Source: a virus
Reading direction: 5' to 3' (one strand)
Length of the DNA stretch: 64,000 nt
IMG/VR virus record: IMGVR_UViG_3300032308_002578
Location: 23,751 to 87,750 of that record
Part shown: positions 1 to 64,000 of the stretch, in pieces
How positions within the stretch are numbered: the first letter of the stretch is position 1
How the letters are laid out: each line of letters starts with the position of its first letter
Program-made: the position numbers and the translations under genes
Notes under the pieces: generated by a model
What the model saw: only the letters and a program-made list of their open reading frames with translations
Database searches by the model: none
Told to the model about the DNA's origin: nothing

Positions 1-129
1 TTAACCGTATCGGGCGAATTGCGTATTACGAATCTTGAAAAAGGCATACTGCAAGTAATGGGCAAAAATAAACAACCGACGGCGACGCCCGGCGGCGGCT
101 CGCCCATATACGGCGCGACACAGCAATAA
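1..129 (+). CDS. 3' end of a tail-region protein (partial)
   Basis: The window opens inside a reading frame whose last 42 residues are visible; it stops with TAA at 127-129. The tail end is Gly/Pro/Thr rich (TATPGGGSPIYGATQQ), as in flexible C-termini of phage structural proteins. It lies 14 nt before the next gene in the same operon, so it is probably another tail or baseplate component. The family cannot be named from so little sequence. Confidence 0.6.
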   Translation, partial: LTVSGELRITNLEKGILQVMGKNKQPTATPGGGSPIYGATQQ

Positions 130-143
130 TAAAGGTAATTAGT

Positions 144-734
144 ATGTCACTCGTATTTACTCCCTGCGCCGGCGTCGTCGAGATCAAACGCACGTGGTGT
201 GGCGACGACACATTTTTCACTCTCAAAGTAGACGGACAAGAAATTAACGGCATTGCTACCGGCATTGAAATTGAAATGTCCGGCAATTATCAGTTCCAGC
301 ACACGGTCAACAATTTCATCTATTTTTATGCGTTTGGTGACCGCATTGGCTCGATCAATGTTACGGGTATTGGCTTCGTAAAAGGTTGCGGTAGCTCGCG
401 CTGGAACAATATTTTCGACGTGCAGAAAAAAGGCGAACTGCTGCAATTGTATGATTATTACATGCAGCATCGAGCCGCGGCCAGCGGTAACAAATCGTCG
501 AAATTAACCATCTCTAGCGCGGACGGCGGCACCAAAACACTGCGCGGGTTTTTAACCGGTATGCGCATGGACATCAAAGCCACGGAAGCACTCGGCACTG
601 TTGGTTACTGGACGTTCCGCTTCGAAGTTATTCCCGAAAGACCAAACACCGCTTTTCGCTTTCCTGTCGCTTTCGGGCCCGGCGGCAATGCGTCAAGCGG
701 CGCCGGTGCAACAGACGTTGGAATAGGTAGATAG
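144..734 (+). CDS. Putative tail/baseplate structural protein
   Basis: A 196-residue protein with no membrane segment or signal peptide. It alternates short hydrophobic beta-strand-like stretches with Gly turns and ends in a Gly/Ala/Ser-rich tail. It begins with ATG after AAAGGTAATT and is followed after 1 nt by the next structural gene. Its place directly upstream of the hub-like, gp25-like and J-like genes argues for a role at the tail tip or baseplate. I do not recognise the family. The structural role is inferred from position and composition only. Confidence 0.6.
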   Translation: MSLVFTPCAGVVEIKRTWCGDDTFFTLKVDGQEINGIATGIEIEMSGNYQFQHTVNNFIYFYAFGDRIGSINVTGIGFVKGCGSSRWNNIFDVQKKGELLQLYDYYMQHRAAASGNKSSKLTISSADGGTKTLRGFLTGMRMDIKATEALGTVGYWTFRFEVIPERPNTAFRFPVAFGPGGNASSGAGATDVGIGR

Positions 735-735
735 C

Positions 736-1719
736 ATGATCAACCACGCGCGCACCCTGCTGCTGAACGTCAGCCCGCAGAAAAACCAACGACAAGACGC
801 CGGCTATGAATACATGTCAGCCGCGTTTTGGCCCAGTACGTTGTCGCCCGCGCTCGCCGCGGTCTACAAGATCCTGTTCGGTCGCCAGCCAGACATGTAC
901 TTCTTGAATCTGCGCGCCCGCGAACTGCTCACGTATGTTCACCAAACGGAACTGGCTGACTACGTTTACAAACTCGACCCGCGCGTCACGTATTGGCCGA
1001 CGACAGACGCTGCGTTTTTTGAAAACGCCAAGGCGACACTGGTCGTCACGCAAACTGTCGGGCCGCCGCTGCCGCTGAACTGGGGCGGCGGTTTCGTTGC
1101 CAGTAACTCGCTGGGCGTCACCACGAAGCAATTTGAGATCACAGCCAGCAACACAGACGCCATCTACATAAGCATCCGTGATCTAAACAGCCTTACCGCG
1201 CCGCAGGTTACACTGCTGCCCGATCCGATGCAGCCGCCCACGATTCCGTTGCCTGAGACAAACCTGCAGTTCAAATTCAACCCGCAGGTTACGACCGAAG
1301 TCTACGCCACACTAACCGAACTCGAACAACTGCTTATTCTGGAGCAGTACGACGCGGAAATCGGACTCGGGCTTGATCCGGCCGTGATCGTGCAACCGCA
1401 GCCGCCGGCAATGCCGTTTAAAGAGCGGCGGCCTATCTTGCGCATGACAGGGCAGTCGCTGCCCCAAGGCGTAGACACAGCCAAGTGGCTCGTGACAGCG
1501 CGCGCAAACCCACAACCAGCAATTACCTCGGTCCTGCCTGTGTTAGAGATTCTGGGTGAACCGTTGTTTCTAGAGTTGTTTGGCGTTGCGCCCGTTGAGC
1601 CGTACGCTACCTTTAAAAACCTGTGGTTTGACCACCCGTTGTCCGCGTATCGACTGGCTGGGCTTGTGCTGGCATTTATTTACCGAGCCGAGGAACTGCG
1701 AAAGGCAAATGATGGCTGA
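736..1719 (+). CDS. Putative baseplate-associated structural protein
   Basis: A 327-residue protein of unrecognised family. The N-terminal 90 residues look mixed helical, a central Thr/Pro/Asn-rich region (about 110-200) looks beta-rich, and a C-terminal helical segment (about 270-325) ends in charged residues. Its stop overlaps the start of the hub-like gene, so the two are translationally coupled. Context suggests an early tail or baseplate protein; the sequence gives no catalytic motif. Confidence 0.6.
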   Translation: MINHARTLLLNVSPQKNQRQDAGYEYMSAAFWPSTLSPALAAVYKILFGRQPDMYFLNLRARELLTYVHQTELADYVYKLDPRVTYWPTTDAAFFENAKATLVVTQTVGPPLPLNWGGGFVASNSLGVTTKQFEITASNTDAIYISIRDLNSLTAPQVTLLPDPMQPPTIPLPETNLQFKFNPQVTTEVYATLTELEQLLILEQYDAEIGLGLDPAVIVQPQPPAMPFKERRPILRMTGQSLPQGVDTAKWLVTARANPQPAITSVLPVLEILGEPLFLELFGVAPVEPYATFKNLWFDHPLSAYRLAGLVLAFIYRAEELRKANDG

Positions 1720-3385
1720 AAATTTTGTCCGGTCTGAATTTGAACTAACGGCAGAATTCACCGACGCAAAGTCCGGTGCGAGGAAAGCACTGTTTAAAGA
1801 CATCCTTTCGATTTCGGCTACGTTTGCGCTGAATTCAATTCCGGTTGCGTCCCTTGTGGTCGCGTGCGGGCGGAACGTGTCAGACAAGTCGCAGCCCGCC
1901 ACCATTGACGCCGCGCTAAAAGTGTTAAAGCCGCGCGACAAGGTCAAAGTTACGCTGACAATCAGGACAAACGACGGCGAGACAAGTTTAATGCCCGAGG
2001 GTCGCGGCGTAATTTTCGACGGGTATTACGCCGGTGCGGGCTATCAGCGGTCAAATAATTCGGTTAGTTATGCGCTGCATTTGATTCATTGGTTGGACGA
2101 TTTAAACTGCTCTTCCATGATCAACGGCAACTGGCACCCCGGCGTGCCGCACGATTTGGCGCAAGCCGCCAACTCTGACGTGGCGCTCATGCGCGGCGGT
2201 GCGGACTGGACAGGCAAGAATAAAGGTCTGACAAATCCCGTGCCGATTGTGGACGCGACAGGAAGCATTATTAATAAATCCAACATGCAAGATGATTTAT
2301 GGGAAAAAGTCCTCAAGCCCATGTTCAAAGAAATCGCGTCGTTCAGCCACCCCCGCGAGCAAAACTACGCGCGAGACAATAACCCGCTTACAAACGGCAA
2401 CAACGCGGCGGCATTACTGGCGCTGGAGCGCATGCCTGGCACGGCGCCTTTTCCGGGAAAACTGCCGCTCTTTATGGGCGGCGTAAACGCCAAGGCTATC
2501 GCTGACGGCGCAAACAAAGGGATTAGCGGTATCGCCAAAAACGGAATGGCCTACTCGTCATTCTGGAGCAAACTCGTCGGCGAATATGCGCCTGAATTTT
2601 TGTTTGCCGTGTCGCCGTGCCCTGAGTTTGCAAACGTTGTTCCGTTCTTTGGCGGTCTTCGTGGCTACTGGAAAGAGATCGACGGCCGGGAATATACCTA
2701 CGCGAATTTTGATTCCAACCTCGCGAGCCTTATTGAGTCGATCGAGATTCGGTATTCTCAAAAGGCCACGTCTAATTGGGCGCTTGGCGGCAGAGCCCCC
2801 GGGCTTTCATATTTCAGGCCGTGGGGTCGGTTTCCAAAAAAGAATAATGATCTCCGCGGCCAAATTATCGTAAAAGATCCGCCGGGTTGGCTGGCAAACG
2901 CTATTTCGCAGGGCGCATTCTCGCCACTGACGACCGGCTTTGGTCGACGCCTTGGCGACACTGCGTGCCCCGGCAAGGGCCCCGAAGATACGCCGGCGGG
3001 TGTGCTCCGCCCGGCGGACGCTGAAAAAGATGTAGAGAAATCGAACATCGTCAACATATTTTGCGAGCACTGGTACAAAACTGAAGTGCTCTCTAAGCGG
3101 TACGGTGAAATGTCTGGAAAGTTACGTTTTGACATTGCACCCGGCAGCATTGTCAAAATTAAAGAGCCAGATCTAAGCGCCGGTAGCGAACTCACGACAT
3201 ACGCCGCTGTCACGCATGTGTCATTTTTGATTAACACAGAGCAACACACAGCCGGCACGTCGTTTACACTATTAAATCTGCGGTCGGAACTTGAGAACAA
3301 CGACGATTTATTTACAAGCGCTGCGCCGCCCCTGTACCCGACCGCAAAGTGGGTTGGCGGGCCGCTGGTAAGAGGGTTATCCTGA
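1712..3385 (+). CDS. Putative baseplate hub protein (gpD/gp27-like region)
   Basis: A 557-residue protein. The region around residues 95-125 (phrases IFDGYYAGAGYQ and YALHLIHWLDDL) resembles the first beta-domain of phage late-control gpD/gp27 hub proteins, which form the trimeric ring at the end of the tail tube. The remaining 400 residues are beta-rich with few Cys. Two ATGs are adjacent (1709 and 1712); I prefer 1712 because AAAGG then sits 6 nt upstream. It overlaps the previous gene by 8 nt and shares TGATG with the next. The hub assignment rests on partial resemblance plus its position upstream of the gp25/J pair. Confidence 0.55.
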   Translation: MAENFVRSEFELTAEFTDAKSGARKALFKDILSISATFALNSIPVASLVVACGRNVSDKSQPATIDAALKVLKPRDKVKVTLTIRTNDGETSLMPEGRGVIFDGYYAGAGYQRSNNSVSYALHLIHWLDDLNCSSMINGNWHPGVPHDLAQAANSDVALMRGGADWTGKNKGLTNPVPIVDATGSIINKSNMQDDLWEKVLKPMFKEIASFSHPREQNYARDNNPLTNGNNAAALLALERMPGTAPFPGKLPLFMGGVNAKAIADGANKGISGIAKNGMAYSSFWSKLVGEYAPEFLFAVSPCPEFANVVPFFGGLRGYWKEIDGREYTYANFDSNLASLIESIEIRYSQKATSNWALGGRAPGLSYFRPWGRFPKKNNDLRGQIIVKDPPGWLANAISQGAFSPLTTGFGRRLGDTACPGKGPEDTPAGVLRPADAEKDVEKSNIVNIFCEHWYKTEVLSKRYGEMSGKLRFDIAPGSIVKIKEPDLSAGSELTTYAAVTHVSFLINTEQHTAGTSFTLLNLRSELENNDDLFTSAAPPLYPTAKWVGGPLVRGLS

Positions 3386-4197
3386 TGCCAACACAGCCGC
3401 AACCAAAAGGTATGCCGTCTATCCTCGGTGACGTAGATGCGCCGTTCTCTGCCCCAACCCGGATTACCGGCGTTGCGGATGACTTCACGGACATTCACAC
3501 CCAGTGGCTGAAAAACAAGACGCCAGACACGAACACGCAACTGCTGAAACGCGTGCAGCCCGTGATCGACACGGCTGTCAGCAGTTACGGCGGCGCATCT
3601 TCCAGTCCTGTGTTTAAGTCGCGCGCGCGACTAATGGCGCTAAAAGCCATGGAGACGTACGACCCCAAGCGCGGTAACGTCAGAACACACCTCCTGTCGC
3701 AACTGCAGAGTCTCCGCCGCTTGTCCGCGCAGGAGCAGAACATCATTTCGATTCCGGAGCAGGTCGGGTTGGACTACCAGCGGCTCCACGCCGCCGAGAA
3801 CGAACTGCGCGACAGTCTTAGCCGCGACCCTAGTGACGAGGAACTGGCTGACGCCACGGGCCTGTCGATCAAGCGGCTGCGAAAAGTGCGCGCGTTTAAC
3901 CAGCCGATTGCGTCCGGTACCACAGTGCGCGAAACAGCCGAAGAAAACTACGACGGCGACATCGCTAGTTCTATCCCAAACCAGAACCGGTCAGCGGATG
4001 CGTGGCTGGATTTTGTATATGGCGATTTGACACCCACGGATCGGCTCGTTATGGACATGACGCTCGGCAGAAACGGCCGGAGGCGCGCCAGCACGCAAGA
4101 CATCGCGGCTCGTTTAAATATCACGCCGGGCGCTGTCAGCCAGCGCGCAGCCAAAATTCAGGCCATGATCGACAAAAGGTACGAGCACAATTTTTAA
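3385..4197 (+). CDS. Sigma-70-like protein (regions 3 and 4)
   Basis: A 270-residue protein. Residues 82-112 carry the end of a sigma region 2-like segment (ALKAMETYDPKRGNVRTHL). Residues 135-175 match region 3, with the diagnostic RDPSDEELADATGLSIKRLR. Residues 215-262 form a region 4-type helix-turn-helix (STQDIAARLNITPGAVSQR). The usual full region 2 with -10 recognition and core-binding residues is not evident, so it may not act as a complete sigma factor. It is embedded between hub-like and wedge-like genes, starting in a TGATG overlap. Such proteins recur among baseplate genes of environmental myoviruses. It could be a late-transcription factor or a virion protein that keeps a sigma fold. 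Confidence 0.75.
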   Translation: MPTQPQPKGMPSILGDVDAPFSAPTRITGVADDFTDIHTQWLKNKTPDTNTQLLKRVQPVIDTAVSSYGGASSSPVFKSRARLMALKAMETYDPKRGNVRTHLLSQLQSLRRLSAQEQNIISIPEQVGLDYQRLHAAENELRDSLSRDPSDEELADATGLSIKRLRKVRAFNQPIASGTTVRETAEENYDGDIASSIPNQNRSADAWLDFVYGDLTPTDRLVMDMTLGRNGRRRASTQDIAARLNITPGAVSQRAAKIQAMIDKRYEHNF

Positions 4198-4206
4198 GGA
4201 AACGCC

Positions 4207-4719
4207 ATGGCGCACGGAACTAAAAAAGGCCAAGTTGATTCGCAATTCGAGAATCGCGTTAACGAACTCGAGGCGTGCGCTAAAAGCATGGCGTATCAAT
4301 TCAAAACTTTTAACGACTACCGCCTGTGGCATACACCCAAGGGGACCGGAGATTTGCTGGACGTGCCTGCGCTGCACATTCCAGCGTGGGAGCGTAACAA
4401 AATCAACGAACTGTACTCCGAAACTATTTTGGCGGGCACCGGTGACGAAAGCGGCACCTGCGGCGATCTAATCGCTATGAAGTGGCAGGCTGATTTTATG
4501 GCTGCCGAAGAGCGGGCGTTTAGGACACGGCACGCCAGTTACGCCCGCTGTGCTTCATTGATGCACGGGCGGCTCAAAGGTCACGGTACCGAGAAATTTG
4601 GTATTTTTTCGTTTTTGAGAGACGCCATCCAGACGCACATCGACGTGGGCGGCCTGTACAGCCCATACGACGGCTCCCTCGGCATCGATCCGAGCGGCGG
4701 CATTTCAACACAGGTATAG
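4207..4719 (+). CDS. Hypothetical baseplate-operon protein
   Basis: A 170-residue, largely helical protein starting after AAGGAAACGCC. It contains four Cys residues without a clear metal motif and ends in a Gly/Ser-rich tail. It sits between the sigma-like and gp25-like genes with 9 and 7 nt gaps, so it is co-transcribed with the baseplate genes. I do not recognise the family. Confidence 0.55.
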   Translation: MAHGTKKGQVDSQFENRVNELEACAKSMAYQFKTFNDYRLWHTPKGTGDLLDVPALHIPAWERNKINELYSETILAGTGDESGTCGDLIAMKWQADFMAAEERAFRTRHASYARCASLMHGRLKGHGTEKFGIFSFLRDAIQTHIDVGGLYSPYDGSLGIDPSGGISTQV

Positions 4720-4726
4720 GTGGCCC

Positions 4727-5194
4727 ATGAGTTTACAAGACTACGCACAACGTAAATACGACTACCTCGGGCTGCGAAATGTAAATCCAGCCAAAGAGGC
4801 CAAACTTGGCCTTGAGTTGTTTAACACTGCCAGTAACGGACAGATCTGTGTCGGCGTGCAAAAACTAGCCCAGCGTTGGCTGCTGGAGTTTATGACCGAA
4901 GTTGGGTCGATGCCCGGGCTGTCTGACCGCGGTTGCGACTTTATGACGTACGTCCGCCAAGGTCGCCTGCGCACACAAATCGAGGTGCAGGCGCTGTTTT
5001 CGGCTGCCGAACTTGACGTGCGTCGCAACCTGCAGCGAGAAGAATACGCCGGCATGCCTAACGACGAGCGCCTTAATTTCGCCGAGTTATTGTCGTCGTC
5101 GATTCTGCCGGGTTATTTACAGATTCGTGTTAAAATTAACAACGTTCTAGGCGACACGCGTGAGATCATCGTGCCGGTCTCGACACTTCCGTAG
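4727..5194 (+). CDS. Putative gp25/gpW-like baseplate wedge protein
   Basis: A 155-residue protein located 8 nt upstream of the baseplate J-like gene, the position normally held by the gp25/gpW lysozyme-like wedge protein. Its second half fits that fold: a helix with basic residues (AELDVRRNLQREE), then strands ending in YLQIRVKINNVLGDTREIIV. The conserved EPR core signature of gp25 is not clearly visible, so the assignment depends on gene order and the strand pattern. Confidence 0.5.
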   Translation: MSLQDYAQRKYDYLGLRNVNPAKEAKLGLELFNTASNGQICVGVQKLAQRWLLEFMTEVGSMPGLSDRGCDFMTYVRQGRLRTQIEVQALFSAAELDVRRNLQREEYAGMPNDERLNFAELLSSSILPGYLQIRVKINNVLGDTREIIVPVSTLP

Positions 5195-5202
5195 GGTGAA
5201 AC

Positions 5203-6852
5203 ATGGCTATTGAAATCGCAAGTTTGAGCGAACTGGATACTGCAAAAGTTGAGCAAATGGTTGCGAAACTTGCGCAGTATATGCAGGAGCGGCATCCGGA
5301 AGTGGAGTTGACCCGCGGCGTGTTTCATGACCTCGTGCTGTACTTCAACGGTGTTCTGAATGCGGCTATCCAAGAGAACATCGACCGGGTGCGGCAAAGC
5401 CAAAGCCTGTACGCCATCACGCAGAATCCGGCCCTTGCGGAGCCGGCTATCGTCGATCAGGTACTGTCGAACTACAACCTGACCCGAGACGCAGGCACAC
5501 CAGCCACCGGCGTAGTAACGCTGTTGCTTAATTTGCCGCTTACCACTCGACTGACGACAGACGCGCTGTTCACGGCAAACGACGTGCAGTTCGCGCCTAC
5601 GCAGAACTTTACCGCACTGCCGCCCGGGTCGACGCCAACCAACGACGGCGACCGCGTCATGATCGACGTAGGCGACGGTACGTATGCGATCAACATCACG
5701 GCGCAGGCACTGACAGTCGGCGCAGCGGGTAATATTCGTCGGGGCGTCACCGTGACACCGAACTTCGTGACCAACAACACGCTGGCGGCATTTGCGGCGT
5801 CGGACTTCATCGACGGACGCGACCCGCTGACCAACGCCGAGTACATCCAGAAGTTGCCCGAGGCGCTAGCGGCCAAGACGGTCGGCGGCCGGGCCAGTTA
5901 CACCGCTACGATCAAAGCGCAACCGGCGTTTCAGAACATCAAACACCTGTCGATTCTCGGCTGCGGCGACGCTGAACAACAACGCGATCAACACAGCCTG
6001 TTTCCGATCTCCGGCGGCGGGAAGATTGACGTCTACGCGCAGACGAACAGTTATGCTCAAGAAACAGAGCACTTGCTGCGCGCGACATTCATCGGCACGT
6101 CGGCAAACGGGACGATTTGGCAGGTTACGCTGGACAAGAATACGTCGGCTGGGTTTTATGAGGTGCGCCGAATAGCCGCCGCAAATGACACGACAAGTTC
6201 TGGCTATCAGATCCTCACGGACGTCCGCGGCGTAGACACGGCTGACGCGCTGTTCGTGCCCGATATGCGCTATCTGGCCGAGACAGCCTACACGCGCTAC
6301 CAGACCGCCGTGATCCAGTTCGAGGACCCGGACGTACCCACAGCCGGACTTGTGCCGAACGTTAGCAAGGCGTACTACCGCGTGCGTACGGTCGGCCTGC
6401 CGCTGGTGGCCGAACTGAACGACTTCCTGACCACGCGCGACCGGCGACCACGCGGCACCGACATTCTGGTCAAAGCCGCGGTGCCGTGTTTCACCAAGAT
6501 TGCGTTCCAGATCAGGACCGAGACTAACGACACGATTACAGACGCCACCATCGCTGAAATCAAACAAGCGGTGGTAGACGCCGCGGCTAAGGTTGGCTTC
6601 TCTGGCCAACTCCACGCCTCAATCGTCGACAGCGCTGCGCACAAGTACCTATCTGGCCGGCAGGTGGTCAGCAAAATCGACATGTTTGGGCGGATTCGTC
6701 GGCCAGACGGCTCTGCGGCGTATCTGCGCGACCCGGCGGTGCTGACGATCCCGAACGACCCGGCACGCTTGGTGACTGGCAGGACGACTGTATTTCTTGT
6801 AGGGGTCGACGACGTTTCAGTATCAGTCGCCGCGGCTGGCTTTCTGAATTGA
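5203..6852 (+). CDS. Baseplate J-like protein
   Basis: A 549-residue protein with the order expected of baseplate J/gp47-like proteins: an N-terminal helical segment with a RGVFHDLVLYFNG-type motif, then a beta-sandwich region (about 90-210) containing NIRRGVTVTP and the Asp/Gly-rich FIDGRDPLTNAEYIQKLPEALAAK motif region, then a C-terminal domain rich in Ala/Val. Members form the wedge ring connecting the baseplate to the tail tube in contractile tails. It starts after TAGGGTGAAAC and is tightly spaced with its neighbours. Length is within the range of longer members. Confidence 0.8.
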   Translation: MAIEIASLSELDTAKVEQMVAKLAQYMQERHPEVELTRGVFHDLVLYFNGVLNAAIQENIDRVRQSQSLYAITQNPALAEPAIVDQVLSNYNLTRDAGTPATGVVTLLLNLPLTTRLTTDALFTANDVQFAPTQNFTALPPGSTPTNDGDRVMIDVGDGTYAINITAQALTVGAAGNIRRGVTVTPNFVTNNTLAAFAASDFIDGRDPLTNAEYIQKLPEALAAKTVGGRASYTATIKAQPAFQNIKHLSILGCGDAEQQRDQHSLFPISGGGKIDVYAQTNSYAQETEHLLRATFIGTSANGTIWQVTLDKNTSAGFYEVRRIAAANDTTSSGYQILTDVRGVDTADALFVPDMRYLAETAYTRYQTAVIQFEDPDVPTAGLVPNVSKAYYRVRTVGLPLVAELNDFLTTRDRRPRGTDILVKAAVPCFTKIAFQIRTETNDTITDATIAEIKQAVVDAAAKVGFSGQLHASIVDSAAHKYLSGRQVVSKIDMFGRIRRPDGSAAYLRDPAVLTIPNDPARLVTGRTTVFLVGVDDVSVSVAAAGFLN

Positions 6853-6862
6853 TAGGGCTGCC

Positions 6863-8584
6863 ATGCAAAAACAAGAATTCGTATATCCCGGTTCAGATCT
6901 TGACCGGAGCCGCAATTTGATTGCGCTGCTCGGCAGTTTCTGGTCGCGCAACTATGCCGGGATCGATCAGATTCACTCGTACGTGGACGCAGTTGGCGAA
7001 ACGGTCACCCAGTCGTATCGGAACGTGCTGGAAGCTGCCGCAGCCGTAAGCCGGTTTGACGTTCCGCTGTTTCACGAAGAACTGCTGGTTCCCGTGACGT
7101 TAAAAAAGCGCGAATTAAACAAAGGCGTCACAAGTCGGGACTTGTTCGACCGTGGCGTAAAAACAATCGACGGTACGCTGACATTCGACCGGCCGCTGCA
7201 GAAAGAGTTCTTCGCGTTTCCCCTGCCGAAGAATCTTGTCGATGTCGCGCACTTCTTTAACCGCATCGCATTTCCGACTGCAGCGTTCGCCAAAAACATT
7301 GACTTCCTCATTGACATCGAGCGCGGCGCCATCGTTTTTGCTTCGAACCCGTTTGAGAACGCGGCGTTTATTAAGCGGTTGTACGATCACGCCGGCGGGA
7401 CAGACGAGGAAATCACGCTGTGGGGTTTCTGCGGCCAGTACGATTACAACTACGTCTTTGAGCAGTTTGCCTACGCCATCAGCCTGAAACTGAAAACCAG
7501 CCAAGGCTACAAAGATCTGACAAACGCCATTATTACGGCGCTCATTGACGGTGGCTCGACCGCAAAAACACTGGATACGGCACTGACGGCGATCTGTGGT
7601 ATTCCAGTCACAAGCGATCCGTATGAGACAGTCGAAGTCGTACAGTACGACCGACAGGGCTTATTCATAGCCACCGACCGCAACGTGTACCGGTTCAGTT
7701 ATAGCGCCACACCACTCGTGACTGTTGGGCAAAAACTTTCTGCCGGGAGTTATTTAGTGCGCGGGTTTGACGTAAGTGAGTTCTACACCGGAAACACTTA
7801 CATCGCAGCCGACAACACACAGCAAGTTATCTGTCAAAGCGTCAGCGGCACTGTCCTAGAGACAAATGAAAACGCCGATTTAACGACAGAGACTGATGAA
7901 GACCTCGTAATCAATCTGGACGCCACCACGTGCCGGCGGGTGCGGCAGGACATCTCGGCGCTCGCGCTGGATGCTGGCTTCCTGTCGGCCTGTTTCTACG
8001 GCGATCTAGTATTTGAAAACAAAGACGTACCGTTAGAGGTCGACGTCGATCATCCAAGCGGTTTTACGTACGTGAAATTTGGCCTCGGCGGCCTTCCGGC
8101 GGACGTCGAGCATTTTTTCGACGAATTACACGCGCGGGGCATACATTACGCCACGCAGCCGCCGAACCCGTGCCACCCCGGCCGCCGCCAAGGCACGCTG
8201 GCGCAAATGCTCGATAGCCGTGTGCAGCCAGAAACACAGCCAACAACCGCGCATTTACCGAATACTATTAATCCGCTGAAATTCCTCATCGAAAACGTGC
8301 TGCGTAACAACGTTTTCGTGGTCAGAATCTTCGTACCCGCGTTGGGGCAAAATCATCTCGGACTGTACAATATTAGGCACCTTCGGCAATTAATACCGCC
8401 GCAGACGGCTATGGTGGTCGTTTTTGAACTAGTTATGGATTTAGATACGATTGACGCTAACGACCATATTGCAGAGGATGTAAATACGTTTACCGGGCTG
8501 GAACCGCAGGCAGACACGATCTCCGACACCCTGCTGCGGGATATCGGGGTTACCGCGCATCTGGTGTCCGGCACGTGCCAATAA
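6863..8584 (+). CDS. Putative baseplate/tail tip protein downstream of gpJ
   Basis: A 573-residue protein beginning after GATAGGGCTGCC. The first 80 residues are helical, with aromatic and Asn residues typical of wedge proteins (GSFWSRNYAGIDQIHSYVD), and the rest is mixed. A near C-terminal segment (about 520-560) is acidic. It occupies the slot where tail protein I-like wedge components lie after gpJ, but its length is much greater than that family. Structural role by context; family not recognised. Confidence 0.55.
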   Translation: MQKQEFVYPGSDLDRSRNLIALLGSFWSRNYAGIDQIHSYVDAVGETVTQSYRNVLEAAAAVSRFDVPLFHEELLVPVTLKKRELNKGVTSRDLFDRGVKTIDGTLTFDRPLQKEFFAFPLPKNLVDVAHFFNRIAFPTAAFAKNIDFLIDIERGAIVFASNPFENAAFIKRLYDHAGGTDEEITLWGFCGQYDYNYVFEQFAYAISLKLKTSQGYKDLTNAIITALIDGGSTAKTLDTALTAICGIPVTSDPYETVEVVQYDRQGLFIATDRNVYRFSYSATPLVTVGQKLSAGSYLVRGFDVSEFYTGNTYIAADNTQQVICQSVSGTVLETNENADLTTETDEDLVINLDATTCRRVRQDISALALDAGFLSACFYGDLVFENKDVPLEVDVDHPSGFTYVKFGLGGLPADVEHFFDELHARGIHYATQPPNPCHPGRRQGTLAQMLDSRVQPETQPTTAHLPNTINPLKFLIENVLRNNVFVVRIFVPALGQNHLGLYNIRHLRQLIPPQTAMVVVFELVMDLDTIDANDHIAEDVNTFTGLEPQADTISDTLLRDIGVTAHLVSGTCQ

Positions 8585-8593
8585 GGAAACGCT

Positions 8594-9223
8594 ATGGCTA
8601 CCGACAAAATCAATGCTGGCGGGTTTGGCGTTCGTGGGCACGTCACCCTGTGGCAAGTAGACGAAAAAACCGGCCTGAAGCTCCCCCTAGGCGCGCAACC
8701 GAATCAAATTCAATATTCGTGGGGTTTTGCTGCGGCCAAGCAACTGGGCTTCCGGCCAAACCCGGAGCGCCCGAGCTACCACATTTCGGCTATGTATATC
8801 GAATTCGAAAATCAGGCTGATCCGGCGGTCGTGATCGCCGTTTCGCCGTTCGACCGAGATCTGGGGATCGGCTACTACAACGGCCTGCTCACCTCCGGCA
8901 ACCGCGACTTTCTCCGCATCCCACTCAGCGTCGAGCCGGCCACGTCGGTCTCTGCTGGGTTTGAAGCCAACCTGCCTGTTGATCAGCAGGCGAACCAACT
9001 CACGTTTTTTGTGCAGACGTCGGGCACTACGGGCGTTCACGGCAAAACATTCAGCCACGTAGTAAACAGCAAAGTGTATTCGGCTGCGCTCGTCGCCGCG
9101 CCGCACATTGGCGACCGGACGAAAGACGTAATATTTGCGCGGACAATTCTTTCGCCGGCCAATCAGGTCACAAAAGAAGCGTCATCGCAAGTCGGAATCA
9201 CATGGGACGTGGCGTTCGAATAA
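8594..9223 (+). CDS. Hypothetical tail-operon protein
   Basis: A 209-residue soluble protein with beta-strand character and no Cys motif, starting after AAGGAAACGCT. It lies between the large wedge-like protein and the first fibre protein. It might be a fibre-attachment or tail-fibre base protein; that is a guess from position. No family recognised. Confidence 0.5.
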   Translation: MATDKINAGGFGVRGHVTLWQVDEKTGLKLPLGAQPNQIQYSWGFAAAKQLGFRPNPERPSYHISAMYIEFENQADPAVVIAVSPFDRDLGIGYYNGLLTSGNRDFLRIPLSVEPATSVSAGFEANLPVDQQANQLTFFVQTSGTTGVHGKTFSHVVNSKVYSAALVAAPHIGDRTKDVIFARTILSPANQVTKEASSQVGITWDVAFE

Positions 9224-9251
9224 TCGCGTAAATATACGCCGGAGGACACGG

Positions 9252-11123
9252 ATGTCCGGAAACTGGCTTCATAACATTAAACACGTTCAGCCCGGCGAAC
9301 CCGTCGAGGCTGGTGTCGTCGGTCGTCCGGATCGCACCCTTGAGGAGCGCACCGAGTATTTAAAAGACCGGCTCGACGCCGCCGAACTTGGGCGGGCGTT
9401 GTTTGACAGTGACGCCTCGATTGCGCCGGACGTTATGCCGGGCCATCCGGTGTACTGGAACTACGTCAGCCAGCGCTACGAAAAGGCTCTGGCCGCTGTC
9501 TCTGTTGAGCAAACGACACAGACACTGACTGTGCAGCCGTCCTCGGACTGCGTAGGCATCTGCTACCGCAAGAAGTCGTCCACGCTGGCCGACATCGTCC
9601 TGCGTGGCATCGTAGCTATCCCCGAGTTAACAAACGCCATCGGGCCGACCATTGCGCCCGGGCGGTATTACCTGTCCGCGGTCGAGCCGGGCAAACTCGT
9701 TCAACAGCGGCCCGCGGTAACTGTTTACGTTTGTTACGTGCAGGGCCCGAAGGACAACTGCTCGGACGTGCCGCGCGTGGTGGTCATGCCGCACGTGCGC
9801 GACTTCCTCGATGATCATACGCACTACCGGTTTGATCTGGTGTGTCAGCCCGCCGGCAATCTGGCAAGCACAATAGTTAACGATGTACAGCAAGTCAGCA
9901 TCTTGACCACCCCGCAGAGTCCGAATCTGCCCGGTTGGCTCCCGGCAAACCACGAGATTTTCGCTGGCAAGGCGCCCGCTGGTGCTGTGTTTGGTTACAA
10001 CCTGTCGCAGCATTTGGCGCTGTCGCGCGTCTGGCCGCCACTTCCCGTGCAATCCGTGGCCGTGCTGTGGGACAAGGGCCTCGACCACGTTGGCGCGACT
10101 GAGGTACCGCTAGGCCGCACCGGGCTCGTGACCTGTGACGTCAACGGTATTTGGTGGATGAGCAACTGTTACGGCGACACGCCGTGGCCTGCTAATTACA
10201 CCAGCGCACCGATTGAGGTCACAAACCCGCCTGTCGCCGAGTGCCCGCGCGAAGAGGGTATGCGCATTTCGGTTGTGTACTTGCGTATGCTGCTCAGCAA
10301 TGACCGCCGAATGGTGACAAAACTTGAGCCGGGACCGGACAGCCCGATCACAGTGACAAACTGCGACGGCCTGCCCGCGACCACTGGCGACCTTGAATTA
10401 AACCTCAACCTGCAAGTCGACCCCACCGAAATCAAAGGCGGCGAGGCGTTCAAGGCTGTCCTGAACGGGCGCAAACTGCAGAAGGGTTGGCTAGCCGAAG
10501 GTTTTATCGCGCACAACCAGCCGCAGGTAACAGTCACCAGTAGCCGCACGCGTAATTTGACTACGAACGAAAAAGATCTGCTGGAATTGCCGCTGACCGA
10601 TACGGTTGTCGCGCATCAGGGCTTAATCAATTTCAACTTCGACAACCAGTTTGCGGATCGGGAGATTTTGCCGCAAATCATCAGACTGAGCGACACGGTT
10701 GAGCGGCTGTACATGGATATCCCGTATCTGGGCTTCCCGGCCGGGCAGGCGTCGCTGCTGCGTATCCGATTGAACGTACCCGACGCCAATCTGGGTACAA
10801 ATTTGCAAATGAAAATCCGCGTGCGGTACTTCGGGCGCGGCACCGCGGCGCAGTCGATACCGGCGCTGTATATGACGTACCGCCGGCTTGTGAAACCCGC
10901 TACGACTGGCACGGGGCTGGTGCTGGAAGACAACACTGACGTGACGTTTAATTCAGTCGTAGCGCTTCCGGTTAATACCGTTGTCGAACGCGACAGTTCA
11001 AATTTTGATGTCGCTGAGGGCGACGTAGTCCTCGTAACTCTCGGCCGCGCGGATGGCGATAGCTACCCGGAAGTCGGCGTACTTCGTATCTCGGGGATTA
11101 TCTCTAAAAAGCCGACAGTGTAA
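9252..11123 (+). CDS. Large fibre or fibre-associated structural protein
   Basis: A 623-residue protein starting after GGAGGACACGG, a strong ribosome-binding site. Residues 20-45 are a charged helix (LEERTEYLKDRLDAAELG); the rest is beta-rich with scattered Cys and Pro. No enzyme motif is visible. It opens the block of fibre-type genes and has 8 nt to the next gene. It is probably a tail-fibre connector or a large fibre subunit. Confidence 0.55.
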   Translation: MSGNWLHNIKHVQPGEPVEAGVVGRPDRTLEERTEYLKDRLDAAELGRALFDSDASIAPDVMPGHPVYWNYVSQRYEKALAAVSVEQTTQTLTVQPSSDCVGICYRKKSSTLADIVLRGIVAIPELTNAIGPTIAPGRYYLSAVEPGKLVQQRPAVTVYVCYVQGPKDNCSDVPRVVVMPHVRDFLDDHTHYRFDLVCQPAGNLASTIVNDVQQVSILTTPQSPNLPGWLPANHEIFAGKAPAGAVFGYNLSQHLALSRVWPPLPVQSVAVLWDKGLDHVGATEVPLGRTGLVTCDVNGIWWMSNCYGDTPWPANYTSAPIEVTNPPVAECPREEGMRISVVYLRMLLSNDRRMVTKLEPGPDSPITVTNCDGLPATTGDLELNLNLQVDPTEIKGGEAFKAVLNGRKLQKGWLAEGFIAHNQPQVTVTSSRTRNLTTNEKDLLELPLTDTVVAHQGLINFNFDNQFADREILPQIIRLSDTVERLYMDIPYLGFPAGQASLLRIRLNVPDANLGTNLQMKIRVRYFGRGTAAQSIPALYMTYRRLVKPATTGTGLVLEDNTDVTFNSVVALPVNTVVERDSSNFDVAEGDVVLVTLGRADGDSYPEVGVLRISGIISKKPTV

Positions 11124-11131
11124 GGTGAGCC

Positions 11132-12076
11132 ATGCCTATCGGAAATTGGAACCTACAATGGCTCAACCACAACTCGCAGCGGTCGTACCCGCTGACTGAG
11201 CGGGCCACTAAGGTAGACACAACTGAAACTATCCGCATTCCCGACAGTTTCATTGTCGGGCTGTATTTTCCCGTCCATGCCGGCACGGCAGTTTCGCCTA
11301 GCAACTTTTTTGTTAAATCGCTGTTAATTGCTCCCACCGGCTTTAATATCGTCATCGGCTACAGTGACGGGACCACTACCGTCGACGTAGCCGCGGCGAA
11401 CGTAGTCCGCAGCAACTACCTGCCCAACAGGTCATACGCGCTGGGCGGACTCGATGGGTTTGACGAATCTGTCGGGCAGGTCGTGCTCGGACCGCTGGAC
11501 GAAATCAATCCGTTGCCGTACGGCCTGTATACGTTTACGCCAGAAGCCGGCGAACTGGAATCAGACGCCATTCGGCCGATGATTCGTGGCGTCAGTAGCC
11601 TGCGTGTCGTAAACGGACAAGAAACAAGCGCTGCCATCTACGGGCACGTCACGCTGGTGGCTGGGCCCAACATTCGGCTCGACGTGGGCACTGCGTCTGG
11701 CGGCGAAACCGAGATCACGTTCAGGGCCATCTCCGGCGAGAACCTGACGCAAGACTGCGCCTGCGATATTCCAGATTCGGGTGAGTGCATCCGGTGCATC
11801 AACGGCGTGTGCAGTACGGACGGCACATTTATTCTGGCCCAAGACGACTGTATTGAAATTACGCCAATTACAAACGGGCTGTCGTTCGCCGATACGTGCG
11901 CGCAGCCATGCTGCGGCTGCGCAGAACTGGACGCCATCACAACGCAAATCAATCGCTTTGGCGACGGCGTAACAACGCTGCAAAATTTTGTCACGCGGCT
12001 CGGGTCTGAAGTTACACAGATGAGCCTTGTCGTACTAGGCAGCAAATTGGGCGATTCCAGTTGCTCGGGAGGGTGA
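11132..12076 (+). CDS. Cys-rich fibre protein with N-terminal YPL motif
   Basis: A 314-residue protein. The N-terminus carries NWNLQWLNHNSQRSYPLTE, which is echoed in the proteins at 13603, 15225 and 16019 and suggests a shared attachment domain. From residue 209 it is Cys-rich (CACDIPDSGECIRCINGVC) and contains AQPCCGCAELD near residue 258, a CCxC motif also found in the next protein. The C-terminal 45 residues look helical. It is probably an extracellular tail-fibre subunit whose Cys could form disulfides or bind metal. Confidence 0.6.
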   Translation: MPIGNWNLQWLNHNSQRSYPLTERATKVDTTETIRIPDSFIVGLYFPVHAGTAVSPSNFFVKSLLIAPTGFNIVIGYSDGTTTVDVAAANVVRSNYLPNRSYALGGLDGFDESVGQVVLGPLDEINPLPYGLYTFTPEAGELESDAIRPMIRGVSSLRVVNGQETSAAIYGHVTLVAGPNIRLDVGTASGGETEITFRAISGENLTQDCACDIPDSGECIRCINGVCSTDGTFILAQDDCIEITPITNGLSFADTCAQPCCGCAELDAITTQINRFGDGVTTLQNFVTRLGSEVTQMSLVVLGSKLGDSSCSGG

Positions 12077-12079
12077 GTC

Positions 12080-13600
12080 ATGGCGTGCCCAGATTTCGCC
12101 ATTTCCCAGTCCGGCCGCCGCGGGGTCGGCGTTATCCAAGCCCACAGCGGCTTGGACTATCCGTTCTTCGCCCCGTCGGAAGATATTCGCTATCTCGTCG
12201 CTGACTTTTATCTGGCGTACGAAGCCCCGGAAAGCGAATGGCGCAATCAGCCGCCATCCCCGCCGTTCCGCCTGCAATATCTTTACAATTTTGGCTGCAT
12301 TGTAAATACACGACCAGTCGGGTTTCCGGAAGAACCGGCCAACAGCTCAGGTATTATTGTCGTCGACGCGCATGACAATACAGTATTTGACTCAATCACT
12401 CAGCCGGCGGAGTACGCAGCGCGGGACTGGGGCGCCGACTACACGGTGATCGAATGGCGTACGGACACAGCGACGTGTCGGATGCTGATTTACAAGACAT
12501 GGCCTGAAACAGACGACAACAAACGCAATTACCCTGTCTATTTAGCGCCGCAACAGGCAGTGCTGGACGCCCGCACGCTCTACCGGATTCCAGACCGTGT
12601 AAAGTCGATCAGCGTTCGCAACGGCACAGCGCCATCGGAGCAGTTCCGCGGCGACATCGTTTTTCGCAACAGCTACAACACCGAAATTGTCGCCGGCGCT
12701 CCCGCTACGACTAATTTCAAAGTTACGACGCCAGTCACGTTCTCTGCTGTCCCGGGTTCAGGCGAAGGAAAATATCCCTGCGACGCAGATTTCAATATCA
12801 ATGATTTGCGTGTAATTACGCAAATCAATGGCCTGTCCGGGAATAACGGCGATTTTACATTGTCAGGCAAAGACTGCCTGTGGCTGCGACGCCCGACGAT
12901 TTACGCCGACGAAACGGCCACCGCGTCGCCAACAGCAAACCTTCAAATTGGTGCGGACTGTAAGCCGTGCTGCGCCTGCGAAGATTACGCCAGTACAGCG
13001 CTGTACATGAATAGTGTCCGCGACCGCTACAAACTGATCGGCACCCGCGCTGAGGCTGTGCGGTCGCGGCACGAGGAAAACATCGCGCGTTGGAACGAGT
13101 ATCGTATTTGCAGCGTGCAGTCGCCGTTGCGTTTAATTTTCGTGCCCCAGCGCTGCCCGTACATAGACGTAGTGCTGCTGCTTTGCAATCCGTGCCAGTC
13201 GTGCCTGCCGACCAGCACGCTGACGTTAACACTGACCGCTGAGGGCGACGCCGTCACATCCGCCGAAGAGCCAGTAACTGCCGAAATCGCCTGCGGTTAC
13301 ACGGCGATGTACGCCACTGGAATTAATGGCGCTGCAACGTCAATCGACACGACCGGCACGATGACGTACGCCGTCACGTTCCCGCAACTGCAACCGGGCG
13401 ATTCGGCTTATGTTAAATTCCGACTCAAGTTCTCATTGAAAGCGCCGTACCTTATTCGTGGCGCGCTGACTGGTGTACTTACTGTCTCTGAGCAACCTAT
13501 CACCATCGACTGTGACGGCGTTTCGACAGAACCGGCGCAGGCAGAAGCCGCACAGACGATCTACTGCGACGAAACCGGCAACACTGAGATGCCCTGTTAA
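12080..13600 (+). CDS. Cys-rich fibre protein with CCxC motif
   Basis: A 506-residue protein starting after GAGGGTGAGTC. The N-terminal third is beta-rich and includes SGLDYPFFAP, a weak echo of the YP[LF] motif of its neighbours. Around residue 295 it has DCKPCCACEDYAS, corresponding to the CCxC motif of the upstream protein, followed by a helix and another cluster, CNPCQSCLP. The C-terminus is Thr/Val-rich, like an Ig- or beta-sandwich domain. Tail-fibre role inferred from composition and neighbours. Confidence 0.55.
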   Translation: MACPDFAISQSGRRGVGVIQAHSGLDYPFFAPSEDIRYLVADFYLAYEAPESEWRNQPPSPPFRLQYLYNFGCIVNTRPVGFPEEPANSSGIIVVDAHDNTVFDSITQPAEYAARDWGADYTVIEWRTDTATCRMLIYKTWPETDDNKRNYPVYLAPQQAVLDARTLYRIPDRVKSISVRNGTAPSEQFRGDIVFRNSYNTEIVAGAPATTNFKVTTPVTFSAVPGSGEGKYPCDADFNINDLRVITQINGLSGNNGDFTLSGKDCLWLRRPTIYADETATASPTANLQIGADCKPCCACEDYASTALYMNSVRDRYKLIGTRAEAVRSRHEENIARWNEYRICSVQSPLRLIFVPQRCPYIDVVLLLCNPCQSCLPTSTLTLTLTAEGDAVTSAEEPVTAEIACGYTAMYATGINGAATSIDTTGTMTYAVTFPQLQPGDSAYVKFRLKFSLKAPYLIRGALTGVLTVSEQPITIDCDGVSTEPAQAEAAQTIYCDETGNTEMPC

Positions 13601-13602
13601 TC

Positions 13603-15222
13603 ATGTCTATCCGTAATCAAAACTGGTACAACCTGCAATCGACACGGCGCTACCCGCTGGACGAAACCAGCACGGGCGACGGCGATGACGGCACGACTAT
13701 GCGCGACGACATTCTCGTCGATTGCCATATTCGTTTCCCCAGCACCTACGGCGAATACCTGTACGTGCAGGGCATTACCGTGTCGGCTGGTCTGGTTACG
13801 GTACTCTTCGGAGCAGCAAACAATTTACAAGCCGCTACGGGCGTGACGATTGCGACAGTAGCGCTGCCGAAACCCGTAGCGCCTAGCGTCAATTACGCCG
13901 TGACTGGATTGATTCCCGGTGTATCTGGCTGGGTGGTGTTCGGCCCGGGTATCGACACAAATTTTGTCGGGCGTTACACAAAGCCCAGCCAGAGTCTGGT
14001 GGCTCCTCGCTGCGGCCGGCCGATTCGCGCGCTGCCGATTCCGACGATGGGCAAACTCGGCGTCGCAACATCGCTACAAGGGCTTGTCACTTTAAATGCG
14101 GTGACGCCGGTCAAAGTCACGTACAAAGAAAATGCCGGCGACGTGGTCCTTGGCGCTAATGGTCACATTATTCGGCAGGCCAAGCAGGCGCTCATATTTG
14201 AATTAGATCAGTCGCTCGCCAACGACACCTACAATCCGCTGTCGTTGTTTTTGGGTCCGTGTAGCCAGCGCCCCGAAAGTGGCACATGCCCCAAGACGCC
14301 GATTGAGTCAATTAACGGCGTCACGCCGGATTGCGACGGTAATATTGAAATTGAATTCCCAGGTTTTACGGCGCGCGATATTTCTTGCGGGTATTCCTGT
14401 TGCGGCGTCGATGTACTAGCTGACGTAAGTCTGTCGGAAACGTGCTTGGCTGGGCTGCCAGATCCGCAAAAACAGTTCACAGACATCTGCTGCACGCCGC
14501 AACCAAACACGCCTGTTGATGAGTATTGCTGGGCTGACCCGACGCCAAATATCGACGTAGTTATCGATGATCCGCTGCAATTTAATTACACCTGCGCGAC
14601 GTTGCCCGTGTGCCTCGATTTTTCATCCTGCGCCGAGCCGATTGACATGCTCACGGCGTCGGGTTCGTTCATGCCCGTGCAGACCGAGGCGCCGGATTTG
14701 TGTAACAGCCCAAACACGTCCGGCAATCACTTCACCTACGCCGCGATCGGCAATGCGCTTAATCTTGCGTTATTTAAAAACTGCACATCAGATTGGGCGT
14801 TGAATCACACGATCCGTACGCAATTAAAAATTAGCGCAAAAGGCATAAACCGAAATGGCGGTCTCGTATTGAACTACCGGCAAGAAGTCGGCACTGCGGC
14901 GCTCCGCACGACATACATCGTCGTGCTGCTTGACGTAAATCGCCACCGGTTGCGTGTGCTGCGATATACAGGCAGTAGTTTTATTGAAGAACATTTCGTC
15001 ACAATCAGCGCTAAGACTAATACGTGGTACACCATCTCAGCCACACCGATTGCCAACGAAAACGACACGGTGACGCTTGAGTTTGCGGCTGCGGTGCTGG
15101 ACGGGAGTAAGCCCACGGTTACCGGCAGCGTCACACTAAGCCAATACGGCACGCCGACCGGCCAAGCGGGCATATTTACTCGCCAGTCTTATGCGTATTT
15201 CAACCAGTTTAGAATCGATTAA
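13603..15222 (+). CDS. Fibre protein with YPL motif and ING-type beta motif
   Basis: A 539-residue protein. The N-terminus NQNWYNLQSTRRYPLDE is the clearest match to the YPL motif of the 11132 gene. Near residue 240 it carries INGVTPDCDGNIEIEF, a motif frequent in tail fibres where strands of a trimeric beta-helix begin. Cys clusters follow (GYSCCGVD). The last 180 residues look like a jelly-roll or laminin-G-like carbohydrate-binding fold (strand-rich, FNQFRID at the end). That makes it a candidate receptor-binding protein, by inference. Confidence 0.6.
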   Translation: MSIRNQNWYNLQSTRRYPLDETSTGDGDDGTTMRDDILVDCHIRFPSTYGEYLYVQGITVSAGLVTVLFGAANNLQAATGVTIATVALPKPVAPSVNYAVTGLIPGVSGWVVFGPGIDTNFVGRYTKPSQSLVAPRCGRPIRALPIPTMGKLGVATSLQGLVTLNAVTPVKVTYKENAGDVVLGANGHIIRQAKQALIFELDQSLANDTYNPLSLFLGPCSQRPESGTCPKTPIESINGVTPDCDGNIEIEFPGFTARDISCGYSCCGVDVLADVSLSETCLAGLPDPQKQFTDICCTPQPNTPVDEYCWADPTPNIDVVIDDPLQFNYTCATLPVCLDFSSCAEPIDMLTASGSFMPVQTEAPDLCNSPNTSGNHFTYAAIGNALNLALFKNCTSDWALNHTIRTQLKISAKGINRNGGLVLNYRQEVGTAALRTTYIVVLLDVNRHRLRVLRYTGSSFIEEHFVTISAKTNTWYTISATPIANENDTVTLEFAAAVLDGSKPTVTGSVTLSQYGTPTGQAGIFTRQSYAYFNQFRID

Positions 15223-15224
15223 TC

Positions 15225-16019
15225 ATGGCAGACGCGCGCATACTATTTCCAGAGTTTCGCGACGAGCAGTCGGATTCAAAGTATCCGTTTGCGGATTACG
15301 TCACGCTTGCCGCGAACGAACGCGCGGTCACTATCGCCAGCGATACATTTGTCGACGCCACGTTTTTTCCGATTGACGCTGGCGCTGGTTTGTACATCTC
15401 TGCCATTACAGTCACGGCACAAACTATTTCAATCGCGGTAGGCGACCGCAACACACCTGCGCTGATTACAAGCACGTACTCTGCGCCGTCTCCGCCAGCC
15501 GACGGCGTATTACCGTTTTTTGACACGTATGGCCGGCCAGCCGGCATGCTGTTGTCGACCCCGCTGAATCTTGGGCGGCTTTCAACGTGGCTAGAGGGTA
15601 CATATACGTTTGACCGCACTGCCACGGAATTTGTTGCCACCGTTTGCATACCCGCGCGGGAGCCGGGCGTACGCGGCATTTTGACGCCAGCCGGCGAATT
15701 ACTGGCAGGTGACGTGTGGTTGGTCGGCGACGCTGGCGTGATTATTCGCGGCGCCGAAGAAAGCGGCATTCGCGTCGACGTAATCGGCGTGCCGCTCTTT
15801 AAGCGGTTTGTCTGCGAGCCGCTCGACGACTTTCCCGCCAAGAATTACTTGCGCACGATCAACGGCTGCGGCCCTGATCAGTTCGGCAATTTTACAATTA
15901 CCGCAACTGGACAGGGCGTCAACGCGCGGACAGCCGGTACGAAAGACGACACAGTGTTGCGTGTTTACCCGCAGAACGGAACAATCGTATTCGACACCGT
16001 CGGTAGGAGTACGAACTAA
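15225..16019 (+). CDS. Fibre protein with YPF motif
   Basis: A 264-residue paralogue of the neighbouring fibre proteins. It begins ARILFPEFRDEQSDSKYPFAD, followed by a beta-rich region with a DxxVDATFFPIDAG phrase similar to those after the YP motif in its paralogues. INGCGPDQFGNFTITATG near residue 215 is the fibre beta-motif. Its stop overlaps the next start by one base. Confidence 0.6.
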   Translation: MADARILFPEFRDEQSDSKYPFADYVTLAANERAVTIASDTFVDATFFPIDAGAGLYISAITVTAQTISIAVGDRNTPALITSTYSAPSPPADGVLPFFDTYGRPAGMLLSTPLNLGRLSTWLEGTYTFDRTATEFVATVCIPAREPGVRGILTPAGELLAGDVWLVGDAGVIIRGAEESGIRVDVIGVPLFKRFVCEPLDDFPAKNYLRTINGCGPDQFGNFTITATGQGVNARTAGTKDDTVLRVYPQNGTIVFDTVGRSTN

Positions 16020-17257
16020 TGCCTCGTCCCGGATTTTACAACGACAACGAATATCGCGCGTATCCGTTCATTTACACGGGCAGCGCTGATACTTCGTTGC
16101 CAACTAGCCTCATTGTAGACGCCGGCGTTGTTATGGGGCTGGATGCAGAATTCGACCCGGCCAGCCACAGTGTGTGGCTCAGCAGTATTGCGCGCATAAA
16201 TCAAATGCTGACAGTTGAATTTGCCACAGACGCGCCCGGCGCGCTAGAGGTGCCGCTCCAATTTACTATGACCATCGCCGACAACGTGTGGCAAACAGGG
16301 TTCGCAGAAACGCGCACGGCAGATCTTACCGCGGTGCCGTGCGCTGCCGAACCCATTTGGGAGGGATTTTTAACGACAGGCGCGCTGGCGGCCGATTTGG
16401 ACCCGTATTTCATAATTACATTTGCCGCGAACCAGCACCAACTCGAACCAGCGCGAATTCAAAATCTCGCCAAATCGTATTTACGCTCTATTAGCGTCGG
16501 TAATTTTGCCAGAACAACCATTCCGGCCTGCGACACGCTCAACAATACAAACCGTCCGATTGTGTTAAACACCGAGTGCATACAAGGCGACATTCGATTT
16601 AGAGAAGGGTATAACTGCGCCATTACGCAAACAGATCGTAATCGCGAAATTAGTATTGCCGCGACAAAAGGCGCTGGCGCTGGCGCGACAGGCGACGAAC
16701 TGTGCGAAAAAAGCGGCGAATTGCCGCTGTATACCGGCGAACAGTTACCGCTCGGCCCGATTAAAGAGACAACTTTTATCGCAGCTTTTGATGTTCATGG
16801 TCAAAATCCGCCAACTGACGAGCAACTTGCAGGCTTGTTGCCAGCCACGTGCGCCGGAAACAAGACTGGTGATACATACGGCTGGAAATCAGATCTTAAA
16901 CAAGCGCCCGACGTCGTACCGCCGCTACTCTACTACGATGCGCGTTATTACACATGGAACAATATAAGCTGGATGCAGTCGTCAATTGTACGATTTAATG
17001 AAATTGTAAGCGAAAACGTCGCGGCGCCGGCGCGCGAGTTTGAAGACTTCCCGACACACATGCCGCCTGACGTGCAATCTGTGCAGGCGTTTTTAAGTGG
17101 TGGCCCGCGGTGTTGCGAACTAATTACCACAATAAACGGCGCAGGTGGCCGCACGCTTAATATCATTGGCGGTACAGGCGTTCAAATCGGTACAGCGCCG
17201 CACAAGATCACTGTGACGCTCAATACAAACTCACAAAATAGTTGCGCTACGCCATGA
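16019..17257 (+). CDS. Fibre protein with YPF motif
   Basis: A 412-residue paralogue starting PGFYNDNEYRAYPFIYTG, with VDAGVVMGLDAEFDP following as in its relatives. It includes INGAGGRTLNIIGGTGVQI near the C-terminus, a fibre-type beta motif. Cys are fewer than in the 11132-13603 proteins. The start overlaps the upstream stop by one base and the end overlaps the giant fibre gene by 4 nt. Confidence 0.6.
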   Translation: MPRPGFYNDNEYRAYPFIYTGSADTSLPTSLIVDAGVVMGLDAEFDPASHSVWLSSIARINQMLTVEFATDAPGALEVPLQFTMTIADNVWQTGFAETRTADLTAVPCAAEPIWEGFLTTGALAADLDPYFIITFAANQHQLEPARIQNLAKSYLRSISVGNFARTTIPACDTLNNTNRPIVLNTECIQGDIRFREGYNCAITQTDRNREISIAATKGAGAGATGDELCEKSGELPLYTGEQLPLGPIKETTFIAAFDVHGQNPPTDEQLAGLLPATCAGNKTGDTYGWKSDLKQAPDVVPPLLYYDARYYTWNNISWMQSSIVRFNEIVSENVAAPAREFEDFPTHMPPDVQSVQAFLSGGPRCCELITTINGAGGRTLNIIGGTGVQIGTAPHKITVTLNTNSQNSCATP

Positions 17258-20200
17258 GCGAAAATTTATTTAAAGACTCGCAGTGCCCGATTCAGGACGT
17301 CCCGGCCGTCGACTTCGATTTCATCACAATCGACGTCTGCTCGCCGGTCCCGATCCCGCCACCTATTTTCGGCTGCATGACGCCGGTCGTGCCGCGCGAG
17401 CCGGACACGGAACTCGGCCTGAAGTGCCCGGCGTTTGCGACAACAACTGACATTGCAGTCGGGTACGTCGGCGATGGAAATACCGATTGCGGTGTCGACC
17501 CGAATCCGCGCCTCACGCTCGCGTTCGTCAAGACAGCCATTGATCCGTGCAATTACGAGGTCGCGGTAGACCTTAACGTGCCGATTCCTAGACCGCCGTG
17601 TGCGCCGACGGTTACGGCTGGTGAATTTATCGTCGAGGCCGGTTTTGACGACTGCGTCGCGCCGGGCGGAGCAATTTTGGTCACGAAGAACACCACGCCG
17701 GGCGATTGCACAACGCCCGACCAGTGCGAGTTCGTCATCGATTTCAATTTGAATGTGCCGATTCCCCGCACGCCCTGCCCCGTAATCGACGCCGGAGTGT
17801 TTAAAGTCTCTTCCGGTTATTCCGATTCGCCGTGCATGCAGAACACGAACAACAGGTTCTCAATCCGGTCAAATGTCATTCCCGGGAGTTGCAACGTCGC
17901 CGACCAGTGCGAATTTCTGGTCGATCTTGAAATTGCCGTACCGATCCCTCGCACGCCCTGCCCGGAAATCAACCTCAATAATTTTGCTGTCAGCAGCGGT
18001 TATCAAGATGCCGCGTGCATGCAGGATAAGCAAAACAAATTCAGCATTGTGGCAACCAACATTCCGGGTGACTGCAATACACCGGACCGGTGCGCGTTCG
18101 ACGTTGAACTTGAAATTGCTATTCCAATTCCGCGGACACCGTGCCCAGAAATTGGCATTACAGCACTATCGGTGTCGACGGGGTACAACGACTCGGCGTG
18201 CGTGACCGACAAAGACAACCGGTTTGAAATCACTACCCGGCATGTTCCGGGCGTAGATTGCAACGACCCGGGTACTTGCAGTTTCGATATCGAGTTGGAG
18301 TTAGTCGTTCCAATTCCAAAACCGCCGTGCCCGGAAATTAATATTACAAAATTTTCGGTGTCGACGGGGTACAACGACTCGGCGTGCGTGACCGACAAAG
18401 ACAACCGGTTTGAAATCACTACCCGGCATGTTCCGGGCGTAGATTGCAACGACCCGGGTACTTGCAGTTTCGATGTCGAATTGGAGCTAGTCGTTCCGGT
18501 TCCGAAACCGACGTGCCCAAACATTTACGTCAACAAATTCGAGATCACTGCCGGCTATTCGCAGCAGGCGTGCGTCAAAGACAAAGACAGTAAATTTGAG
18601 ATTATCGCGACGACGACGCCGAGCACAGATTGCAACACGCCGGACGCATGTGATTTTGAAATCAATCTGGAACTGTACGTTCCGATTCCAGAAACGCCGT
18701 GTCCTGAGATCAACGTTAATAAATTTGAAGTAGTTACCGCGTACGCTGGGTCGTCGTGCCTGATTAACAAGACAAACACGTTCGTTATTACGTCGACAAA
18801 AAAGCCCGGCGCCGGTTGCAATGATCCTGAGACGTGCGCGTTCGACGTAGAACTTGAGATCTATGTGCCGGTTCCGCCGCCGCCCTGCGTCGAGTTAAAC
18901 GCGGGAGTTGTTACTGTCTATTCTGGCTATGCGGGTTTTGAGTGCGTCAACAAAACCAGTGAATTACGAATTACCAAAACTACGACGCCGGCAGAGGGGT
19001 GTGATACGCCGGACACGTGCTCGTTCGATATCGACATTGACGTCGTTGTGCCAATTCCGTTGCCGCCGTGCCCTATTATCTCGAACAGCAGCACGTTCTT
19101 CACGCGCTACTCCGACGTGCCAGCGGTGCGGCAGGGTAGTTTTTTTAGGCTGATCACGCTTCCGCCGACGCCCGACTGTCAAGACCCCGGCACATGCGTG
19201 TATGTGCTCGATATTAACGTAGATACTGTTATGCCGCGGCCGCCGTGCCCGGAGTTCAACAAACAGAACATCAGAATCACGGCGGAGTACGACAATTGGA
19301 ATAACCTCAATTTCAATATCACGCCGAACCACGAACTCAATATCGGTACCAACGATCCGCCAGAGTGCAAATACGACATCGATCTTGAAATTGATGTAAA
19401 CATCCCGCGCCCGCCATGCACGGAAATCATTGACGGCGGCGTGTACAACAAAGGCGAACTTGTCGGGCGTTTCATCATTCAGCCCAATTTTTCTCCGGGC
19501 GATTACTGCATCAATACGCTCGGCCTCGATCTTAACCTGTGCGAAACAGAAATCGCGTTCGACCCAACAGGGGCGAAGACCGGTGGCCCTGCCGACAATT
19601 TCAAAATTTGGTATCACGACAAGGGCGAACCGTGCTCGATCGAGCCGCGTTTTGAACTGTTCATTGCGCGCGATGAAATAGACAAGTGCAAGTGGTGGAT
19701 TTCGCCGTACGTCAAAATTTGTATTGAGCAGCCCAAATTTATCGTAGACGACACGGTATACGAAGGCTGCACCTCCAGCAGCGGTGTCTATCAGCCTATT
19801 GACGAAGTAACACTTGAGACTACGACCACCGGCGGTCAGGGCGAGGAGCCGGCTGACATCAAGCACCAACTCACCGTTAAAATGAATTGCCTGCAGCCGG
19901 GCACAGTTACAATTTCGCCCAGCAGCATTGGCAGCGGCACGCTTGAGATTGCCGAAAATAAAATCAATCTTAACTTAGAGTTTAATGTTACAGACTGCCC
20001 GACAAGCGGCGGTTCAGGCGGCAGCGGTTCAGGCAGCGGTGGTTCAGGCGGCGGTGGCGGTTCTTGCGGCGGGCAAGGTGACCCCGGACCCACAGGCCCA
20101 GAAGGGCCGCAAGGGCGACCGGGCCAAAAAGGCGACAAAGGCGACAAAGGAAATGACGGACCGGCTGGGCCGGCAGGCCCGATGGGTCCTATGGGCTTGC

Positions 20201-21822
20201 AAGGCCCGCCGGGTGACCCCGGACCACAAGGCCAAAAGGGCGACCGCGGCCCGCAAGGTTTAAGGGGCCCGCAGGGTTTAATGGGTCCGATGGGTGTAGG
20301 TTTGCAGGGCCTCATGGGGCCGACAGGCTGCCGCGGCGAGCAGGGCGAGACCGGCCTGCGCGGAATAGATGGGCCAGCAGGCGCCACAGGCGTCTCGGGC
20401 GTTACCGGGCCCACGGGCATGACAGGCCCCACTGGCGGCATAGGTGTAACTGGCCCGTCTGGCCCGAGCGGCGCCACTGGCGCTATAGGCCCAGCTGGCG
20501 CGAGAGGAGTTACAGGCCCGTCAGGCTTGCGTGGCGCCGCAGGCCCCGCTGGCCCCGCAGGCCCCGCTGGCGCGAAAGGCGCAACGGGCGCAAACGGGCC
20601 TACAGGCCCGCAGGGCGCTACAGGCGTTGGCATTAGGGGCGCGACTGGTGTAACCGGCCCCGCAGGCCCACAGGGCGTTACGGGCGTGATAGGCGCCACC
20701 GGGGCCACAGGTGTCGGCGTTACGGGCGCAACGGGGCAGATCGGAGCTACTGGGCTGCGGGGCGCCACCGGAGTCGGCACTACGGGCGCAACTGGTCCGG
20801 CCGGACAACGCGGCCTACAAGGCGCGCCCGGTAGTCGTGGGGCAACGGGTGTAACTGGCCCGAGCGGTATATCCGGCACAGCCGGTGTTACAGGTGCTAC
20901 AGGGCCGTGCGGGCCTGCCGGGGCGCCCGCGATTGCGCCGCGGTGGCTCGGCGTAGCGTACGACGACCCGAGAAAATTTGGACCATATGTACGTAAAGGC
21001 GACTATTATCTCGCAAGTGCGCGAGCAGAAAAAATTTCAGCCGCCGCCGCCGAGCCGAACGCTAACTTGTCGCCATTTATTGATATTCAATTACATGCAC
21101 AAGACATCGCTGAAGACGATATTTTTATTGCTGTGTACTACAACTGGGACGCCGAGGAACGCGAATTTTGTCTAGACGCGCTCACCGAAACGGAAGCTAA
21201 CGCGTTGTGGCACGACAATTCTCACAATATTTCTTGGCTGCACATTCCAGCAATTGCTGGACTGCGAGAATCATTAGAGACAACCGGCGCGCCAACAAAC
21301 GAACAAGCAGCAATCATACGAACAACCGTACTTGAAACTATAATTGCGTTGTGCCCCGGCGGAGACGACCCTGAAGACGCAATTTTAATTTACGCTACGC
21401 TTTTTAACGTAGGTAATTTTTTAGGTTCGTGCGACGACAGCCCGAATCGAATTTACAGCGCAACACGAACAGCAATAAAAACATTTGGCTTGTTTGCGGG
21501 CGCAACGTTTTTAGTCGACTATACGTCGTTGAATGACGAGCCGTCGCCAGCGCAAATAAACGACGACGGCAAGTGTTACATGTTTGCGCCGGAACCGCCC
21601 GTTATACCGGTTAACACCACGCCCGGCAGAGGAGTGGTCCGTGCGCCAGCGGTTGAAAATTTAAGCTGGCAAGCGTTTGGTAATCTGTACAACCCAGCAC
21701 GCGTGACAAACGTGACAGCGTTAATCGGGGCTCTAGCGACCGACGGCGCAGGCAACCCACTGCACCCGACGTTCTACAACAGTTTCAAAACTGTTTTACA
21801 AACCATGTTGGGTTTAACATAA
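17254..21822 (+). CDS. Giant repetitive fibre with collagen-like stalk
   Basis: A 1522-residue protein. Residues about 100-730 hold about eleven tandem units of roughly 62 residues, each ending in VPIPxxPCP and containing a Cys-spaced GY..xxC core and a CxTPDxC segment. Two adjacent units are identical over 120 nt. A Gly/Ser linker (about 912-935) leads to about 90 Gly-X-Y triplets (about 941-1224), then a 300-residue globular C-terminal domain. Gly-X-Y runs trimerise into a collagen triple helix. It is most likely a long adhesion fibre with a knob. Start ATG at 17254 overlaps the previous stop (ATGA). Codon use in the C-terminal domain seems richer in A/T than the collagen part. Confidence 0.8.
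18169..18474 (+). repeat. Identical 120-bp tandem repeat pair within the giant fibre gene
   Basis: The 120 nt at 18169-18288 recur at 18355-18474 without a mismatch, 186 nt (62 codons) apart, while other units of the array have diverged. This points to a recent in-frame duplication or gene-conversion event. Confidence 0.85.
20077..20928 (+). repeat. Collagen-like Gly-X-Y repeat
   Basis: About 284 codons of near-continuous Gly-X-Y. The first part is rich in GPQG, GPAG and GDKG; the later part is dominated by GATG and GVTG. A few Val-Gly slips (GVGLQG, GVGIRG) interrupt the register. Confidence 0.9.
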
Positions 21823-21829
21823 TTGAAAA

Positions 21830-22606
21830 ATGAACAATTTCGACGAGCAATTACCCGACGTTGAGGCCATGCAGCCGTTTGACGGCCCCGTACTGGCTAA
21901 TACCGACGGCTGCACCAGTTGCCCACCCGGCCCGCGCGGCCCGCAAGGCCCGCAAGGTTTACGCGGCCCGATGGGGCCGTCTGGCCCACGCGGCAATGTT
22001 GGCCCAGCCGGCGCAACCGGCGTTAAAGGGCAGACGGGCGCTACCGGTGCGACTGGGCCGTCGGGGCCAAAGGGTCAAACGGGTGTTACAGGGGCCATAG
22101 GCACAAAAGGGCAGACTGGCGCTACAGGAGCCCCCGGACCCACAGGCCAAACTGGTGTCACGGGTATAACGGGTGTCACCGGCCCGCGTGGCGCAACTGG
22201 GGCGTCTGGTGTAACTGGCGTTCAGGGCGCTACCGGACCTACTGGTGTAACCGGCGTGACAGGACTTAGCGGCCCTACTGGCGCGACCGGCGCTACCGGG
22301 CCTACTGGTATAACCGGCGTGACAGGACTGCGCGGCCCGGCGGGACAAACTGGCCCGCGCGGAGCTACCGGTTTACTTGGCATGACGGGCCCTATCGGCC
22401 CGACCGGCATAACTGGTCCGGTTGGTGTTACTGGCGCCACTGGCGCGAGCGGTCCGAAGGGCGACACCGGCGCGGCAGGCCCGCAGGGCGCGACTGGACC
22501 GTGCGGCTCGCTAACATTGACTCCGGCATTTGTATCGCAATTGATTGCAGAAATCGGTACAAATACGGCGCTGCGTACTGCGATTCAAGACGCGGCTGCC
22601 AGCTAA
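21830..22606 (+). CDS. Second collagen-like structural protein
   Basis: A 258-residue protein: a 30-residue N-terminal segment ending in a CTSCPPG motif, then about 64 Gly-X-Y triplets (dominated by GATG, GVTG), then a 35-residue C-terminal segment ([16 protein letters not shown]) that could be an oligomerisation helix. It starts 7 nt after the giant fibre gene. It is probably a partner fibre or a trimerising accessory. There is no chitinase or peptidase motif. Confidence 0.75.
21927..22506 (+). repeat. Collagen-like Gly-X-Y repeat
   Basis: About 190 codons of Gly-X-Y in the second collagen-like gene. Many GPTG, GVTG and GATG triplets are shared at DNA level with the preceding gene's stalk, so recombination between the two is possible. 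Confidence 0.85.
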
Positions 22607-22638
22607 GCCCACTCGCATTAACCCGCAAGGAAGCGCAA

Positions 22639-23010
22639 ATGACACGCCGGTTTTCCCGCATGATCTCGTTGAGTCGAGAAAACATTACGCGTTTTGTCAC
22701 TGAACCGGAGTTCTTCACCAAAAACCCCGGATTGCAACCACTGGCCGCACAGATGGCTGAGTGCAACGCCGCATTCGCCAAGTCTGCTGCCGAAAAGGGC
22801 TGCCGGTGCCGGGCTGACGCAAACACGCTCACGCCGTGCATGACAGCATTTATTCAAACGCTGCTGGACGCAAAAGAGAATAATCCCAGCGTCGTACAAG
22901 ACTTTGTGAAATATGCGGCAAAAAAAGATCAAGTTGATGACACCGGGATTACAATATATTTCGCGGCCTTAGACGGCAGTAAGGCACTCCAACGGTACGA
23001 GTTTCCATGA
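22639..23010 (+). CDS. Hypothetical structural-operon protein
   Basis: A 123-residue mostly helical protein starting after AAGGAAGCGCAA. It contains a CRCRAD pair and a downstream Cys. A longer frame opening at 22501 overlaps the collagen gene and lacks a good ribosome site, so I chose 22639. It overlaps the next start by 4 nt. Family not recognised. Confidence 0.55.
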   Translation: MTRRFSRMISLSRENITRFVTEPEFFTKNPGLQPLAAQMAECNAAFAKSAAEKGCRCRADANTLTPCMTAFIQTLLDAKENNPSVVQDFVKYAAKKDQVDDTGITIYFAALDGSKALQRYEFP

Positions 23011-23288
23011 GTTACGTCAGCCCAGCACACTCCAAACTGCTATACGGCGCACAACCGCATGTACTGGCGAACGGCGTGCAGCAGGGCATCGTAAAAATAC
23101 GCTTGCGGGACGACCACGACCAGCCCGTCGCTGGCCGCCAAGTCGAACTAATTGCTGATCGCGCAAACGTAGCCATCGAGCAGCCCGGCCTAACTGACGC
23201 GAACGGTACAGCACTGGCGTATGTCACGTCGACCGTTCCCGGGCCGGTCAATATTAGTGGTCGTGTTGTTCCGGTCACACCCACATGA
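23007..23288 (+). CDS. Single Ig-like (Big-1-type) domain protein
   Basis: A 93-residue protein resembling one bacterial Ig-like group-1 repeat: IVKIRLRDDHDQPVAGRQVELIAD, then LTDANGTALAYVTSTVPG, the G-x-A-x-V-tail of that fold. Such domains decorate virion surfaces and bind polysaccharide weakly. The start is ATGA-overlapped with the upstream gene. It is a minimal one-domain version. Confidence 0.65.
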   Translation: MSYVSPAHSKLLYGAQPHVLANGVQQGIVKIRLRDDHDQPVAGRQVELIADRANVAIEQPGLTDANGTALAYVTSTVPGPVNISGRVVPVTPT

Positions 23289-23295
23289 GGATGCC

Positions 23296-23820
23296 ATGAG
23301 TTGTAACCCAATTAACAACGACGATCAGATCATCGAACTGCCCGACGCGATTAATCTGAATTTCTACGACCCACAAATTGAGCCCCCGCCACCGCAGCCA
23401 GACAACGGCCGGCGTTTAAAACTCACATGGCAAGTCAGCCGCTACAACTTTAACAGGGTCGACGGCATTCGCGTTAGAATTGCGGCGACCAACGCGGCCG
23501 GGATGTCGGATAAGGTGTTCGCGTACCTGATGCTGCCACTCAAGGCCGGCGCTGATTCCAAAGCCGGCGCGTTCGACCACGTGTGCTCGCCGGCCGATCT
23601 TGAAGAATACCCCGAAGATGACCCGATTCCGAATAGCCGCCCGGCGTGGTTCCGATTGAGTTACGTAGACGTGCTCTTGCGGTCACGAGCGGAAGTCGAA
23701 GCGTTTATTCGAGACGTGGTTGAAGATGTGCAACGGCTCAAGAACACGCTCGATCTGATGGACGACTTGTTGCCCGGTAACGAAGTATGGATCGGCGTAC
23801 CACCCACCCCGCCAGCATGA
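23296..23820 (+). CDS. Hypothetical tail-region protein
   Basis: A 174-residue protein with Pro-rich residues 30-45 (IEPPPPQPD), a strand-rich middle resembling a fibronectin-III-like domain (KLTWQVSRYNFNRVDGIRV), and a C-terminal helix (VEAFIRDVVEDVQRLKN). The start at 23296 follows GAGGATGCC. It may be another virion decoration or assembly protein. Confidence 0.5.
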   Translation: MSCNPINNDDQIIELPDAINLNFYDPQIEPPPPQPDNGRRLKLTWQVSRYNFNRVDGIRVRIAATNAAGMSDKVFAYLMLPLKAGADSKAGAFDHVCSPADLEEYPEDDPIPNSRPAWFRLSYVDVLLRSRAEVEAFIRDVVEDVQRLKNTLDLMDDLLPGNEVWIGVPPTPPA

Positions 23821-23832
23821 TTGGAGCGCAGG

Positions 23833-24138
23833 ATGTCAGCCCTCATTGTTTTGGACGACAGCACGATCATGAGCATGTTGAACAACACGGCTTTTTCAAC
23901 GCAATTTCCGTGTCTGTTCAATAAGCGCGATATTTTCAAATCAGCGGCGGCATCCGGTTGCGGTATGTGCGCCAAGAAACGGCAAGAACGGCAGCGCAAA
24001 GAAATGGCCGCGCTCAAAACCTGTCTGGCCGGCATGGGCCCAGAAAAAAAGGCCATGCTTAAAAAAATGCTGGAAGCCGAGCAGATCCGTATCGTGTACA
24101 CCAATCTCGCCGGTCAGGTTGTGCAACTGACCTTCTGA
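23833..24138 (+). CDS. Small Cys/Lys-containing protein at operon end
   Basis: A 101-residue protein starting after GCGCAGG. Residues 39-45 have CGMCAKK, a single CxxC, and the following 30 residues are a basic amphipathic helix. It ends the structural operon, with 216 nt of non-coding sequence after it. Unknown function. Confidence 0.5.
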   Translation: MSALIVLDDSTIMSMLNNTAFSTQFPCLFNKRDIFKSAAASGCGMCAKKRQERQRKEMAALKTCLAGMGPEKKAMLKKMLEAEQIRIVYTNLAGQVVQLTF

Positions 24139-24354
24139 CGCCGCACCTGCCACGCGTAGGTTGCGATCTTCCGCCGCCCTGCGCTGACTGAACGGCTGCG
24201 TTCCACGCGGCCACCGGGCTCCACGCCCTAGGTCAGCGCGGGGCGGCGGTTGCATTCTGCCGCCCTAAATTTCGGGGCAAATCGCGGCATATTAAGTGTA
24301 CCCACTGTGTCGTATCAGTGGATTCTCATCACCGCCTTACAAGGGAGTTAAGGC
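24139..24354 (+). other. Intergenic region with a long inverted repeat
   Basis: No gene is visible. An 18-nt arm at 24171-24188 pairs with 24232-24249 with one mismatch, enclosing 43 nt that can also fold. There is no T-run, so this is not a classical terminator. It could end the structural transcript by another route or be a processed RNA or protein-binding element. Confidence 0.5.
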
Positions 24355-24795
24355 ATGAGCGTTCTGCTGCTGAGTGCTGCCGATGTCAAGAAGACGTGGG
24401 CTGCGGTCGAGGCTCGTATTAAGAAGCGACCGGTGTTTCAGGTCGTGCCCGAGGAGGCGATGGTGACGATTGAGAACGTCATCCTCGCCAACGAGGACGA
24501 GGCGTGGGATCGCTTCCCCGCCGACCAGAAGTGCCGTGTGCACTTCTGGAAAACGCTGTTGCTCGCCGCCGTCCCCGAGAACGAGCGGGGATTGTGGGCA
24601 GTGTACTTCCACGAGTACATTGCGGCTTCTCTCCGCGGCGATGGCGCTGCAGGCGTCGAGGTCGACGATGACACTGACGTCATCGTCTACTCCCGGCGCA
24701 GTGTTTCCCCGGCTATCGCCCAACGGGCATTGGCCGAAGCGTACCAGACCTGCGCTGCGGGTCTGGAAGGCTACAGGGTTTCGTGGGACGAATAG
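24355..24795 (+). CDS. Hypothetical protein
   Basis: A 146-residue acidic helical protein starting after AAGGGAGTTAAGGC, a strong ribosome site. A segment near residue 75-115 is Asp/Ala-rich. It stands alone between two intergenic regions, followed by a strong terminator, so it is likely a monocistronic gene. Not recognised. Confidence 0.6.
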   Translation: MSVLLLSAADVKKTWAAVEARIKKRPVFQVVPEEAMVTIENVILANEDEAWDRFPADQKCRVHFWKTLLLAAVPENERGLWAVYFHEYIAASLRGDGAAGVEVDDDTDVIVYSRRSVSPAIAQRALAEAYQTCAAGLEGYRVSWDE

Positions 24796-24812
24796 TCCTG
24801 CAACCCACATGT

Positions 24813-24886
24813 GTTAACGACGATGCCGTCGGACACGTATTACCTTTACAGGTGATATGTTGTCCGACGGCATCCGTTAACTTTTT
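24813..24886 (+). terminator. Rho-independent terminator
   Basis: A roughly 21-nt stem (arms 24813-24835 and 24861-24881) with GTTAACG and GATGCCGTCGGACA complements is followed by CTTTTTCT. It lies immediately after the 24355 gene. Confidence 0.8.
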
Positions 24887-24959
24887 CTATTGACCTTTTC
24901 CTTAGATATCAACGAGGGCCACCATCAAAAAGAAATATCGGCTCGACAAAAAGGTTGAT

Positions 24960-25409
24960 GTGGTCAAGCCGCCTTTTGTCATGGCAGACCCAAATGACGA
25001 CTCGGCGGCGTTCGGTTGGTCGCTCGGGAAGCTGCGCTACCCGGGCGAGCCAGACCCAAACGACCCCGGAACTAATTGGCCCGGTTCGCATGTCTTCAGT
25101 GTGCCGACGCCGTTGGAAGTCCGACAGGTTTACGGGCACAACATCGAGTTTGTCTGCCCGGCTTTCGTGCAGTTGATGCTCGACGCTGAGCCGGAGATCC
25201 GCAAAGGCGCCGAGCGGGTTCGCGCCGCGGGCTACACGCCCGAGGCGCTCAATAAATACCGCCGGGTCGTGTTGACTGTATTTAACGAAAAAATTCTGCC
25301 GCAGATGGTTAAACGGTTCGAAGAAGTTTCTGGGCTGGTGGCTGAATTTTACGCCGCCCGCCTTGCCCACATTGACGCTTTTGGAATTGAGGACGAAGAA
25401 GAACAATGA
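24960..25409 (+). CDS. Hypothetical protein with unusual start
   Basis: A 149-residue protein, mostly helical after residue 45, containing Pro/Asp-rich loops and an acidic C-terminus (EDEEEQ). The only canonical start is GTG at 24960 with AAGG 5 nt upstream. A natural-looking basic N-terminus (KKKYRLDKKVD) would extend to an ATC at 24924 behind GAGG. The stop overlaps the next start by 4 nt. Confidence 0.5.
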   Translation: MVKPPFVMADPNDDSAAFGWSLGKLRYPGEPDPNDPGTNWPGSHVFSVPTPLEVRQVYGHNIEFVCPAFVQLMLDAEPEIRKGAERVRAAGYTPEALNKYRRVVLTVFNEKILPQMVKRFEEVSGLVAEFYAARLAHIDAFGIEDEEEQ

Positions 25410-25735
25410 AAACCAAGACCAAATCCAAGACCAAGATCTTGAAGCGTGCGTCCAAGAAAAAGGCTGCGCCGCGTAAGGTGCGCAGCGCAGCCAAGTCCGG
25501 TATGTCCGGTTACGTTGTGGTGTGGCGTCACACGATGGACGACATCCCGCTCGGGCTGTACGCCGACGAAAAGGACGCCATCAAGGTGGCCACGACGATT
25601 ACGTGGAAACAGGCTTACGCCATCGCGCGTCGACTGGATATCGACGCGTCGACGCCGGTGTGCTTTGCGTACGCTGCGTTTAAGGCCGGCCTTGCGACAA
25701 CGTTCACCATTGTAGATCGCAAGGACGACGCTTGA
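25406..25735 (+). CDS. Hypothetical basic N-terminal protein
   Basis: A 109-residue protein. The first 32 residues are strongly basic (repeated KTK, KKK), a possible nucleic-acid-binding tail, followed by a domain of about 75 residues with strands and helices. It overlaps the previous gene by 4 nt, and its stop directly abuts the stop of the convergent minus-strand gene. Confidence 0.5.
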   Translation: MKTKTKSKTKILKRASKKKAAPRKVRSAAKSGMSGYVVVWRHTMDDIPLGLYADEKDAIKVATTITWKQAYAIARRLDIDASTPVCFAYAAFKAGLATTFTIVDRKDDA

Positions 25736-26011
25736 TTACAGGGACGCCAGCACTACGAAGTCGCGGCGATACCCAACCACCGGACCACGTTTGCCGAGGA
25801 GCAGGTCATCGTCGGTCTTGCCGTCGGTGTCCACAGGGTACGGCCCGCCGGCGTTCGACACGCCCGGACGATTCAACCCCAGCGCCGCGGCTTTCTGCAG
25901 CACAATGTTCGACGTTGCAGCCGACATCAGTTCTTCGATATTATCGCCGAAGACTACGAACTCAGCCCGACCATGCGTGGTATTAGAAAGGTCATCAAGA
26001 ATGGAAACCAT
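25736..26011 (-). CDS. Small hypothetical protein on the opposite strand
   Basis: A 91-residue protein with a perfect GGAGG 5 nt before its ATG at 26011. The sequence is well balanced (DDLSNTTHGRAEFVVFGDNIE...) and not repetitive. It converges with the gene ending at 25735 and its first 11 bases overlap the start of the plus-strand gene at 26001. A longer minus frame up to 26398 is an artefact; the good ribosome site marks this start. Unknown function. Confidence 0.6.
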   Translation of the reverse strand: MVSILDDLSNTTHGRAEFVVFGDNIEELMSAATSNIVLQKAAALGLNRPGVSNAGGPYPVDTDGKTDDDLLLGKRGPVVGYRRDFVVLASL

Positions 26012-26501
26012 GGAAACCTCCGGTGAGAAAAAAGATCTGACGTTGCGTATGGTAATCCCTGTGCTTAATTTGAGCAAGTTGCAAATTCGCTCAATTTTCA
26101 CGGCTGTTTTAAATAAGCCGCAGCCGGAAATAGACACACCGCTGGATAAGCGCGCCGTGTTCTTTTTGCTGGTCGGCGACATGCTGGAGCGCTTGGCGTT
26201 TTTAAAGCCGGAGCAACGCACACTGATCTTGCAGGAACTCCAGTCCCTGTTCGATGACGCAGATGGCTGTCGCGATTGCCTCAAGCAATTGGTGTTCGCG
26301 GACGGCAAACTCTGCACGTGGACTGGACAGTCCGGTTTCACCGATCTGGAGTCTGGGGAACAGGTTACGACTCTTCCGCACCCGCCTATGGAGACCATTG
26401 CGTATAATCTAGATGAACTGTACCGCCGGGGCGTACTGCTGATCGAAAAAAGGAATGGACTCCATGCCCAAAAATCTCCTGCAGGAAGCGTGGACGAGTA
26501 A
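26001..26501 (+). CDS. Hypothetical protein divergent to a minus gene
   Basis: A 166-residue protein with a mainly helical N-terminal domain and a CRDC pair near residue 90. ATG at 26001 lies only 9 bases before an in-frame ATG at 26010; both overlap the start of the minus-strand gene. It overlaps the next gene by 38 nt. Family not recognised. Confidence 0.5.
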   Translation: METMETSGEKKDLTLRMVIPVLNLSKLQIRSIFTAVLNKPQPEIDTPLDKRAVFFLLVGDMLERLAFLKPEQRTLILQELQSLFDDADGCRDCLKQLVFADGKLCTWTGQSGFTDLESGEQVTTLPHPPMETIAYNLDELYRRGVLLIEKRNGLHAQKSPAGSVDE

Positions 26502-27138
26502 GGAAACGTTCGCCAGCGTTCTGCTGACGCTATTTATCGACAAGTTCGGGACCGAGAGCCTGCAGTGGGACCCGGCGACCATCGCCATGGAAATCGAAGA
26601 AGATTTTCATGTCGAACTCCCGCAACAGTCGATGGACAAGTTAATGGTCGCAATTCAACTGCTGACCACAGATCGGTTCTTCAAGAGCCTGCCCGACTTT
26701 ATTACCTTCTGCAACATCCTCGGCGGGGACACATACAACCCCGATATGTGGGACCCAGCCGACGCTGAGGAGGTGGCGTGGGGGATCACCGAGGCCCTGC
26801 TCATCTCCCCGCCGGACGACGAGGACGAAGAACCGTTCACCAATGAGATCCGCGCCTACATCGGCTCAGCGCTGGACAGCGAGGGCATTATTAACCCGCC
26901 GGACATCCTGCGGATCGCGCTCCGTACAGCCCGCGTCTCCCCCAGCGTCGGCGACTTCTCGGACGACCCTGCGATGTTTAACGCCATCTACGACATGGAA
27001 GAAGGCAAGAAAGAAGACATCAACCAGTCGATTCTGATGAAGACGAAGTTGTTGGCAGCCCAGTTAGCGGCGTTGAACTTAGAGAACGGTAAAACCCAGT
27101 ACGTGGCTGAGATGCTGCAGCGGTCACTGCAGAATTAA
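26464..27138 (+). CDS. Hypothetical protein
   Basis: A 224-residue acidic protein with a helical N-terminus and a long helical C-terminus. ATGs at 26455 and 26464 are both in frame; AAAGG lies 10 nt upstream of 26464 but only 1-2 nt before 26455, favouring 26464. No motif recognised; the gene precedes csrA. Confidence 0.5.
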   Translation: MPKNLLQEAWTSKETFASVLLTLFIDKFGTESLQWDPATIAMEIEEDFHVELPQQSMDKLMVAIQLLTTDRFFKSLPDFITFCNILGGDTYNPDMWDPADAEEVAWGITEALLISPPDDEDEEPFTNEIRAYIGSALDSEGIINPPDILRIALRTARVSPSVGDFSDDPAMFNAIYDMEEGKKEDINQSILMKTKLLAAQLAALNLENGKTQYVAEMLQRSLQN

Positions 27139-27155
27139 ACCCAGAAAGCGTTATT

Positions 27156-27356
27156 ATGTTAGTGCTATCGCGGAAAAAAGAAGAGCAGATTGTGATCGGG
27201 AACGGCATCGTGGTGAAGGTAATCGAGATTTGCGGCAACCGCGTCAAACTTGGTTTGACGGCGCCGCCGTCGGTACCCATTGCCCGCGGTGAGATTTACA
27301 CCGCCGAAAAGAAGGAGAAGAAGGAAAAAAATGGGGTGGAACGACAGACTTCCTGA
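27156..27356 (+). CDS. csrA: CsrA-type RNA-binding regulator
   Basis: A 66-residue CsrA/RsmA homologue: MLVLSRKKEEQIVIGNGIVVKV at the N-terminus, then GNRVKLGLTAP and IARGEIY. R6 and R44 (equivalents of E. coli CsrA RNA contacts) and the AP motif are conserved; position 7 is Lys. CsrA binds GGA-containing leader RNAs as a homodimer and represses or stabilises messages. A phage copy could redirect host carbon or virulence regulation or regulate phage mRNA. The C-terminal tail is Lys/Glu-rich. The start has no strong ribosome-binding site. The next gene begins inside its last 26 nt. Confidence 0.85.
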   Translation: MLVLSRKKEEQIVIGNGIVVKVIEICGNRVKLGLTAPPSVPIARGEIYTAEKKEKKEKNGVERQTS

Positions 27357-27612
27357 AGACCCCTATATCCCGTACGAGTCGCAGGACGACCGGGACGCCT
27401 ACGAAAACTGGGCGATGTACATAGAGTTCTTGAGCGCCGAGGCCGAGTCTCGCGGTTTGACGTCAAACAATATCCAGCCCGGCGACCTACCCGTGAAAGA
27501 AACGCAGGACAACGTGGAGATCCTTGCCCGCCTGCGTGAATTGCCGCTAAAAACAGAGCGAAAAAATGAAGACCAGAATTCACGTCAATCAGCAGATCAT
27601 CAAGAAAAATAA
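27331..27612 (+). CDS. Small hypothetical protein after csrA
   Basis: A 93-residue charged protein. ATG at 27331 follows a strong GGAGAAGAAGG, and its first 26 nt overlap csrA, so the two are likely coupled. The second half is Gln/Asn/Glu/Lys-rich and probably disordered. Unknown. Confidence 0.55.
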   Translation: MGWNDRLPEDPYIPYESQDDRDAYENWAMYIEFLSAEAESRGLTSNNIQPGDLPVKETQDNVEILARLRELPLKTERKNEDQNSRQSADHQEK

Positions 27613-27895
27613 CAAGACAGGACGCCGAACGCCGCCGATCACTGTCAAGAACTACAAAATTAACATCAAGGCGCGGGATGTATTTATTGACGGCCCGTGC
27701 CGTGTTGTTTATATGCCAGACAAGCCGCTCTCGTGCGGCGCCCGGGTATGGATCGAGACCGACAGTGAAATTGTTGTTAATCCTTTAGACACACACGAGA
27801 CAACTAATGCCGGTAAAGGCAAAAACAAAGGTAAAGGCAAAGCCAAAGCGGCGCGCACGCCTGCCGTCACCCCAAGATTTTATTGCTGCCGGTGA
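27566..27895 (+). CDS. Lys-rich small protein
   Basis: A 109-residue basic protein: N-terminal KKNNKTGRR patch, a middle beta-strand region (KNYKINIKARDVFIDG), and a Gly/Lys tail (AGKGKNKGKGKAKAARTP). It overlaps the previous gene by 47 nt and the next by 89 nt; in the latter stretch both frames encode Lys-rich segments. Likely a nucleic-acid-binding accessory; family unknown. Confidence 0.45.
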   Translation: MKTRIHVNQQIIKKNNKTGRRTPPITVKNYKINIKARDVFIDGPCRVVYMPDKPLSCGARVWIETDSEIVVNPLDTHETTNAGKGKNKGKGKAKAARTPAVTPRFYCCR

Positions 27896-28259
27896 CATGC
27901 AAATCGAAGAGGTGCAGCAGTACCGGTGGTCTAGTTATGGCCCGTACGCGTTTTTTGTGGACATCGTTATGCCGCTTGAAATTGGTTCGGCGCAGATGAT
28001 CGTGGACCTCGCCCACAACCGGATCTGCGAAATGACCGTCTGCGACTACACCCAACCCAAAAACAAGGAGGCGTACCTGTGGCGTAATCCACTGTTTCGC
28101 AAGGCCCACGCCGCCGAAGCCCGGCAGCGCGGCTACACGAAGAAACAGATGTCGTACGCGTGGGACAACACACCGTGGGTCAACGTGCCGCCGGCGCAGA
28201 TATTCAAACGGCTGCGGGAAATGGTAGCCCGGGCAAAAAAGAAAAACCCGCCGAAGTGA
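27807..28259 (+). CDS. Basic hypothetical protein
   Basis: A 150-residue basic protein. The first 20 residues are KAKTKVKAKPKRRAR, then a globular domain with strands (YAFFVDIVMPLEIG) and a C-terminal Lys-rich tail. It overlaps the upstream gene by 89 nt. A bidirectional-looking terminator follows immediately. Confidence 0.5.
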   Translation: MPVKAKTKVKAKPKRRARLPSPQDFIAAGDMQIEEVQQYRWSSYGPYAFFVDIVMPLEIGSAQMIVDLAHNRICEMTVCDYTQPKNKEAYLWRNPLFRKAHAAEARQRGYTKKQMSYAWDNTPWVNVPPAQIFKRLREMVARAKKKNPPK

Positions 28260-28285
28260 GCATCGTTGAGAGGCCCGGCGGGTTT
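28244..28285. terminator. Bidirectional terminator between convergent genes
   Basis: AAACCCGCCG at 28244-28253 pairs with CGGCGGGTTT at 28276-28285. It separates the plus gene ending at 28259 from the minus gene ending at 28309, and the A- and T-rich flanks allow termination in both directions. Confidence 0.65.
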
Positions 28286-28308
28286 GCTGCGCGCAACTAA
28301 TTAACGTG

Positions 28309-29481
28309 TCAGGCTTCTTCCTGCGCGGCCAGTTCAAACAACCGGTCAATGGTCAGGAGATCCTCGGCGGCTGGGTTGCGGGCAACCACCGACGCCTGCT
28401 TCTCGGACATCAACTGGTCGAGTGTGGTCGCCATGCCGCGGTCGAGCGTGGGAACAATAGCCGCTAATTTATCGCGGTCCATGTACACCCCGCCGGCACT
28501 CACGGCCTCAGCGAAATCATCGCCTAAGTAGGCGCGAACATCTTCGACGGCCAACTTCTCAAGGTCGTCAAGCGCGTACACGTTGCCCGTGGTTGTCTCG
28601 ACGTTCTGGTTCAGGAACTCGCGCGCAACCTTCTCGGTCACGGCAAACAGAACCTCCTCGGGCCGCGGCAGGCCACCCGCATCGTACAGTCGATACAGGT
28701 GGGTGCTGCGGTCGAAATTATCGACCGCGCTCGCCAACTTCAGCCGAGTGTCAACGGCCCGAGCCCTTTCGGGGTTCTGGTCGATGATCTCGGCCAACTT
28801 GGACAACTCACCAGCCAGATCTTTGTACTGGCGCTGGGTAAGCCGTACGCGGTCTTTAAGCATTTGGCTGGCCATCTTCGCGGCGCACGCGCCGTAGCCC
28901 GCAGCCAGTTCCAGCGTACCCTCGGCCACGCTGACATCGGCGTTAAAGTGGGCAGCCTTTTCCAGAATCTTGGTGGCAATGCGATTACGATCTTCGAAGA
29001 CAAATTCGTCGCGGTACTGCTTAAAGTGCGCAGCGGCAAACTTGACCTCGCTGCCGTTCCGCAGGGGCCAGTGCCGTTCCTTGCGCCCGTCAGCCGCCAC
29101 CCACACGATGCCGAAATCGTCGTCGGATACCGCGTCGAGCCCGGTCGAAGCAGTCTTTTCAAGTCCGGCGATCAGGCCCGAAATACCGAAGTACTCGGCG
29201 GCCTTATTAATGCGGGATTTAATGACATCGGCCTGCTTTTCCTCGAACTGCGCCTGCTTGTCCGCGAAGAACAAAGCCGACATCCACGTTGCGGGAGCCG
29301 TGTGACATGGGTAAAGTTTATTGTGCTGGTCCGCGTACAGGTGCCGAGGCAGCGTTTCGTCGCCGTTGAGACGCTCGTCCGCCGCAGACTTAACGAAGTC
29401 GGGCGCCGGGTGCAGCGCGGTCAACCTGTGCGTTTCACGGCCACTGATGTCGTGAGCATGGTCCAGCGGGATATTTGTCAT
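28309..29481 (-). CDS. Hypothetical phage protein, minus strand
   Basis: A 390-residue protein starting with MTNIPLDHAHD. Residues 30-90 carry HLYADQHNKLYPCHTAP, a motif I recall in other phage proteins of unknown role; the remainder is Ala/Glu/Leu-rich and helical (about 130-390). The start at 29481 shares CATG with the plus-strand start at 29480. A scaffold or virion-assembly role is possible but unproven. Confidence 0.6.
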   Translation of the reverse strand: MTNIPLDHAHDISGRETHRLTALHPAPDFVKSAADERLNGDETLPRHLYADQHNKLYPCHTAPATWMSALFFADKQAQFEEKQADVIKSRINKAAEYFGISGLIAGLEKTASTGLDAVSDDDFGIVWVAADGRKERHWPLRNGSEVKFAAAHFKQYRDEFVFEDRNRIATKILEKAAHFNADVSVAEGTLELAAGYGACAAKMASQMLKDRVRLTQRQYKDLAGELSKLAEIIDQNPERARAVDTRLKLASAVDNFDRSTHLYRLYDAGGLPRPEEVLFAVTEKVAREFLNQNVETTTGNVYALDDLEKLAVEDVRAYLGDDFAEAVSAGGVYMDRDKLAAIVPTLDRGMATTLDQLMSEKQASVVARNPAAEDLLTIDRLFELAAQEEA

Positions 29482-32116
29482 GGGTCTGCCTATTTCTTTA
29501 GTCCGCCGACATAACCACATGGGTGCCCTGTCGGCTTTGGGGGTGGCGCCGGAAATTCCAGCATTTCCGGCTGTGGTCAGTTGTCCATTATGTCAGCAAA
29601 ATACGCTTCATCTATTCGACGATATCGTAACAGATGGTATTTGGCTGTACTGTAACTCCTGTCTCGCCCATGGAAATATCATAACGTTTGGAGCCCAGAT
29701 CTGGAATACAAGCCTCCCGGCCGTATTAACCCGGTTGACCGACCTTGGGTTTATAGCCCCGGGCGATGGCGATAAGTGCGCTGGCGAGTACGAGCGCGCC
29801 CACAGCAAGTTACAGGCCGCCAACGTTTTCTGGGACGCGGCTGCTTCTCAGGTCTGGAATCACGGTGACGACATCATTGCCGTCCGGCTCCGCGAAGTGG
29901 GCGTGCAGCACGAGATTGTCGCCTGTCAGGGGCTCGTCGGCGTAGCCCACACCGACCAGATTGCAGAACTGTATGCCGCTATGGGTCGGTCCAAACCGGC
30001 AGCGCTGCGCCCGCGGGCTCCCAGCATCGTGTTTCCGTACTACGACCTGCCCGGGCGATTTACAGGGTTTTTTCTGGTCCAGTACGACGAAGACTTTGCC
30101 GTGAAAACATCGTTCGTTTCACGGGAGTATAAAAAGCGCCGAGCGGACGCTGGTTACTGGCATCTTATTTCGGGATTATTGCCTGTGCCGCAATTATTGC
30201 GGAATAGAATGTTTATCGTTGACGACCCGTTTTGGGCACTTTCGGCCCAGTGTCGGCAACTAAAATACGGCCTGCCGTTCTTGCCGCTGGCCGCCAGTTA
30301 TAGCGGGCCGGAAGCCACCAGTTACGGCCAGAACTGGCAGTCCTTTTATCCGACCACCCGATTGTTTCAGGGCCGCGTCAGCACGCCTGAGCTTGTCAGC
30401 CAAGCCTGCACGGCCAAGGGCTACGTATGTATTGCCCCGTTGGACAAAAACGAGTACACGCAAAAAAAGCCTAAATACAATCTGGTCCGGCTGGCGGCGC
30501 TTCAGGCCGTCGCCGAGACGTGGCAGTCGAACCTCCTTAACACGCTTACCGCATCCAGCGAACTTACGGCGTTTGCGTTCGCTACCCGGCTCCGAATTTC
30601 GGTTGACCGCCTGCAGATGTTTTTCAACAAACACGCCGATAAGTTTTCGACCAGGTTTGCCGAAAAAGTGCTCGACACCGTGAAACTGGCACCGGCAGCA
30701 CCCACCAAGATCTTCCGGCGGTGGACGCTGATCGAGCGCGACAACAAATGGTGGACGCAAGTCGGCCAGCAAATCTGCAACGCGCGGCCCGTCATTACCA
30801 AGATTTTGCAAGACGATGATGGCGAAAAAATGTACGGCGGGCAGATCTACGTCGGCGAAGAGGTTTACGAATTTACCGACAGCGCCGAAAAGATTGAACG
30901 GATGGGGCTGCTCGCGTACGCGTTCGCGCACATGGCGCCGCTGGGCAAACTGATCACCTACGACCGGCACTGGAACCCCAAGAGCCATTTGCTGGCCATG
31001 CAGTTGCACCCACCAGCGCTCGAAGTCGTGTCGTCCAAGATCGGCTGGGACGAACAAACAAATACGTTTCGGCTTGGTGCGTACGGCATCACGAATAGTG
31101 GCGAAATCACCGAAACACCAACGTTGCCCAACAAGCGGTTAAAGACCAGTTTTCCGGAACCCGTGCTCGTGGCGCCGATCAGCATTCGGCAGTTTTTAAC
31201 GACTAGTCCGCAAAACGCGTTTGTCTGGAATGTGTTCTCGTCTGTCACTGCGGCATTAATTGCGCCCATTCTGCGCAAAGACCCGGAAGGCACGATCATT
31301 TGCGGCCCGGCGTTCAATACCGCGGCCAAGATCGGGGCTGCCTTGAACTGCGAGCACGTCCAGACATCGGCGCTACGCAAATACGACGCCGGCCGGTTTC
31401 TGGACGCCGCGACCCGGGAAAGATCATGGCCGGTCTTTGCCTCTAGCGCGTTTAACGACACCCTGTTCAATGCCGCCTTGAGCAAATGCCACAATCAGGC
31501 GGCCGTCGTACGCATGACCGAAGATGCTGCGGCGGTGGGTGTCGGCTACGGTTGGCAGAGCATTGTCGGTGTCGCGCCGCCGCCCGATACCGATTTCTCG
31601 GCGCTGCAGTATGTGCTGCCGGGTTATATTCAGCGGCTGCTCAAAATGCGGATGAGTTTCGCCGCGCAAAATAAACATTTAACGACAGGTGTGCTGCAGG
31701 ACATCCATAAATGGCTGCAGGAAACCTACGACGCCACGTTTCATTTACCCCAAGCCTTAAATCAGTTAACGACCCCCGCAGACGCGCACAAAGCCATTAT
31801 GCGGGAAATTAACAGAGCCGTTCAGGCCGATAAAATAGCGATTATTCCCAGACCACGCCGGCGCGATCAGGCCAGTAATTACGTACTGCGCCGCAAAGAC
31901 CACTGGTGGTTAAACCGCAGGGCTATCGACAACTATCTTGCCGCCTGTAAAAATATTCCACCGAACTGGCTGGCAATTATAGACTTAATGCTTGCTGCCG
32001 GTGTGTACGCCGGAGAGGAAACCATCCACAACCTGCCCGGCATACTCGTCGATACGCGGTGGTGCGATCAATTCTGGGAAGATTGCGATTTGTCATCTAG
32101 TCGTGAAATTGGGTGA
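29480..32116 (+). CDS. Primase-like protein with N-terminal zinc ribbon
   Basis: An 878-residue protein. C35, C38, C58 and C61 form a zinc ribbon (VSCPLCQQ... YCNSCLAHGN) like CHC2-type primases. Residues 170-205 show an SIVFPYYDLPGRFTGFF-like segment as in TOPRIM-associated primases, and RMFIVDDPFWALSAQ near 240 could be the TOPRIM strand. The C-terminal half may carry the fused helicase or a partner domain; no Walker motif is obvious. The start is either 29480 (GCGGGA 9 nt upstream) or 29519. It probably synthesises replication primers, or is a related replication factor. Confidence 0.65.
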   Translation: MGLPISLVRRHNHMGALSALGVAPEIPAFPAVVSCPLCQQNTLHLFDDIVTDGIWLYCNSCLAHGNIITFGAQIWNTSLPAVLTRLTDLGFIAPGDGDKCAGEYERAHSKLQAANVFWDAAASQVWNHGDDIIAVRLREVGVQHEIVACQGLVGVAHTDQIAELYAAMGRSKPAALRPRAPSIVFPYYDLPGRFTGFFLVQYDEDFAVKTSFVSREYKKRRADAGYWHLISGLLPVPQLLRNRMFIVDDPFWALSAQCRQLKYGLPFLPLAASYSGPEATSYGQNWQSFYPTTRLFQGRVSTPELVSQACTAKGYVCIAPLDKNEYTQKKPKYNLVRLAALQAVAETWQSNLLNTLTASSELTAFAFATRLRISVDRLQMFFNKHADKFSTRFAEKVLDTVKLAPAAPTKIFRRWTLIERDNKWWTQVGQQICNARPVITKILQDDDGEKMYGGQIYVGEEVYEFTDSAEKIERMGLLAYAFAHMAPLGKLITYDRHWNPKSHLLAMQLHPPALEVVSSKIGWDEQTNTFRLGAYGITNSGEITETPTLPNKRLKTSFPEPVLVAPISIRQFLTTSPQNAFVWNVFSSVTAALIAPILRKDPEGTIICGPAFNTAAKIGAALNCEHVQTSALRKYDAGRFLDAATRERSWPVFASSAFNDTLFNAALSKCHNQAAVVRMTEDAAAVGVGYGWQSIVGVAPPPDTDFSALQYVLPGYIQRLLKMRMSFAAQNKHLTTGVLQDIHKWLQETYDATFHLPQALNQLTTPADAHKAIMREINRAVQADKIAIIPRPRRRDQASNYVLRRKDHWWLNRRAIDNYLAACKNIPPNWLAIIDLMLAAGVYAGEETIHNLPGILVDTRWCDQFWEDCDLSSSREIG

Positions 32117-32120
32117 ATAA

Positions 32121-32447
32121 ATGAAGCGTCGTCGAAACCGGTATAACTCAGACCGCCAGCCGTTCAATCAAAACGATGATCTCGACGACGATTTCATCGA
32201 AGAGGAATGGCAATTTGTCGACGACGAGGATGACGACGACGAGGACGACTTTGATTTCGACAGCGGCCATAAAACCGACTGGTACATCCCCGACGACAAC
32301 GACGAAGATGAAGACGACGAAGACTACGAGGACGAAGATTACGAAAACGAAGACGACGACGCTGACGACGCCGCGTTTAACTGGGACGATGACGACGATG
32401 AGGACGACGACCCAGCGTACGAGGACAATTTCAACATAGACGAATAG
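32121..32447 (+). CDS. Very acidic small protein
   Basis: A 108-residue protein: a basic start (KRRRNRYNS) then about 90 residues dominated by Asp/Glu (EDDDDEDDFDF-like), certainly disordered and strongly negative. Such proteins can mimic DNA or sequester basic proteins. It lies directly after the primase-like gene (4 nt). Confidence 0.6.
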   Translation: MKRRRNRYNSDRQPFNQNDDLDDDFIEEEWQFVDDEDDDDEDDFDFDSGHKTDWYIPDDNDEDEDDEDYEDEDYENEDDDADDAAFNWDDDDDEDDDPAYEDNFNIDE

Positions 32448-32452
32448 GTGTC

Positions 32453-32932
32453 ATGCAAACATTTCTGCCGCTACCGAGATTTAAACATTCGGCGGCAGTT
32501 CTTGATAACAAACGACTCGGCAAACAACGGGTCGAATGCAAACAGATCTTGTTGTGTTTGGGTGTGCCAATTGGCGACCATACGCCAACGCCCGGCGGTT
32601 CGAAGTGGCGCAATCACCCAGCCGTGCGCATGTGGGCTGGCCATGAGATTGCCCTCGCGGCATACTCCATCGTGGTTTGCCGAGAATGGCGCCGGCGTGG
32701 CTTTCGCGACACGCTGCTCGCGCAGTTCATGGCCTGCTACGGCGTGCTGCGGCCGACAGTAACGCGCGTGGACTATCCGCCATGGTTTGGCGACTATGAC
32801 TTGCACGCCAGCCACCGCAGCAATTTGTTACGCAAGGACTATCGCTTTTATTCGCAGTTTGGATGGATGGAGCCCATCGACCTACCGTACATTTGGCCCG
32901 TGGAGAAAGAACATGCAGGCAGTGCTCATTGA
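32453..32932 (+). CDS. Pyrimidine-dimer DNA glycosylase-like protein
   Basis: A 159-residue protein of the MSMEG_6728/Pyr_excise-related type: RLGKQRVECKQIL near residue 21, WRNHPAVRMWAGHE near residue 52, and the C-terminal HASHRSNLLRKDY followed by FGW...LPYIWP. Family members are linked to cleavage of UV-damaged DNA. The presence of both conserved HPAVRMW and SHRSNLLRKD blocks makes the identification firm, although activity is not shown by the sequence. It overlaps the downstream gene by 20 nt. Confidence 0.8.
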   Translation: MQTFLPLPRFKHSAAVLDNKRLGKQRVECKQILLCLGVPIGDHTPTPGGSKWRNHPAVRMWAGHEIALAAYSIVVCREWRRRGFRDTLLAQFMACYGVLRPTVTRVDYPPWFGDYDLHASHRSNLLRKDYRFYSQFGWMEPIDLPYIWPVEKEHAGSAH

Positions 32933-33260
32933 CCCGTACAAAGAAGAAGTCACAAACGTCGAGTACAACGGCGACTATAAGCAGATCTATGACCACATTA
33001 AGGCTGACTGTTTTACGCTGGTGCGGCTACACGACAACGACGACGTATTCGTGGACGATGAGGGTCTGCTCAAAGTCACCAAGGACACGAAATTTTTCAT
33101 GCTCAAGGACTACCCACAGCCGCTCGCGGGCTACGGGTTGATTCTCGGCAACGACGACGAGGGCGAATCGGTAGCCGTGCACCACACTGCCGAATTCTAC
33201 CGGCCCAAGGTACAATTCCTCGACGCGCAGATGGTGCGGGTGTTTGGTTACTTTAAGTAA
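32913..33260 (+). CDS. DUF3846-like protein
   Basis: A 115-residue protein with AVLIDPYKEEVTNVEYNGDY, FTLVRL, DVFVDDEGLLK and LAGYGLILGNDDEG, which matches my recollection of the DUF3846 pattern found in phages and plasmids. ATG at 32913 follows TGGAGAAAGAAC. Function unknown. Confidence 0.65.
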   Translation: MQAVLIDPYKEEVTNVEYNGDYKQIYDHIKADCFTLVRLHDNDDVFVDDEGLLKVTKDTKFFMLKDYPQPLAGYGLILGNDDEGESVAVHHTAEFYRPKVQFLDAQMVRVFGYFK

Positions 33261-33305
33261 TTGCTGATTTGTAATTTAGGTTGTAGTTACAACGTAAAAC
33301 CGCTA

Positions 33306-33412
33306 AACAGTTTAAATGGCCCGCAAAAACGCCCCCATAGCATAATGATAATGCGGCTGATTTGTAATCAGCGGATGAAGGTTTGATTCCTTCTGGGGGC
33401 TTTTAAACTGTT
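33306..33412. repeat. 11-bp inverted repeat flanking the tRNA
   Basis: AACAGTTTAAA at 33306-33316 and its complement TTTAAACTGTT at 33402-33412 bracket the tRNA gene. They could form a processing stem or a remnant recombination element. Confidence 0.5.
33331..33400 (+). tRNA. tRNA-Thr (anticodon UGU)
   Basis: A 70-nt cloverleaf: acceptor GCCCCCA/TGGGGGC, D-stem GCAT/ATGC, anticodon stem GCTGA/TCAGC with loop TTTGTAA (anticodon TGT, reading ACA and possibly other ACN), T-stem GAAGG/CCTTC with loop TTTGATT. The D-loop has A at position 19 and the T-loop has T at position 56, a Watson-Crick swap of the usual G19-C56 pair. CCA is not encoded. Phage tRNAs commonly supply codons favoured by the phage. 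Confidence 0.85.
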
Positions 33413-33441
33413 AAAATCATGGCACACACGGAGGTGTTGCC

Positions 33442-33885
33442 ATGAACGAGTTTACGATCAAGATCCGCGATATTAACAAGTTGAGCCTGATCGACGCGAC
33501 GGCTATCTACAGCCGGCTGTCGTGGCCTGACTCCGGTAGCACGAGTTCCATTCAGCGAGAATTGGAAAAACGCTACCTCACGCCAGAGCCCGGACCGCAC
33601 CCGGAGATGGCCATTGCGCTGATCTGGCACAACAGCCTGCTCGTCGCGTGGGTCGGGAGCCGGCTGTGGCCGGAACGATTCAAGGGCGAGACGATCATGG
33701 CCCAGACTATCGAGTGCTTCACAGATCCGGAACTGCGACAGCGGGGATATGCCGCGCTAGGCTTGCAAGCATTGCTTACGGCCGGATTTATTGATAGAGC
33801 TAAGCACGTCGCAGTCTACGCCAAGAACGTGGTCAAGATAGCCGAGCGCTGCGGCTGCAAAAGCGTGCTGCTGTGCGAGCCGTAA
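33442..33885 (+). CDS. GNAT-like acyltransferase
   Basis: A 147-residue protein starting after GGAGGTGTTGCC. Near residues 100-106 RQRGYAALGLQALL resembles GNAT motif A (acetyl-CoA pyrophosphate binding), preceded by a hydrophobic strand (ALIWHNSLLVAWVGS). Substrate unknown; phage GNATs may modify host proteins. The assignment rests on the motif A pattern only. Confidence 0.5.
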   Translation: MNEFTIKIRDINKLSLIDATAIYSRLSWPDSGSTSSIQRELEKRYLTPEPGPHPEMAIALIWHNSLLVAWVGSRLWPERFKGETIMAQTIECFTDPELRQRGYAALGLQALLTAGFIDRAKHVAVYAKNVVKIAERCGCKSVLLCEP

Positions 33886-33918
33886 ACAAACACACAGTTA
33901 ACTTACTGTATGCAGTTT

Positions 33919-33948
33919 AAACCCGTGGCATGATTGCCGCGGGTTTTT
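33919..33948 (+). terminator. Rho-independent terminator
   Basis: AAACCCGTGG and CCGCGGGTTT pair around a short loop, followed by a T-run (TTTTTTAT). It separates the GNAT-like gene from the next operon. Confidence 0.8.
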
Positions 33949-34009
33949 TATTTACACAATTAGTTTGCGTATGTGAGTGTTTTTAACAATAACTAACAAA
34001 GGAAAAGAC

Positions 34010-34768
34010 ATGGCAACCATGCTCAAGGGTTCGAAGAAGACGCAAGCCAAGGCCAAGACGACAAAGACTGCCGCCAAAGAGCACCTCGGCCCCGATGACG
34101 ATAAGGGCGATTTGGCAATTGCTGATCGCGTGGGCGTGACGATCACAGCGCCCAACTTCAAGACCGTGGAGATCACAATCCGCGGCACGGCGCCGTACGT
34201 GCAGTTGGCGTTCGGCAAGAAGGCGCGCGAAATGATGCGCGAGAAGCAGGCTGCCGGCTCGACCGCCGCCAAGGGCAAGAAGCGCGAAGCCAAGGACTTC
34301 GATGCGAACTTCAAGGAAGCCCAGCACGTCTCAACCAAGGGCTGGTGTGGCATCCCAGCCAGCGCCCTTCGTAACGCGCTGGTTGACTCCTGCGTGGTCG
34401 TGGGCTATCACAAGACCAAGGCGAAGAAGGCTATTTTCGTCGAGGCCGACGGTTTCGACGCTGTCGAAGGCACGCCGCTCATCCGGTTGTACAATGACGG
34501 CAAGGGTAAGTTGGTAGACGCCAAGCCGAAGCACGTCGAGCACACCGTTCGCAACGCGACCGGCGTTGCCGATATCCGTGTTCGAGCGATGTTTGAGCAG
34601 TGGCAGGCCAAGGTCCGCGTGCGTTTTGATGCCGACATGTTCACGCCGGCCGACATTGCCAATCTCATGCTGCGCGCTGGTATGCAAGTCGGAATCGGCG
34701 AAGGCCGCGCAGATTCGCCCAATTCGTGCGGTATGGGCTGGGGTCATTTCGAGTGCGTGAAGGGTTAA
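34010..34768 (+). CDS. Conserved phage protein with possible RAMP-like features
   Basis: A 252-residue protein. The first 45 residues are basic and Ala-rich. It then has VEITIRGTAPYVQLAF, KGWCGIPASALRNALV (a Gly-Phe/Ile-Pro-Ala motif), and near the C-terminus GMQVGIGEGRADS followed by Gly-rich GMGWGHFE. I recall this pattern in phage proteins of unknown role; the C-terminal Gly-rich loop vaguely resembles Cas7/RAMP proteins. The start follows AAAGGAAAAGAC. It is co-transcribed with the 34788 gene. Confidence 0.6.
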   Translation: MATMLKGSKKTQAKAKTTKTAAKEHLGPDDDKGDLAIADRVGVTITAPNFKTVEITIRGTAPYVQLAFGKKAREMMREKQAAGSTAAKGKKREAKDFDANFKEAQHVSTKGWCGIPASALRNALVDSCVVVGYHKTKAKKAIFVEADGFDAVEGTPLIRLYNDGKGKLVDAKPKHVEHTVRNATGVADIRVRAMFEQWQAKVRVRFDADMFTPADIANLMLRAGMQVGIGEGRADSPNSCGMGWGHFECVKG

Positions 34769-34787
34769 TTTAACAAGGAGAAATGTT

Positions 34788-35267
34788 ATGGGGCGTAAAC
34801 GGCAAATGTCTTCCATCAAGGAAGAACTGACGCAGATTTTTCAAAAGCACAACGGCAATCTTCCGCCCGAAGCCGTTGTCGAATTTGCGCGCAATAAAAA
34901 CACCGCGTTGCACGCAGAGTTTGAGTGGGATGATACAGAAGCGGCGCATCAGTTTCGGCTAGTGCAGGCACGAAATATCATCCGACTGAACATAGACATC
35001 GTCGAAACGCCCAACGGCAATGTTCGCGTTCCCGTGTATGTGTCGCTTGTTTCAGACCGACGCAGCGGCCTCGGCTACCGGGCGCTCACAGACGTCATGA
35101 GCGACGCCGACATGCGTGCTCAGTTATTGCAACAGGCGATCGACGAGTTGCAGCGAGTTCGGCGCAAGTATGAATCGCTGCGCGAATTGGCGCCTGTGTT
35201 CTCGGCTTTAGATCGCGTCGCCCGCAACGCCAGCAGGCGGCCAACACGTCGCGCCGCTCGGGCTTAA
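34788..35267 (+). CDS. Conserved phage helical protein
   Basis: A 159-residue protein beginning after AAGGAGAAATGTT. ALHAEFEWDDTEAAHQFRL and VPVYVSLVSDRRSGLGYRAL are features I have seen in widespread phage proteins, as are its basic C-terminal RRPTRRAARA tail and a coiled region (IDELQRVRRKYESLREL). Function unknown; often near the 34010-type protein. Confidence 0.6.
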   Translation: MGRKRQMSSIKEELTQIFQKHNGNLPPEAVVEFARNKNTALHAEFEWDDTEAAHQFRLVQARNIIRLNIDIVETPNGNVRVPVYVSLVSDRRSGLGYRALTDVMSDADMRAQLLQQAIDELQRVRRKYESLRELAPVFSALDRVARNASRRPTRRAARA

Positions 35268-35552
35268 ATATTTAGACACGGCAGGCTTGGCAGGGCAACG
35301 CTAGGCTCGGCTACGCACGGCGCGGATCGGCAGGCGTGGAATGACGCTGCTCGGTTCGGCATGCCTAGGCATGGGTCGTTTTGGCTTGGCAGGTATGGCA
35401 CGGCGAGGCGGGGCGACGAGCGGTGAGGTGTGGATAGCCAAGACTTGGTTCGGATCGGCAGGCTGGGTAAGGCACGGCGTGGACGCGCGAGCAGCGACAT
35501 GGCGAGGCAGGCAGAGCAAGGCACGGCATGCTTTGGTGAGGATCGGTGTCGC

Positions 35553-35783
35553 TTAGACATGGCAGGCACGGACAGGCAAGGCGCGCTTTGGTAGGGTTTG
35601 GCTCGGCAAGGCAGGCTAGGCACGGCTCGTCTCGACGCGGCCAGATAGGCTCGGCAGGCGAGGTATGGCAAGGCCGGGAGCGCCCCGGCCGGGATAGACA
35701 TGGCAGGAATGGCATGGCTGGGTTCGGCACGGCGCGGTACGGATGGGCTTTAGACATGGCAGGCGTGGACAGGCTAGGCGGGG
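35553..35783 (+). repeat. Imperfect direct repeats within the island
   Basis: TTAGACATGGCAGGC at 35553 and 35750 begins two 30-nt copies that agree at 27 positions (next: GGACAGGC, AGGCG). Further partial copies begin at 35273, 35695 and 35806. Distances between core motifs are 281, 141, 56 and 55 nt. Confidence 0.7.
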
Positions 35784-35890
35784 AATGCCGGCGCGCGCAG
35801 ACGCATAGACACGGCAGGCAGGGTTAGGCAGGGCGAGGAGAGGCCGGGAGTGGCTCGGCAAATCACGGCAGGCTCGGAATTACATAAATT

Positions 35891-35929
35891 AAACAGGGGG
35901 CGGTTATTAACGTAGCCGCCCCCTGTTTT
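35891..35929 (+). terminator. Rho-independent terminator after the island
   Basis: AAACAGGGGGCGG (35891-35903) and CCGCCCCCTGTTT (35916-35928) form a perfect 13-bp stem, followed by TA. It directly precedes the start at 35941. Confidence 0.75.
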
Positions 35930-35940
35930 ACAATCACAGT

Positions 35941-36186
35941 ATGAAAAGATACCACGCTGAAAAGCACATCATCGACAGTCGCGTAAAAAAGTATAAGCAG
36001 ATCGCAGGCTGGCTTGACCCGGCGGATACGCGGTTCCTGCCCGATGCGGGCCGTTTCCGCAAATCTATCCGCTGCTCAGGCTGCGGCCGGGCGCGGTGCC
36101 AATTGTGCCACCCGGAGAAGTTTCCGCGGCGTATTCCAACAATTAAAGAACAACAGGCGCAGTATGACTGGCGCGATTACGAATAA
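35941..36186 (+). CDS. Small zinc-ribbon protein
   Basis: An 81-residue protein with CSGCGRARCQLC (residues 45-56), a CxxC...CxxC zinc-ribbon-like motif, and a basic, Arg-rich surround. It starts right after a strong terminator, so a promoter must lie in the gap or in the island. Possibly a nucleic-acid-binding protein; unknown. Confidence 0.5.
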   Translation: MKRYHAEKHIIDSRVKKYKQIAGWLDPADTRFLPDAGRFRKSIRCSGCGRARCQLCHPEKFPRRIPTIKEQQAQYDWRDYE

Positions 36187-36224
36187 ACCAGTCACGTTTT
36201 AACAACTAACTTTTTGGAGAATTC

Positions 36225-36536
36225 ATGCCTAACTTCGTAAACAACATCGTCCAAGCCTCGGGCCGGCTCGCCGATGCCGTAATGTCTGAGATGGCGTACG
36301 AGGACAACCGGCACAACGTCAAGATGCAGGTGATCGAGCGACTTATGGCCGGCGAGAACAAGTTGACCGGCAAGCCCCATTCGTTCAGTTCGGCCGAGAC
36401 CGCGGCGGCCTCTGACCCGGCCTACACCGATTATCTTGAGCAGTTGCGCAACGCCACCCGCGAGCGTATTCTCGCCAAGGGCGTCTATGACGCAGCCGTG
36501 GCTGCCGCCCGGCTGCAGGAGGTGGTCAGTGACTGA
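36225..36536 (+). CDS. Hypothetical protein
   Basis: A 103-residue helical, Ala/Glu-rich protein starting after GGAGAATTC, overlapping the next gene by 8 nt. It has no Cys or membrane segment. Not recognised. Confidence 0.5.
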   Translation: MPNFVNNIVQASGRLADAVMSEMAYEDNRHNVKMQVIERLMAGENKLTGKPHSFSSAETAAASDPAYTDYLEQLRNATRERILAKGVYDAAVAAARLQEVVSD

Positions 36537-37005
36537 CGAACCGGAGTTTGACGGCCGTATCGCTGCCACGCTTGAAATGCTGCGTGATGAGGCGATTTCA
36601 CTATTTGACCGTTTTGTTGCGCACCGTAGCGGCATGCCGCCGGCCGGCGCTGTAAACGCGACGCTAGAAGACAAACAGAAATTTCTTACGCTGGCCGAAA
36701 CTGAAAATATCGTTAAAGAACATGCTGTGATCACTGAAGACGCGTACGCCATCGGCGGTGACACGCCTGAAGAGGCTGCGCGGCAGATTCGAATCGTCAT
36801 GGCCGCGCTCATGCAACGCATTCTGTCTAACGTGCTGAATGCTGGTGCGGGACTTGAGTTGTTTGACGTTTCATTTGACGAGAAACGAAATGATTTTTGT
36901 TTTCAAGTCAGTGAAAAAGGGAAAAAGTTAAATGACCGTATCCAAAAGCAAATCGAAAACGGCGAAGAAGTCGATTACGATCTCGACGCGGATGAAGACA
37001 ATTAA
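36529..37005 (+). CDS. Hypothetical protein with GTG start
   Basis: A 158-residue helical protein starting at GTG 36529 behind AGGAGGTGGTCA; the stop of the previous gene overlaps. The C-terminus is acidic (DYDLDADEDN). It overlaps the next gene by 74 nt. Unknown. Confidence 0.5.
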   Translation: MTDEPEFDGRIAATLEMLRDEAISLFDRFVAHRSGMPPAGAVNATLEDKQKFLTLAETENIVKEHAVITEDAYAIGGDTPEEAARQIRIVMAALMQRILSNVLNAGAGLELFDVSFDEKRNDFCFQVSEKGKKLNDRIQKQIENGEEVDYDLDADEDN

Positions 37006-37309
37006 GTCTTATATTGCCGACTTCGAAAAATGCCGCACAAAGCATAAAAAGTACGGCGCCAGTGACACCGAGCCTGACACTGTATTTCAAATTCTTATTG
37101 ACCGCGCCAGCCGCGGTACGCAGCCAGAGGTTCCCCGCACACCCAGCGGCTGGGAACTGCTGCACGGTTCTGATCCCGGCTGCGGCAGAGCGGCAATGGC
37201 GCTACATCATGCGGCATGTAACGTTGTGGACGCGATTGAAGCCTGTCCTGTGCGGGAAATAAACGACCTGCGCGCTCTGGTGCGCGACTACTGCTGGAGG
37301 CTCGGATGA
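36932..37309 (+). CDS. Hypothetical protein
   Basis: A 125-residue protein; ATG 36932 follows AAAGGGAAAAAG. It starts with a basic Ser/Lys segment (SKSKSKTAKKS), then residues 40-125 contain Cys pairs and conserved-looking motifs (GWELLHGSDPGCGRAAMALHH). Overlaps the next gene by 4 nt. Unknown. Confidence 0.5.
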   Translation: MTVSKSKSKTAKKSITISTRMKTIKSYIADFEKCRTKHKKYGASDTEPDTVFQILIDRASRGTQPEVPRTPSGWELLHGSDPGCGRAAMALHHAACNVVDAIEACPVREINDLRALVRDYCWRLG

Positions 37310-37533
37310 TGGCGTTTCATGGAAAAGCCGGTGACCGCGTGCAGATGGTTTTCATGCCTAACGACCCCGAGCCTATTCCGGTTGGCACGACCGGCACCGT
37401 CGTTGGCGTTAACGATATGCCGTGGGGCCAAGATCGCATGACGCAGGTCATGGTCAAATGGGATAACGGCCGCAACCTGTCGTGCATCTGCCCGCCAGAC
37501 CATCTGGAAATCATTCCAGCCACGGCTGATTAG
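37306..37533 (+). CDS. DUF4314-like protein
   Basis: A 75-residue protein matching the DUF4314 pattern: GDRVQMVFMPNDPEPIPVGTTGTV, then VKWDNGRNLSCI and HLEII. It overlaps the upstream gene by 4 nt and ends 4 bases into the stop of the terminase gene (convergent). Role unknown. Confidence 0.7.
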   Translation: MMAFHGKAGDRVQMVFMPNDPEPIPVGTTGTVVGVNDMPWGQDRMTQVMVKWDNGRNLSCICPPDHLEIIPATAD

Positions 37534-40500
37534 TATTGGAAGTAGCCGCTGCCAATAGCGTCGTCGGCCCAGTCTTCGCCCGGTGTCTGGGCGGCAACGG
37601 CCCGTTCCGTTACGCGGCCAATGCCGGCTAACTGCGCGAAGTTGGGCCACGCGTCGTTAATGTGCCACGCGGCGGCACAGCCAATATTGACAGCCTGCGC
37701 GAAGTCATCGCTGAGCAGCGTATTTCGCGTGATTGTATAAATGTCGCCGCCCATACGAGACTCGGCTTTGTTTTCCACCAGCGCCAAGAAGTCGGCGATA
37801 AGTCCGGGCGAGTCTTGCGACGCCCAATCGTATTGGAAGAACCTGATCTGTTTTAACTTAATCGCCTGACAGGTGTAGAGCAACGACCGGGTCTTATCAA
37901 GACTGTAATGGGCCCGGTGATTAATCGGCGTCGGCGGCTTGTAAATCATCAAGTCCTGCGCGGCCGACCGGACAAGCCGCAGAGCCAGCACCCGGTCTAA
38001 ATTAAAGCCAGCCTGCACCATGACTGTTTCGCGGACCGTGCCGGCACCGGTGTAATCGTGCGCGACAAAATCGCAATTAAACGTGTTCGACCACTTCATG
38101 CACTCAATGGCTTCGGCCAGATGGTCGCCGCCGATCAGCAGGCGTTTCGACCAAATAACATCGATAGTGCCGTCCGGCCGAAAACCAAGTACGGCTACGA
38201 CAGTAAACGAGATACCCTCTTCGCCACCGCCGCCCCAGTCGATGGCCAGAATCCGATGTTTGTACTCCTGCAGGTGTTGGAAGCATTTTGGGTTAGGTTC
38301 TTTCTTGTTCTCCCAGTCGAGTAAACACGCCGCGCGCAGTTCTGTCTCGCTGATCAATTTCTGCCCGGCGTCAACAGACTCGCCCAAAACTTCGTTGTAG
38401 AACTGCGCCTGCGTCATGTTGCCGTAGCCTTCGCGCTTGAGCAGCAGCGTGTTCCATTTCTCGGGATCTGAGAAATGCAACGGCAGAATTAACTGCGGCA
38501 CGTGATATCCGGCGAACTGCCAGCGGCGATCAGGGTGCCTGTGCACCCAACGTCCGTGCCGCGGGCTGATAGGCTTGCGACATTTCGCGCAAATTGTGCC
38601 CGGATTCTTTTCACTAATGTGAATATTAAACGGGCCAATAATAGCGTCGAGGTCATGGTCGATAGATGGAATGTTCCAATACTTACAAGAGCGGCACGGG
38701 ATAAACCATTCAGCCTGCGATGAACGTTTGTATAACCCCTCTAACGGGTTATCTACGGATTTTGGCGTTCCTGTGAAATGGCTAATGGCATAGCGTGAAT
38801 AACTCATCGTCTCTTGAATGATTGGAATATGATCCGGGTCCATGTCTTGAATTTCGTCAAGCGCGATACGGTCAGCAGACACACCGCGGACACGATCTGC
38901 GTCGAGCAGCGCGAACGAGAACAGCATTAACGACTTGTTCTTAAAGCTGCGCTGCAATACAGAATTCTCAGTATCGCTCCCCGCCCACTGCGACTTGATG
39001 GGCGACTGATCAATGAATGGGCGCACGTAGTTGTTCGAGAATCTGCGGATCTGCTCGTACAACGGCGTAACGTACAGAGTCTTGAAAAACGGAATCGAGT
39101 TCGCCACCACGATGCCGTGCGCCGCGAGCGAGGTTGAATTGTGATTTACAATACCGTCGACGACGTAATTGTGCTCGCCGCTGACTTCGATGTCCCAGCA
39201 CGGCAGCACGCCCAGCGGCTCGATCTTTTCGATTTTGTCCCAAATAATATCCGGACTTGCGAGCCGCTCTAGTTCTGAAAGTTTTGGATGTTCGGGACAA
39301 TGTTCTCGAAAATGCTCAATGTACTTTTTGAGTTTGGCGCGGGTCAACGCGTGCTTGGGTTTTAGACGCAGACCGCCGCTCAAAAGAGATTTGCCGTTTT
39401 GCGCCCAGCGAATACTCTCGGCAATCTCGCTGATTAATTCGCGAACTTCCAGCGGCACGGTGTCGCGGTTGTTGTTTTCAACCGCTTCAGGCAGCACTAC
39501 AGGCGGTTTTCCCGGCACTTGGAATTCATCAAGAAAACGACGCCAGCCATCTCTTGTTTCGACGTGCACGATGTACGCATCGTTGCAGTGTACGCGTGCG
39601 CCGTTTTTATCGCGGTAACCAGTTGGTCGGACTTTGATTGTGGCCGGAATGCCGAACTTTAACAGCATCGCTTTGATATCAAACGCCAGATCTCGCGATA
39701 TAGTGCAATATGTGATCGCTGGCGCCCGCTGCTTGCCGCTAGCGGGGCGGATCATACCATCCGTTGCCCATAAGCGGCTCAAAAACAGCGCGGCGTCACC
39801 GCGCGACAGATCAAAAACCCAATCGGGCAGGCTTTTTTCTAACGCGTTTTTACCGTACAGCCTGTCTTCTTCCAGCCAGCCGCGAATCACACCGCCACGA
39901 CTCTTTGAGATGTCGATACGTACGGCATTCGTTTTGACTTTGCTGACAAACGTAGCGGGGCTACCCTGCACACGCGTGATTACCCCGTTCACCTCGTTTA
40001 TCACTTCAGCGCTGTCTGTTGTAATATTAATTGCGTTAGTCACGCATCCGTCACCGATAAGATACGCCGTGATGATGATGCGATCACGATCCACGCGTCG
40101 ATCGCCGAACGTGCCGCCTTTACGCACTGCGCAGACGCGGTCGCCAACCCGTAAGTTCGCACCGGTTGTCCAGCCGCTGACTTTGAGTAATGGATGCGTG
40201 TCGGCCAGTTCGATCACGGCACCCGTTCGCGTCGTAACTCGGTAGACGTGCTTTCCTGAGTGCCGCGCGGTGTCGAGAACGCGTACAACTTTCGTGCGGT
40301 ACTGGTTGTCGATACCGAGAACAAAGTCGCCAATTTTAAGCTCATCGCCCCGAATTCGCCGACCATTTGCTAGCAACACTTTGTGTGTTGAACAAATGAC
40401 CAGACTTTTTGATAATTGACGCCCTGTTTTCCACACCTGATTCTTGGGTGTTAAAACGCGGAAAAGGGGCGAAAAAGGGTAGTGATTATTTAGACTGTAC

Positions 40501-40727
40501 GGGCGTCCATTAAGATTCAATACAAGCGGCAAAATTGGTTCCAACGACGGGAACGCATACTTACTGGCTAACTCACGCAGTATCGCGGTTCGTTCTTTAA
40601 CGGACTCTGGATCTGACGTGTCGACAGACAGTAGTTCATTGACCAGTCCTTTGATTCCCGTGTTAGGAATTTCAAGGGCTGGTGATTCGTGCGGGCTACC
40701 ATCCCGCATTATTTCTTCTGGTGCCAT
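37530..40727 (-). CDS. terL: Terminase large subunit with intein
   Basis: A 1065-residue precursor. Residues 102-107 (GRQLSK) are the first half of the ATPase P-loop; the second half (STSLAAHG) starts at residue 531. Walker B IALDE is at 621-625, then TPKS at about 654, a CxxC/CxxC pair (678/681 and 713/716), and the nuclease acidic residues D830 (AIDWG), D891 and D1007-1008. The spliced enzyme would be about 642 residues. It is minus-strand among plus genes and divergent from a small plus gene (CATATG at 40725-40730). An upstream TTG (40787) and a downstream ATG (40709) are alternative starts; ribosome sites are weak at all of them. Confidence 0.85.
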   Translation of the reverse strand: MAPEEIMRDGSPHESPALEIPNTGIKGLVNELLSVDTSDPESVKERTAILRELASKYAFPSLEPILPLVLNLNGRPYSLNNHYPFSPLFRVLTPKNQVWKTGRQLSKSLVICSTHKVLLANGRRIRGDELKIGDFVLGIDNQYRTKVVRVLDTARHSGKHVYRVTTRTGAVIELADTHPLLKVSGWTTGANLRVGDRVCAVRKGGTFGDRRVDRDRIIITAYLIGDGCVTNAINITTDSAEVINEVNGVITRVQGSPATFVSKVKTNAVRIDISKSRGGVIRGWLEEDRLYGKNALEKSLPDWVFDLSRGDAALFLSRLWATDGMIRPASGKQRAPAITYCTISRDLAFDIKAMLLKFGIPATIKVRPTGYRDKNGARVHCNDAYIVHVETRDGWRRFLDEFQVPGKPPVVLPEAVENNNRDTVPLEVRELISEIAESIRWAQNGKSLLSGGLRLKPKHALTRAKLKKYIEHFREHCPEHPKLSELERLASPDIIWDKIEKIEPLGVLPCWDIEVSGEHNYVVDGIVNHNSTSLAAHGIVVANSIPFFKTLYVTPLYEQIRRFSNNYVRPFIDQSPIKSQWAGSDTENSVLQRSFKNKSLMLFSFALLDADRVRGVSADRIALDEIQDMDPDHIPIIQETMSYSRYAISHFTGTPKSVDNPLEGLYKRSSQAEWFIPCRSCKYWNIPSIDHDLDAIIGPFNIHISEKNPGTICAKCRKPISPRHGRWVHRHPDRRWQFAGYHVPQLILPLHFSDPEKWNTLLLKREGYGNMTQAQFYNEVLGESVDAGQKLISETELRAACLLDWENKKEPNPKCFQHLQEYKHRILAIDWGGGGEEGISFTVVAVLGFRPDGTIDVIWSKRLLIGGDHLAEAIECMKWSNTFNCDFVAHDYTGAGTVRETVMVQAGFNLDRVLALRLVRSAAQDLMIYKPPTPINHRAHYSLDKTRSLLYTCQAIKLKQIRFFQYDWASQDSPGLIADFLALVENKAESRMGGDIYTITRNTLLSDDFAQAVNIGCAAAWHINDAWPNFAQLAGIGRVTERAVAAQTPGEDWADDAIGSGYFQY
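39138..40406 (-). mobile_element. Intein with LAGLIDADG endonuclease in the terminase P-loop
   Basis: A 423-residue insert between the P-loop Lys and the following Ser. It starts with Ser (SLVICSTHKV), has block B ELADTHPLLKV near residue 70, LAGLIDADG-like motifs AYLIGDG (about 114-120) and LFLSRLWATDG (about 207-217), and ends CWDIEVSGEHNYVVDGIVNHN, Ser+1. Splicing restores GRQLSK-STSL. Ser rather than Cys as first residue is less common but splicing-competent in other inteins. Confidence 0.85.
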
Positions 40728-40919
40728 ATGGGTAAACGTGGTTTCAATCGTTCGTATCGACCCGGTCCTGATGACAACGAGTTGCAATGGCTCGAAGAGG
40801 GCATAAACATGCTCGTCCGGTTTGCCTTTTTCGGTATCGCCGGCATTCTACGCGGTACGTGCAAAATTGTCATCGGAATCATTTTGTTGCTGTACGGGGC
40901 CTGTACTCGACAGCGCTAA
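40728..40919 (+). CDS. Small membrane protein
   Basis: A 63-residue protein: a charged N-terminus (GKRGFNRSYRPGPDDNE), then a roughly 30-residue hydrophobic region (ILRGTCKIVIGIILLLYGA) that should be a membrane helix. The ATG directly abuts the minus start of terminase (CATATG). No signal for function. Confidence 0.45.
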   Translation: MGKRGFNRSYRPGPDDNELQWLEEGINMLVRFAFFGIAGILRGTCKIVIGIILLLYGACTRQR

Positions 40920-40991
40920 CGAACGATTACAGCGCGGGCGCGGGTATACTGAAGGGTGCCCCGCCCCGCGTTGTTTACACAGGAGCCCACT

Positions 40992-41219
40992 ATGGCGCAA
41001 GTCAGTCGAAGTGCAAGACTTTACCAAGAACGGCGGCAGCCTTCTTTTCCGAACGCCCCACGCGGTCCGGGATTGCAGGTTAATTTGTCAGACAACGCTG
41101 TGCACAATCTGACGCTCAGCCCGCCGTACCCAAATCCCAATTACTGTGCAAATGGGAATCCGGTTACCGATACAGGCCGAACGCAAGAATGGCCGTATGG
41201 CGACAAGTATGCTACATGA
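40992..41219 (+). CDS. Pro-rich small protein
   Basis: A 75-residue protein starting after CAGGAGCCCACT; the second half is Pro/Asn-rich (LTLSPPYPNPNYCANGN). An upstream frame opening at 40956 seems not used. It overlaps the next gene by 4 nt. Confidence 0.45.
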   Translation: MAQVSRSARLYQERRQPSFPNAPRGPGLQVNLSDNAVHNLTLSPPYPNPNYCANGNPVTDTGRTQEWPYGDKYAT

Positions 41220-41407
41220 ACACTCTTAACAACGCATTTGTTCTTTATTTCGGTTTATTTCTGCTTGCGGCGCTTGTCTGTGCTCCCGTCATGGGCAGCG
41301 GCGGAATTATCCCGGTGCTCGTGGCCGGTTATTTCATGCTGGTGTCTGTGAACGCCATTGGGCGTGGCGAAAGCCGCGGCAAGCACAACCGCAACAAGCG
41401 CAGGTGA
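41216..41407 (+). CDS. Two-helix membrane protein
   Basis: A 63-residue protein with two hydrophobic segments (YFGLFLLAALVCAPV and IPVLVAGYFMLVSVNAI) and a basic C-terminus (GKHNRNKRR), consistent with an inner-membrane protein. Position in the 41-42.9 kb cluster is its only other clue. Confidence 0.5.
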   Translation: MNTLNNAFVLYFGLFLLAALVCAPVMGSGGIIPVLVAGYFMLVSVNAIGRGESRGKHNRNKRR

Positions 41408-41410
41408 CAT

Positions 41411-41800
41411 ATGATTAGCGCACTAGATTTCGTGGCCGTAGTTTTTGCAGCCGGAGCCGTCATCGAAGTCTGGCACAAGGGCTCAATCTTTGACACAGCG
41501 CGGGCGTACACCCAAGCCGTGCAGGACATCACGCCGCCAGAGTCGCTAAAAGGGCGGCTGCTTGAATTGCTGAACTGCCCTTTTTGCAAGAGCTACCACG
41601 CGCCGATTTACCTGTTCTTCGCACTGTTGGCAGGAGACTGGTTCGGTGGTACGATTGCCGCGGTCGTTCGGGTGTTCGTCTACGGACTGGCTGCAACGCG
41701 GCTGGGCAATATCGTAGACGGTCTTCTGCCCGACCGCATGAGATATATTCCAGACCCATTTGGAGGATCGCATGGACACGGAACAGACGCCGGCAAATGA
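41411..41800 (+). CDS. DUF1360-like membrane protein
   Basis: A 129-residue protein with hydrophobic helices (VVFAAGAVIEVW; IYLFFALLAGDWFGG; VVRVFVYGLAATRLG), and LLNCPFCKSYHAP, equivalent to the LLTCPWC motif of DUF1360 proteins. Members are small membrane proteins common in phages and actinobacteria with unknown role. Overlaps the next gene by 29 nt. Confidence 0.55.
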   Translation: MISALDFVAVVFAAGAVIEVWHKGSIFDTARAYTQAVQDITPPESLKGRLLELLNCPFCKSYHAPIYLFFALLAGDWFGGTIAAVVRVFVYGLAATRLGNIVDGLLPDRMRYIPDPFGGSHGHGTDAGK

Positions 41801-42167
41801 AGAAGAGCCGCGCCTGCCCTTTGACGCCCAATTTGTTCAATTCGTTGAGGCGTTCTCTAAAAACATTCTGCAAAGCATTCCAGAACTCCACGGCATCGCG
41901 ATTGTGCCGCTGTGGAACAATCAGCCGGAAAATATGCCGCCCGGGCTTTTGCAGTTGCGTAATCCGCAACCGCCGTACCTGCCAAGCCTGACGCTGCTGC
42001 TCAAACGCTTGGCTGCCTTTAATGTCGAAGTCCAAAAAGACTTGTTTGGGCAGGTCAACGTGGTCGAGCAGTATTTAGGCGAACTCGACCGCCGCGTTAA
42101 AAGCCGCGTTGAGGAACTCAATCAATTAAACAAACACCCGGAACAAAATGAGCAATCTGCCCAGTGA
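41772..42167 (+). CDS. Hypothetical protein
   Basis: A 131-residue protein starting after TGGAGGATCGC. A Pro-rich segment (PPGLLQLRNPQPPYLPS) precedes a coiled helical C-terminus (VEQYLGELDRRVKSRVEEL). Overlaps the next gene by 20 nt. Unknown. Confidence 0.5.
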   Translation: MDTEQTPANEEEPRLPFDAQFVQFVEAFSKNILQSIPELHGIAIVPLWNNQPENMPPGLLQLRNPQPPYLPSLTLLLKRLAAFNVEVQKDLFGQVNVVEQYLGELDRRVKSRVEELNQLNKHPEQNEQSAQ

Positions 42168-42471
42168 TGACCTAACGGTAACCATTCCAGTTGCCGGCGA
42201 TAACCAGACCCTTGTCGATATCCTGCAGTCGCAGTACGGGCATCTGGACTCCGGCGAAGCGCGCGCAGCACTAGAGGCGCACTACCCTGACAGCGTCTGG
42301 AACGATCAAGAAATTGGCGGCGTTTTTGCCGTTTCCCATTTTGATCCGCCGTACATTCATGTCATCAGGCACGCCGATCGCCGCCGCGGCACGCTCATGT
42401 TTCTCGACGCTCCTCGGTTCTATTTCTCTTTTAACGCAGAAAGCGACGCTAATGGCACAGGAACGACATGA
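42148..42471 (+). CDS. Hypothetical protein
   Basis: A 107-residue protein with beta-strand character and a His/Arg segment (YIHVIRHADRRRG). Overlaps neighbours by 20 nt on both sides, so it is translated in a coupled cluster. Unknown. Confidence 0.45.
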   Translation: MSNLPSDDLTVTIPVAGDNQTLVDILQSQYGHLDSGEARAALEAHYPDSVWNDQEIGGVFAVSHFDPPYIHVIRHADRRRGTLMFLDAPRFYFSFNAESDANGTGTT

Positions 42472-42895
42472 GTACGACACCGGTGCGGTACGCAGCGCTG
42501 ATTGCGATCAGATCCGCTACGATTTGATCACACCCATCGGCCTGCGCGCGCTAGCCAAGACGTATGCCGAAGGGGCTGAAAAGTTTGGCGCATGTAATTG
42601 GGAAAACGGTATGCCCGTGACAGATCTGCTAAATCATGCGATTGCGCATATTTACAATTTTCTCGGCGGCGACCGAGCCGAGGATCACCTCGCCCACGCC
42701 GCGTGGAATGTACTGGGCGCAATTCATTCGCTGGAGAAATGGCCAGAGCTGAATAACGGCACGCTCCGCGGCGCGAATTGCTCCGCCCCGCCAATCGCAA
42801 CGCAAGGCGCGGCGGAAACAGTTCATAGCCTGACACCGATCTCGCCAGATATCGAGGCGCTTAAGGCTGCGCTAAGTTTGGCCAAGCTGAGCTAA
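42452..42895 (+). CDS. dATP/dGTP diphosphohydrolase N-terminal-like protein
   Basis: A 147-residue protein: GAVRSADCDQIRYDLITPIGL, LAKTYAEGAEKFGACNWENG, LLNHAIAHIYNFLGGDRAEDHLAHAAWN. This is the DUF5664/dATP-dGTP diphosphohydrolase N-terminal pattern, a MazG-related helical fold that hydrolyses purine deoxynucleotides. Conserved Asp/Glu/His in the DRAEDHLAHA segment could bind metal. The phage would use it to adjust the dNTP pool. The start overlaps the upstream gene by 20 nt. Confidence 0.7.
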   Translation: MAQERHEYDTGAVRSADCDQIRYDLITPIGLRALAKTYAEGAEKFGACNWENGMPVTDLLNHAIAHIYNFLGGDRAEDHLAHAAWNVLGAIHSLEKWPELNNGTLRGANCSAPPIATQGAAETVHSLTPISPDIEALKAALSLAKLS

Positions 42896-42915
42896 ATCCG
42901 GCCAAGTAGCCGGAT
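42896..42915. repeat. Short hairpin after the 42452 gene
   Basis: ATCCGGC and GCCGGAT pair around AAGTA immediately after the stop codon; the real terminator lies further downstream. Confidence 0.4.
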
Positions 42916-42941
42916 ATTTATCGCTAATTTCAATCGTTCAG

Positions 42942-42979
42942 GCCCCGGCAATAAAAAAAATTGCCGGGGTCTTGTTTTT
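42942..42979 (+). terminator. Rho-independent terminator
   Basis: CCCCGGCAAT (42943-42952) pairs with ATTGCCGGGG (42960-42969) across an A-rich loop, followed by TCTTGTTTTTC. Confidence 0.8.
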
Positions 42980-43053
42980 CGGTTTTGACAACGTATTGTG
43001 AACTTGTTCAGTGTGTGGAGTGGTTCCAACGCCGAACACGAAGGAGAAAAGCA

Positions 43054-43929
43054 ATGGCAAAAAAGGTAGAGACTGGCGAAATAGTCAGTCCTGCAAACTT
43101 GTGGGGTAAACCGCTTCCGCGCGCACCCGGCAAGCCTACAGCCACAACAGAAGAGGGAAAGGCCGCACGGATGTTGCCAGATAAAGACAAGATCGACTCG
43201 TATGTCGACGCGGAACTCGAAGAAGACGAGCCCACTGATGCTGAGCTTATTGACGAGGAATCCGCAGACGATGTGTACGACGAGGTTTCAACTGTCGAGG
43301 CTTCTGGCGACGACGACGAAGACGACGACGACGCCGACGAAGACGATGACGAGTTTGAAGCCGAGGACGGCGACGATGATGCCGCCGTCAGCGATGTTGC
43401 TGACGACAGCGATGTCGACTCCGCGGTGGACGTCGACGAAGTTCCTGTGAAGGCCAGTGCGGCTGACACACCAACAAAGGTAGTGAAGAAAATGGCAGAA
43501 AAGAAAAGCATCTCGGATTACGTCCGAGACGAAATTGCGTCTCGTAAGGCGTCTGGTGATTCCCTCCGCGGTGTTGACATCGTTAACGCGCTCGCCAAGC
43601 GCCGGATCACGGTCAGCCCCGCGCAGGTGTCGCAACTGCTGAAGAAGGCTGGCATCAGCCAGAAGGCGCGCGGCCCGCGTAAGGCCGTAGCGGCTACTGC
43701 CAGCGAAGAGCGGAGTCGTGCCGCCCTCAAGTCTGCCAAGGCCGAGCCAAAGGCGCAGCCGCGGCAGCAAGCCCCGAAGGTTCGTGCGACAGCGGCGACA
43801 ACCACGGAACTGCCGTGGAAGCAACTGAACGCCGCCAAGGCGTTCATTGCGGCGTGCGACGGCTCGTTTGAGTCGGCGGCTGACGCGCTGGCGATGTTCC
43901 GCAAGATTGAGACCGTCCTGCACAACTAA
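43054..43929 (+). CDS. Acidic protein with HTH-like C-terminal domain
   Basis: A 291-residue protein: residues 1-50 basic and Pro-rich, 53-129 extremely acidic (repeats of DDEDD), 152-203 a putative winged or sigma-type helix-turn-helix (GVDIVNALAKRRITVSPAQ), then a basic Ala/Lys/Arg region and a helical end. Starts after AAGGAGAAAAGC. Possibly a chromatin-like or transcription-associated protein; not recognised as a named family. It precedes the AAA+/VWA pair. Confidence 0.55.
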   Translation: MAKKVETGEIVSPANLWGKPLPRAPGKPTATTEEGKAARMLPDKDKIDSYVDAELEEDEPTDAELIDEESADDVYDEVSTVEASGDDDEDDDDADEDDDEFEAEDGDDDAAVSDVADDSDVDSAVDVDEVPVKASAADTPTKVVKKMAEKKSISDYVRDEIASRKASGDSLRGVDIVNALAKRRITVSPAQVSQLLKKAGISQKARGPRKAVAATASEERSRAALKSAKAEPKAQPRQQAPKVRATAATTTELPWKQLNAAKAFIAACDGSFESAADALAMFRKIETVLHN

Positions 43930-44085
43930 GCAGGCTCAAACCAACCCCGCTGCTGGCCGCGTGAGCGCAATCTCCGCGGCCAGCACGCGACGGCTGGCTA
44001 CGTCTTTTGCATCAGCTATGCTGGCTGGTGCCCCTTCCGCGGCCTCCTGCCGCGGCATTTCAGGTTCGGCGCCCAGCGCCACACC
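43930..44085. repeat. Intergenic inverted repeat
   Basis: GCTGGCCGCG (43952-43961) pairs with CGCGGCCAGC (43975-43984) around 13 nt. No T-run follows. It may act as a partial attenuator between the acidic HTH gene and the 44086 gene; the weak ribosome site upstream of 44086 supports regulation at the RNA level. Confidence 0.45.
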
Positions 44086-44388
44086 ATGTACACGCCCGAA
44101 GAACACGCTGCCGACAAAGAACGCATCCTAGAGGCCCTCGACGCAATTCTGAAACTGCGGGAGGAGTACAAGGACGTGATCGCGATTCCCGAGGTCATCA
44201 CGCTACATGACGTAACTGAGTATCGGATTGACGCGTATAACGGAGCCGCCCCGTTTAAGAACATGTTTGATAAAGCCGCGGCTATGTATGTTTTGAACTA
44301 TTTCAACGGCGTGGACTATGTCACGCCAGAGCATTTCGAACACACCGTTATTTGTGCCCTACAAGATTACAAAACAAGGAAAAAGTAA
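44086..44388 (+). CDS. Hypothetical protein upstream of the AAA+ gene
   Basis: A 100-residue helical protein with an acidic N-terminal half (EEHAADKERILEALDAILKLREEYKDV broadly) and a basic end (DYKTRKK). The start lacks a strong ribosome site. It abuts the AAA+ ATPase (stop 44388, ATG 44389), suggesting a coupled partner. Confidence 0.5.
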   Translation: MYTPEEHAADKERILEALDAILKLREEYKDVIAIPEVITLHDVTEYRIDAYNGAAPFKNMFDKAAAMYVLNYFNGVDYVTPEHFEHTVICALQDYKTRKK

Positions 44389-45888
44389 ATGTACGCGTAC
44401 TTCAACGACACGACCCGGGAACTGATCGCTTTCATGCCCAGCAACCGCGGTCGCCCGGCCAAGCACCACACTATGATCGAACTGCATGGCGCTGAGATCT
44501 CCGCCAGCCTCGTGCCCGCCGAAAAGGTTGCCGATTTTGCAACCGCGGCCGAGGTGAAGAATTATGTGACAAATAATGGTGAGTCGGCCAAGACCGATAC
44601 CGCGCCCACGCCCGATAATGTGCTGTACAGCGCGCTGGTTGCAATGCGCGATGTACTTACGGATGGCGGACATGCGGGCAGTAAGGCTATGCAGTTAGTC
44701 ACGACGCTGGTCGACGACTGGGAGCCTGCGCGCCGCGACGACCGGCTGGACGACTGGTGCGATCGGGCCGGACTGGCGTTCGGCACGCTGCGGCGTACTG
44801 TTAACGCCATCATGAACGACCGCGGCTACGGCTGGTTCTACACCGGCGCCGTGCCGGCCGAGGCTACAGCCGTGCCGGCCGAGGCTACACTGGCAACCCC
44901 AGCGGCCACGGCCGAAAAGGAAGAAGAAGTCAGTTATGGCTTTGCCAGGATGTCTGGCAATACGCCCAAATTGAACGTCGTGGGCAAAGAAGACGAACCG
45001 GCGGACGATAATGGCGAGCACGGCGTGTTCTACCCGAAGCAGGACAAGACCTACGTTATTAACAAGCAGGTTGAGGGTCTGTTTAAAATTCTGGAAGCTT
45101 CCAGCAAGAAGTGCCCGCAGAACGTAAACCTGATCGGCCCACACGGCTGCGGCAAGACTGAACTGGCGATCCAGTTCGCGGCGCGGCTGGGCCGGCCGCT
45201 GCTGATTATGGACTGCGCCAACCTTCGCGAGGCCCGCGACTGGTTCGGCTACAAGACGGCAAAGAACGGTACGGTGTACTGGCACGAGAGCCAGTTCGTC
45301 CGCGCCGTGCAGGCTGGCAACCACGTGATTCTGCTCGACGAGTTGAATCGCGCCAACCCTAACCTGCTTAACACCCTGATGCCGATCCTTGACGCGCGTC
45401 GCTTCACGTACCTCGAAGAGCGTGGCGACAAGATCATCGTCGGACCGGAGACTGTGTTCTTTGCGTCGATGAACGAGGGCGCGGGTTATACCGGCACCTC
45501 ATCGCTCGACCGGGCCATCCGCGACCGCTTCCCGCGCGCCGTGGAACTGACCTATCTGGGCGAGAAGGACGAAATCAAGTTGCTGATGAACCGCACGGGC
45601 GTCGATAAGGACATTGCTACCCGGCTTGTCCAGATGGCGAACAAGGTTCGTCAGGACGCCACGGGTCTGTCGGCTACGCTGACGGAGAGCCTGTCTACTC
45701 GGCAGTTGCTGGCGGCAGCGCACGATTTCGCTCTTGGTGGTGTGGATACCCTGCAGTTCACTATCACGAACCACTTCTCTCCGGACGGTGACGACGACAG
45801 CGAGCGGGTGAAGGTTCAGAGCCTGATTCAGGGCAAGTTCGGCGATCTCATGGCGGCACAAGCCGCCGCGGCCAATACCGGAGCCTAA
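44389..45888 (+). CDS. MoxR/CobS-like AAA+ ATPase
   Basis: A 499-residue protein. Residues 1-200 are a non-conserved N-terminal domain including a tandem AVPAEAT repeat. The AAA+ core has Walker A GPHGCGKT (250-257), Walker B ILLDEL (314-319), sensor-1 Asn near 362 (FASMNEG) and LDRAIRDRF (373-381), typical of CobS/MoxR ATPases, which work with VWA proteins. Directly followed by a VWA gene (3 nt gap), so the pair is probably a chelatase- or chaperone-like machine acting on an unknown protein complex. Confidence 0.8.
   Translation: MYAYFNDTTRELIAFMPSNRGRPAKHHTMIELHGAEISASLVPAEKVADFATAAEVKNYVTNNGESAKTDTAPTPDNVLYSALVAMRDVLTDGGHAGSKAMQLVTTLVDDWEPARRDDRLDDWCDRAGLAFGTLRRTVNAIMNDRGYGWFYTGAVPAEATAVPAEATLATPAATAEKEEEVSYGFARMSGNTPKLNVVGKEDEPADDNGEHGVFYPKQDKTYVINKQVEGLFKILEASSKKCPQNVNLIGPHGCGKTELAIQFAARLGRPLLIMDCANLREARDWFGYKTAKNGTVYWHESQFVRAVQAGNHVILLDELNRANPNLLNTLMPILDARRFTYLEERGDKIIVGPETVFFASMNEGAGYTGTSSLDRAIRDRFPRAVELTYLGEKDEIKLLMNRTGVDKDIATRLVQMANKVRQDATGLSATLTESLSTRQLLAAAHDFALGGVDTLQFTITNHFSPDGDDDSERVKVQSLIQGKFGDLMAAQAAAANTGA
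44848..44889 (+). repeat. Tandem 21-bp repeat in the AAA+ gene
   Basis: GCCGTGCCGGCCGAGGCTACA occurs twice in a row (44848-44868 and 44869-44889), encoding AVPAEAT twice in the linker before the ATPase core. Confidence 0.8.
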
Positions 45889-45891
45889 TTA

Positions 45892-48800
45892 ATGGCAAAG
45901 CAGTGGAAGTCCTTGTGGCATGATTACGACGATGAGGGCAACGGCCCGGAAGAGACTAAGAAGTCCTCCGGTCCCCGCCCAAATCCGAACTATCGCGGTA
46001 ATAACGACGACGCTGTTGAAGACGAATTTGCCAGCGACGAGTATGGCGGTTTTGGTTGGAACGGCAAGTTCAGCGGCGGTGGCGGCGGCAGTTACCGGTA
46101 TGACGACGCGTTCGACGACTCAGAAGATCACTGGTATCGCAAGAACAGTTTCCGTTACGGCAAGCACGCCGACTATTCGCCGTCCAGCCTGTTCCGGTCT
46201 GCGTTCAGCCGGAGTTATTCTTCCAGTAGTGGCGACAACGAGGCCACGAACCGAGCAATTCGCGCCCTGCGTAATTTAACGCGCAGTGCAAATACGATCG
46301 TGGATAAGTCAACCGGAATTAAGAACGAATTCGCCGTGCAGTTTAGCTCGGGTGCCGACAACAACGGCACTGTCGCCAAACTGAACGACGAAAAGCAGCG
46401 GGTCGTGTTCGTGTCTCCGGACTCGTTGCTGGCTGCAGCGACAACGGAAGACGAGGACGCTGTTGTTGACGCCCTGACTGGTTTTGTGCTGCTGCGTGTG
46501 CAGATGGCGCAGGACATTGCGACGGACGTCATCGACAAGATTAACAGTACTGGCGCGCATCTAGCCGGCGTAAAAATCGCGGCGCAATTCGTTCGCCCGG
46601 GTGCCCGCGACATGGCGAAAATGACTACGGAAGAACTTCACGGAATGTCGGAGACCGCGGTTGACGAGTATCTGGCCGGCATGCTGGCTAAGAGCGTGTT
46701 AATGCGGCTGGCGCGGCGAAAGGTCGTGTTGAATTGGGGCGGTTTTGCGCCGTACTTTATTCGACACGCCAAGAAGTTTGCGGCGGTCAAGGCTAATCTT
46801 GAGGCAGCGGCGCTTTCGGCCGAGTCGGTTGTCAGCAAGTTGGGATACAACATGTTGGCGGACGAGGAGCCGATTGCAATCGACAAGGTGTTCGAGGATC
46901 TGGCCGCCAAGCATCTTGGCGACGAGGTTTCAATGGATAACCTGCTGTCGACGTGCCGGGCGCTGGTCAACGACATCCGCGGCGCGCTGGCCGCAGACAG
47001 CGCGGCTGTACCGGGCGAAATGGAAGCTGCGTTGAACGAGATGCTGGATAAGGCGCAGGCAGCGCAAAAAGCAGCCGGCAGCGGCGACTCGGATCTCAAG
47101 GATTTTCTTGAGAAGTTTGCGGCGTCGCTTATGACGTCAAACGAGGCGTCTGAGAAGTCTCGGCAGGAGCAGACCGCGGCCGACCTGAAGACGGATGAAT
47201 TAAGCGATAAGTTGCGTGGGACTAGTTCGCTGGAGCAGTTATTAAAGAAACTGTCCGCCGAAATTGAGCGTATGTCGGAAATGCTGGAAGCCGCAAAAAG
47301 CGAAAACCCAGCAGTGGCCGAAAACGCCCGGCGGCAGATGACTGCGATTCGCGCCAATATGAGTTATCTCGCCCAGTCCCGGCCGCAAGCCGTGGGTGCG
47401 ATGCAGAGCGCGGGCATGAAGCCCGATCTCGATGCCATGCTGGCTGAGTGCGGCAAAAAGCATGAGATGTCGCTGGCGGAAGCGCAGGCGTTAAAAGAAC
47501 GGGTCGAGGCGTTGGCTGAAAAAGCCGCGAAGGTTGCCAAGGCCCAGCGTGACGCGCTCAAGAAAGCAGTTGCGGACTCGCTGGCCGATATGAGTAAGCG
47601 ATTGGCAGAGGCACGCGCCCGAGCCGAATCGGAGCAAGAACGGGTGAACAAGGTCAAGGCCGATCTCGCGCCAGCAAATGTTGCCGGCGCTATTAAATCT
47701 TCGGCCGACGGCATTATGGCAAACATTCTGGCTACGCTGGAGCAGGCCATAGTGCGGCTGAAACACGCCGAAACGGAAGTTGCAAAGCACGCGGCCGCTG
47801 CGGCGGGAGCGCGCTCAACGGCAACACTCGATAAGGCGCACAAGACCGCACGGGCAGGTACAGCGCACGCTGCAAATAATTGCGGACGGTTCGACCCGGC
47901 TAATTATGGCTGGTACCATTACGATGACACTATTAATCAGTTGCTCCGCGCGCTGGCGTCACTAACGTCAGTAGGTGCCAAAAAAGCCGCTGAAAAAGCT
48001 GTCAGTGATGTGCTTAATCGCCGCAGCGTCAGTCCGGCCGGTTTCGCGGCAGCCATGGCCCGCTCGGCTGCCGGCAAAGCGTTCGACAAATTGCGCGCCG
48101 ATGAAGATCACGCGCGTGACGAATATGACGAAGACGATGCGGCCGAGTTTGATACCGAGAAAGCCGACAAAGAAGAAATCGACACCGGGCTCGATAAGGA
48201 TGTGCTGGCGCAGATAAACAAACTGCTTGAAGCTATGCGATCGGCCGGGCTGGATACCAGCGCGGCCACAAACCTCGGCACCGACGCCGCGGCGAAATTG
48301 CAGAAAATTCAAGAAGAGTCCAGCCCAGTCGACGGCGAACTGTTCGGAGAAACCATCGCTATTAATAGTAAGGTTCTCGACAGCGAGGCTATTGGTCGTG
48401 TTAACGACGAGGCGCGAAATGACCCAGAGGAGGAGTACATCGCCTACCTGAGTCACAATTCCGCCAAGCCCAAGATCGGTACGGCCAAGGAAAGCCACGT
48501 AACCGCCACCCGTAGCGTGCGTAGCGTGGTCGTCGGCGAGGTGCGAAAGCAGCACCGCGGGTCGATCGAGCGGGTGCGGAGTGCCCTGCAGTTCCAGAGC
48601 GGCAAGCGAACAGCCGAGAACTTCGGCTTGCGCTCTGGCGATCTGGACGAGGGCAGCCTGCACAAGTTAGGGTACGACTGCGATCATATTTGGTCGCAAA
48701 AGACGATCTCCAAGTTGCCCGACGTTGCCGTGGGTATCTTGGTCGACCAGTCTGGCAGTATGTCCGGTAAGAAGATCGCAAACGCGCGTACGATGTGCAT

Positions 48801-49311
48801 TATTCTGGCAGAGGCGCTCAAAAAGATTGCCGGCGTGCGGCTGTATGTGTACGGCCACACCGCTAACAACGGCGGGCACGACCTGACGATCTTCGAGCAC
48901 TACACGCCGACGAATACTGACATCACGGCGCTGGGCGGTATTCAGTCGCACTCCAACAATTACGACGGATACGCGATCAAGGACGTGGCCAAGCGTTTAT
49001 CGCTCGACACGGCCAAGAAAAAGTATTTGTTCGTAATTGCTGACGGCTTGCCTAGTGGCCACGGCTACGGCGGTCATGAAGCCGAGAAGCACGTGACAAG
49101 CGTGTGCAAGTTTATTCGGGATCGGTTGAAGATTGGCTTGAACGCATTTGCGGTTGGTGTCCCTACTCACCAGCAAAACGCGTTCAAGAAACAGTACGGC
49201 GACGACCACGTGGTGTTTATTAATGACATCATGAAGTGCCTGCCGCAGATTGTTCGCTTCTTGCGAAACACGCTGCAAAAGGAGCGGAAACTGGTCGGCA
49301 TCGAAGATTGA
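45892..49311 (+). CDS. VWA-domain partner protein (CobT-like)
   Basis: An 1139-residue protein. N-terminal 110 residues are Gly/Ser/Asp-rich. Residues about 120-730 are mostly helical with coiled-coil stretches (SDKLRGTSSLEQLLKKL, AEKAAKVAKAQRDAL), followed by an acidic segment (about 740-780). The C-terminal VWA domain has the MIDAS DQSGSMSG (D952, S954, S956) and a helix with KKKYLFVIADGLPSG. It pairs with the upstream AAA+ ATPase as in CobS/CobT. Likely target engagement; which complex it remodels is unknown. Confidence 0.8.
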   Translation: MAKQWKSLWHDYDDEGNGPEETKKSSGPRPNPNYRGNNDDAVEDEFASDEYGGFGWNGKFSGGGGGSYRYDDAFDDSEDHWYRKNSFRYGKHADYSPSSLFRSAFSRSYSSSSGDNEATNRAIRALRNLTRSANTIVDKSTGIKNEFAVQFSSGADNNGTVAKLNDEKQRVVFVSPDSLLAAATTEDEDAVVDALTGFVLLRVQMAQDIATDVIDKINSTGAHLAGVKIAAQFVRPGARDMAKMTTEELHGMSETAVDEYLAGMLAKSVLMRLARRKVVLNWGGFAPYFIRHAKKFAAVKANLEAAALSAESVVSKLGYNMLADEEPIAIDKVFEDLAAKHLGDEVSMDNLLSTCRALVNDIRGALAADSAAVPGEMEAALNEMLDKAQAAQKAAGSGDSDLKDFLEKFAASLMTSNEASEKSRQEQTAADLKTDELSDKLRGTSSLEQLLKKLSAEIERMSEMLEAAKSENPAVAENARRQMTAIRANMSYLAQSRPQAVGAMQSAGMKPDLDAMLAECGKKHEMSLAEAQALKERVEALAEKAAKVAKAQRDALKKAVADSLADMSKRLAEARARAESEQERVNKVKADLAPANVAGAIKSSADGIMANILATLEQAIVRLKHAETEVAKHAAAAAGARSTATLDKAHKTARAGTAHAANNCGRFDPANYGWYHYDDTINQLLRALASLTSVGAKKAAEKAVSDVLNRRSVSPAGFAAAMARSAAGKAFDKLRADEDHARDEYDEDDAAEFDTEKADKEEIDTGLDKDVLAQINKLLEAMRSAGLDTSAATNLGTDAAAKLQKIQEESSPVDGELFGETIAINSKVLDSEAIGRVNDEARNDPEEEYIAYLSHNSAKPKIGTAKESHVTATRSVRSVVVGEVRKQHRGSIERVRSALQFQSGKRTAENFGLRSGDLDEGSLHKLGYDCDHIWSQKTISKLPDVAVGILVDQSGSMSGKKIANARTMCIILAEALKKIAGVRLYVYGHTANNGGHDLTIFEHYTPTNTDITALGGIQSHSNNYDGYAIKDVAKRLSLDTAKKKYLFVIADGLPSGHGYGGHEAEKHVTSVCKFIRDRLKIGLNAFAVGVPTHQQNAFKKQYGDDHVVFINDIMKCLPQIVRFLRNTLQKERKLVGIED

Positions 49312-49365
49312 GTCAGTAAACGGGGAAAACTGCGCAGTTCACCTGTAACTGGTCTGGTATTTTGA

Positions 49366-49412
49366 AACACCGGCTGCTAAAAAGTTGCCGGTTGGTTTGT
49401 GTTTTGTTTGAC
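49366..49412 (+). terminator. Putative terminator after the VWA gene
   Basis: ACCGGC (49369-49374) pairs with GCCGGT (49387-49392), with AAAC/GTTT extension, followed by a T-rich tract TTTGTGTTTTGTTT. Confidence 0.5.
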
Positions 49413-49430
49413 AATCTCAAGGAGTGAGTA

Positions 49431-49742
49431 ATGAAGTTTTTCGTTTGTCTGCTGGCGTCTTTTTGTGCTTGTGCGGCCTTCGGCGGCGAGTTCTCCGCGC
49501 CGGCACCGCAAAGCGTCCTCAAGGTCGAGGCCCCGGCCACGGTCGTCGTTGAGGCTGCCCCGGCTCCGTGCGCCGCTTGCGCTCAGTCCGCTCCGGCGCT
49601 GATCTGCGTCAGCGGTCAGTGCGGCTCGTCGCGCCTGTACAGTGTGCAGGCTGAGGAGAAGGAGCACTGCCGTAACCGCCTCTTCGGCGGGCACGTGGTG
49701 CGCAAGACCCAGCGGACGGTAGTCAAGCCAGTTCGTCGGTAG
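49431..49742 (+). CDS. Small secreted Cys-rich protein
   Basis: A 103-residue protein. The N-terminus MKFFVCLLASFCACAAFGG is a signal peptide, with a possible lipoprotein-like or signal-peptidase I site near Gly18-Gly19. The mature part is Ala/Val-rich, has CAACAQ, CVSGQC and a Cys near the end, and a basic C-terminus. The start follows AAGGAGTGAGTA. A phage-encoded exported peptide could act at the host envelope. Family unknown. Confidence 0.6.
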   Translation: MKFFVCLLASFCACAAFGGEFSAPAPQSVLKVEAPATVVVEAAPAPCAACAQSAPALICVSGQCGSSRLYSVQAEEKEHCRNRLFGGHVVRKTQRTVVKPVRR

Positions 49743-49770
49743 TATTTGCTACTAATTCGTAGTCGCCATG

Positions 49771-49808
49771 GAGGGCGTCGAGTGTGTACTCGGCGCCCTC
49801 TTTCTTTA
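49771..49808 (+). terminator. Rho-independent terminator
   Basis: GAGGGCG (49771-49777) pairs with CGCCCTC (49794-49800), with TCGAGT/ACTCGG inside, followed by TTTCTTT. Confidence 0.75.
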
Positions 49809-49824
49809 ACCCAAGGACGTTCTA

Positions 49825-50055
49825 ATGCCGTTTTATTTGGTGCGCACGTCGCACACGACTGTGCGCGAATTTGTTATCGAGGCCGCCGACCGCGGTAACG
49901 CGACAACGCTGGCCCTAGCGTACCCCGACCACGAGCCGACGGTTGAAGGCGGAAAAGCGCTTCAAACCCATATGACAACCGACACCGAAGTAAACACTAC
50001 TGACGCTACTAAGCAAGATTGGCTCAACGCAACCCGTAAGAAAAAGGGCGAGTAA
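49825..50055 (+). CDS. Hypothetical protein
   Basis: A 76-residue protein, first in the dense small-gene block; ATG follows AAGGACGTTCTA. It has N-terminal strands (YLVRTSHTTVREFVIEAAD) and a polar, Thr/Asp-rich C-terminus. Unknown. Confidence 0.5.
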   Translation: MPFYLVRTSHTTVREFVIEAADRGNATTLALAYPDHEPTVEGGKALQTHMTTDTEVNTTDATKQDWLNATRKKKGE

Positions 50056-50057
50056 TC

Positions 50058-50564
50058 ATGGGAATTGACATTTATCTGGAATGGGACGGCCAGACCGAAG
50101 AAGACCGCAAGAAGATGTGCACTGGGTTTTCCACTACCTCGGGTGCGGTTGGCTATCTCCGCGAGGCATATCACGGTGGACCATACGCCACCCAGATCCT
50201 GCTGCGCGAGGCGTTCGAGTCCGATGACTGCAGGGCGCAGATCCCGGCGGTTGTTCTTCGGGAACGCCTGACGAGTGTAACAGAGCCGGCGCGCAACTGC
50301 CACATTGGTCACGACGTGGCCGAGATGATCTTTAAAACGTTTGCCGATATGGGCATGACTCAAATTGGCGAAGGTATCAAATCAAGTTTGACGCAGTCGC
50401 AGACCGTCGAAGAGGCAATTCGTGCGCGGTGTCAAAACTTGTACCCGGACGACGGCCCCGAGTACGCCGAGCAGGTTGTTCAGTCGTTTCGTGATTTTGT
50501 CGCGCTGGCGGAGCGCAAAGAACGTGAAACCGGCAAACTCTGTACCGTCTACGCGTCACACTAA
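50058..50564 (+). CDS. Hypothetical conserved phage/plasmid protein
   Basis: A 168-residue protein beginning MGIDIYLEWDGQTEED, a start shared by many phage and plasmid proteins of unknown function. The middle includes AYHGGPYATQILLREAF, then a helical region and QSFRDFVALAERKERE. Spaced 2 nt after the previous stop. Confidence 0.55.
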   Translation: MGIDIYLEWDGQTEEDRKKMCTGFSTTSGAVGYLREAYHGGPYATQILLREAFESDDCRAQIPAVVLRERLTSVTEPARNCHIGHDVAEMIFKTFADMGMTQIGEGIKSSLTQSQTVEEAIRARCQNLYPDDGPEYAEQVVQSFRDFVALAERKERETGKLCTVYASH

Positions 50565-50574
50565 GGCCACTACT

Positions 50575-50955
50575 ATGTCAAACGCAAAAAAGGCTCCAAA
50601 ACTTAAAGAAACAAAAACGGTCAAAGACATCCGCAAAGCCTGCAAAAAATTACACGCGGCGGGTTGGAAGACCGTGCATTTTGAGTATTGCGGTTCTGGC
50701 GACAGTTGCGACAGCTTTGCCGTATCGCTAGAGAACGAAGAAAACGCCGTGTTCGCGTGCGACGCCGTGAAAACGTTGCCGGCAGATTTCGAGGAAGACA
50801 AGTTCAGAGAGTTGCTGCTTGATTTACTGCCGGTCGGATTTGAAAACAACGAAGGCGGCGACGGCAACATCAAGATTGACACAGATAGCGGACAGATTCT
50901 TGTAAAGCACAACACGTATTACACAGAGTCGCATCACGAAGAGTGGAGTTACTAA
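50575..50955 (+). CDS. DUF6878-like protein
   Basis: A 126-residue protein: basic N-terminus (NAKKAPKLKETKTVKDIRKACK), a domain with VHFEYCGSGDSCDSFAV, and LPVGFENNEGGDGNIKIDTDSGQ, then YYTESHHEEW. The end motif corresponds to a pattern I associate with DUF6878. The 51392 gene has a related GWEINxGxFG motif. Function unknown. Confidence 0.55.
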   Translation: MSNAKKAPKLKETKTVKDIRKACKKLHAAGWKTVHFEYCGSGDSCDSFAVSLENEENAVFACDAVKTLPADFEEDKFRELLLDLLPVGFENNEGGDGNIKIDTDSGQILVKHNTYYTESHHEEWSY

Positions 50956-50958
50956 CAA

Positions 50959-51390
50959 ATGGGCGTATGTGTATTTAAAACCAAAGATGTTTTGCGGTGC
51001 GTCGAGCACGCGCTGGCAGCCCCGAAGTGGAGCATGGCCTACGAAGAGGGCATGCGCCCGCCGGCCCCGGGACTGCTATTTGTGCACGATCAGGGCGTGT
51101 ATTTGATGAGCAACGGGCTGCCGCGGGACCAGCGCGACCCGGCTGATCCCGAGAGCAACAGCTATGTCGCCTACGCCGAGGGCTGTAATCCCAATATTGG
51201 CGATTTTGATGATTGGTACGGCACGAGCAGAGCCCTTGTCGGCGGGGACGACTTTGCTGAGGTGCTTACCGTTGCCGATGACTGGCCGAGCCTGTGCGCT
51301 GAGTTTAACGAACTGCACGTCGAAGTGAGTGCCGCCTCGATCGCAACAGTGTTTACAAATCCCAAGACGCGTACAAAGGTCAAGGCGTAG
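50959..51390 (+). CDS. DUF3085-like protein
   Basis: A 143-residue protein with LLFVHDQGVYLMSNGLP and YVAYAEGCNPN, then VGGDDFAEVL; this resembles DUF3085. It starts 3 nt after the upstream stop. Unknown function. Confidence 0.55.
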   Translation: MGVCVFKTKDVLRCVEHALAAPKWSMAYEEGMRPPAPGLLFVHDQGVYLMSNGLPRDQRDPADPESNSYVAYAEGCNPNIGDFDDWYGTSRALVGGDDFAEVLTVADDWPSLCAEFNELHVEVSAASIATVFTNPKTRTKVKA

Positions 51391-51391
51391 T

Positions 51392-51889
51392 ATGCGACCG
51401 TTCAAAAAAATTAACAACCGTGCGCTGCTGTTGCAGGCATTATTTCAAAACGAGATTAAAAAGATCAACGCGCACTTCGACGGCTCAGGAGACAGCGGCA
51501 GTATTGACGAAATCGTGGCCACTTCGATCGACGACGAAATTGATATCAATGATGCCGCGCTGCTCGGTATCCATTTGCGCGGCGTACATCCTGTTGGCGA
51601 AAGCATCACGCACACATGGGTGCACAGCACTTATACAGAACGCAATTTTGAGCAAAATCCTGTGTCGTTGTACGAACTGATTGAGCACGTCTGTTACGAG
51701 GAACTGGAAGCCGCACACGGCGGCTGGGAAATCAACGCCGGGTCGTTTGGAAATATCTACATCGACGTACCGCTGGGCGGCGTTGAGCGCGCGGGTGAAA
51801 GCGCTGTTTCGATTGATTACAACGAGTACGAAGAAGATTATTCCGACGACGACGCTGAAGCCGAGGACGAGGAATACAACGATGAGTGA
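51392..51889 (+). CDS. DUF6878-like protein (paralogue)
   Basis: A 165-residue protein: basic start, then GIHLRGVHPVGESITHTWV, later AAHGGWEINAGSFGNIYIDVPLG, the same motif type as the 50575 gene's C-terminal region, and an acidic tail (YSDDDAEAEDEEYNDE). Overlaps the next gene by 8 nt. Confidence 0.5.
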   Translation: MRPFKKINNRALLLQALFQNEIKKINAHFDGSGDSGSIDEIVATSIDDEIDINDAALLGIHLRGVHPVGESITHTWVHSTYTERNFEQNPVSLYELIEHVCYEELEAAHGGWEINAGSFGNIYIDVPLGGVERAGESAVSIDYNEYEEDYSDDDAEAEDEEYNDE

Positions 51890-52187
51890 AGACACGAATC
51901 CCGCGGCCAGCCGGCCTGCCCGGATAGCCGCGACCAGAGTTCGAATTAACGCGCTCGACCTTGAGCAGATCCGCCCCGGCTCGCCGTTATATCTGCGCGC
52001 GGTTGCGGCGCTGGAAGACCGCCGCGCCTACGACAATTACGTGCAGCGGGCGAGCCGTATCCACGGTCGCGAGGGCGAAATCGAGGTCGACGACGATGCC
52101 GAGGTAAGCGCTGGCTGCGACAACGGTGTGTACGTGCAGGGTTGGCTATGGGTGCCCGACGAAGAAGAGAACGAGGACGATGCCTAA
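51882..52187 (+). CDS. Hypothetical protein
   Basis: A 101-residue acidic protein starting in an ATGAGTGA overlap with the upstream stop. Contains NALDLEQIRPGSPLYLRAVAALEDRR and an acidic end (PDEEENEDDA). Overlaps the next gene by 8 nt. Unknown. Confidence 0.45.
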   Translation: MSEDTNPAASRPARIAATRVRINALDLEQIRPGSPLYLRAVAALEDRRAYDNYVQRASRIHGREGEIEVDDDAEVSAGCDNGVYVQGWLWVPDEEENEDDA

Positions 52188-52788
52188 CTGGTGTTCAAAT
52201 ACCGCGACATTTTCCCACTCGTCGAAAAAGCAGATTCAACGGCTTGTGAAAGCCTTTCAAGGCGACGGGCTTATGCAGGAATTTTATCCGTGCCCAAAAG
52301 AACTGAAGGAAACCAGAGCCGGGTCGTATGCCAAAGATGACCCTGAATATGAACGCCATATCCGGCAGCAAGAGGACAACAAAGCCAAATACGGCCACAC
52401 GGACTGGTATGACTGGCAGGTCGCCAACTGGGGCACGAAATGGGACGTACGCGGGCAATACCCGACACAGACCGACCTGTCGCCGTGCGGGCAGACTGTG
52501 ACGCTGAGTTTTGAGTCCGCGTGGTCGCCGCCAATTGCGTTCTATAACCACATGCTGTCGTTGGGGTTCTCTGTCGCAGCCTATTACTACGAAAGCGGCG
52601 TAAGCTTTTGCGGTAAATGGGAAGACGGCAAAGAAGACTTTTATGACATCAGCGGTGACTCAGACTGGGTGTACAAACACATACCACACGACATTGACGA
52701 CGCTATGGCTATTTCTGAAAGCATGGCCACGTGGGAAGAAGAAGAAGAAGGAGAGGAAGACGAACATGACAAAGCCGCCGATTCTTGA
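52180..52788 (+). CDS. YubB/Api92-like protein
   Basis: A 202-residue protein starting MPNWCSNTATF, like the MPNWCSNRLTI start of YubB/Api92-type plasmid and phage proteins, followed by GDGLMQEFYPCPKEL, WQVANWGTKWDVRG and FESAWSPPIAFYNHMLSLGF, all elements of the ferredoxin-like domain. Acidic C-terminus. It overlaps the next gene by 23 nt. Function unknown. Confidence 0.7.
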   Translation: MPNWCSNTATFSHSSKKQIQRLVKAFQGDGLMQEFYPCPKELKETRAGSYAKDDPEYERHIRQQEDNKAKYGHTDWYDWQVANWGTKWDVRGQYPTQTDLSPCGQTVTLSFESAWSPPIAFYNHMLSLGFSVAAYYYESGVSFCGKWEDGKEDFYDISGDSDWVYKHIPHDIDDAMAISESMATWEEEEEGEEDEHDKAADS

Positions 52789-53014
52789 TGAAGAAACAGA
52801 CGCAGAGGTCGCTGAAAAGGCTGACGGCACGTGGATTGGCGTAAAGAACTTTTCAGTCCATATCATCAAAACAGACGAAGGCGTTGTCGTCGATATTTAT
52901 GCCCGCGGCTATGAAGATTGCGACACGCTCGGCAGCACGTACGCCTTCGACACGGAAGCCGACGAAATGCGAGCAGCGGCAGAAGACGAAGAAGAGGTGT
53001 CTGATGACGCTTAA
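52766..53014 (+). CDS. Small acidic hypothetical protein
   Basis: An 82-residue protein: FSVHIIKTDEGVVVDIYARGYE with an acidic end. ATG follows AAGGAGAGGAAGAC. Unknown. Confidence 0.5.
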   Translation: MTKPPILDEETDAEVAEKADGTWIGVKNFSVHIIKTDEGVVVDIYARGYEDCDTLGSTYAFDTEADEMRAAAEDEEEVSDDA

Positions 53015-53234
53015 ACCGGGTGAGGTCGCGGCGTACACGTATTGCGATTTCGGGACGCCCCCGCGCAAGGACGCTATTCGGCAGCATGGATCTGTGGATA
53101 CAGCCAAACGGGCGTTCAGACGGGTAGCCAAGATTTACGCTGACCTGTGGGGTTGGCGGTGTTGGCAAGAAACTGCGGAAGGAGAAATCATCAATGAAGC
53201 GACCGGAAATCGGGGCGCAGTATCGGGTAGTTAA
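53004..53234 (+). CDS. Hypothetical protein
   Basis: A 76-residue protein with AYTYCDFGTPPRKDAIRQHG, a basic segment (KRAFRRVAKIYAD) and several Trp. Overlaps neighbours by 11 and 41 nt. Unknown. Confidence 0.4.
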   Translation: MTLKPGEVAAYTYCDFGTPPRKDAIRQHGSVDTAKRAFRRVAKIYADLWGWRCWQETAEGEIINEATGNRGAVSGS

Positions 53235-53466
53235 GCCCGGAGCCAAGTTGTTCTGGTGGGTACCAGCCGGCCCGAACTGCCAGCGGGGCGCCAGCCTGAC
53301 ACTGGAAGTTGGCGACGTTATTACGTACGAGCGGCACGCCTACGGCGGCATGAGCGACGACGTGTATTACGACTATTTCCGCAAGGCGGACAAGTGCGGA
53401 CAGTTCTGGCCCAACAACTGGGGCACGTGCGACGTGAGTTTTCTTGAACCAGTAGGCGCCACATGA
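53194..53466 (+). CDS. Hypothetical protein
   Basis: A 90-residue protein starting after GGAAGGAGAAATCATCA. It has YRVVKPGAKLFWWVP, LEVGDVITYERH and NNWGTCDVSFLEP, beta-rich. Overlaps the previous gene by 41 nt. Unknown. Confidence 0.5.
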   Translation: MKRPEIGAQYRVVKPGAKLFWWVPAGPNCQRGASLTLEVGDVITYERHAYGGMSDDVYYDYFRKADKCGQFWPNNWGTCDVSFLEPVGAT

Positions 53467-53867
53467 CCACCACTAAAAAGCAAAAAAAGTCCGCTGTGCC
53501 GTACGCAGCGTTACCCGTATGGGACAAAGCCTGCGCGCTTGTGCTTACGCGCACGTCACCGTGCGGCCTATACAGCGGGAACCTTGAACCCGGCGTCAAT
53601 TATTTCGTGTTAATGCTAGAGCAACTGGGTGCCGTGACGCACTACAGTTGCGAAGGGCATCCGTCTAATTTCTATGTCTTGTTCGAGGCGCCGCTCAAAC
53701 TCGTCGAGCACATCAAGAATTGCGGGTATTTCACCGTGGAACTCGAAGGCGCCGGCCGCTGGAGCATCCGCATGAGAAAGATTAAAAGTGACAGGGAGCG
53801 CAAACAGGTTTTACGGTGGGCTGCTGCTGCGTGGGAAAAAAATCTCGGCCCGTGCACTGTGTTTTAG
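53463..53867 (+). CDS. Hypothetical conserved phage/plasmid protein
   Basis: A 134-residue protein with GLYSGNLEPGVNYFVLMLEQ, AVTHYSCEGHPSNFYVLFEA and KNCGYFTVELEG, a pattern I recall in phage and plasmid proteins without assigned function. Start overlaps the upstream stop by 4 nt. Confidence 0.55.
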   Translation: MTTTKKQKKSAVPYAALPVWDKACALVLTRTSPCGLYSGNLEPGVNYFVLMLEQLGAVTHYSCEGHPSNFYVLFEAPLKLVEHIKNCGYFTVELEGAGRWSIRMRKIKSDRERKQVLRWAAAAWEKNLGPCTVF

Positions 53868-53875
53868 AGGCAAAC

Positions 53876-54085
53876 GTGACTATCGACGACGCAATTAGAA
53901 ATTTAGAGTCCGCCAAACGGGGCGGCACCAAAAGCATCATTATGGCGTGGTGGTCCGCCGATATGTTTGACCGGGAAGACAACGCAGACTGGGAACATGC
54001 CGCTGAAGTAGTCGAAGACAAAATGGATTGGTCGGCCACGCACAGTGATCTACATAACGTCCTTGACCTTTACACCGGAGACTAA
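53876..54085 (+). CDS. Small conserved phage protein
   Basis: A 69-residue protein with GTG start behind AGAGG: TIDDAIRNLESAKRGGTKSI, IMAWWSADMFDREDNADW, LHNVLDLYTGD. A shortened paralogue lies at 54408. Unknown function. Confidence 0.55.
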   Translation: MTIDDAIRNLESAKRGGTKSIIMAWWSADMFDREDNADWEHAAEVVEDKMDWSATHSDLHNVLDLYTGD

Positions 54086-54091
54086 GGAACA

Positions 54092-54418
54092 GTGGAACAC
54101 GAAACAGGAACACACACTGCCGGCCCGTGGACAGTAGACGCGTGGGGTGACGACGAGTGCGACGTCTACGGCCCTGTCGACCAGCTTATCTGCTCGTTGA
54201 GCCAAAAGTACTGCGAAGACACGGGACAAGGACTAAATCAGAATATTGAGCATGACGCGGCGTTAATTGCTGCAGCCCCAGACATGCTAGCGGCGTTGAA
54301 GGGTGTGGCTGCGGCTCATGCCGGCATTGAGTCTTGCGATATGCCTGAGTGGCTGGATGCAGTTGAGTCCGCAATCGCCAAAGCGGAGCGCAGCCAAGGA
54401 GCAGAACATGAAGATTGA
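54092..54418 (+). CDS. TAGPW-type phage protein
   Basis: A 108-residue protein with GTG start after AAGGAACA. THTAGPWTVDAWG at the start and HDAALIAAAPDMLAALKG at the centre are typical of a common phage family with unknown role; the gene at 55648 is a paralogue (APGPWHV ... RLMAAAPELAGAL). Overlaps the 54408 gene by 11 nt. Confidence 0.6.
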   Translation: MEHETGTHTAGPWTVDAWGDDECDVYGPVDQLICSLSQKYCEDTGQGLNQNIEHDAALIAAAPDMLAALKGVAAAHAGIESCDMPEWLDAVESAIAKAERSQGAEHED

Positions 54419-54494
54419 CGACGCTATTCAGCAGTTACAGGCAGCGAAAGCCGCTGGCGTAACAGACGTCCTTGACCTTTACACAAACGAATGA
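54408..54494 (+). CDS. Internally deleted short paralogue of the 53876 gene
   Basis: A 28-residue frame: KIDDAIQQLQAAKAAGVTD then LDLYTNE. It keeps the N- and C-termini of the 69-residue protein at 53876 but lacks the middle. DNA identity at the end is also visible: ACGTCCTTGACCTTTACAC at 54058-54076 and 54465-54483. It may be translated, or be a decaying copy. Confidence 0.45.
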   Translation: MKIDDAIQQLQAAKAAGVTDVLDLYTNE

Positions 54495-54997
54495 CAATGC
54501 ACACACCAATCCCTGACCTGTATCAAGTGAAATGGATGCAGGGTGGTTGCCTGCAGTACGGCATCGTATGTCGCTGGGACCCGGAATCAATCACGCACTA
54601 CAACGACAGCCGGCAGGTAATCATTGACGACGCGATAACGCCAGCCCGGTATATCGCTAGTGTCGATGTTTTAACGCCGATTCCTATGTCGTACAGCCCA
54701 CCAGACGAATACACGCAGTACGTCGAAGAGCAGTATCGTATTGCAAAAGCACACGCAGACAGCCTGCCCGACGGCCTGCTCGCCGGCAAACTGTTCGTGG
54801 TGCCACGCGGCGACGGATACGCGCATTACATTGTCACCAAGGTCAACAAAAAGACTGTTGACATCGAATGGCGTAGTTACAGCCTAGACCGCTGGATTGA
54901 CGACCGGTTTGGCTACGGCGGCCGAGAAAAGCGAGAAACAATTGAAATGTTTGTCAACAGAGAAGACGCCCGCCGCCGGATATTTTCAACCTGTTAA
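54491..54997 (+). CDS. Hypothetical protein
   Basis: A 168-residue protein with a beta-rich N-terminal half and a basic, helical C-terminal half (YGGREKRETIEMFVNREDARRR). ATGs at 54491 and 54497 are both in frame. Unknown. Confidence 0.5.
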   Translation: MTMHTPIPDLYQVKWMQGGCLQYGIVCRWDPESITHYNDSRQVIIDDAITPARYIASVDVLTPIPMSYSPPDEYTQYVEEQYRIAKAHADSLPDGLLAGKLFVVPRGDGYAHYIVTKVNKKTVDIEWRSYSLDRWIDDRFGYGGREKRETIEMFVNREDARRRIFSTC

Positions 54998-55011
54998 ACG
55001 AAAGATTGAAA

Positions 55012-55407
55012 ATGGCACACCCATATCACCATGCCCTGTCTTCTGTGAAGAAGTGGGGCGGAAGTCCCGAAGATTACCAGCCGATCCACGACTGGTTCGA
55101 CGACAGCAAACAACATATGGCTGACTTCCGGCACCGGGCCCTGCGCCACCACAGCGAGGGCATCTTCATGGCCGAGAAGATATTTGGCGCCACGATCGTG
55201 AATTCAGATGGGCGTGTAGTGCCAGTGCGATACATCGGCGAGCAGCACGTCCAAGAAGATCTGGGTCGCATTCCATCTGTCAATGATTGGTTCCGCCAGA
55301 TCAAGGTTCAGAGTTGGATGTACGGCAATCGCAAAAGTCTGGAAAAAGAACTGGCTGCCATCGAAAAAGAAGAGGAAGAAAATGCCGAAAGTAACGTTGG
55401 CGCTTGA
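55012..55407 (+). CDS. DUF6915-like protein
   Basis: A 131-residue protein with HPYHHALSSVKKWGGSPEDY, IHDWFDDSKQHMADFRHRA, LRHHSEGIFMAEKIFGATI and YIGEQHVQEDLGRIPS, a pattern I recall as DUF6915. His-rich segments could bind metal. Ends in an acidic tail and overlaps the next gene by 26 nt. Confidence 0.6.
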   Translation: MAHPYHHALSSVKKWGGSPEDYQPIHDWFDDSKQHMADFRHRALRHHSEGIFMAEKIFGATIVNSDGRVVPVRYIGEQHVQEDLGRIPSVNDWFRQIKVQSWMYGNRKSLEKELAAIEKEEEENAESNVGA

Positions 55408-55651
55408 TATTGATGCGACAGCGCTGTATGTACAGCGGCTGTTTCTCGCCTATCTGGAACGCTTTGATGTCGATCCATATCCCATCGGCGGGCTGCTCGC
55501 GCTCACCGACGCCATTGCCGATGAATTAGCAGCAAATGAAGATGACAGCGCGCTGCTGAATGGCTCGTCTGGCGAAGACGAACTCGGTAGGCAGTTGATC
55601 GCTGATTTGCAGCGCGCCGTACTCACCGCTACAGCAGGAGTCAAACAATGA
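55382..55651 (+). CDS. Hypothetical protein
   Basis: An 89-residue helical protein starting after AAGAGGAAGAAA. Acidic, Ala/Leu-rich. Unknown. Overlaps the next gene by 4 nt. Confidence 0.45.
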   Translation: MPKVTLALDIDATALYVQRLFLAYLERFDVDPYPIGGLLALTDAIADELAANEDDSALLNGSSGEDELGRQLIADLQRAVLTATAGVKQ

Positions 55652-55950
55652 AACACGCACCCGGGCCGTGGCATGTAGGCGACCCGCACATATCAACCGG
55701 CGCGTTTCGAGGAGAGTCGCTCAAAAGCACGGTTAACGGGCAAACGCTTGCAATCGTGCTGTGCGGCCCCAACGCTGACGACAACGGCCGACTCATGGCC
55801 GCAGCCCCTGAACTTGCCGGGGCGCTGCAAAACCTGCTCTGGCAATGCCAGCAAATGGCCGGTATGTTCCCGGACGAGGACGGGACAATCGCCGGGGCTA
55901 TGGAGGACGCCGAAAACGTATTGTCAAAAATCTACAAGAGGTCGACATGA
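55648..55950 (+). CDS. TAGPW-type phage protein (paralogue)
   Basis: A 100-residue protein: KHAPGPWHVGDPHIS, NADDNGRLMAAAPELAGAL, the same family as 54092. Its C-terminus is a helix of about 30 residues. Overlaps neighbours by 4 nt on each side. Unknown role. Confidence 0.6.
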   Translation: MKHAPGPWHVGDPHISTGAFRGESLKSTVNGQTLAIVLCGPNADDNGRLMAAAPELAGALQNLLWQCQQMAGMFPDEDGTIAGAMEDAENVLSKIYKRST

Positions 55951-56210
55951 TTCGCCTACGCGAAGCAACTGAAGAACGCGAACCGGAGCACGTACTGGAC
56001 TGGTGCCGCAATTTGGTCGCCGCCCTGCGCGACGGCGGAGTCTGGGGCATTCCGCGGTCTGGTATTGTGTTTCGCGTCGACAAGAAAAATCAGCAATTGA
56101 TCCTTACCACAGGCGAGCCTGATGACGAGGATTTCCTTGCAACCAAGCGCGTCTTTAAACAAATTGGCTGGCGCGTGATTACGCTGGCCGAGTGGGAGAC
56201 CCGCGAGTAA
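55947..56210 (+). CDS. Hypothetical protein
   Basis: An 87-residue protein with WGIPRSGIVFRVDKKNQQ and DDEDFLATKRVFKQIGWRVI, a pattern of small conserved phage proteins. ATG 55947 overlaps the upstream stop. Unknown. Confidence 0.5.
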   Translation: MIRLREATEEREPEHVLDWCRNLVAALRDGGVWGIPRSGIVFRVDKKNQQLILTTGEPDDEDFLATKRVFKQIGWRVITLAEWETRE

Positions 56211-56231
56211 ATCACTTTATGGAGGAAGTAC

Positions 56232-56573
56232 GTGCAACCCGAAACGCGCACACAAAAACTGTTTCGCCTTTGGTACGGACCGTTAACCAACGAGGAGATC
56301 GCCGAAGAACTGGGCGTCAGCCCCTACAAATTAACGCTGCTGGCAAAACAACAGCACCTGCCTAAACGCGCGCATCCGCGCTACGTCGATAACGGCAATC
56401 CGCGCCCGGGTGACCCGACGCCAGACGAAATACGCGCCGGAATTGCCGAAGTGCAAGCTGATTGGAGCGAAGACGAACGGCTCAAACGGTTCCAAGGAAA
56501 AAAGCGCGTGGCGTACATTCCGCCACAATACGAGTATGACGGCCGGGCGGTAGTTTTTAACAACATGGAGTGA
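56232..56573 (+). CDS. HTH-like protein
   Basis: A 113-residue protein with GTG start behind GGAGGAAGTAC. LTNEEIAEELGVSPYKLTLLAK (residues 18-39) is a helix-turn-helix signature, like HTH-23/recombinase-type domains. The C-terminal half is basic and Pro/Tyr-rich. Possibly a regulator of the small-gene block. Confidence 0.6.
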   Translation: MQPETRTQKLFRLWYGPLTNEEIAEELGVSPYKLTLLAKQQHLPKRAHPRYVDNGNPRPGDPTPDEIRAGIAEVQADWSEDERLKRFQGKKRVAYIPPQYEYDGRAVVFNNME

Positions 56574-56583
56574 CAAGTGACTT

Positions 56584-56805
56584 ATGCCAAAAGTCAGTAT
56601 TGAATTTGACTGTCCCGAGGAAAACGACGAACTCATGACAGCGCTCCACGGGATCGACTACAAGATCTTGCTGGACGCTGTCAGCCAGTGGGCAAGGAGT
56701 GCACAAAAACATGGCCACGAATTCACAACCCCAGACGCCGTCATCGAGCACGTCCGCCGGCTCATTCTCGAAGGCTGTATCGACCGAAACATCGAAGTTT
56801 ATTGA
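56584..56805 (+). CDS. Hypothetical protein
   Basis: A 73-residue protein with ferredoxin-like strand/helix pattern; the ribosome site is weak. The C-terminal sequence EHVRRLILEGCIDRNIEVY is helical then strand. Overlaps the next frame by 95 nt. Unknown. Confidence 0.45.
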   Translation: MPKVSIEFDCPEENDELMTALHGIDYKILLDAVSQWARSAQKHGHEFTTPDAVIEHVRRLILEGCIDRNIEVY

Positions 56806-57334
56806 ACGGTTGATGCCAGCGTGGTTGTGGTTGAACCGCCGCATATTTGCCGCGGGTTGTTTCTTTCGGCAAGTCCGCCGCGCAGCAGCCTACGCCAAGT
56901 TTGGCTGGAGCAACCACGACTTTGATAACAGTTATCTGCTGGCTGTGCTGCATTTCAAACTGCAGCGCATGTACACGTACCTGAAAAATGAGACGTACGC
57001 CAAGCAGGACAAGCACTCGTTACAAAGTCTCAGGCTCGCCGCCCGCCTCGCTGAGAAACTGAGAAACGATAGCTACAGCCACTTCCTCGACCAGCACGAC
57101 AAGAAGTGGGGCCCGCTGGACATGAAACTCACGCCTGCCGAGCACGTAGAGGGGCTGCCCGGCGGCGGGTCTGTGTGCGAATTCAGCCGGCCGAATGTGA
57201 CCAGCAAGCGAAAAGAGGCCCAAGAACGCCGGGAGTTCAAAAAGGCCGTAAACCTAGACTATGCGATGCGGGCCCGAGATGCCCGCTGGCTGTTTTCAAT
57301 TATGGAGAAATACTACCAACATTGGTGGGACTAA
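56711..57334 (+). CDS. Conserved phage protein
   Basis: A 207-residue protein: Ser/Thr-rich N-terminus, then basic helices (RLMPAWLWLNRRIFAAGCF, FFRQVRRAAAYAKFG), HDFDNSYLLAVLHFKLQRMYTYL, and a C-terminal GLPGGGSVCEFSRP motif. AAGGAG lies about 11 nt before ATG 56711. Family I have seen in phages without function. Confidence 0.55.
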   Translation: MATNSQPQTPSSSTSAGSFSKAVSTETSKFIERLMPAWLWLNRRIFAAGCFFRQVRRAAAYAKFGWSNHDFDNSYLLAVLHFKLQRMYTYLKNETYAKQDKHSLQSLRLAARLAEKLRNDSYSHFLDQHDKKWGPLDMKLTPAEHVEGLPGGGSVCEFSRPNVTSKRKEAQERREFKKAVNLDYAMRARDARWLFSIMEKYYQHWWD

Positions 57335-57336
57335 TT

Positions 57337-57690
57337 ATGGCAAAGAAAAACCAAGACAAGACCACACTCCGCCCAATCATCGAGGAGATCGACGGCAACG
57401 AGCAGGTTGTGTCCAAGGAAATGTGGGAAGCCCGCCGCGAGACATTGCGGGAAGAGGTCGAGGCGGCTGTCCCCGGCTTCGCGCGTGCTTGTCAGGAAGC
57501 CCACGCAGCCAAGAGCAAGGTGTTCATGCACCAGAACGCATTTGGCGCCATGTACAGCCAGCACGACATGCTGCTGCTGGGCAAGGCAATCAAGTACGCA
57601 GGGTTCTATCCAGACGCCACGATCATGATTGGCGGCGAGGCCACGTACACGCCCGACGAGAACGCAAAAAACGTTGACAATGACTACTGA
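57337..57690 (+). CDS. Hypothetical protein
   Basis: A 117-residue protein: TLRPIIEEIDGNEQVVSKEMW, a helical middle with His-rich FMHQNAFGAMYSQHD. Overlaps the next gene by 11 nt. Unknown. Confidence 0.5.
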   Translation: MAKKNQDKTTLRPIIEEIDGNEQVVSKEMWEARRETLREEVEAAVPGFARACQEAHAAKSKVFMHQNAFGAMYSQHDMLLLGKAIKYAGFYPDATIMIGGEATYTPDENAKNVDNDY

Positions 57691-58093
57691 CCCAAAATGC
57701 AAAGACAGAATTACCGACTATTTGAGCGGTCGGATATCTGACCTGCAGGCGCACAAGAAAACGCTGGACGCTGGGCTCGACGATACGCCCGAACTCGGCC
57801 ATGTGTCTGACTACGGGCTGGCATTTGATTACGTGGCCAGCGGGTCGTTCAAAGACCAGCGCGAAGGCTATTTCCGCTGGCAATTGTCGTGGGGCGGCCC
57901 GAGCGATGAATTTCGCTTCTATGTAGACGGCGAAAAGAAGTGTCACCGCGTCGAGTACTGGTTTTTAGACTGGTTCGACGGGGCCAAGAGAAAGCTCAGC
58001 GGCAAGCGAGAAGCACTGCTGTTGTATTTCTTTGACTGGTTTGACGGTATGGGCGCGGTCGACAACGCATTTAACAAGGGAACGCATGAGTAA
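57680..58093 (+). CDS. Hypothetical plasmid/phage-type protein
   Basis: A 137-residue protein with LDYVA-like motif FDYVASGSFKDQREGYFRWQL, GGPSDEFRFYV and RVEYWFLDWFDGAKRKLSG. Shared by many plasmid and phage genes with no known function. Overlaps the next gene by 8 nt. Confidence 0.55.
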   Translation: MTTDPKCKDRITDYLSGRISDLQAHKKTLDAGLDDTPELGHVSDYGLAFDYVASGSFKDQREGYFRWQLSWGGPSDEFRFYVDGEKKCHRVEYWFLDWFDGAKRKLSGKREALLLYFFDWFDGMGAVDNAFNKGTHE

Positions 58094-58346
58094 CGGCAAG
58101 CAAAACGGCGGTGGTTTCTGGTGGGTAGTCGCGCTCTTGTTCGGGCTGGCCACGATTCTGCAGATGCTGGGCAGCGGCAGCAGTAGCGCTGTTTCGTCAG
58201 CACCAGCCTCTGTGGATCGCGGGTCGTTTGAACACCGCTACGCCACCGAGCGGTTTAAACAGGAAGGCTACAGCGCAGAGGAGTCGCGACAGGCGGCAGA
58301 CGCTGTAATCAAGTTTCACAACGCCCAACAGAATCGGAGTAAGTGA
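58086..58346 (+). CDS. Small single-pass membrane protein
   Basis: An 86-residue protein: FWWVVALLFGLATILQMLG (about 11-29) is a membrane helix, followed by a Ser-rich linker and a helical tail (EESRQAADAVIKFHNAQQ). Overlaps the next start by one base. Confidence 0.55.
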   Translation: MSNGKQNGGGFWWVVALLFGLATILQMLGSGSSSAVSSAPASVDRGSFEHRYATERFKQEGYSAEESRQAADAVIKFHNAQQNRSK

Positions 58347-58642
58347 TGACGGCTGGATACGCTGACAAGAGAATCCTGCAGTGGTTAAACGCCCGGGCTA
58401 CGGCGCTGAACTACAACCGGACGCTGTATCCCGAGGCTATCGATCGGCTGCCTGCTGACGAGATCTTCGCCATCAGCCCGATCATGATTCACGAGCACGC
58501 ACAGGGCAAAGCGGTCGACCCGCATCTGCGCTGTTCAATCACGTCGGCTACAGGGCAGACAGATCTGGGTTTCGTGATGATCGACGTGCCCATGGAACTG
58601 TTCGAGACGCTGCCCAAGAAAGAAGATTTGACGGCTGTTTAA
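58346..58642 (+). CDS. Hypothetical protein
   Basis: A 98-residue protein with TGATG overlap at the start (an in-frame GTG lies at 58343). It is helical then strand-rich (DLGFVMIDVPMELFETLP). Unknown. Confidence 0.45.
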   Translation: MTAGYADKRILQWLNARATALNYNRTLYPEAIDRLPADEIFAISPIMIHEHAQGKAVDPHLRCSITSATGQTDLGFVMIDVPMELFETLPKKEDLTAV

Positions 58643-58656
58643 CCCAAGAGTGCGTG

Positions 58657-59043
58657 ATGTCAAAAAAGAAAATTGGTATGCCGTCGCCGGCGACCATGGC
58701 TGCGGCTGTTCGGGCTGTTACAAAGCAGATCGAACGCGACTATTTAAGTAAATTTGATAGAAAACTTGACAATCTCGAAAAGCGCTACAAGTTATGTTTA
58801 CAGGTGATAAAGAACCCAAACATGCCAGTCGCGCAAACGAAAAAAATTCTTGCGCAGGTTTTAAAACTTGCGGAGGAGTCAAAATATGAAACGCCGGTAC
58901 CCGAAAAACGCGTTACCAAAAAGAAACGCACGCCAGCACTTGTTTTCGTGCCTGGGCACGTCCGCGTTGTAATGAAGCCGCCGGCCAAGGATGCGGCCAA
59001 GGTTAAGCCGGCCAGCAAACCGGCCAAGCGTAAAAAGAAGTAA
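58657..59043 (+). CDS. Lys-rich helical protein
   Basis: A 128-residue basic protein: two amphipathic helices (KQIERDYLSKFDRKLDNLEK, QTKKILAQVLKLAEE), then a Lys/Pro/Ala tail ending KRKKK. Possibly nucleic-acid binding. Last gene of the small-gene block. An in-frame GTG lies at 58654. Confidence 0.5.
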   Translation: MSKKKIGMPSPATMAAAVRAVTKQIERDYLSKFDRKLDNLEKRYKLCLQVIKNPNMPVAQTKKILAQVLKLAEESKYETPVPEKRVTKKKRTPALVFVPGHVRVVMKPPAKDAAKVKPASKPAKRKKK

Positions 59044-59161
59044 TTTCTACCCGGACAGCGTACGCATGCGTGTCCGGGTATCAATTCTGTGCCGCTCCCC
59101 TGTACAGTCTAACTGTCGGCGGAGCGGCACAATTTGCTGCTAATTGCCCGGTTTGTTTTTG

Positions 59162-59326
59162 CTATTGGTATTTATGCCGGTAAAAACACTGTTCCCGGCG
59201 TACCCACTGGTACTTCTTAATTACAAACTCGGTCGGCGCGGACTTCAAAACTTGTAGTATCACACCATGGTCGGGAGTAGTATCAAATACCCGGGTGATG
59301 AACGGATTTAACCTGTTTATCGCCAT
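59162..59326 (-). CDS. Possible small minus-strand protein
   Basis: A 54-residue frame with AAGGCG about 10 nt upstream of its ATG (59326). The sequence (RVFDTTPDHGVILQVLKSAP, FVIKKYQWVRREQCFYRH) has protein-like composition. An upstream TTG extends it to 59380. Codes against the hairpin-rich region; low certainty. Confidence 0.35.
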   Translation of the reverse strand: MAINRLNPFITRVFDTTPDHGVILQVLKSAPTEFVIKKYQWVRREQCFYRHKYQ

Positions 59327-59372
59327 GGCAGTGCGCCTTTCAGTGTCGGGCGTAGTATTTTCAATTGCTGTG

Positions 59373-59508
59373 AAAGACAACCAACCCCAGAAGGGTTGTC
59401 TTTCCCCCTTGTATTTCCGTTAGGAAATACTTAAGGTCCGCGTAACTCGGACATTTTCCGTCTCGTTTCGTGTCGAAATCCTTTTTCGCTAAAGGACTTA
59501 CGACACGA
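59373..59508 (+). ncRNA. Candidate structured RNA
   Basis: Four consecutive hairpins: AAAGACAACC/GGTTGTCTTT; GTATTTCC-GTTA-GGAAATAC; GTCCG/CGGAC; and TCGTGTCG/CGACACGA enclosing TCCTTT/AAAGGA. All stems are perfect or nearly so in 136 nt with few unpaired gaps. Could be a small RNA or a replication-related element. Confidence 0.45.
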
Positions 59509-59625
59509 CGTCGAGTGTGCACAAAAATATGCCTGCGTTGCTCAGAGAGCCGCGCGCCGGAGACAGGGTAGCACGGAAAAAATCTCGGTCAAGCCCCGCC
59601 GCAAATTTCTCGCAATCTCTTGTCC

Positions 59626-59654
59626 TTGAGGGTTTTTCGTGGCTGCGCTATGCT
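59626..59654 (+). promoter_or_regulatory. Candidate sigma-70-like promoter
   Basis: TTGAGG (59626-59631) and TATGCT (59649-59654) are separated by 17 nt and lie about 37 nt upstream of the SEC-C gene start. Partial matches to TTGACA/TATAAT. Confidence 0.4.
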
Positions 59655-59691
59655 CGGGGCTGCGCCAAACTCGTCGTCCAAGGAGGCAAGG

Positions 59692-60138
59692 ATGCCACCC
59701 ATTCGTCGCAACGTCATCGCCCGTCGAAACGATCCCTGCCCGTGTGGTAGCCAGACAAAATTCAAAAAGTGCTGCGCTTCTCGCGTGTCGTTTGTGCGGC
59801 CGCCGGCTAAACCAGTGCCGCAGTTCATCGACACCGGAGAGGCGGCGATCAGGTGGGTGATCGTCGACAACACCGGCACCAAGTTGTTCGCTGACAAAGA
59901 TAATCGGGCGCTTGTGTTCGCTAGCAAAGACGACGCATTCGCCACGGCCACGCTAGACTTGTTCGAAGCGCAAGAGCCCGGCGAGATCAACGTAGCCGGC
60001 GTGGGCGAAACTAAGTTTAAAGTCCTGCAGGAAAAGCTTCCGTACGTCGAGGTAGACGCAGCCGAGGCTGAAACGCTTGTGCTGGAACGCGCGGCAGCGT
60101 TACTGGCCGAAATCACTCCGGCGCCTGAAACACTTTAA
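59692..60138 (+). CDS. SEC-C motif protein
   Basis: A 148-residue protein starting after AAGGAGGCAAGG. N-terminal RNDPCPCGSQTKFKKCC (residues 12-28) is the SEC-C zinc-binding motif, here without the final His. The rest is mixed, with a helical acidic C-terminus. SEC-C motifs occur in SecA tails and in proteins contacting ribosomes or zinc-dependent partners. Role in the phage unknown. Confidence 0.7.
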   Translation: MPPIRRNVIARRNDPCPCGSQTKFKKCCASRVSFVRPPAKPVPQFIDTGEAAIRWVIVDNTGTKLFADKDNRALVFASKDDAFATATLDLFEAQEPGEINVAGVGETKFKVLQEKLPYVEVDAAEAETLVLERAAALLAEITPAPETL

Positions 60139-60198
60139 AACAAAACCTGCAAATAGACTTAACTGGGACAAACCCCCTGAACATAACGTAGAAATAGC

Positions 60199-60552
60199 AT
60201 GAAAGAAATGGACCCCAAATTGGCTGAAGCGTTAGCCAAGCTCGAAGAACTTCAAAGTAACACAGACTGGCCAGCCGATATGGAACTCAACGGCTACAAG
60301 TTAGTCTGCACCTGTCCGGCTTGTCCTGAGCAGTATGACGTGCACAGCGCGGCAACTGGCGCTAAGGTGGGCTACCTGCGCCTGCGCCACGGCTGGTTTC
60401 GGGCGGATGCGCCTGCCTGCGGCGGCGAGACTGTGTACGAGTCTCGCCCCAAGGGCCGCGGCATTTTTGACGACGGCGAGCGTGTTCCAGAAATCACCAA
60501 GGCCCTCGAAGCCATTACGGCGTACTGGGCCCGCACCGGAGGCAACGACTGA
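60199..60552 (+). CDS. Conserved hypothetical with CxCPACPEQY motif
   Basis: A 117-residue protein: NGYKLVCTCPACPEQYDV, VGYLRLRHGWFRAD, CGGETVYESRPKGRGIF. It matches a phage/plasmid family known to me only as conserved hypothetical. Two or three Cys could bind a metal. Confidence 0.6.
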   Translation: MKEMDPKLAEALAKLEELQSNTDWPADMELNGYKLVCTCPACPEQYDVHSAATGAKVGYLRLRHGWFRADAPACGGETVYESRPKGRGIFDDGERVPEITKALEAITAYWARTGGND

Positions 60553-60553
60553 C

Positions 60554-60862
60554 ATGACGTTTGAAGAACTGGAATTTAAGGTAACGCAGTGGGCGCACGC
60601 CCGGCAGATTATTCCGAACAGCAAGCCTGCCGCGCAACTTATGAAGACGATGTCGGAGTTAGGCGAACTGGCTGATGCTACGCTCAAGACCGACTGGGCC
60701 GAGATCGAAGACGGCGTAGGCGACGTGCTTGTAACACTTATTCTGTATTGCCGCCTGCAGGACATCGACATTGTTGCCTGCTTGGCGGGCGCCTATGCCA
60801 CGATCAAAGACCGCAAAGGCACGCTGACACCTGAAGGGATCTTCGTAAAGGACGCGTCGTGA
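60554..60862 (+). CDS. MazG-like NTP pyrophosphohydrolase
   Basis: A 102-residue protein with the MazG helical pattern: SKPAAQLMKTMSELGELADA, IEDGVGDVLVTLILYC (EDGxGD), and AYATIKDRKGTLTPEGIFVK. Acidic residues at SELGEL and EDGVGD would bind magnesium. It hydrolyses (d)NTPs to monophosphate and pyrophosphate; in phages it may tune dNTP or (p)ppGpp levels. It overlaps the next tiny frame by 4 nt. Confidence 0.8.
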   Translation: MTFEELEFKVTQWAHARQIIPNSKPAAQLMKTMSELGELADATLKTDWAEIEDGVGDVLVTLILYCRLQDIDIVACLAGAYATIKDRKGTLTPEGIFVKDAS

Positions 60863-60948
60863 TTGTGTATAGCTGGTTAGCTGAGATCTGCGGCGCTGCA
60901 ATTGCGGTCGCGTTTATTTATTTCTATTTTCGCGACTACGACAGGTGA
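60859..60948 (+). CDS. 29-residue membrane peptide
   Basis: A GTG start at 60859, with AAAGGA 6 nt upstream and overlap with the MazG stop, gives IVYSWLAEICGAAIAVAFIY followed by FYFRDYDR. One hydrophobic helix and a polar end: a small single-pass membrane peptide. Missed by length filters. Confidence 0.5.
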   Translation: MIVYSWLAEICGAAIAVAFIYFYFRDYDR

Positions 60949-61247
60949 ACAAGGCTTGACCCGACTGTGGCATTTCGATTGCGCCGCTACGCTGCGCGGC
61001 CTGCTGGAGCGGACGAGGTGACGCTACTGAAATCAAAAAGGGCCGCTCTTTCCGTATGAGAAAAACGACGTTTTGCGGTGGGTTTCCAATATGATCGGCG
61101 CGCTTTTGAGCGAATTTTTGCGGGCTGGTAGGCTGGCTGGGTTTGAGCGCGTTTCCCGTTATCTGGCCCATTGTAAGTCATTTCATTTCAAACCCGCCGT
61201 ACCGAGACCCGTTCAAAAGGTACAAGTGCATGTGACACGAGGTTTTT
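60949..61247. other. Intergenic region
   Basis: About 300 nt with no convincing gene. Short complementary arms (GCCGC/GCGGC near 60983-61002) are present; no terminator. It may hold the promoter for the next gene or an origin, since that gene could be a replication initiator. Confidence 0.4.
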
Positions 61248-62345
61248 GTGCTCGATTTCGACTTTGCTCGATTTGTCAATAAATTCAAACTGCCCACGTG
61301 GGCGGTGGCAAAAGTCGGGCGAACGAAGAGCCAGTCTTTTGCCATCGAGTTCACACTGAGTCTGTATCGTAAATCAGGCCGCAGAGCCGTACGCCGAACG
61401 AATACGTTTCGGAAACTGTGGGCGAGCCGGCTGAAAGAATTGCTGTCTCGGCAACTCTGGACGCTCGACACCAAAGGCTGCCAAGACCCGTACCACGCGG
61501 ACTTTGACCTCAAAAAGTTCGTGCTGTCGTATCGGCGCGCGATCTGCTGCCGGCCGGCGTATCTGTATTACATGCGGAAGAAAGAATGCTCGATCAACCA
61601 TCAGATTCGCCCGTGCTGGCGGACAAAGATCTGCCCGTTCTGCTGGGCAAATATCTCGATGGCGCAGTATCGATACGTCAAAGGCTTTATTAACAAGAAA
61701 CTCAAGAAGCATGGTCATCACACTGATCTTGTGGCCGTATGTCGTGTTGTTCGGCAGTTTGTACCTGCTTACGGGTTTGATCCGCGTGTGGGCTGCGATA
61801 CGGAACAAATTATCCGCCTATCGCCGATCTTAAAAAAAGCCGTCGAACAGCACCGCAAGGCGTACGCTAAACTTGCCCGCAGCAAACAGGTCAGCCGCAA
61901 AACGACAGGCACGCTTTGGCGCATAGTCGTCATCCCCCGCGAAATGGGCTGGGATGTCGAGACGCGGCAGTTTGTGCTGGCGGAAAGAACCATAAAACGT
62001 TTGCCGCTGGTCAAGATCCGCGGCGCCAAAACCGTGTATAACGTTTCGCTGCGGCTGTCGCGTAAGGGCAAGCCGGCTGAAGAATTCGACGACGCCTTCT
62101 ACCAGTTGCTTGGCGAGTTCTGTCGGTATCCCAAGGAATTACTCACGGCAGACGCAGAATTAACGGCGACGTACCTACGCGTTGTCCACGGGCTACGGCT
62201 GCTGACGGGTACCGGCGTGTTTACCAAAACAGGTCGGGTACTGGTGAAATTTTTCCAGTCGCTGGCGCAAGAGCAAAAAATAAAGAAAGACTGCAGTGAC
62301 AAAGAAAAAGACGGAGGCGGCAAAGCGAAAGCGTCGGCAACGTAA
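61248..62345 (+). CDS. Basic zinc-finger protein, possible replication initiator
   Basis: A 365-residue very basic protein with GTG start behind ACGAGG. Residues 99-133 show YRRAICCRPAYLYY and CWRTKICPFCWANISMAQYRY, resembling CxxC-type zinc segments of plasmid/phage Rep proteins. A middle part (about 165-310) has a strand/helix pattern with Arg/Lys. No HUH or Walker motif is visible, so the Rep idea is an inference from the zinc segment and basic charge. The end overlaps the next gene by 50 nt. Confidence 0.5.
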   Translation: MLDFDFARFVNKFKLPTWAVAKVGRTKSQSFAIEFTLSLYRKSGRRAVRRTNTFRKLWASRLKELLSRQLWTLDTKGCQDPYHADFDLKKFVLSYRRAICCRPAYLYYMRKKECSINHQIRPCWRTKICPFCWANISMAQYRYVKGFINKKLKKHGHHTDLVAVCRVVRQFVPAYGFDPRVGCDTEQIIRLSPILKKAVEQHRKAYAKLARSKQVSRKTTGTLWRIVVIPREMGWDVETRQFVLAERTIKRLPLVKIRGAKTVYNVSLRLSRKGKPAEEFDDAFYQLLGEFCRYPKELLTADAELTATYLRVVHGLRLLTGTGVFTKTGRVLVKFFQSLAQEQKIKKDCSDKEKDGGGKAKASAT

Positions 62346-63444
62346 ACTTGATCACACGACGCCGACGATCCGCGCGCGGGTTCTTTATATTTGCGATTAT
62401 CTTTTTGGCGGCATCGTGCCGTTGTTTGCGCAGACGATTGACCTTGACGGCGCACACCTGCGGCTATGCTTGTACCACGGGTCGCGGTTTTCGCCGGCAA
62501 TGCTCGCACAAATTGTCAGCAAGACGAACATACGGGCGGAGTGGCTGTTGTGCGGCATAGGCCCGATGCTCGCGTCCGATGCGCCCGAGGGGCTTGAAAC
62601 GCTGGTTTTGCCGCGTACTCTTGGCTCGGCTTTTTCGCAGTTCGACACAAGCACGGTGCCGGCTTTACCAGTTCCGCGAGCAGTGGCGGCAAACAGCTAC
62701 GATCCGGGCGAGGTCACTCCTGCGGCTGTGGCGGCGGCACGTTGCGTGGCGGCGGCCCGCGGCGCAGACAAACCCGTATGGCTGTTCGCCGGCAAAAACG
62801 CCCTGTACGCCGGCGCCCGCCCTGTTATTACTTCTATGCTTGAGAAGAAATACGTGACAGGTGTTGGTCTGACAGCGGCCGCCGTTGAACTAGAGTTGCC
62901 GCCGTCTCCGCTGACGGACACATCGCATACCGCCAAACTGGGCGCACAGGCAGGGTTTGGTTTTGGCGAGTCGCTTTGCCGTTGGGGTGCGCCGCCGGCG
63001 ACTAGCGTATTTGTGTCCGCGCAACGCTGCAATGCGCCCATAACAGTGCATGCAGAGTTTGGCGAAGTCTGCGACCATTTTCGGGCTGGCTTGCATGGCG
63101 CTGAGATGGGTGCTGTTTTGGGCGCTGCGCTGTACGTCGATTTGCTGATATTTACTGAAAGCGTTCGCTGTTTCGCCGGCACTCCCGGCGGCGTGTGCAT
63201 TGCGCTCGGCGATGGTGCGCGGTTTGGAAACCTGTTTGTGCAGGCGTTGCAGACAAGTCAACAGGCAGGCAATGGCCCGTATCGTGACTTCTCGTTCGTG
63301 CTTGTGGACCGTGCGCCAGATGCCAGTCTGGAGCATTTGATCGGATGTAATGGCGGTCAATTTCATTTCATTCAAGGAGACCTTGCGTCAGGGGCCGATG
63401 GGCTGGCAAAAGCCTGTGACGCAGTTTTTGACGGAACCATATGA
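62296..63444 (+). CDS. CI-like HTH fused to a deoxyhypusine-synthase-like domain
   Basis: A 382-residue protein with GTG start in an overlap. Residues 22-95 match a repressor-type HTH: IRARVLYICDYLFGG...AEWLLCGIGPML as in CI proteins. Residues 160-375 resemble deoxyhypusine synthase-like Rossmann domains: VWLFAGKNALYAGARPVI, VTGVGLTAAAVELEL, PITVHAEFGEVCDH, GVCIALGDGARFGNLFVQAL. I cannot identify the catalytic Lys of true DHS, so activity is doubtful; it may bind NAD or a nucleotide and act as a sensor. Confidence 0.65.
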   Translation: MTKKKTEAAKRKRRQRKLDHTTPTIRARVLYICDYLFGGIVPLFAQTIDLDGAHLRLCLYHGSRFSPAMLAQIVSKTNIRAEWLLCGIGPMLASDAPEGLETLVLPRTLGSAFSQFDTSTVPALPVPRAVAANSYDPGEVTPAAVAAARCVAAARGADKPVWLFAGKNALYAGARPVITSMLEKKYVTGVGLTAAAVELELPPSPLTDTSHTAKLGAQAGFGFGESLCRWGAPPATSVFVSAQRCNAPITVHAEFGEVCDHFRAGLHGAEMGAVLGAALYVDLLIFTESVRCFAGTPGGVCIALGDGARFGNLFVQALQTSQQAGNGPYRDFSFVLVDRAPDASLEHLIGCNGGQFHFIQGDLASGADGLAKACDAVFDGTI

Positions 63445-64000
63445 ATACAAAAAACAAGATGGCGGCGTCCGACAGAGTGCGGGCGCTGGCAGATAAGTTA
63501 GACACACAGGATGAGACCGAGACGCTGGAGGTTATGGCGCGGCTGATTGATGCGTTGCAATACGCGCAGGGTTACTCGTACAGCAACCCGATGATCAAGA
63601 TCGCCAATTTCGTAGCCAGCGTAGCCGACGTACCGTGGGATGCTTTACGGTTTTCGCTAACCAAGGCTGTCGCAACAAATGGGCGGGCATATAAAGTGGC
63701 TCAGCAATACGGCGCCGAGCTAAAAGACATCCCGAAGTTGTTGCTGGAAGCGGTAACGCTGTTTGCAGACTTGCTGGCTGAGAATGTCGTGGCTGACCCG
63801 GAAACGGCAGCGGCGGATATTTTTGACGCCGTGGTGGCCGAATTAGCAGAAAATTCGAAGGCTGCTCTGGCTCCGGCGCAGAAAACGCTGCCGCCGGAGA
63901 TCTACAGCCCCAAGATGGTCAACCGTGTTTTCGAGCCTGCGCCGTTTTCGATGGAACTGGCGGGCAAACTGCAGATGACGCTGGTGACCTACACGAGCAC
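63441..64000 (+). CDS. Hypothetical protein (partial, runs off the window)
   Basis: ATG 63441 overlaps the previous stop (ATGA). 186 complete codons are visible without a stop; the sequence is helical, with MARLIDALQYAQGYSYSNPM, NFVASVADVPWDALRFSLT and an Ala/Glu-rich middle. The rest lies beyond 64000. Unknown. Confidence 0.55.
   Translation, partial: MNTKNKMAASDRVRALADKLDTQDETETLEVMARLIDALQYAQGYSYSNPMIKIANFVASVADVPWDALRFSLTKAVATNGRAYKVAQQYGAELKDIPKLLLEAVTLFADLLAENVVADPETAAADIFDAVVAELAENSKAALAPAQKTLPPEIYSPKMVNRVFEPAPFSMELAGKLQMTLVTYTS

Follow-up and report, generated by a model that had tools for sequence, protein, structure and literature searches.

A phage gene joining a CI-type helix-turn-helix signature to a GSU2086-like domain of the deoxyhypusine synthase superfamily

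The question raised by this locus is whether a phage has placed a domain of the deoxyhypusine synthase (DHS) superfamily behind a repressor-type helix-turn-helix (HTH) and, if so, what such a protein might do. The original prediction, made from the DNA alone, described an N-terminal CI-like DNA-binding domain and a C-terminal DHS-like Rossmann domain encoded by one reading frame. The window analysed here, a stretch of 64,000 nucleotides, comes from a virus record of 87.75 kb, of which it covers positions 23751-87750. The gene and its immediate surroundings are arranged as follows, with coordinates given in the window.

61248-62345, plus strand: upstream open reading frame (ORF) of 365 amino acids containing a cysteine-containing stretch and overlapping the fusion gene by 50 bases
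62296-63444, plus strand: HTH and GSU2086/DHS-like fusion gene, 382 amino acids with a GTG start, defined by the ORF and its translation
62296-62355, plus strand: lysine- and arginine-rich N-terminal tail, residues 1-20, read from the sequence
62416-62583, plus strand: putative CI-type HTH region, residues 41-96, for which the statistical support lies in residues 62-96
62584-62622, plus strand: linker, residues ~97-109, with no family match and low pLDDT
62623-63441, plus strand: GSU2086-like (DHS-superfamily) domain, residues ~110-382, defined by NF052581, hhalign, and AlphaFold2 with Foldseek
63441-63998, plus strand: downstream ORF, clipped by the contig end, sharing a four-base ATGA overlap with the stop of the fusion gene

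The ORF from 62296 to 63444 exists exactly as predicted. Its frame runs without any break, is open for just four codons 5' of the GTG, and holds both regions within a single gene. The gene lies in a tight row, and the record stops approximately 560 bases beyond it. The upstream ORF, for which the best Pfam match was only Rep_1 with E=0.74, probably shares a transcript with the fusion gene, and the downstream ORF is probably translationally coupled to it via the ATGA. A MazG-domain ORF is also found 5' of the fusion gene (60335-60862, plus strand). A second contig, IMGVR_UViG_3300033571_023457, shows 99.97% DNA identity over 5,905 bases and carries 903 bases (301 codons) of the fusion gene, all of them identical. 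This contig almost certainly derives from the same or a sister virus and, being so nearly the same virus, confirms the assembly but does not represent an independent lineage.

Several further features were recorded elsewhere in the window. A GpA-type terminase large subunit is split by a LAGLIDADG-containing intein (37530-40787, minus strand), genes for an AAA protein (CbbQ/MoxR-like) and a VWA protein (CobT-like) stand side by side (44389-49311, plus strand), and a tRNA-Thr (TGT) is present (33331-33401, plus strand). Two structured RNAs were recognised by Rfam. An abiF RNA (45.8 bits; 28246-28282, minus strand) lies just 3' of a 403 amino acid ORF (28309-29520, minus strand) in which Pfam detected no Abi domain, only DUF6582 under the cut-off. 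A DUF3800-VIII RNA (24173-24247, plus strand) scored just over its gathering score; the ORFs adjoining it gave no Pfam match, so that no DUF3800 partner of the usual kind was detected.

The C-terminal domain is, as predicted, DHS-like, with sequence, profile and fold evidence in agreement. It belongs to the DHS superfamily and its nearest relative is the uncharacterised GSU2086 family, not DHS itself. The C-terminal ~270 residues match the NCBIfam model NF052581 (GSU2086_dom) in two stretches with E=1.2e-15 and 57.9 bits, a score that does not reach the curated cut-off of 250 bits. A genome search with the same model gave 39.6 and 18.3 bits, and all matching sites of the record fall inside the fusion gene. 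Pairwise blastp of the domain against bacterial GSU2086 members, which were taken from genomes reached by a 16S pattern scan, gave E-values down to 3e-12, and hhalign against GSU2086 gave a probability of 96.9% (E=1.9e-10). For the fusion protein itself no direct significant sequence match to DHS and no match to the Pfam DS model (PF01916) was found. Pfam DS was recognised in 10 of 12 bacterial GSU2086 members (weakly but consistently, best 1.9e-5), and an ArgZ-like C-terminal Rossmann domain in 11 of the same 12 (also weakly, best 9e-6). Consistent with this, hhalign linked the GSU2086 family to DHS-like enzymes (E=1.7e-5) and to proteins of the ArgZ-C/TIGR00300 type (E=1.5e-7), and NCBIfam gave the same links to DHS and to ArgZ-C/ornithine cyclodeaminase for the viral members. 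As the fusion protein alone has no DHS match, its resemblance to DHS runs through GSU2086.

Further evidence came from structure prediction, which the original prediction had proposed for the whole protein and which supported a DHS-type fold in the C-terminal domain only, the first 134 residues being mostly below a pLDDT of 50. The AlphaFold2 model was built with eleven viral relatives, in an alignment that contained GSU2086 relatives but no DHS sequences. From residue 141 onwards the per-block mean pLDDT was mostly 80-97, with weaker stretches at ~201-220, 251-280 and 341-350, and the pTM was 0.62. A single-sequence AlphaFold model was uninformative (mean pLDDT 43.7). When the alignment-based model was compared with the PDB by Foldseek, all 50 of the 50 matches listed were ArgZ/AgrE, the LOR/SDH protein 3c2q or deoxyhypusine synthases, with E-values from 5e-8 to 1.5e-4 among those listed and the C-terminal domains of ArgZ/AgrE best. 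Matches to DHS chains had E-values of 8e-6 to 1.5e-4 and TM-scores to the target of 0.36-0.48, moderate values that are expected since the N-terminus is not resolved in the model. Because GSU2086 relatives were in the input, the fold supports the superfamily assignment but is partly dependent on the sequence evidence. A fold search of the BFVD viral structures with the model gave nothing significant, and the single match of the whole protein in a phmmer search of the PDB was rejected as low-complexity.

In Geobacter sulfurreducens, GSU2086 itself is annotated as a hypothetical cytoplasmic protein and is encoded between hldE (GSU2085) and gmhA (GSU2087) (PMC5585712). Several of the bacterial members fetched here likewise adjoin gmhA or hldE and, in one bacterial phylum, 121 of 198 sampled genomes had a member above the cut-off. 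Viruses also carry the family. In IMGVR_UViG_3300032053_000215 (L148/L156) a GSU2086 gene lies in a row of hldE-C-like gene, GSU2086, hldE-N-like kinase and sugar-nucleotide epimerase (L148:4372-8039), an ADP-heptose-type cassette which suggests that GSU2086 acts in the ADP-heptose pathway. At least eight further viral lineages have GSU2086-like genes, none with an HTH (L149, L150, L152, L157-L170), with L167-L170 carrying a divergent form of only ~210 amino acids. A typical viral member found no match among 50,697 phage records. In contrast to the heptose/LPS gene neighbours that are common in bacteria and present in L148, no homologues of HldE, GmhA or the epimerase were found in the 87.75 kb phage record.

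The fusion protein shares with the GSU2086 family a homologous core and much of its glycine scaffold but differs in its low score, its lost polar residues, a deletion and the HTH extension. To determine the extent of the loss, the fusion protein was aligned with family members from bacteria (12) and from viruses (10); 67 columns are invariant among the bacterial sequences. The fusion protein keeps 15 of the 24 family-invariant glycines and prolines and 8 of the 27 family-invariant polar residues, compared with 20-27 of the 27 in nine of the ten other viral rows and 14 in the short divergent L167. The invariant polar set of GSU2086 comprises K, HD.E, TSE, GS.V.PE.F.K, YR and HHEI. In the fusion protein the lysine of GAH.IK.G is replaced (Y171), as are the HD pair (L199, E200) and the residues of S....PE...K (D306, G311, N312, Q316), and the tyrosine of YRP (before R339) and the C-terminal glutamate (A364) are also lost. 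All of these positions are kept in 10 of the 10 other viral rows and the loss is thus specific to the fusion protein. The polar positions still present are T209, S210, S237, T250, H252, D282, D338 and R339, and ~25 residues around FGM..ET are missing. The prediction that the catalytic lysine is missing was correct and can be widened. DHS (PF01916) shares superfamily and fold with the phage domain, but the SWGK motif seen in DHS-like comparison proteins (A4) is absent, and most of the polar positions invariant in GSU2086 (K, HD, S..PE..K, Y, E) have been lost. The ArgZ/AgrE C-terminal domain and the TIGR00300 ornithine cyclodeaminases (PF21570, LOR/SDH), which gave the best PDB fold matches and are linked by profile via GSU2086, are likewise enzymes, with AHD and SIRDDGPLP motifs, whereas no HD pair is found in the phage protein. 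Judged by their conservation, the lost positions would be catalytic in GSU2086. That residues common to every one of the ten other viral rows have been lost favours a role other than catalysis, and the C-terminal domain is likely to be a pseudoenzyme.

The N-terminus is likely to carry a CI-type HTH, although the sequence evidence is concentrated in one part of it. Residues 62-96 (RFSPAMLAQIVSKTNIRAEWLLCGIGPML plus flanks), which span the final helices together with the 'WLL.G.GP' motif, match phrog_9710 with E=3e-5 when the N-terminus is taken in isolation, and phrog_9710 matched the N-terminus with E=2.6e-6 when the whole phage was searched. The same residues match the repressor families phrog_2328 and phrog_4 less strongly. 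Vibrio phage VPHZ6 has an annotated HTH regulator that matches phrog_2328 with E=8e-14 and phrog_9710 by the same stretch, and this pattern shows the motif of residues 62-96 to be the C-terminal end of a CI-type HTH. When 16 HTH domains of the CI type (15 Phage_CI_repr domains from bacterial genomes and that of VPHZ6) were combined into an HMM, the N-terminus scored 20.7 bits (E=3.3e-5), compared with 7.2 bits for the best of 2000 shuffles and 7.7 bits for the best other ORF of the window. With this HMM no other ORF of the phage resembles the HTH type of the fusion protein; an apparent second HTH ORF in the control set (orf76) proved to be the fusion gene itself. No Pfam HTH model matched the N-terminus, and neither it nor the whole protein gave any Pfam match over the cut-off; a match to R_equi_Vir (E=0.01-0.02, under the cut-off) was judged to be due to chance.

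The predicted CI-like N-terminus therefore stands for its signature at residues 62-96, by both phrog_9710 and the HMM, and less firmly for helices 2-3, the helix-turn-helix proper and the expected site of DNA contact, which have no significant match of their own. Their assignment comes from position and from the sole PDB sequence match of the N-terminus, a gapless alignment of residues 41-87 to the transcriptional regulator 4ich at a weak E=0.78, which is also the one match to span helices 2-5 in full. It is possible that the lysine- and arginine-rich tail makes non-specific contact with DNA. CI-type repressors (Phage_CI_repr PF07022, phrog_2328, phrog_4) have the helix 4-5/WLL.G.GP signature in common with the fusion protein but carry an S24/LexA-type C-terminal domain, in place of which the fusion protein has its GSU2086/DHS-like domain.

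The original prediction knew of no description of this combination, and the searches made here found the fusion in no other lineage. In genome contigs and uncultured viral contigs just the near-identical contig or members without an HTH were found, in searches that were pattern-seeded and could miss distant relatives. No relative of the fusion protein was found among cultured phages and plasmids, and none of the viral or bacterial GSU2086 members examined has the HTH extension. Frames of 500-880 codons around some bacterial GSU2086 genes appeared fusion-like but, in the cases inspected, the upstream part looked like an out-of-frame extension with no HTH. A literature search returned nothing useful on the pairing of an HTH with a DHS-like domain, nor on a link from TIGR00300 to the nickel pincer. 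The joining of an enzyme-like ligand-binding domain to an HTH is itself familiar from RpiR with its SIS domain, SorC/DeoR, the ROK repressors and Rex, which offer an analogy in mode of action, but we know of none among them that employs a domain of the DHS superfamily. The pairing seen here is a new combination within a known principle, that of regulators with enzyme-derived sensors.

We favour, with a probability of roughly 0.55, a one-component phage transcription regulator in which a catalytically dead, enzyme-derived C-terminal domain serves as a sensor or oligomerisation module. The CI-type HTH would bind an operator, and the C-terminal domain, standing where an S24-type domain would be, would oligomerise and sense a small molecule whose binding alters the oligomer and so switches DNA binding. 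The metabolite- or NAD-sensing regulator of the original prediction is plausible on this reading. Candidate ligands are nucleotides, NAD(H) among them, and metabolites of the enzyme from which the domain would descend. NAD is possible since AgrE and human DHS have both been crystallised with it (PDB titles 6lrg, 1dhs), and a heptose ligand would have to be derived from the host, as the phage has no ADP-heptose genes. Against the regulator reading count the lack of a significant match for helices 2-3, a region modelled with a pLDDT below 50, the absence from the phage of heptose genes that might point to a ligand, and the result of a short repeat scan of the regions near the gene, where the operator-like repeats that had been looked for were not clearly present. 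So broad a loss of residues may, in addition, have abolished the ligand site. No tyrosine integrase was found in the phage record and a classical lysogeny repressor is thus not indicated.

Alternatively, the C-terminal domain could be a purely structural oligomerisation module of a DNA-binding repressor or architectural protein that has no ligand. HTH proteins require dimerisation, DHS-family enzymes are oligomers, and many glycines stay where most of the invariant polar residues have gone; some 270 residues would however be a costly means of dimerisation alone in a phage genome, and we regard this explanation as somewhat unlikely. An enzyme whose active site has been remodelled, and whose HTH-like extension is unused for DNA binding, seems an improbable reading. 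Phage metabolic genes of the GSU2086 family do exist, as in the L148/L156 cassette, and the eight polar positions listed above persist, but K, HD, GSAV.PE.F.K, YR and E, kept even in the most divergent short viral form, are lost except for the arginine. Strong divergence, the deleted FGM..ET segment and the want of a second lineage with the fusion would also suit a relic gene, either in decay or peculiar to this lineage, that lacks a strong function. This we consider very unlikely given the intact 382-codon frame, the compact gene row and the ATGA coupling, together with the identity of the covered part on the second contig, even though the two viruses are almost the same.

If the regulator reading is correct, the DHS superfamily would join the enzyme folds that have been turned into transcriptional sensors. 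More tentatively, and with rather less than even odds, the protein may represent a new class of one-component regulator, in which, inside the infected cell, a DHS-superfamily pseudoenzyme from the heptose-tied GSU2086 branch detects a nucleotide or sugar-phosphate signal and governs a phage transcription programme via a CI-type HTH. GSU2086 genes are carried by uncultured phages, and a ligand still bound by the phage protein would point to the substrate of the GSU2086 enzymes.
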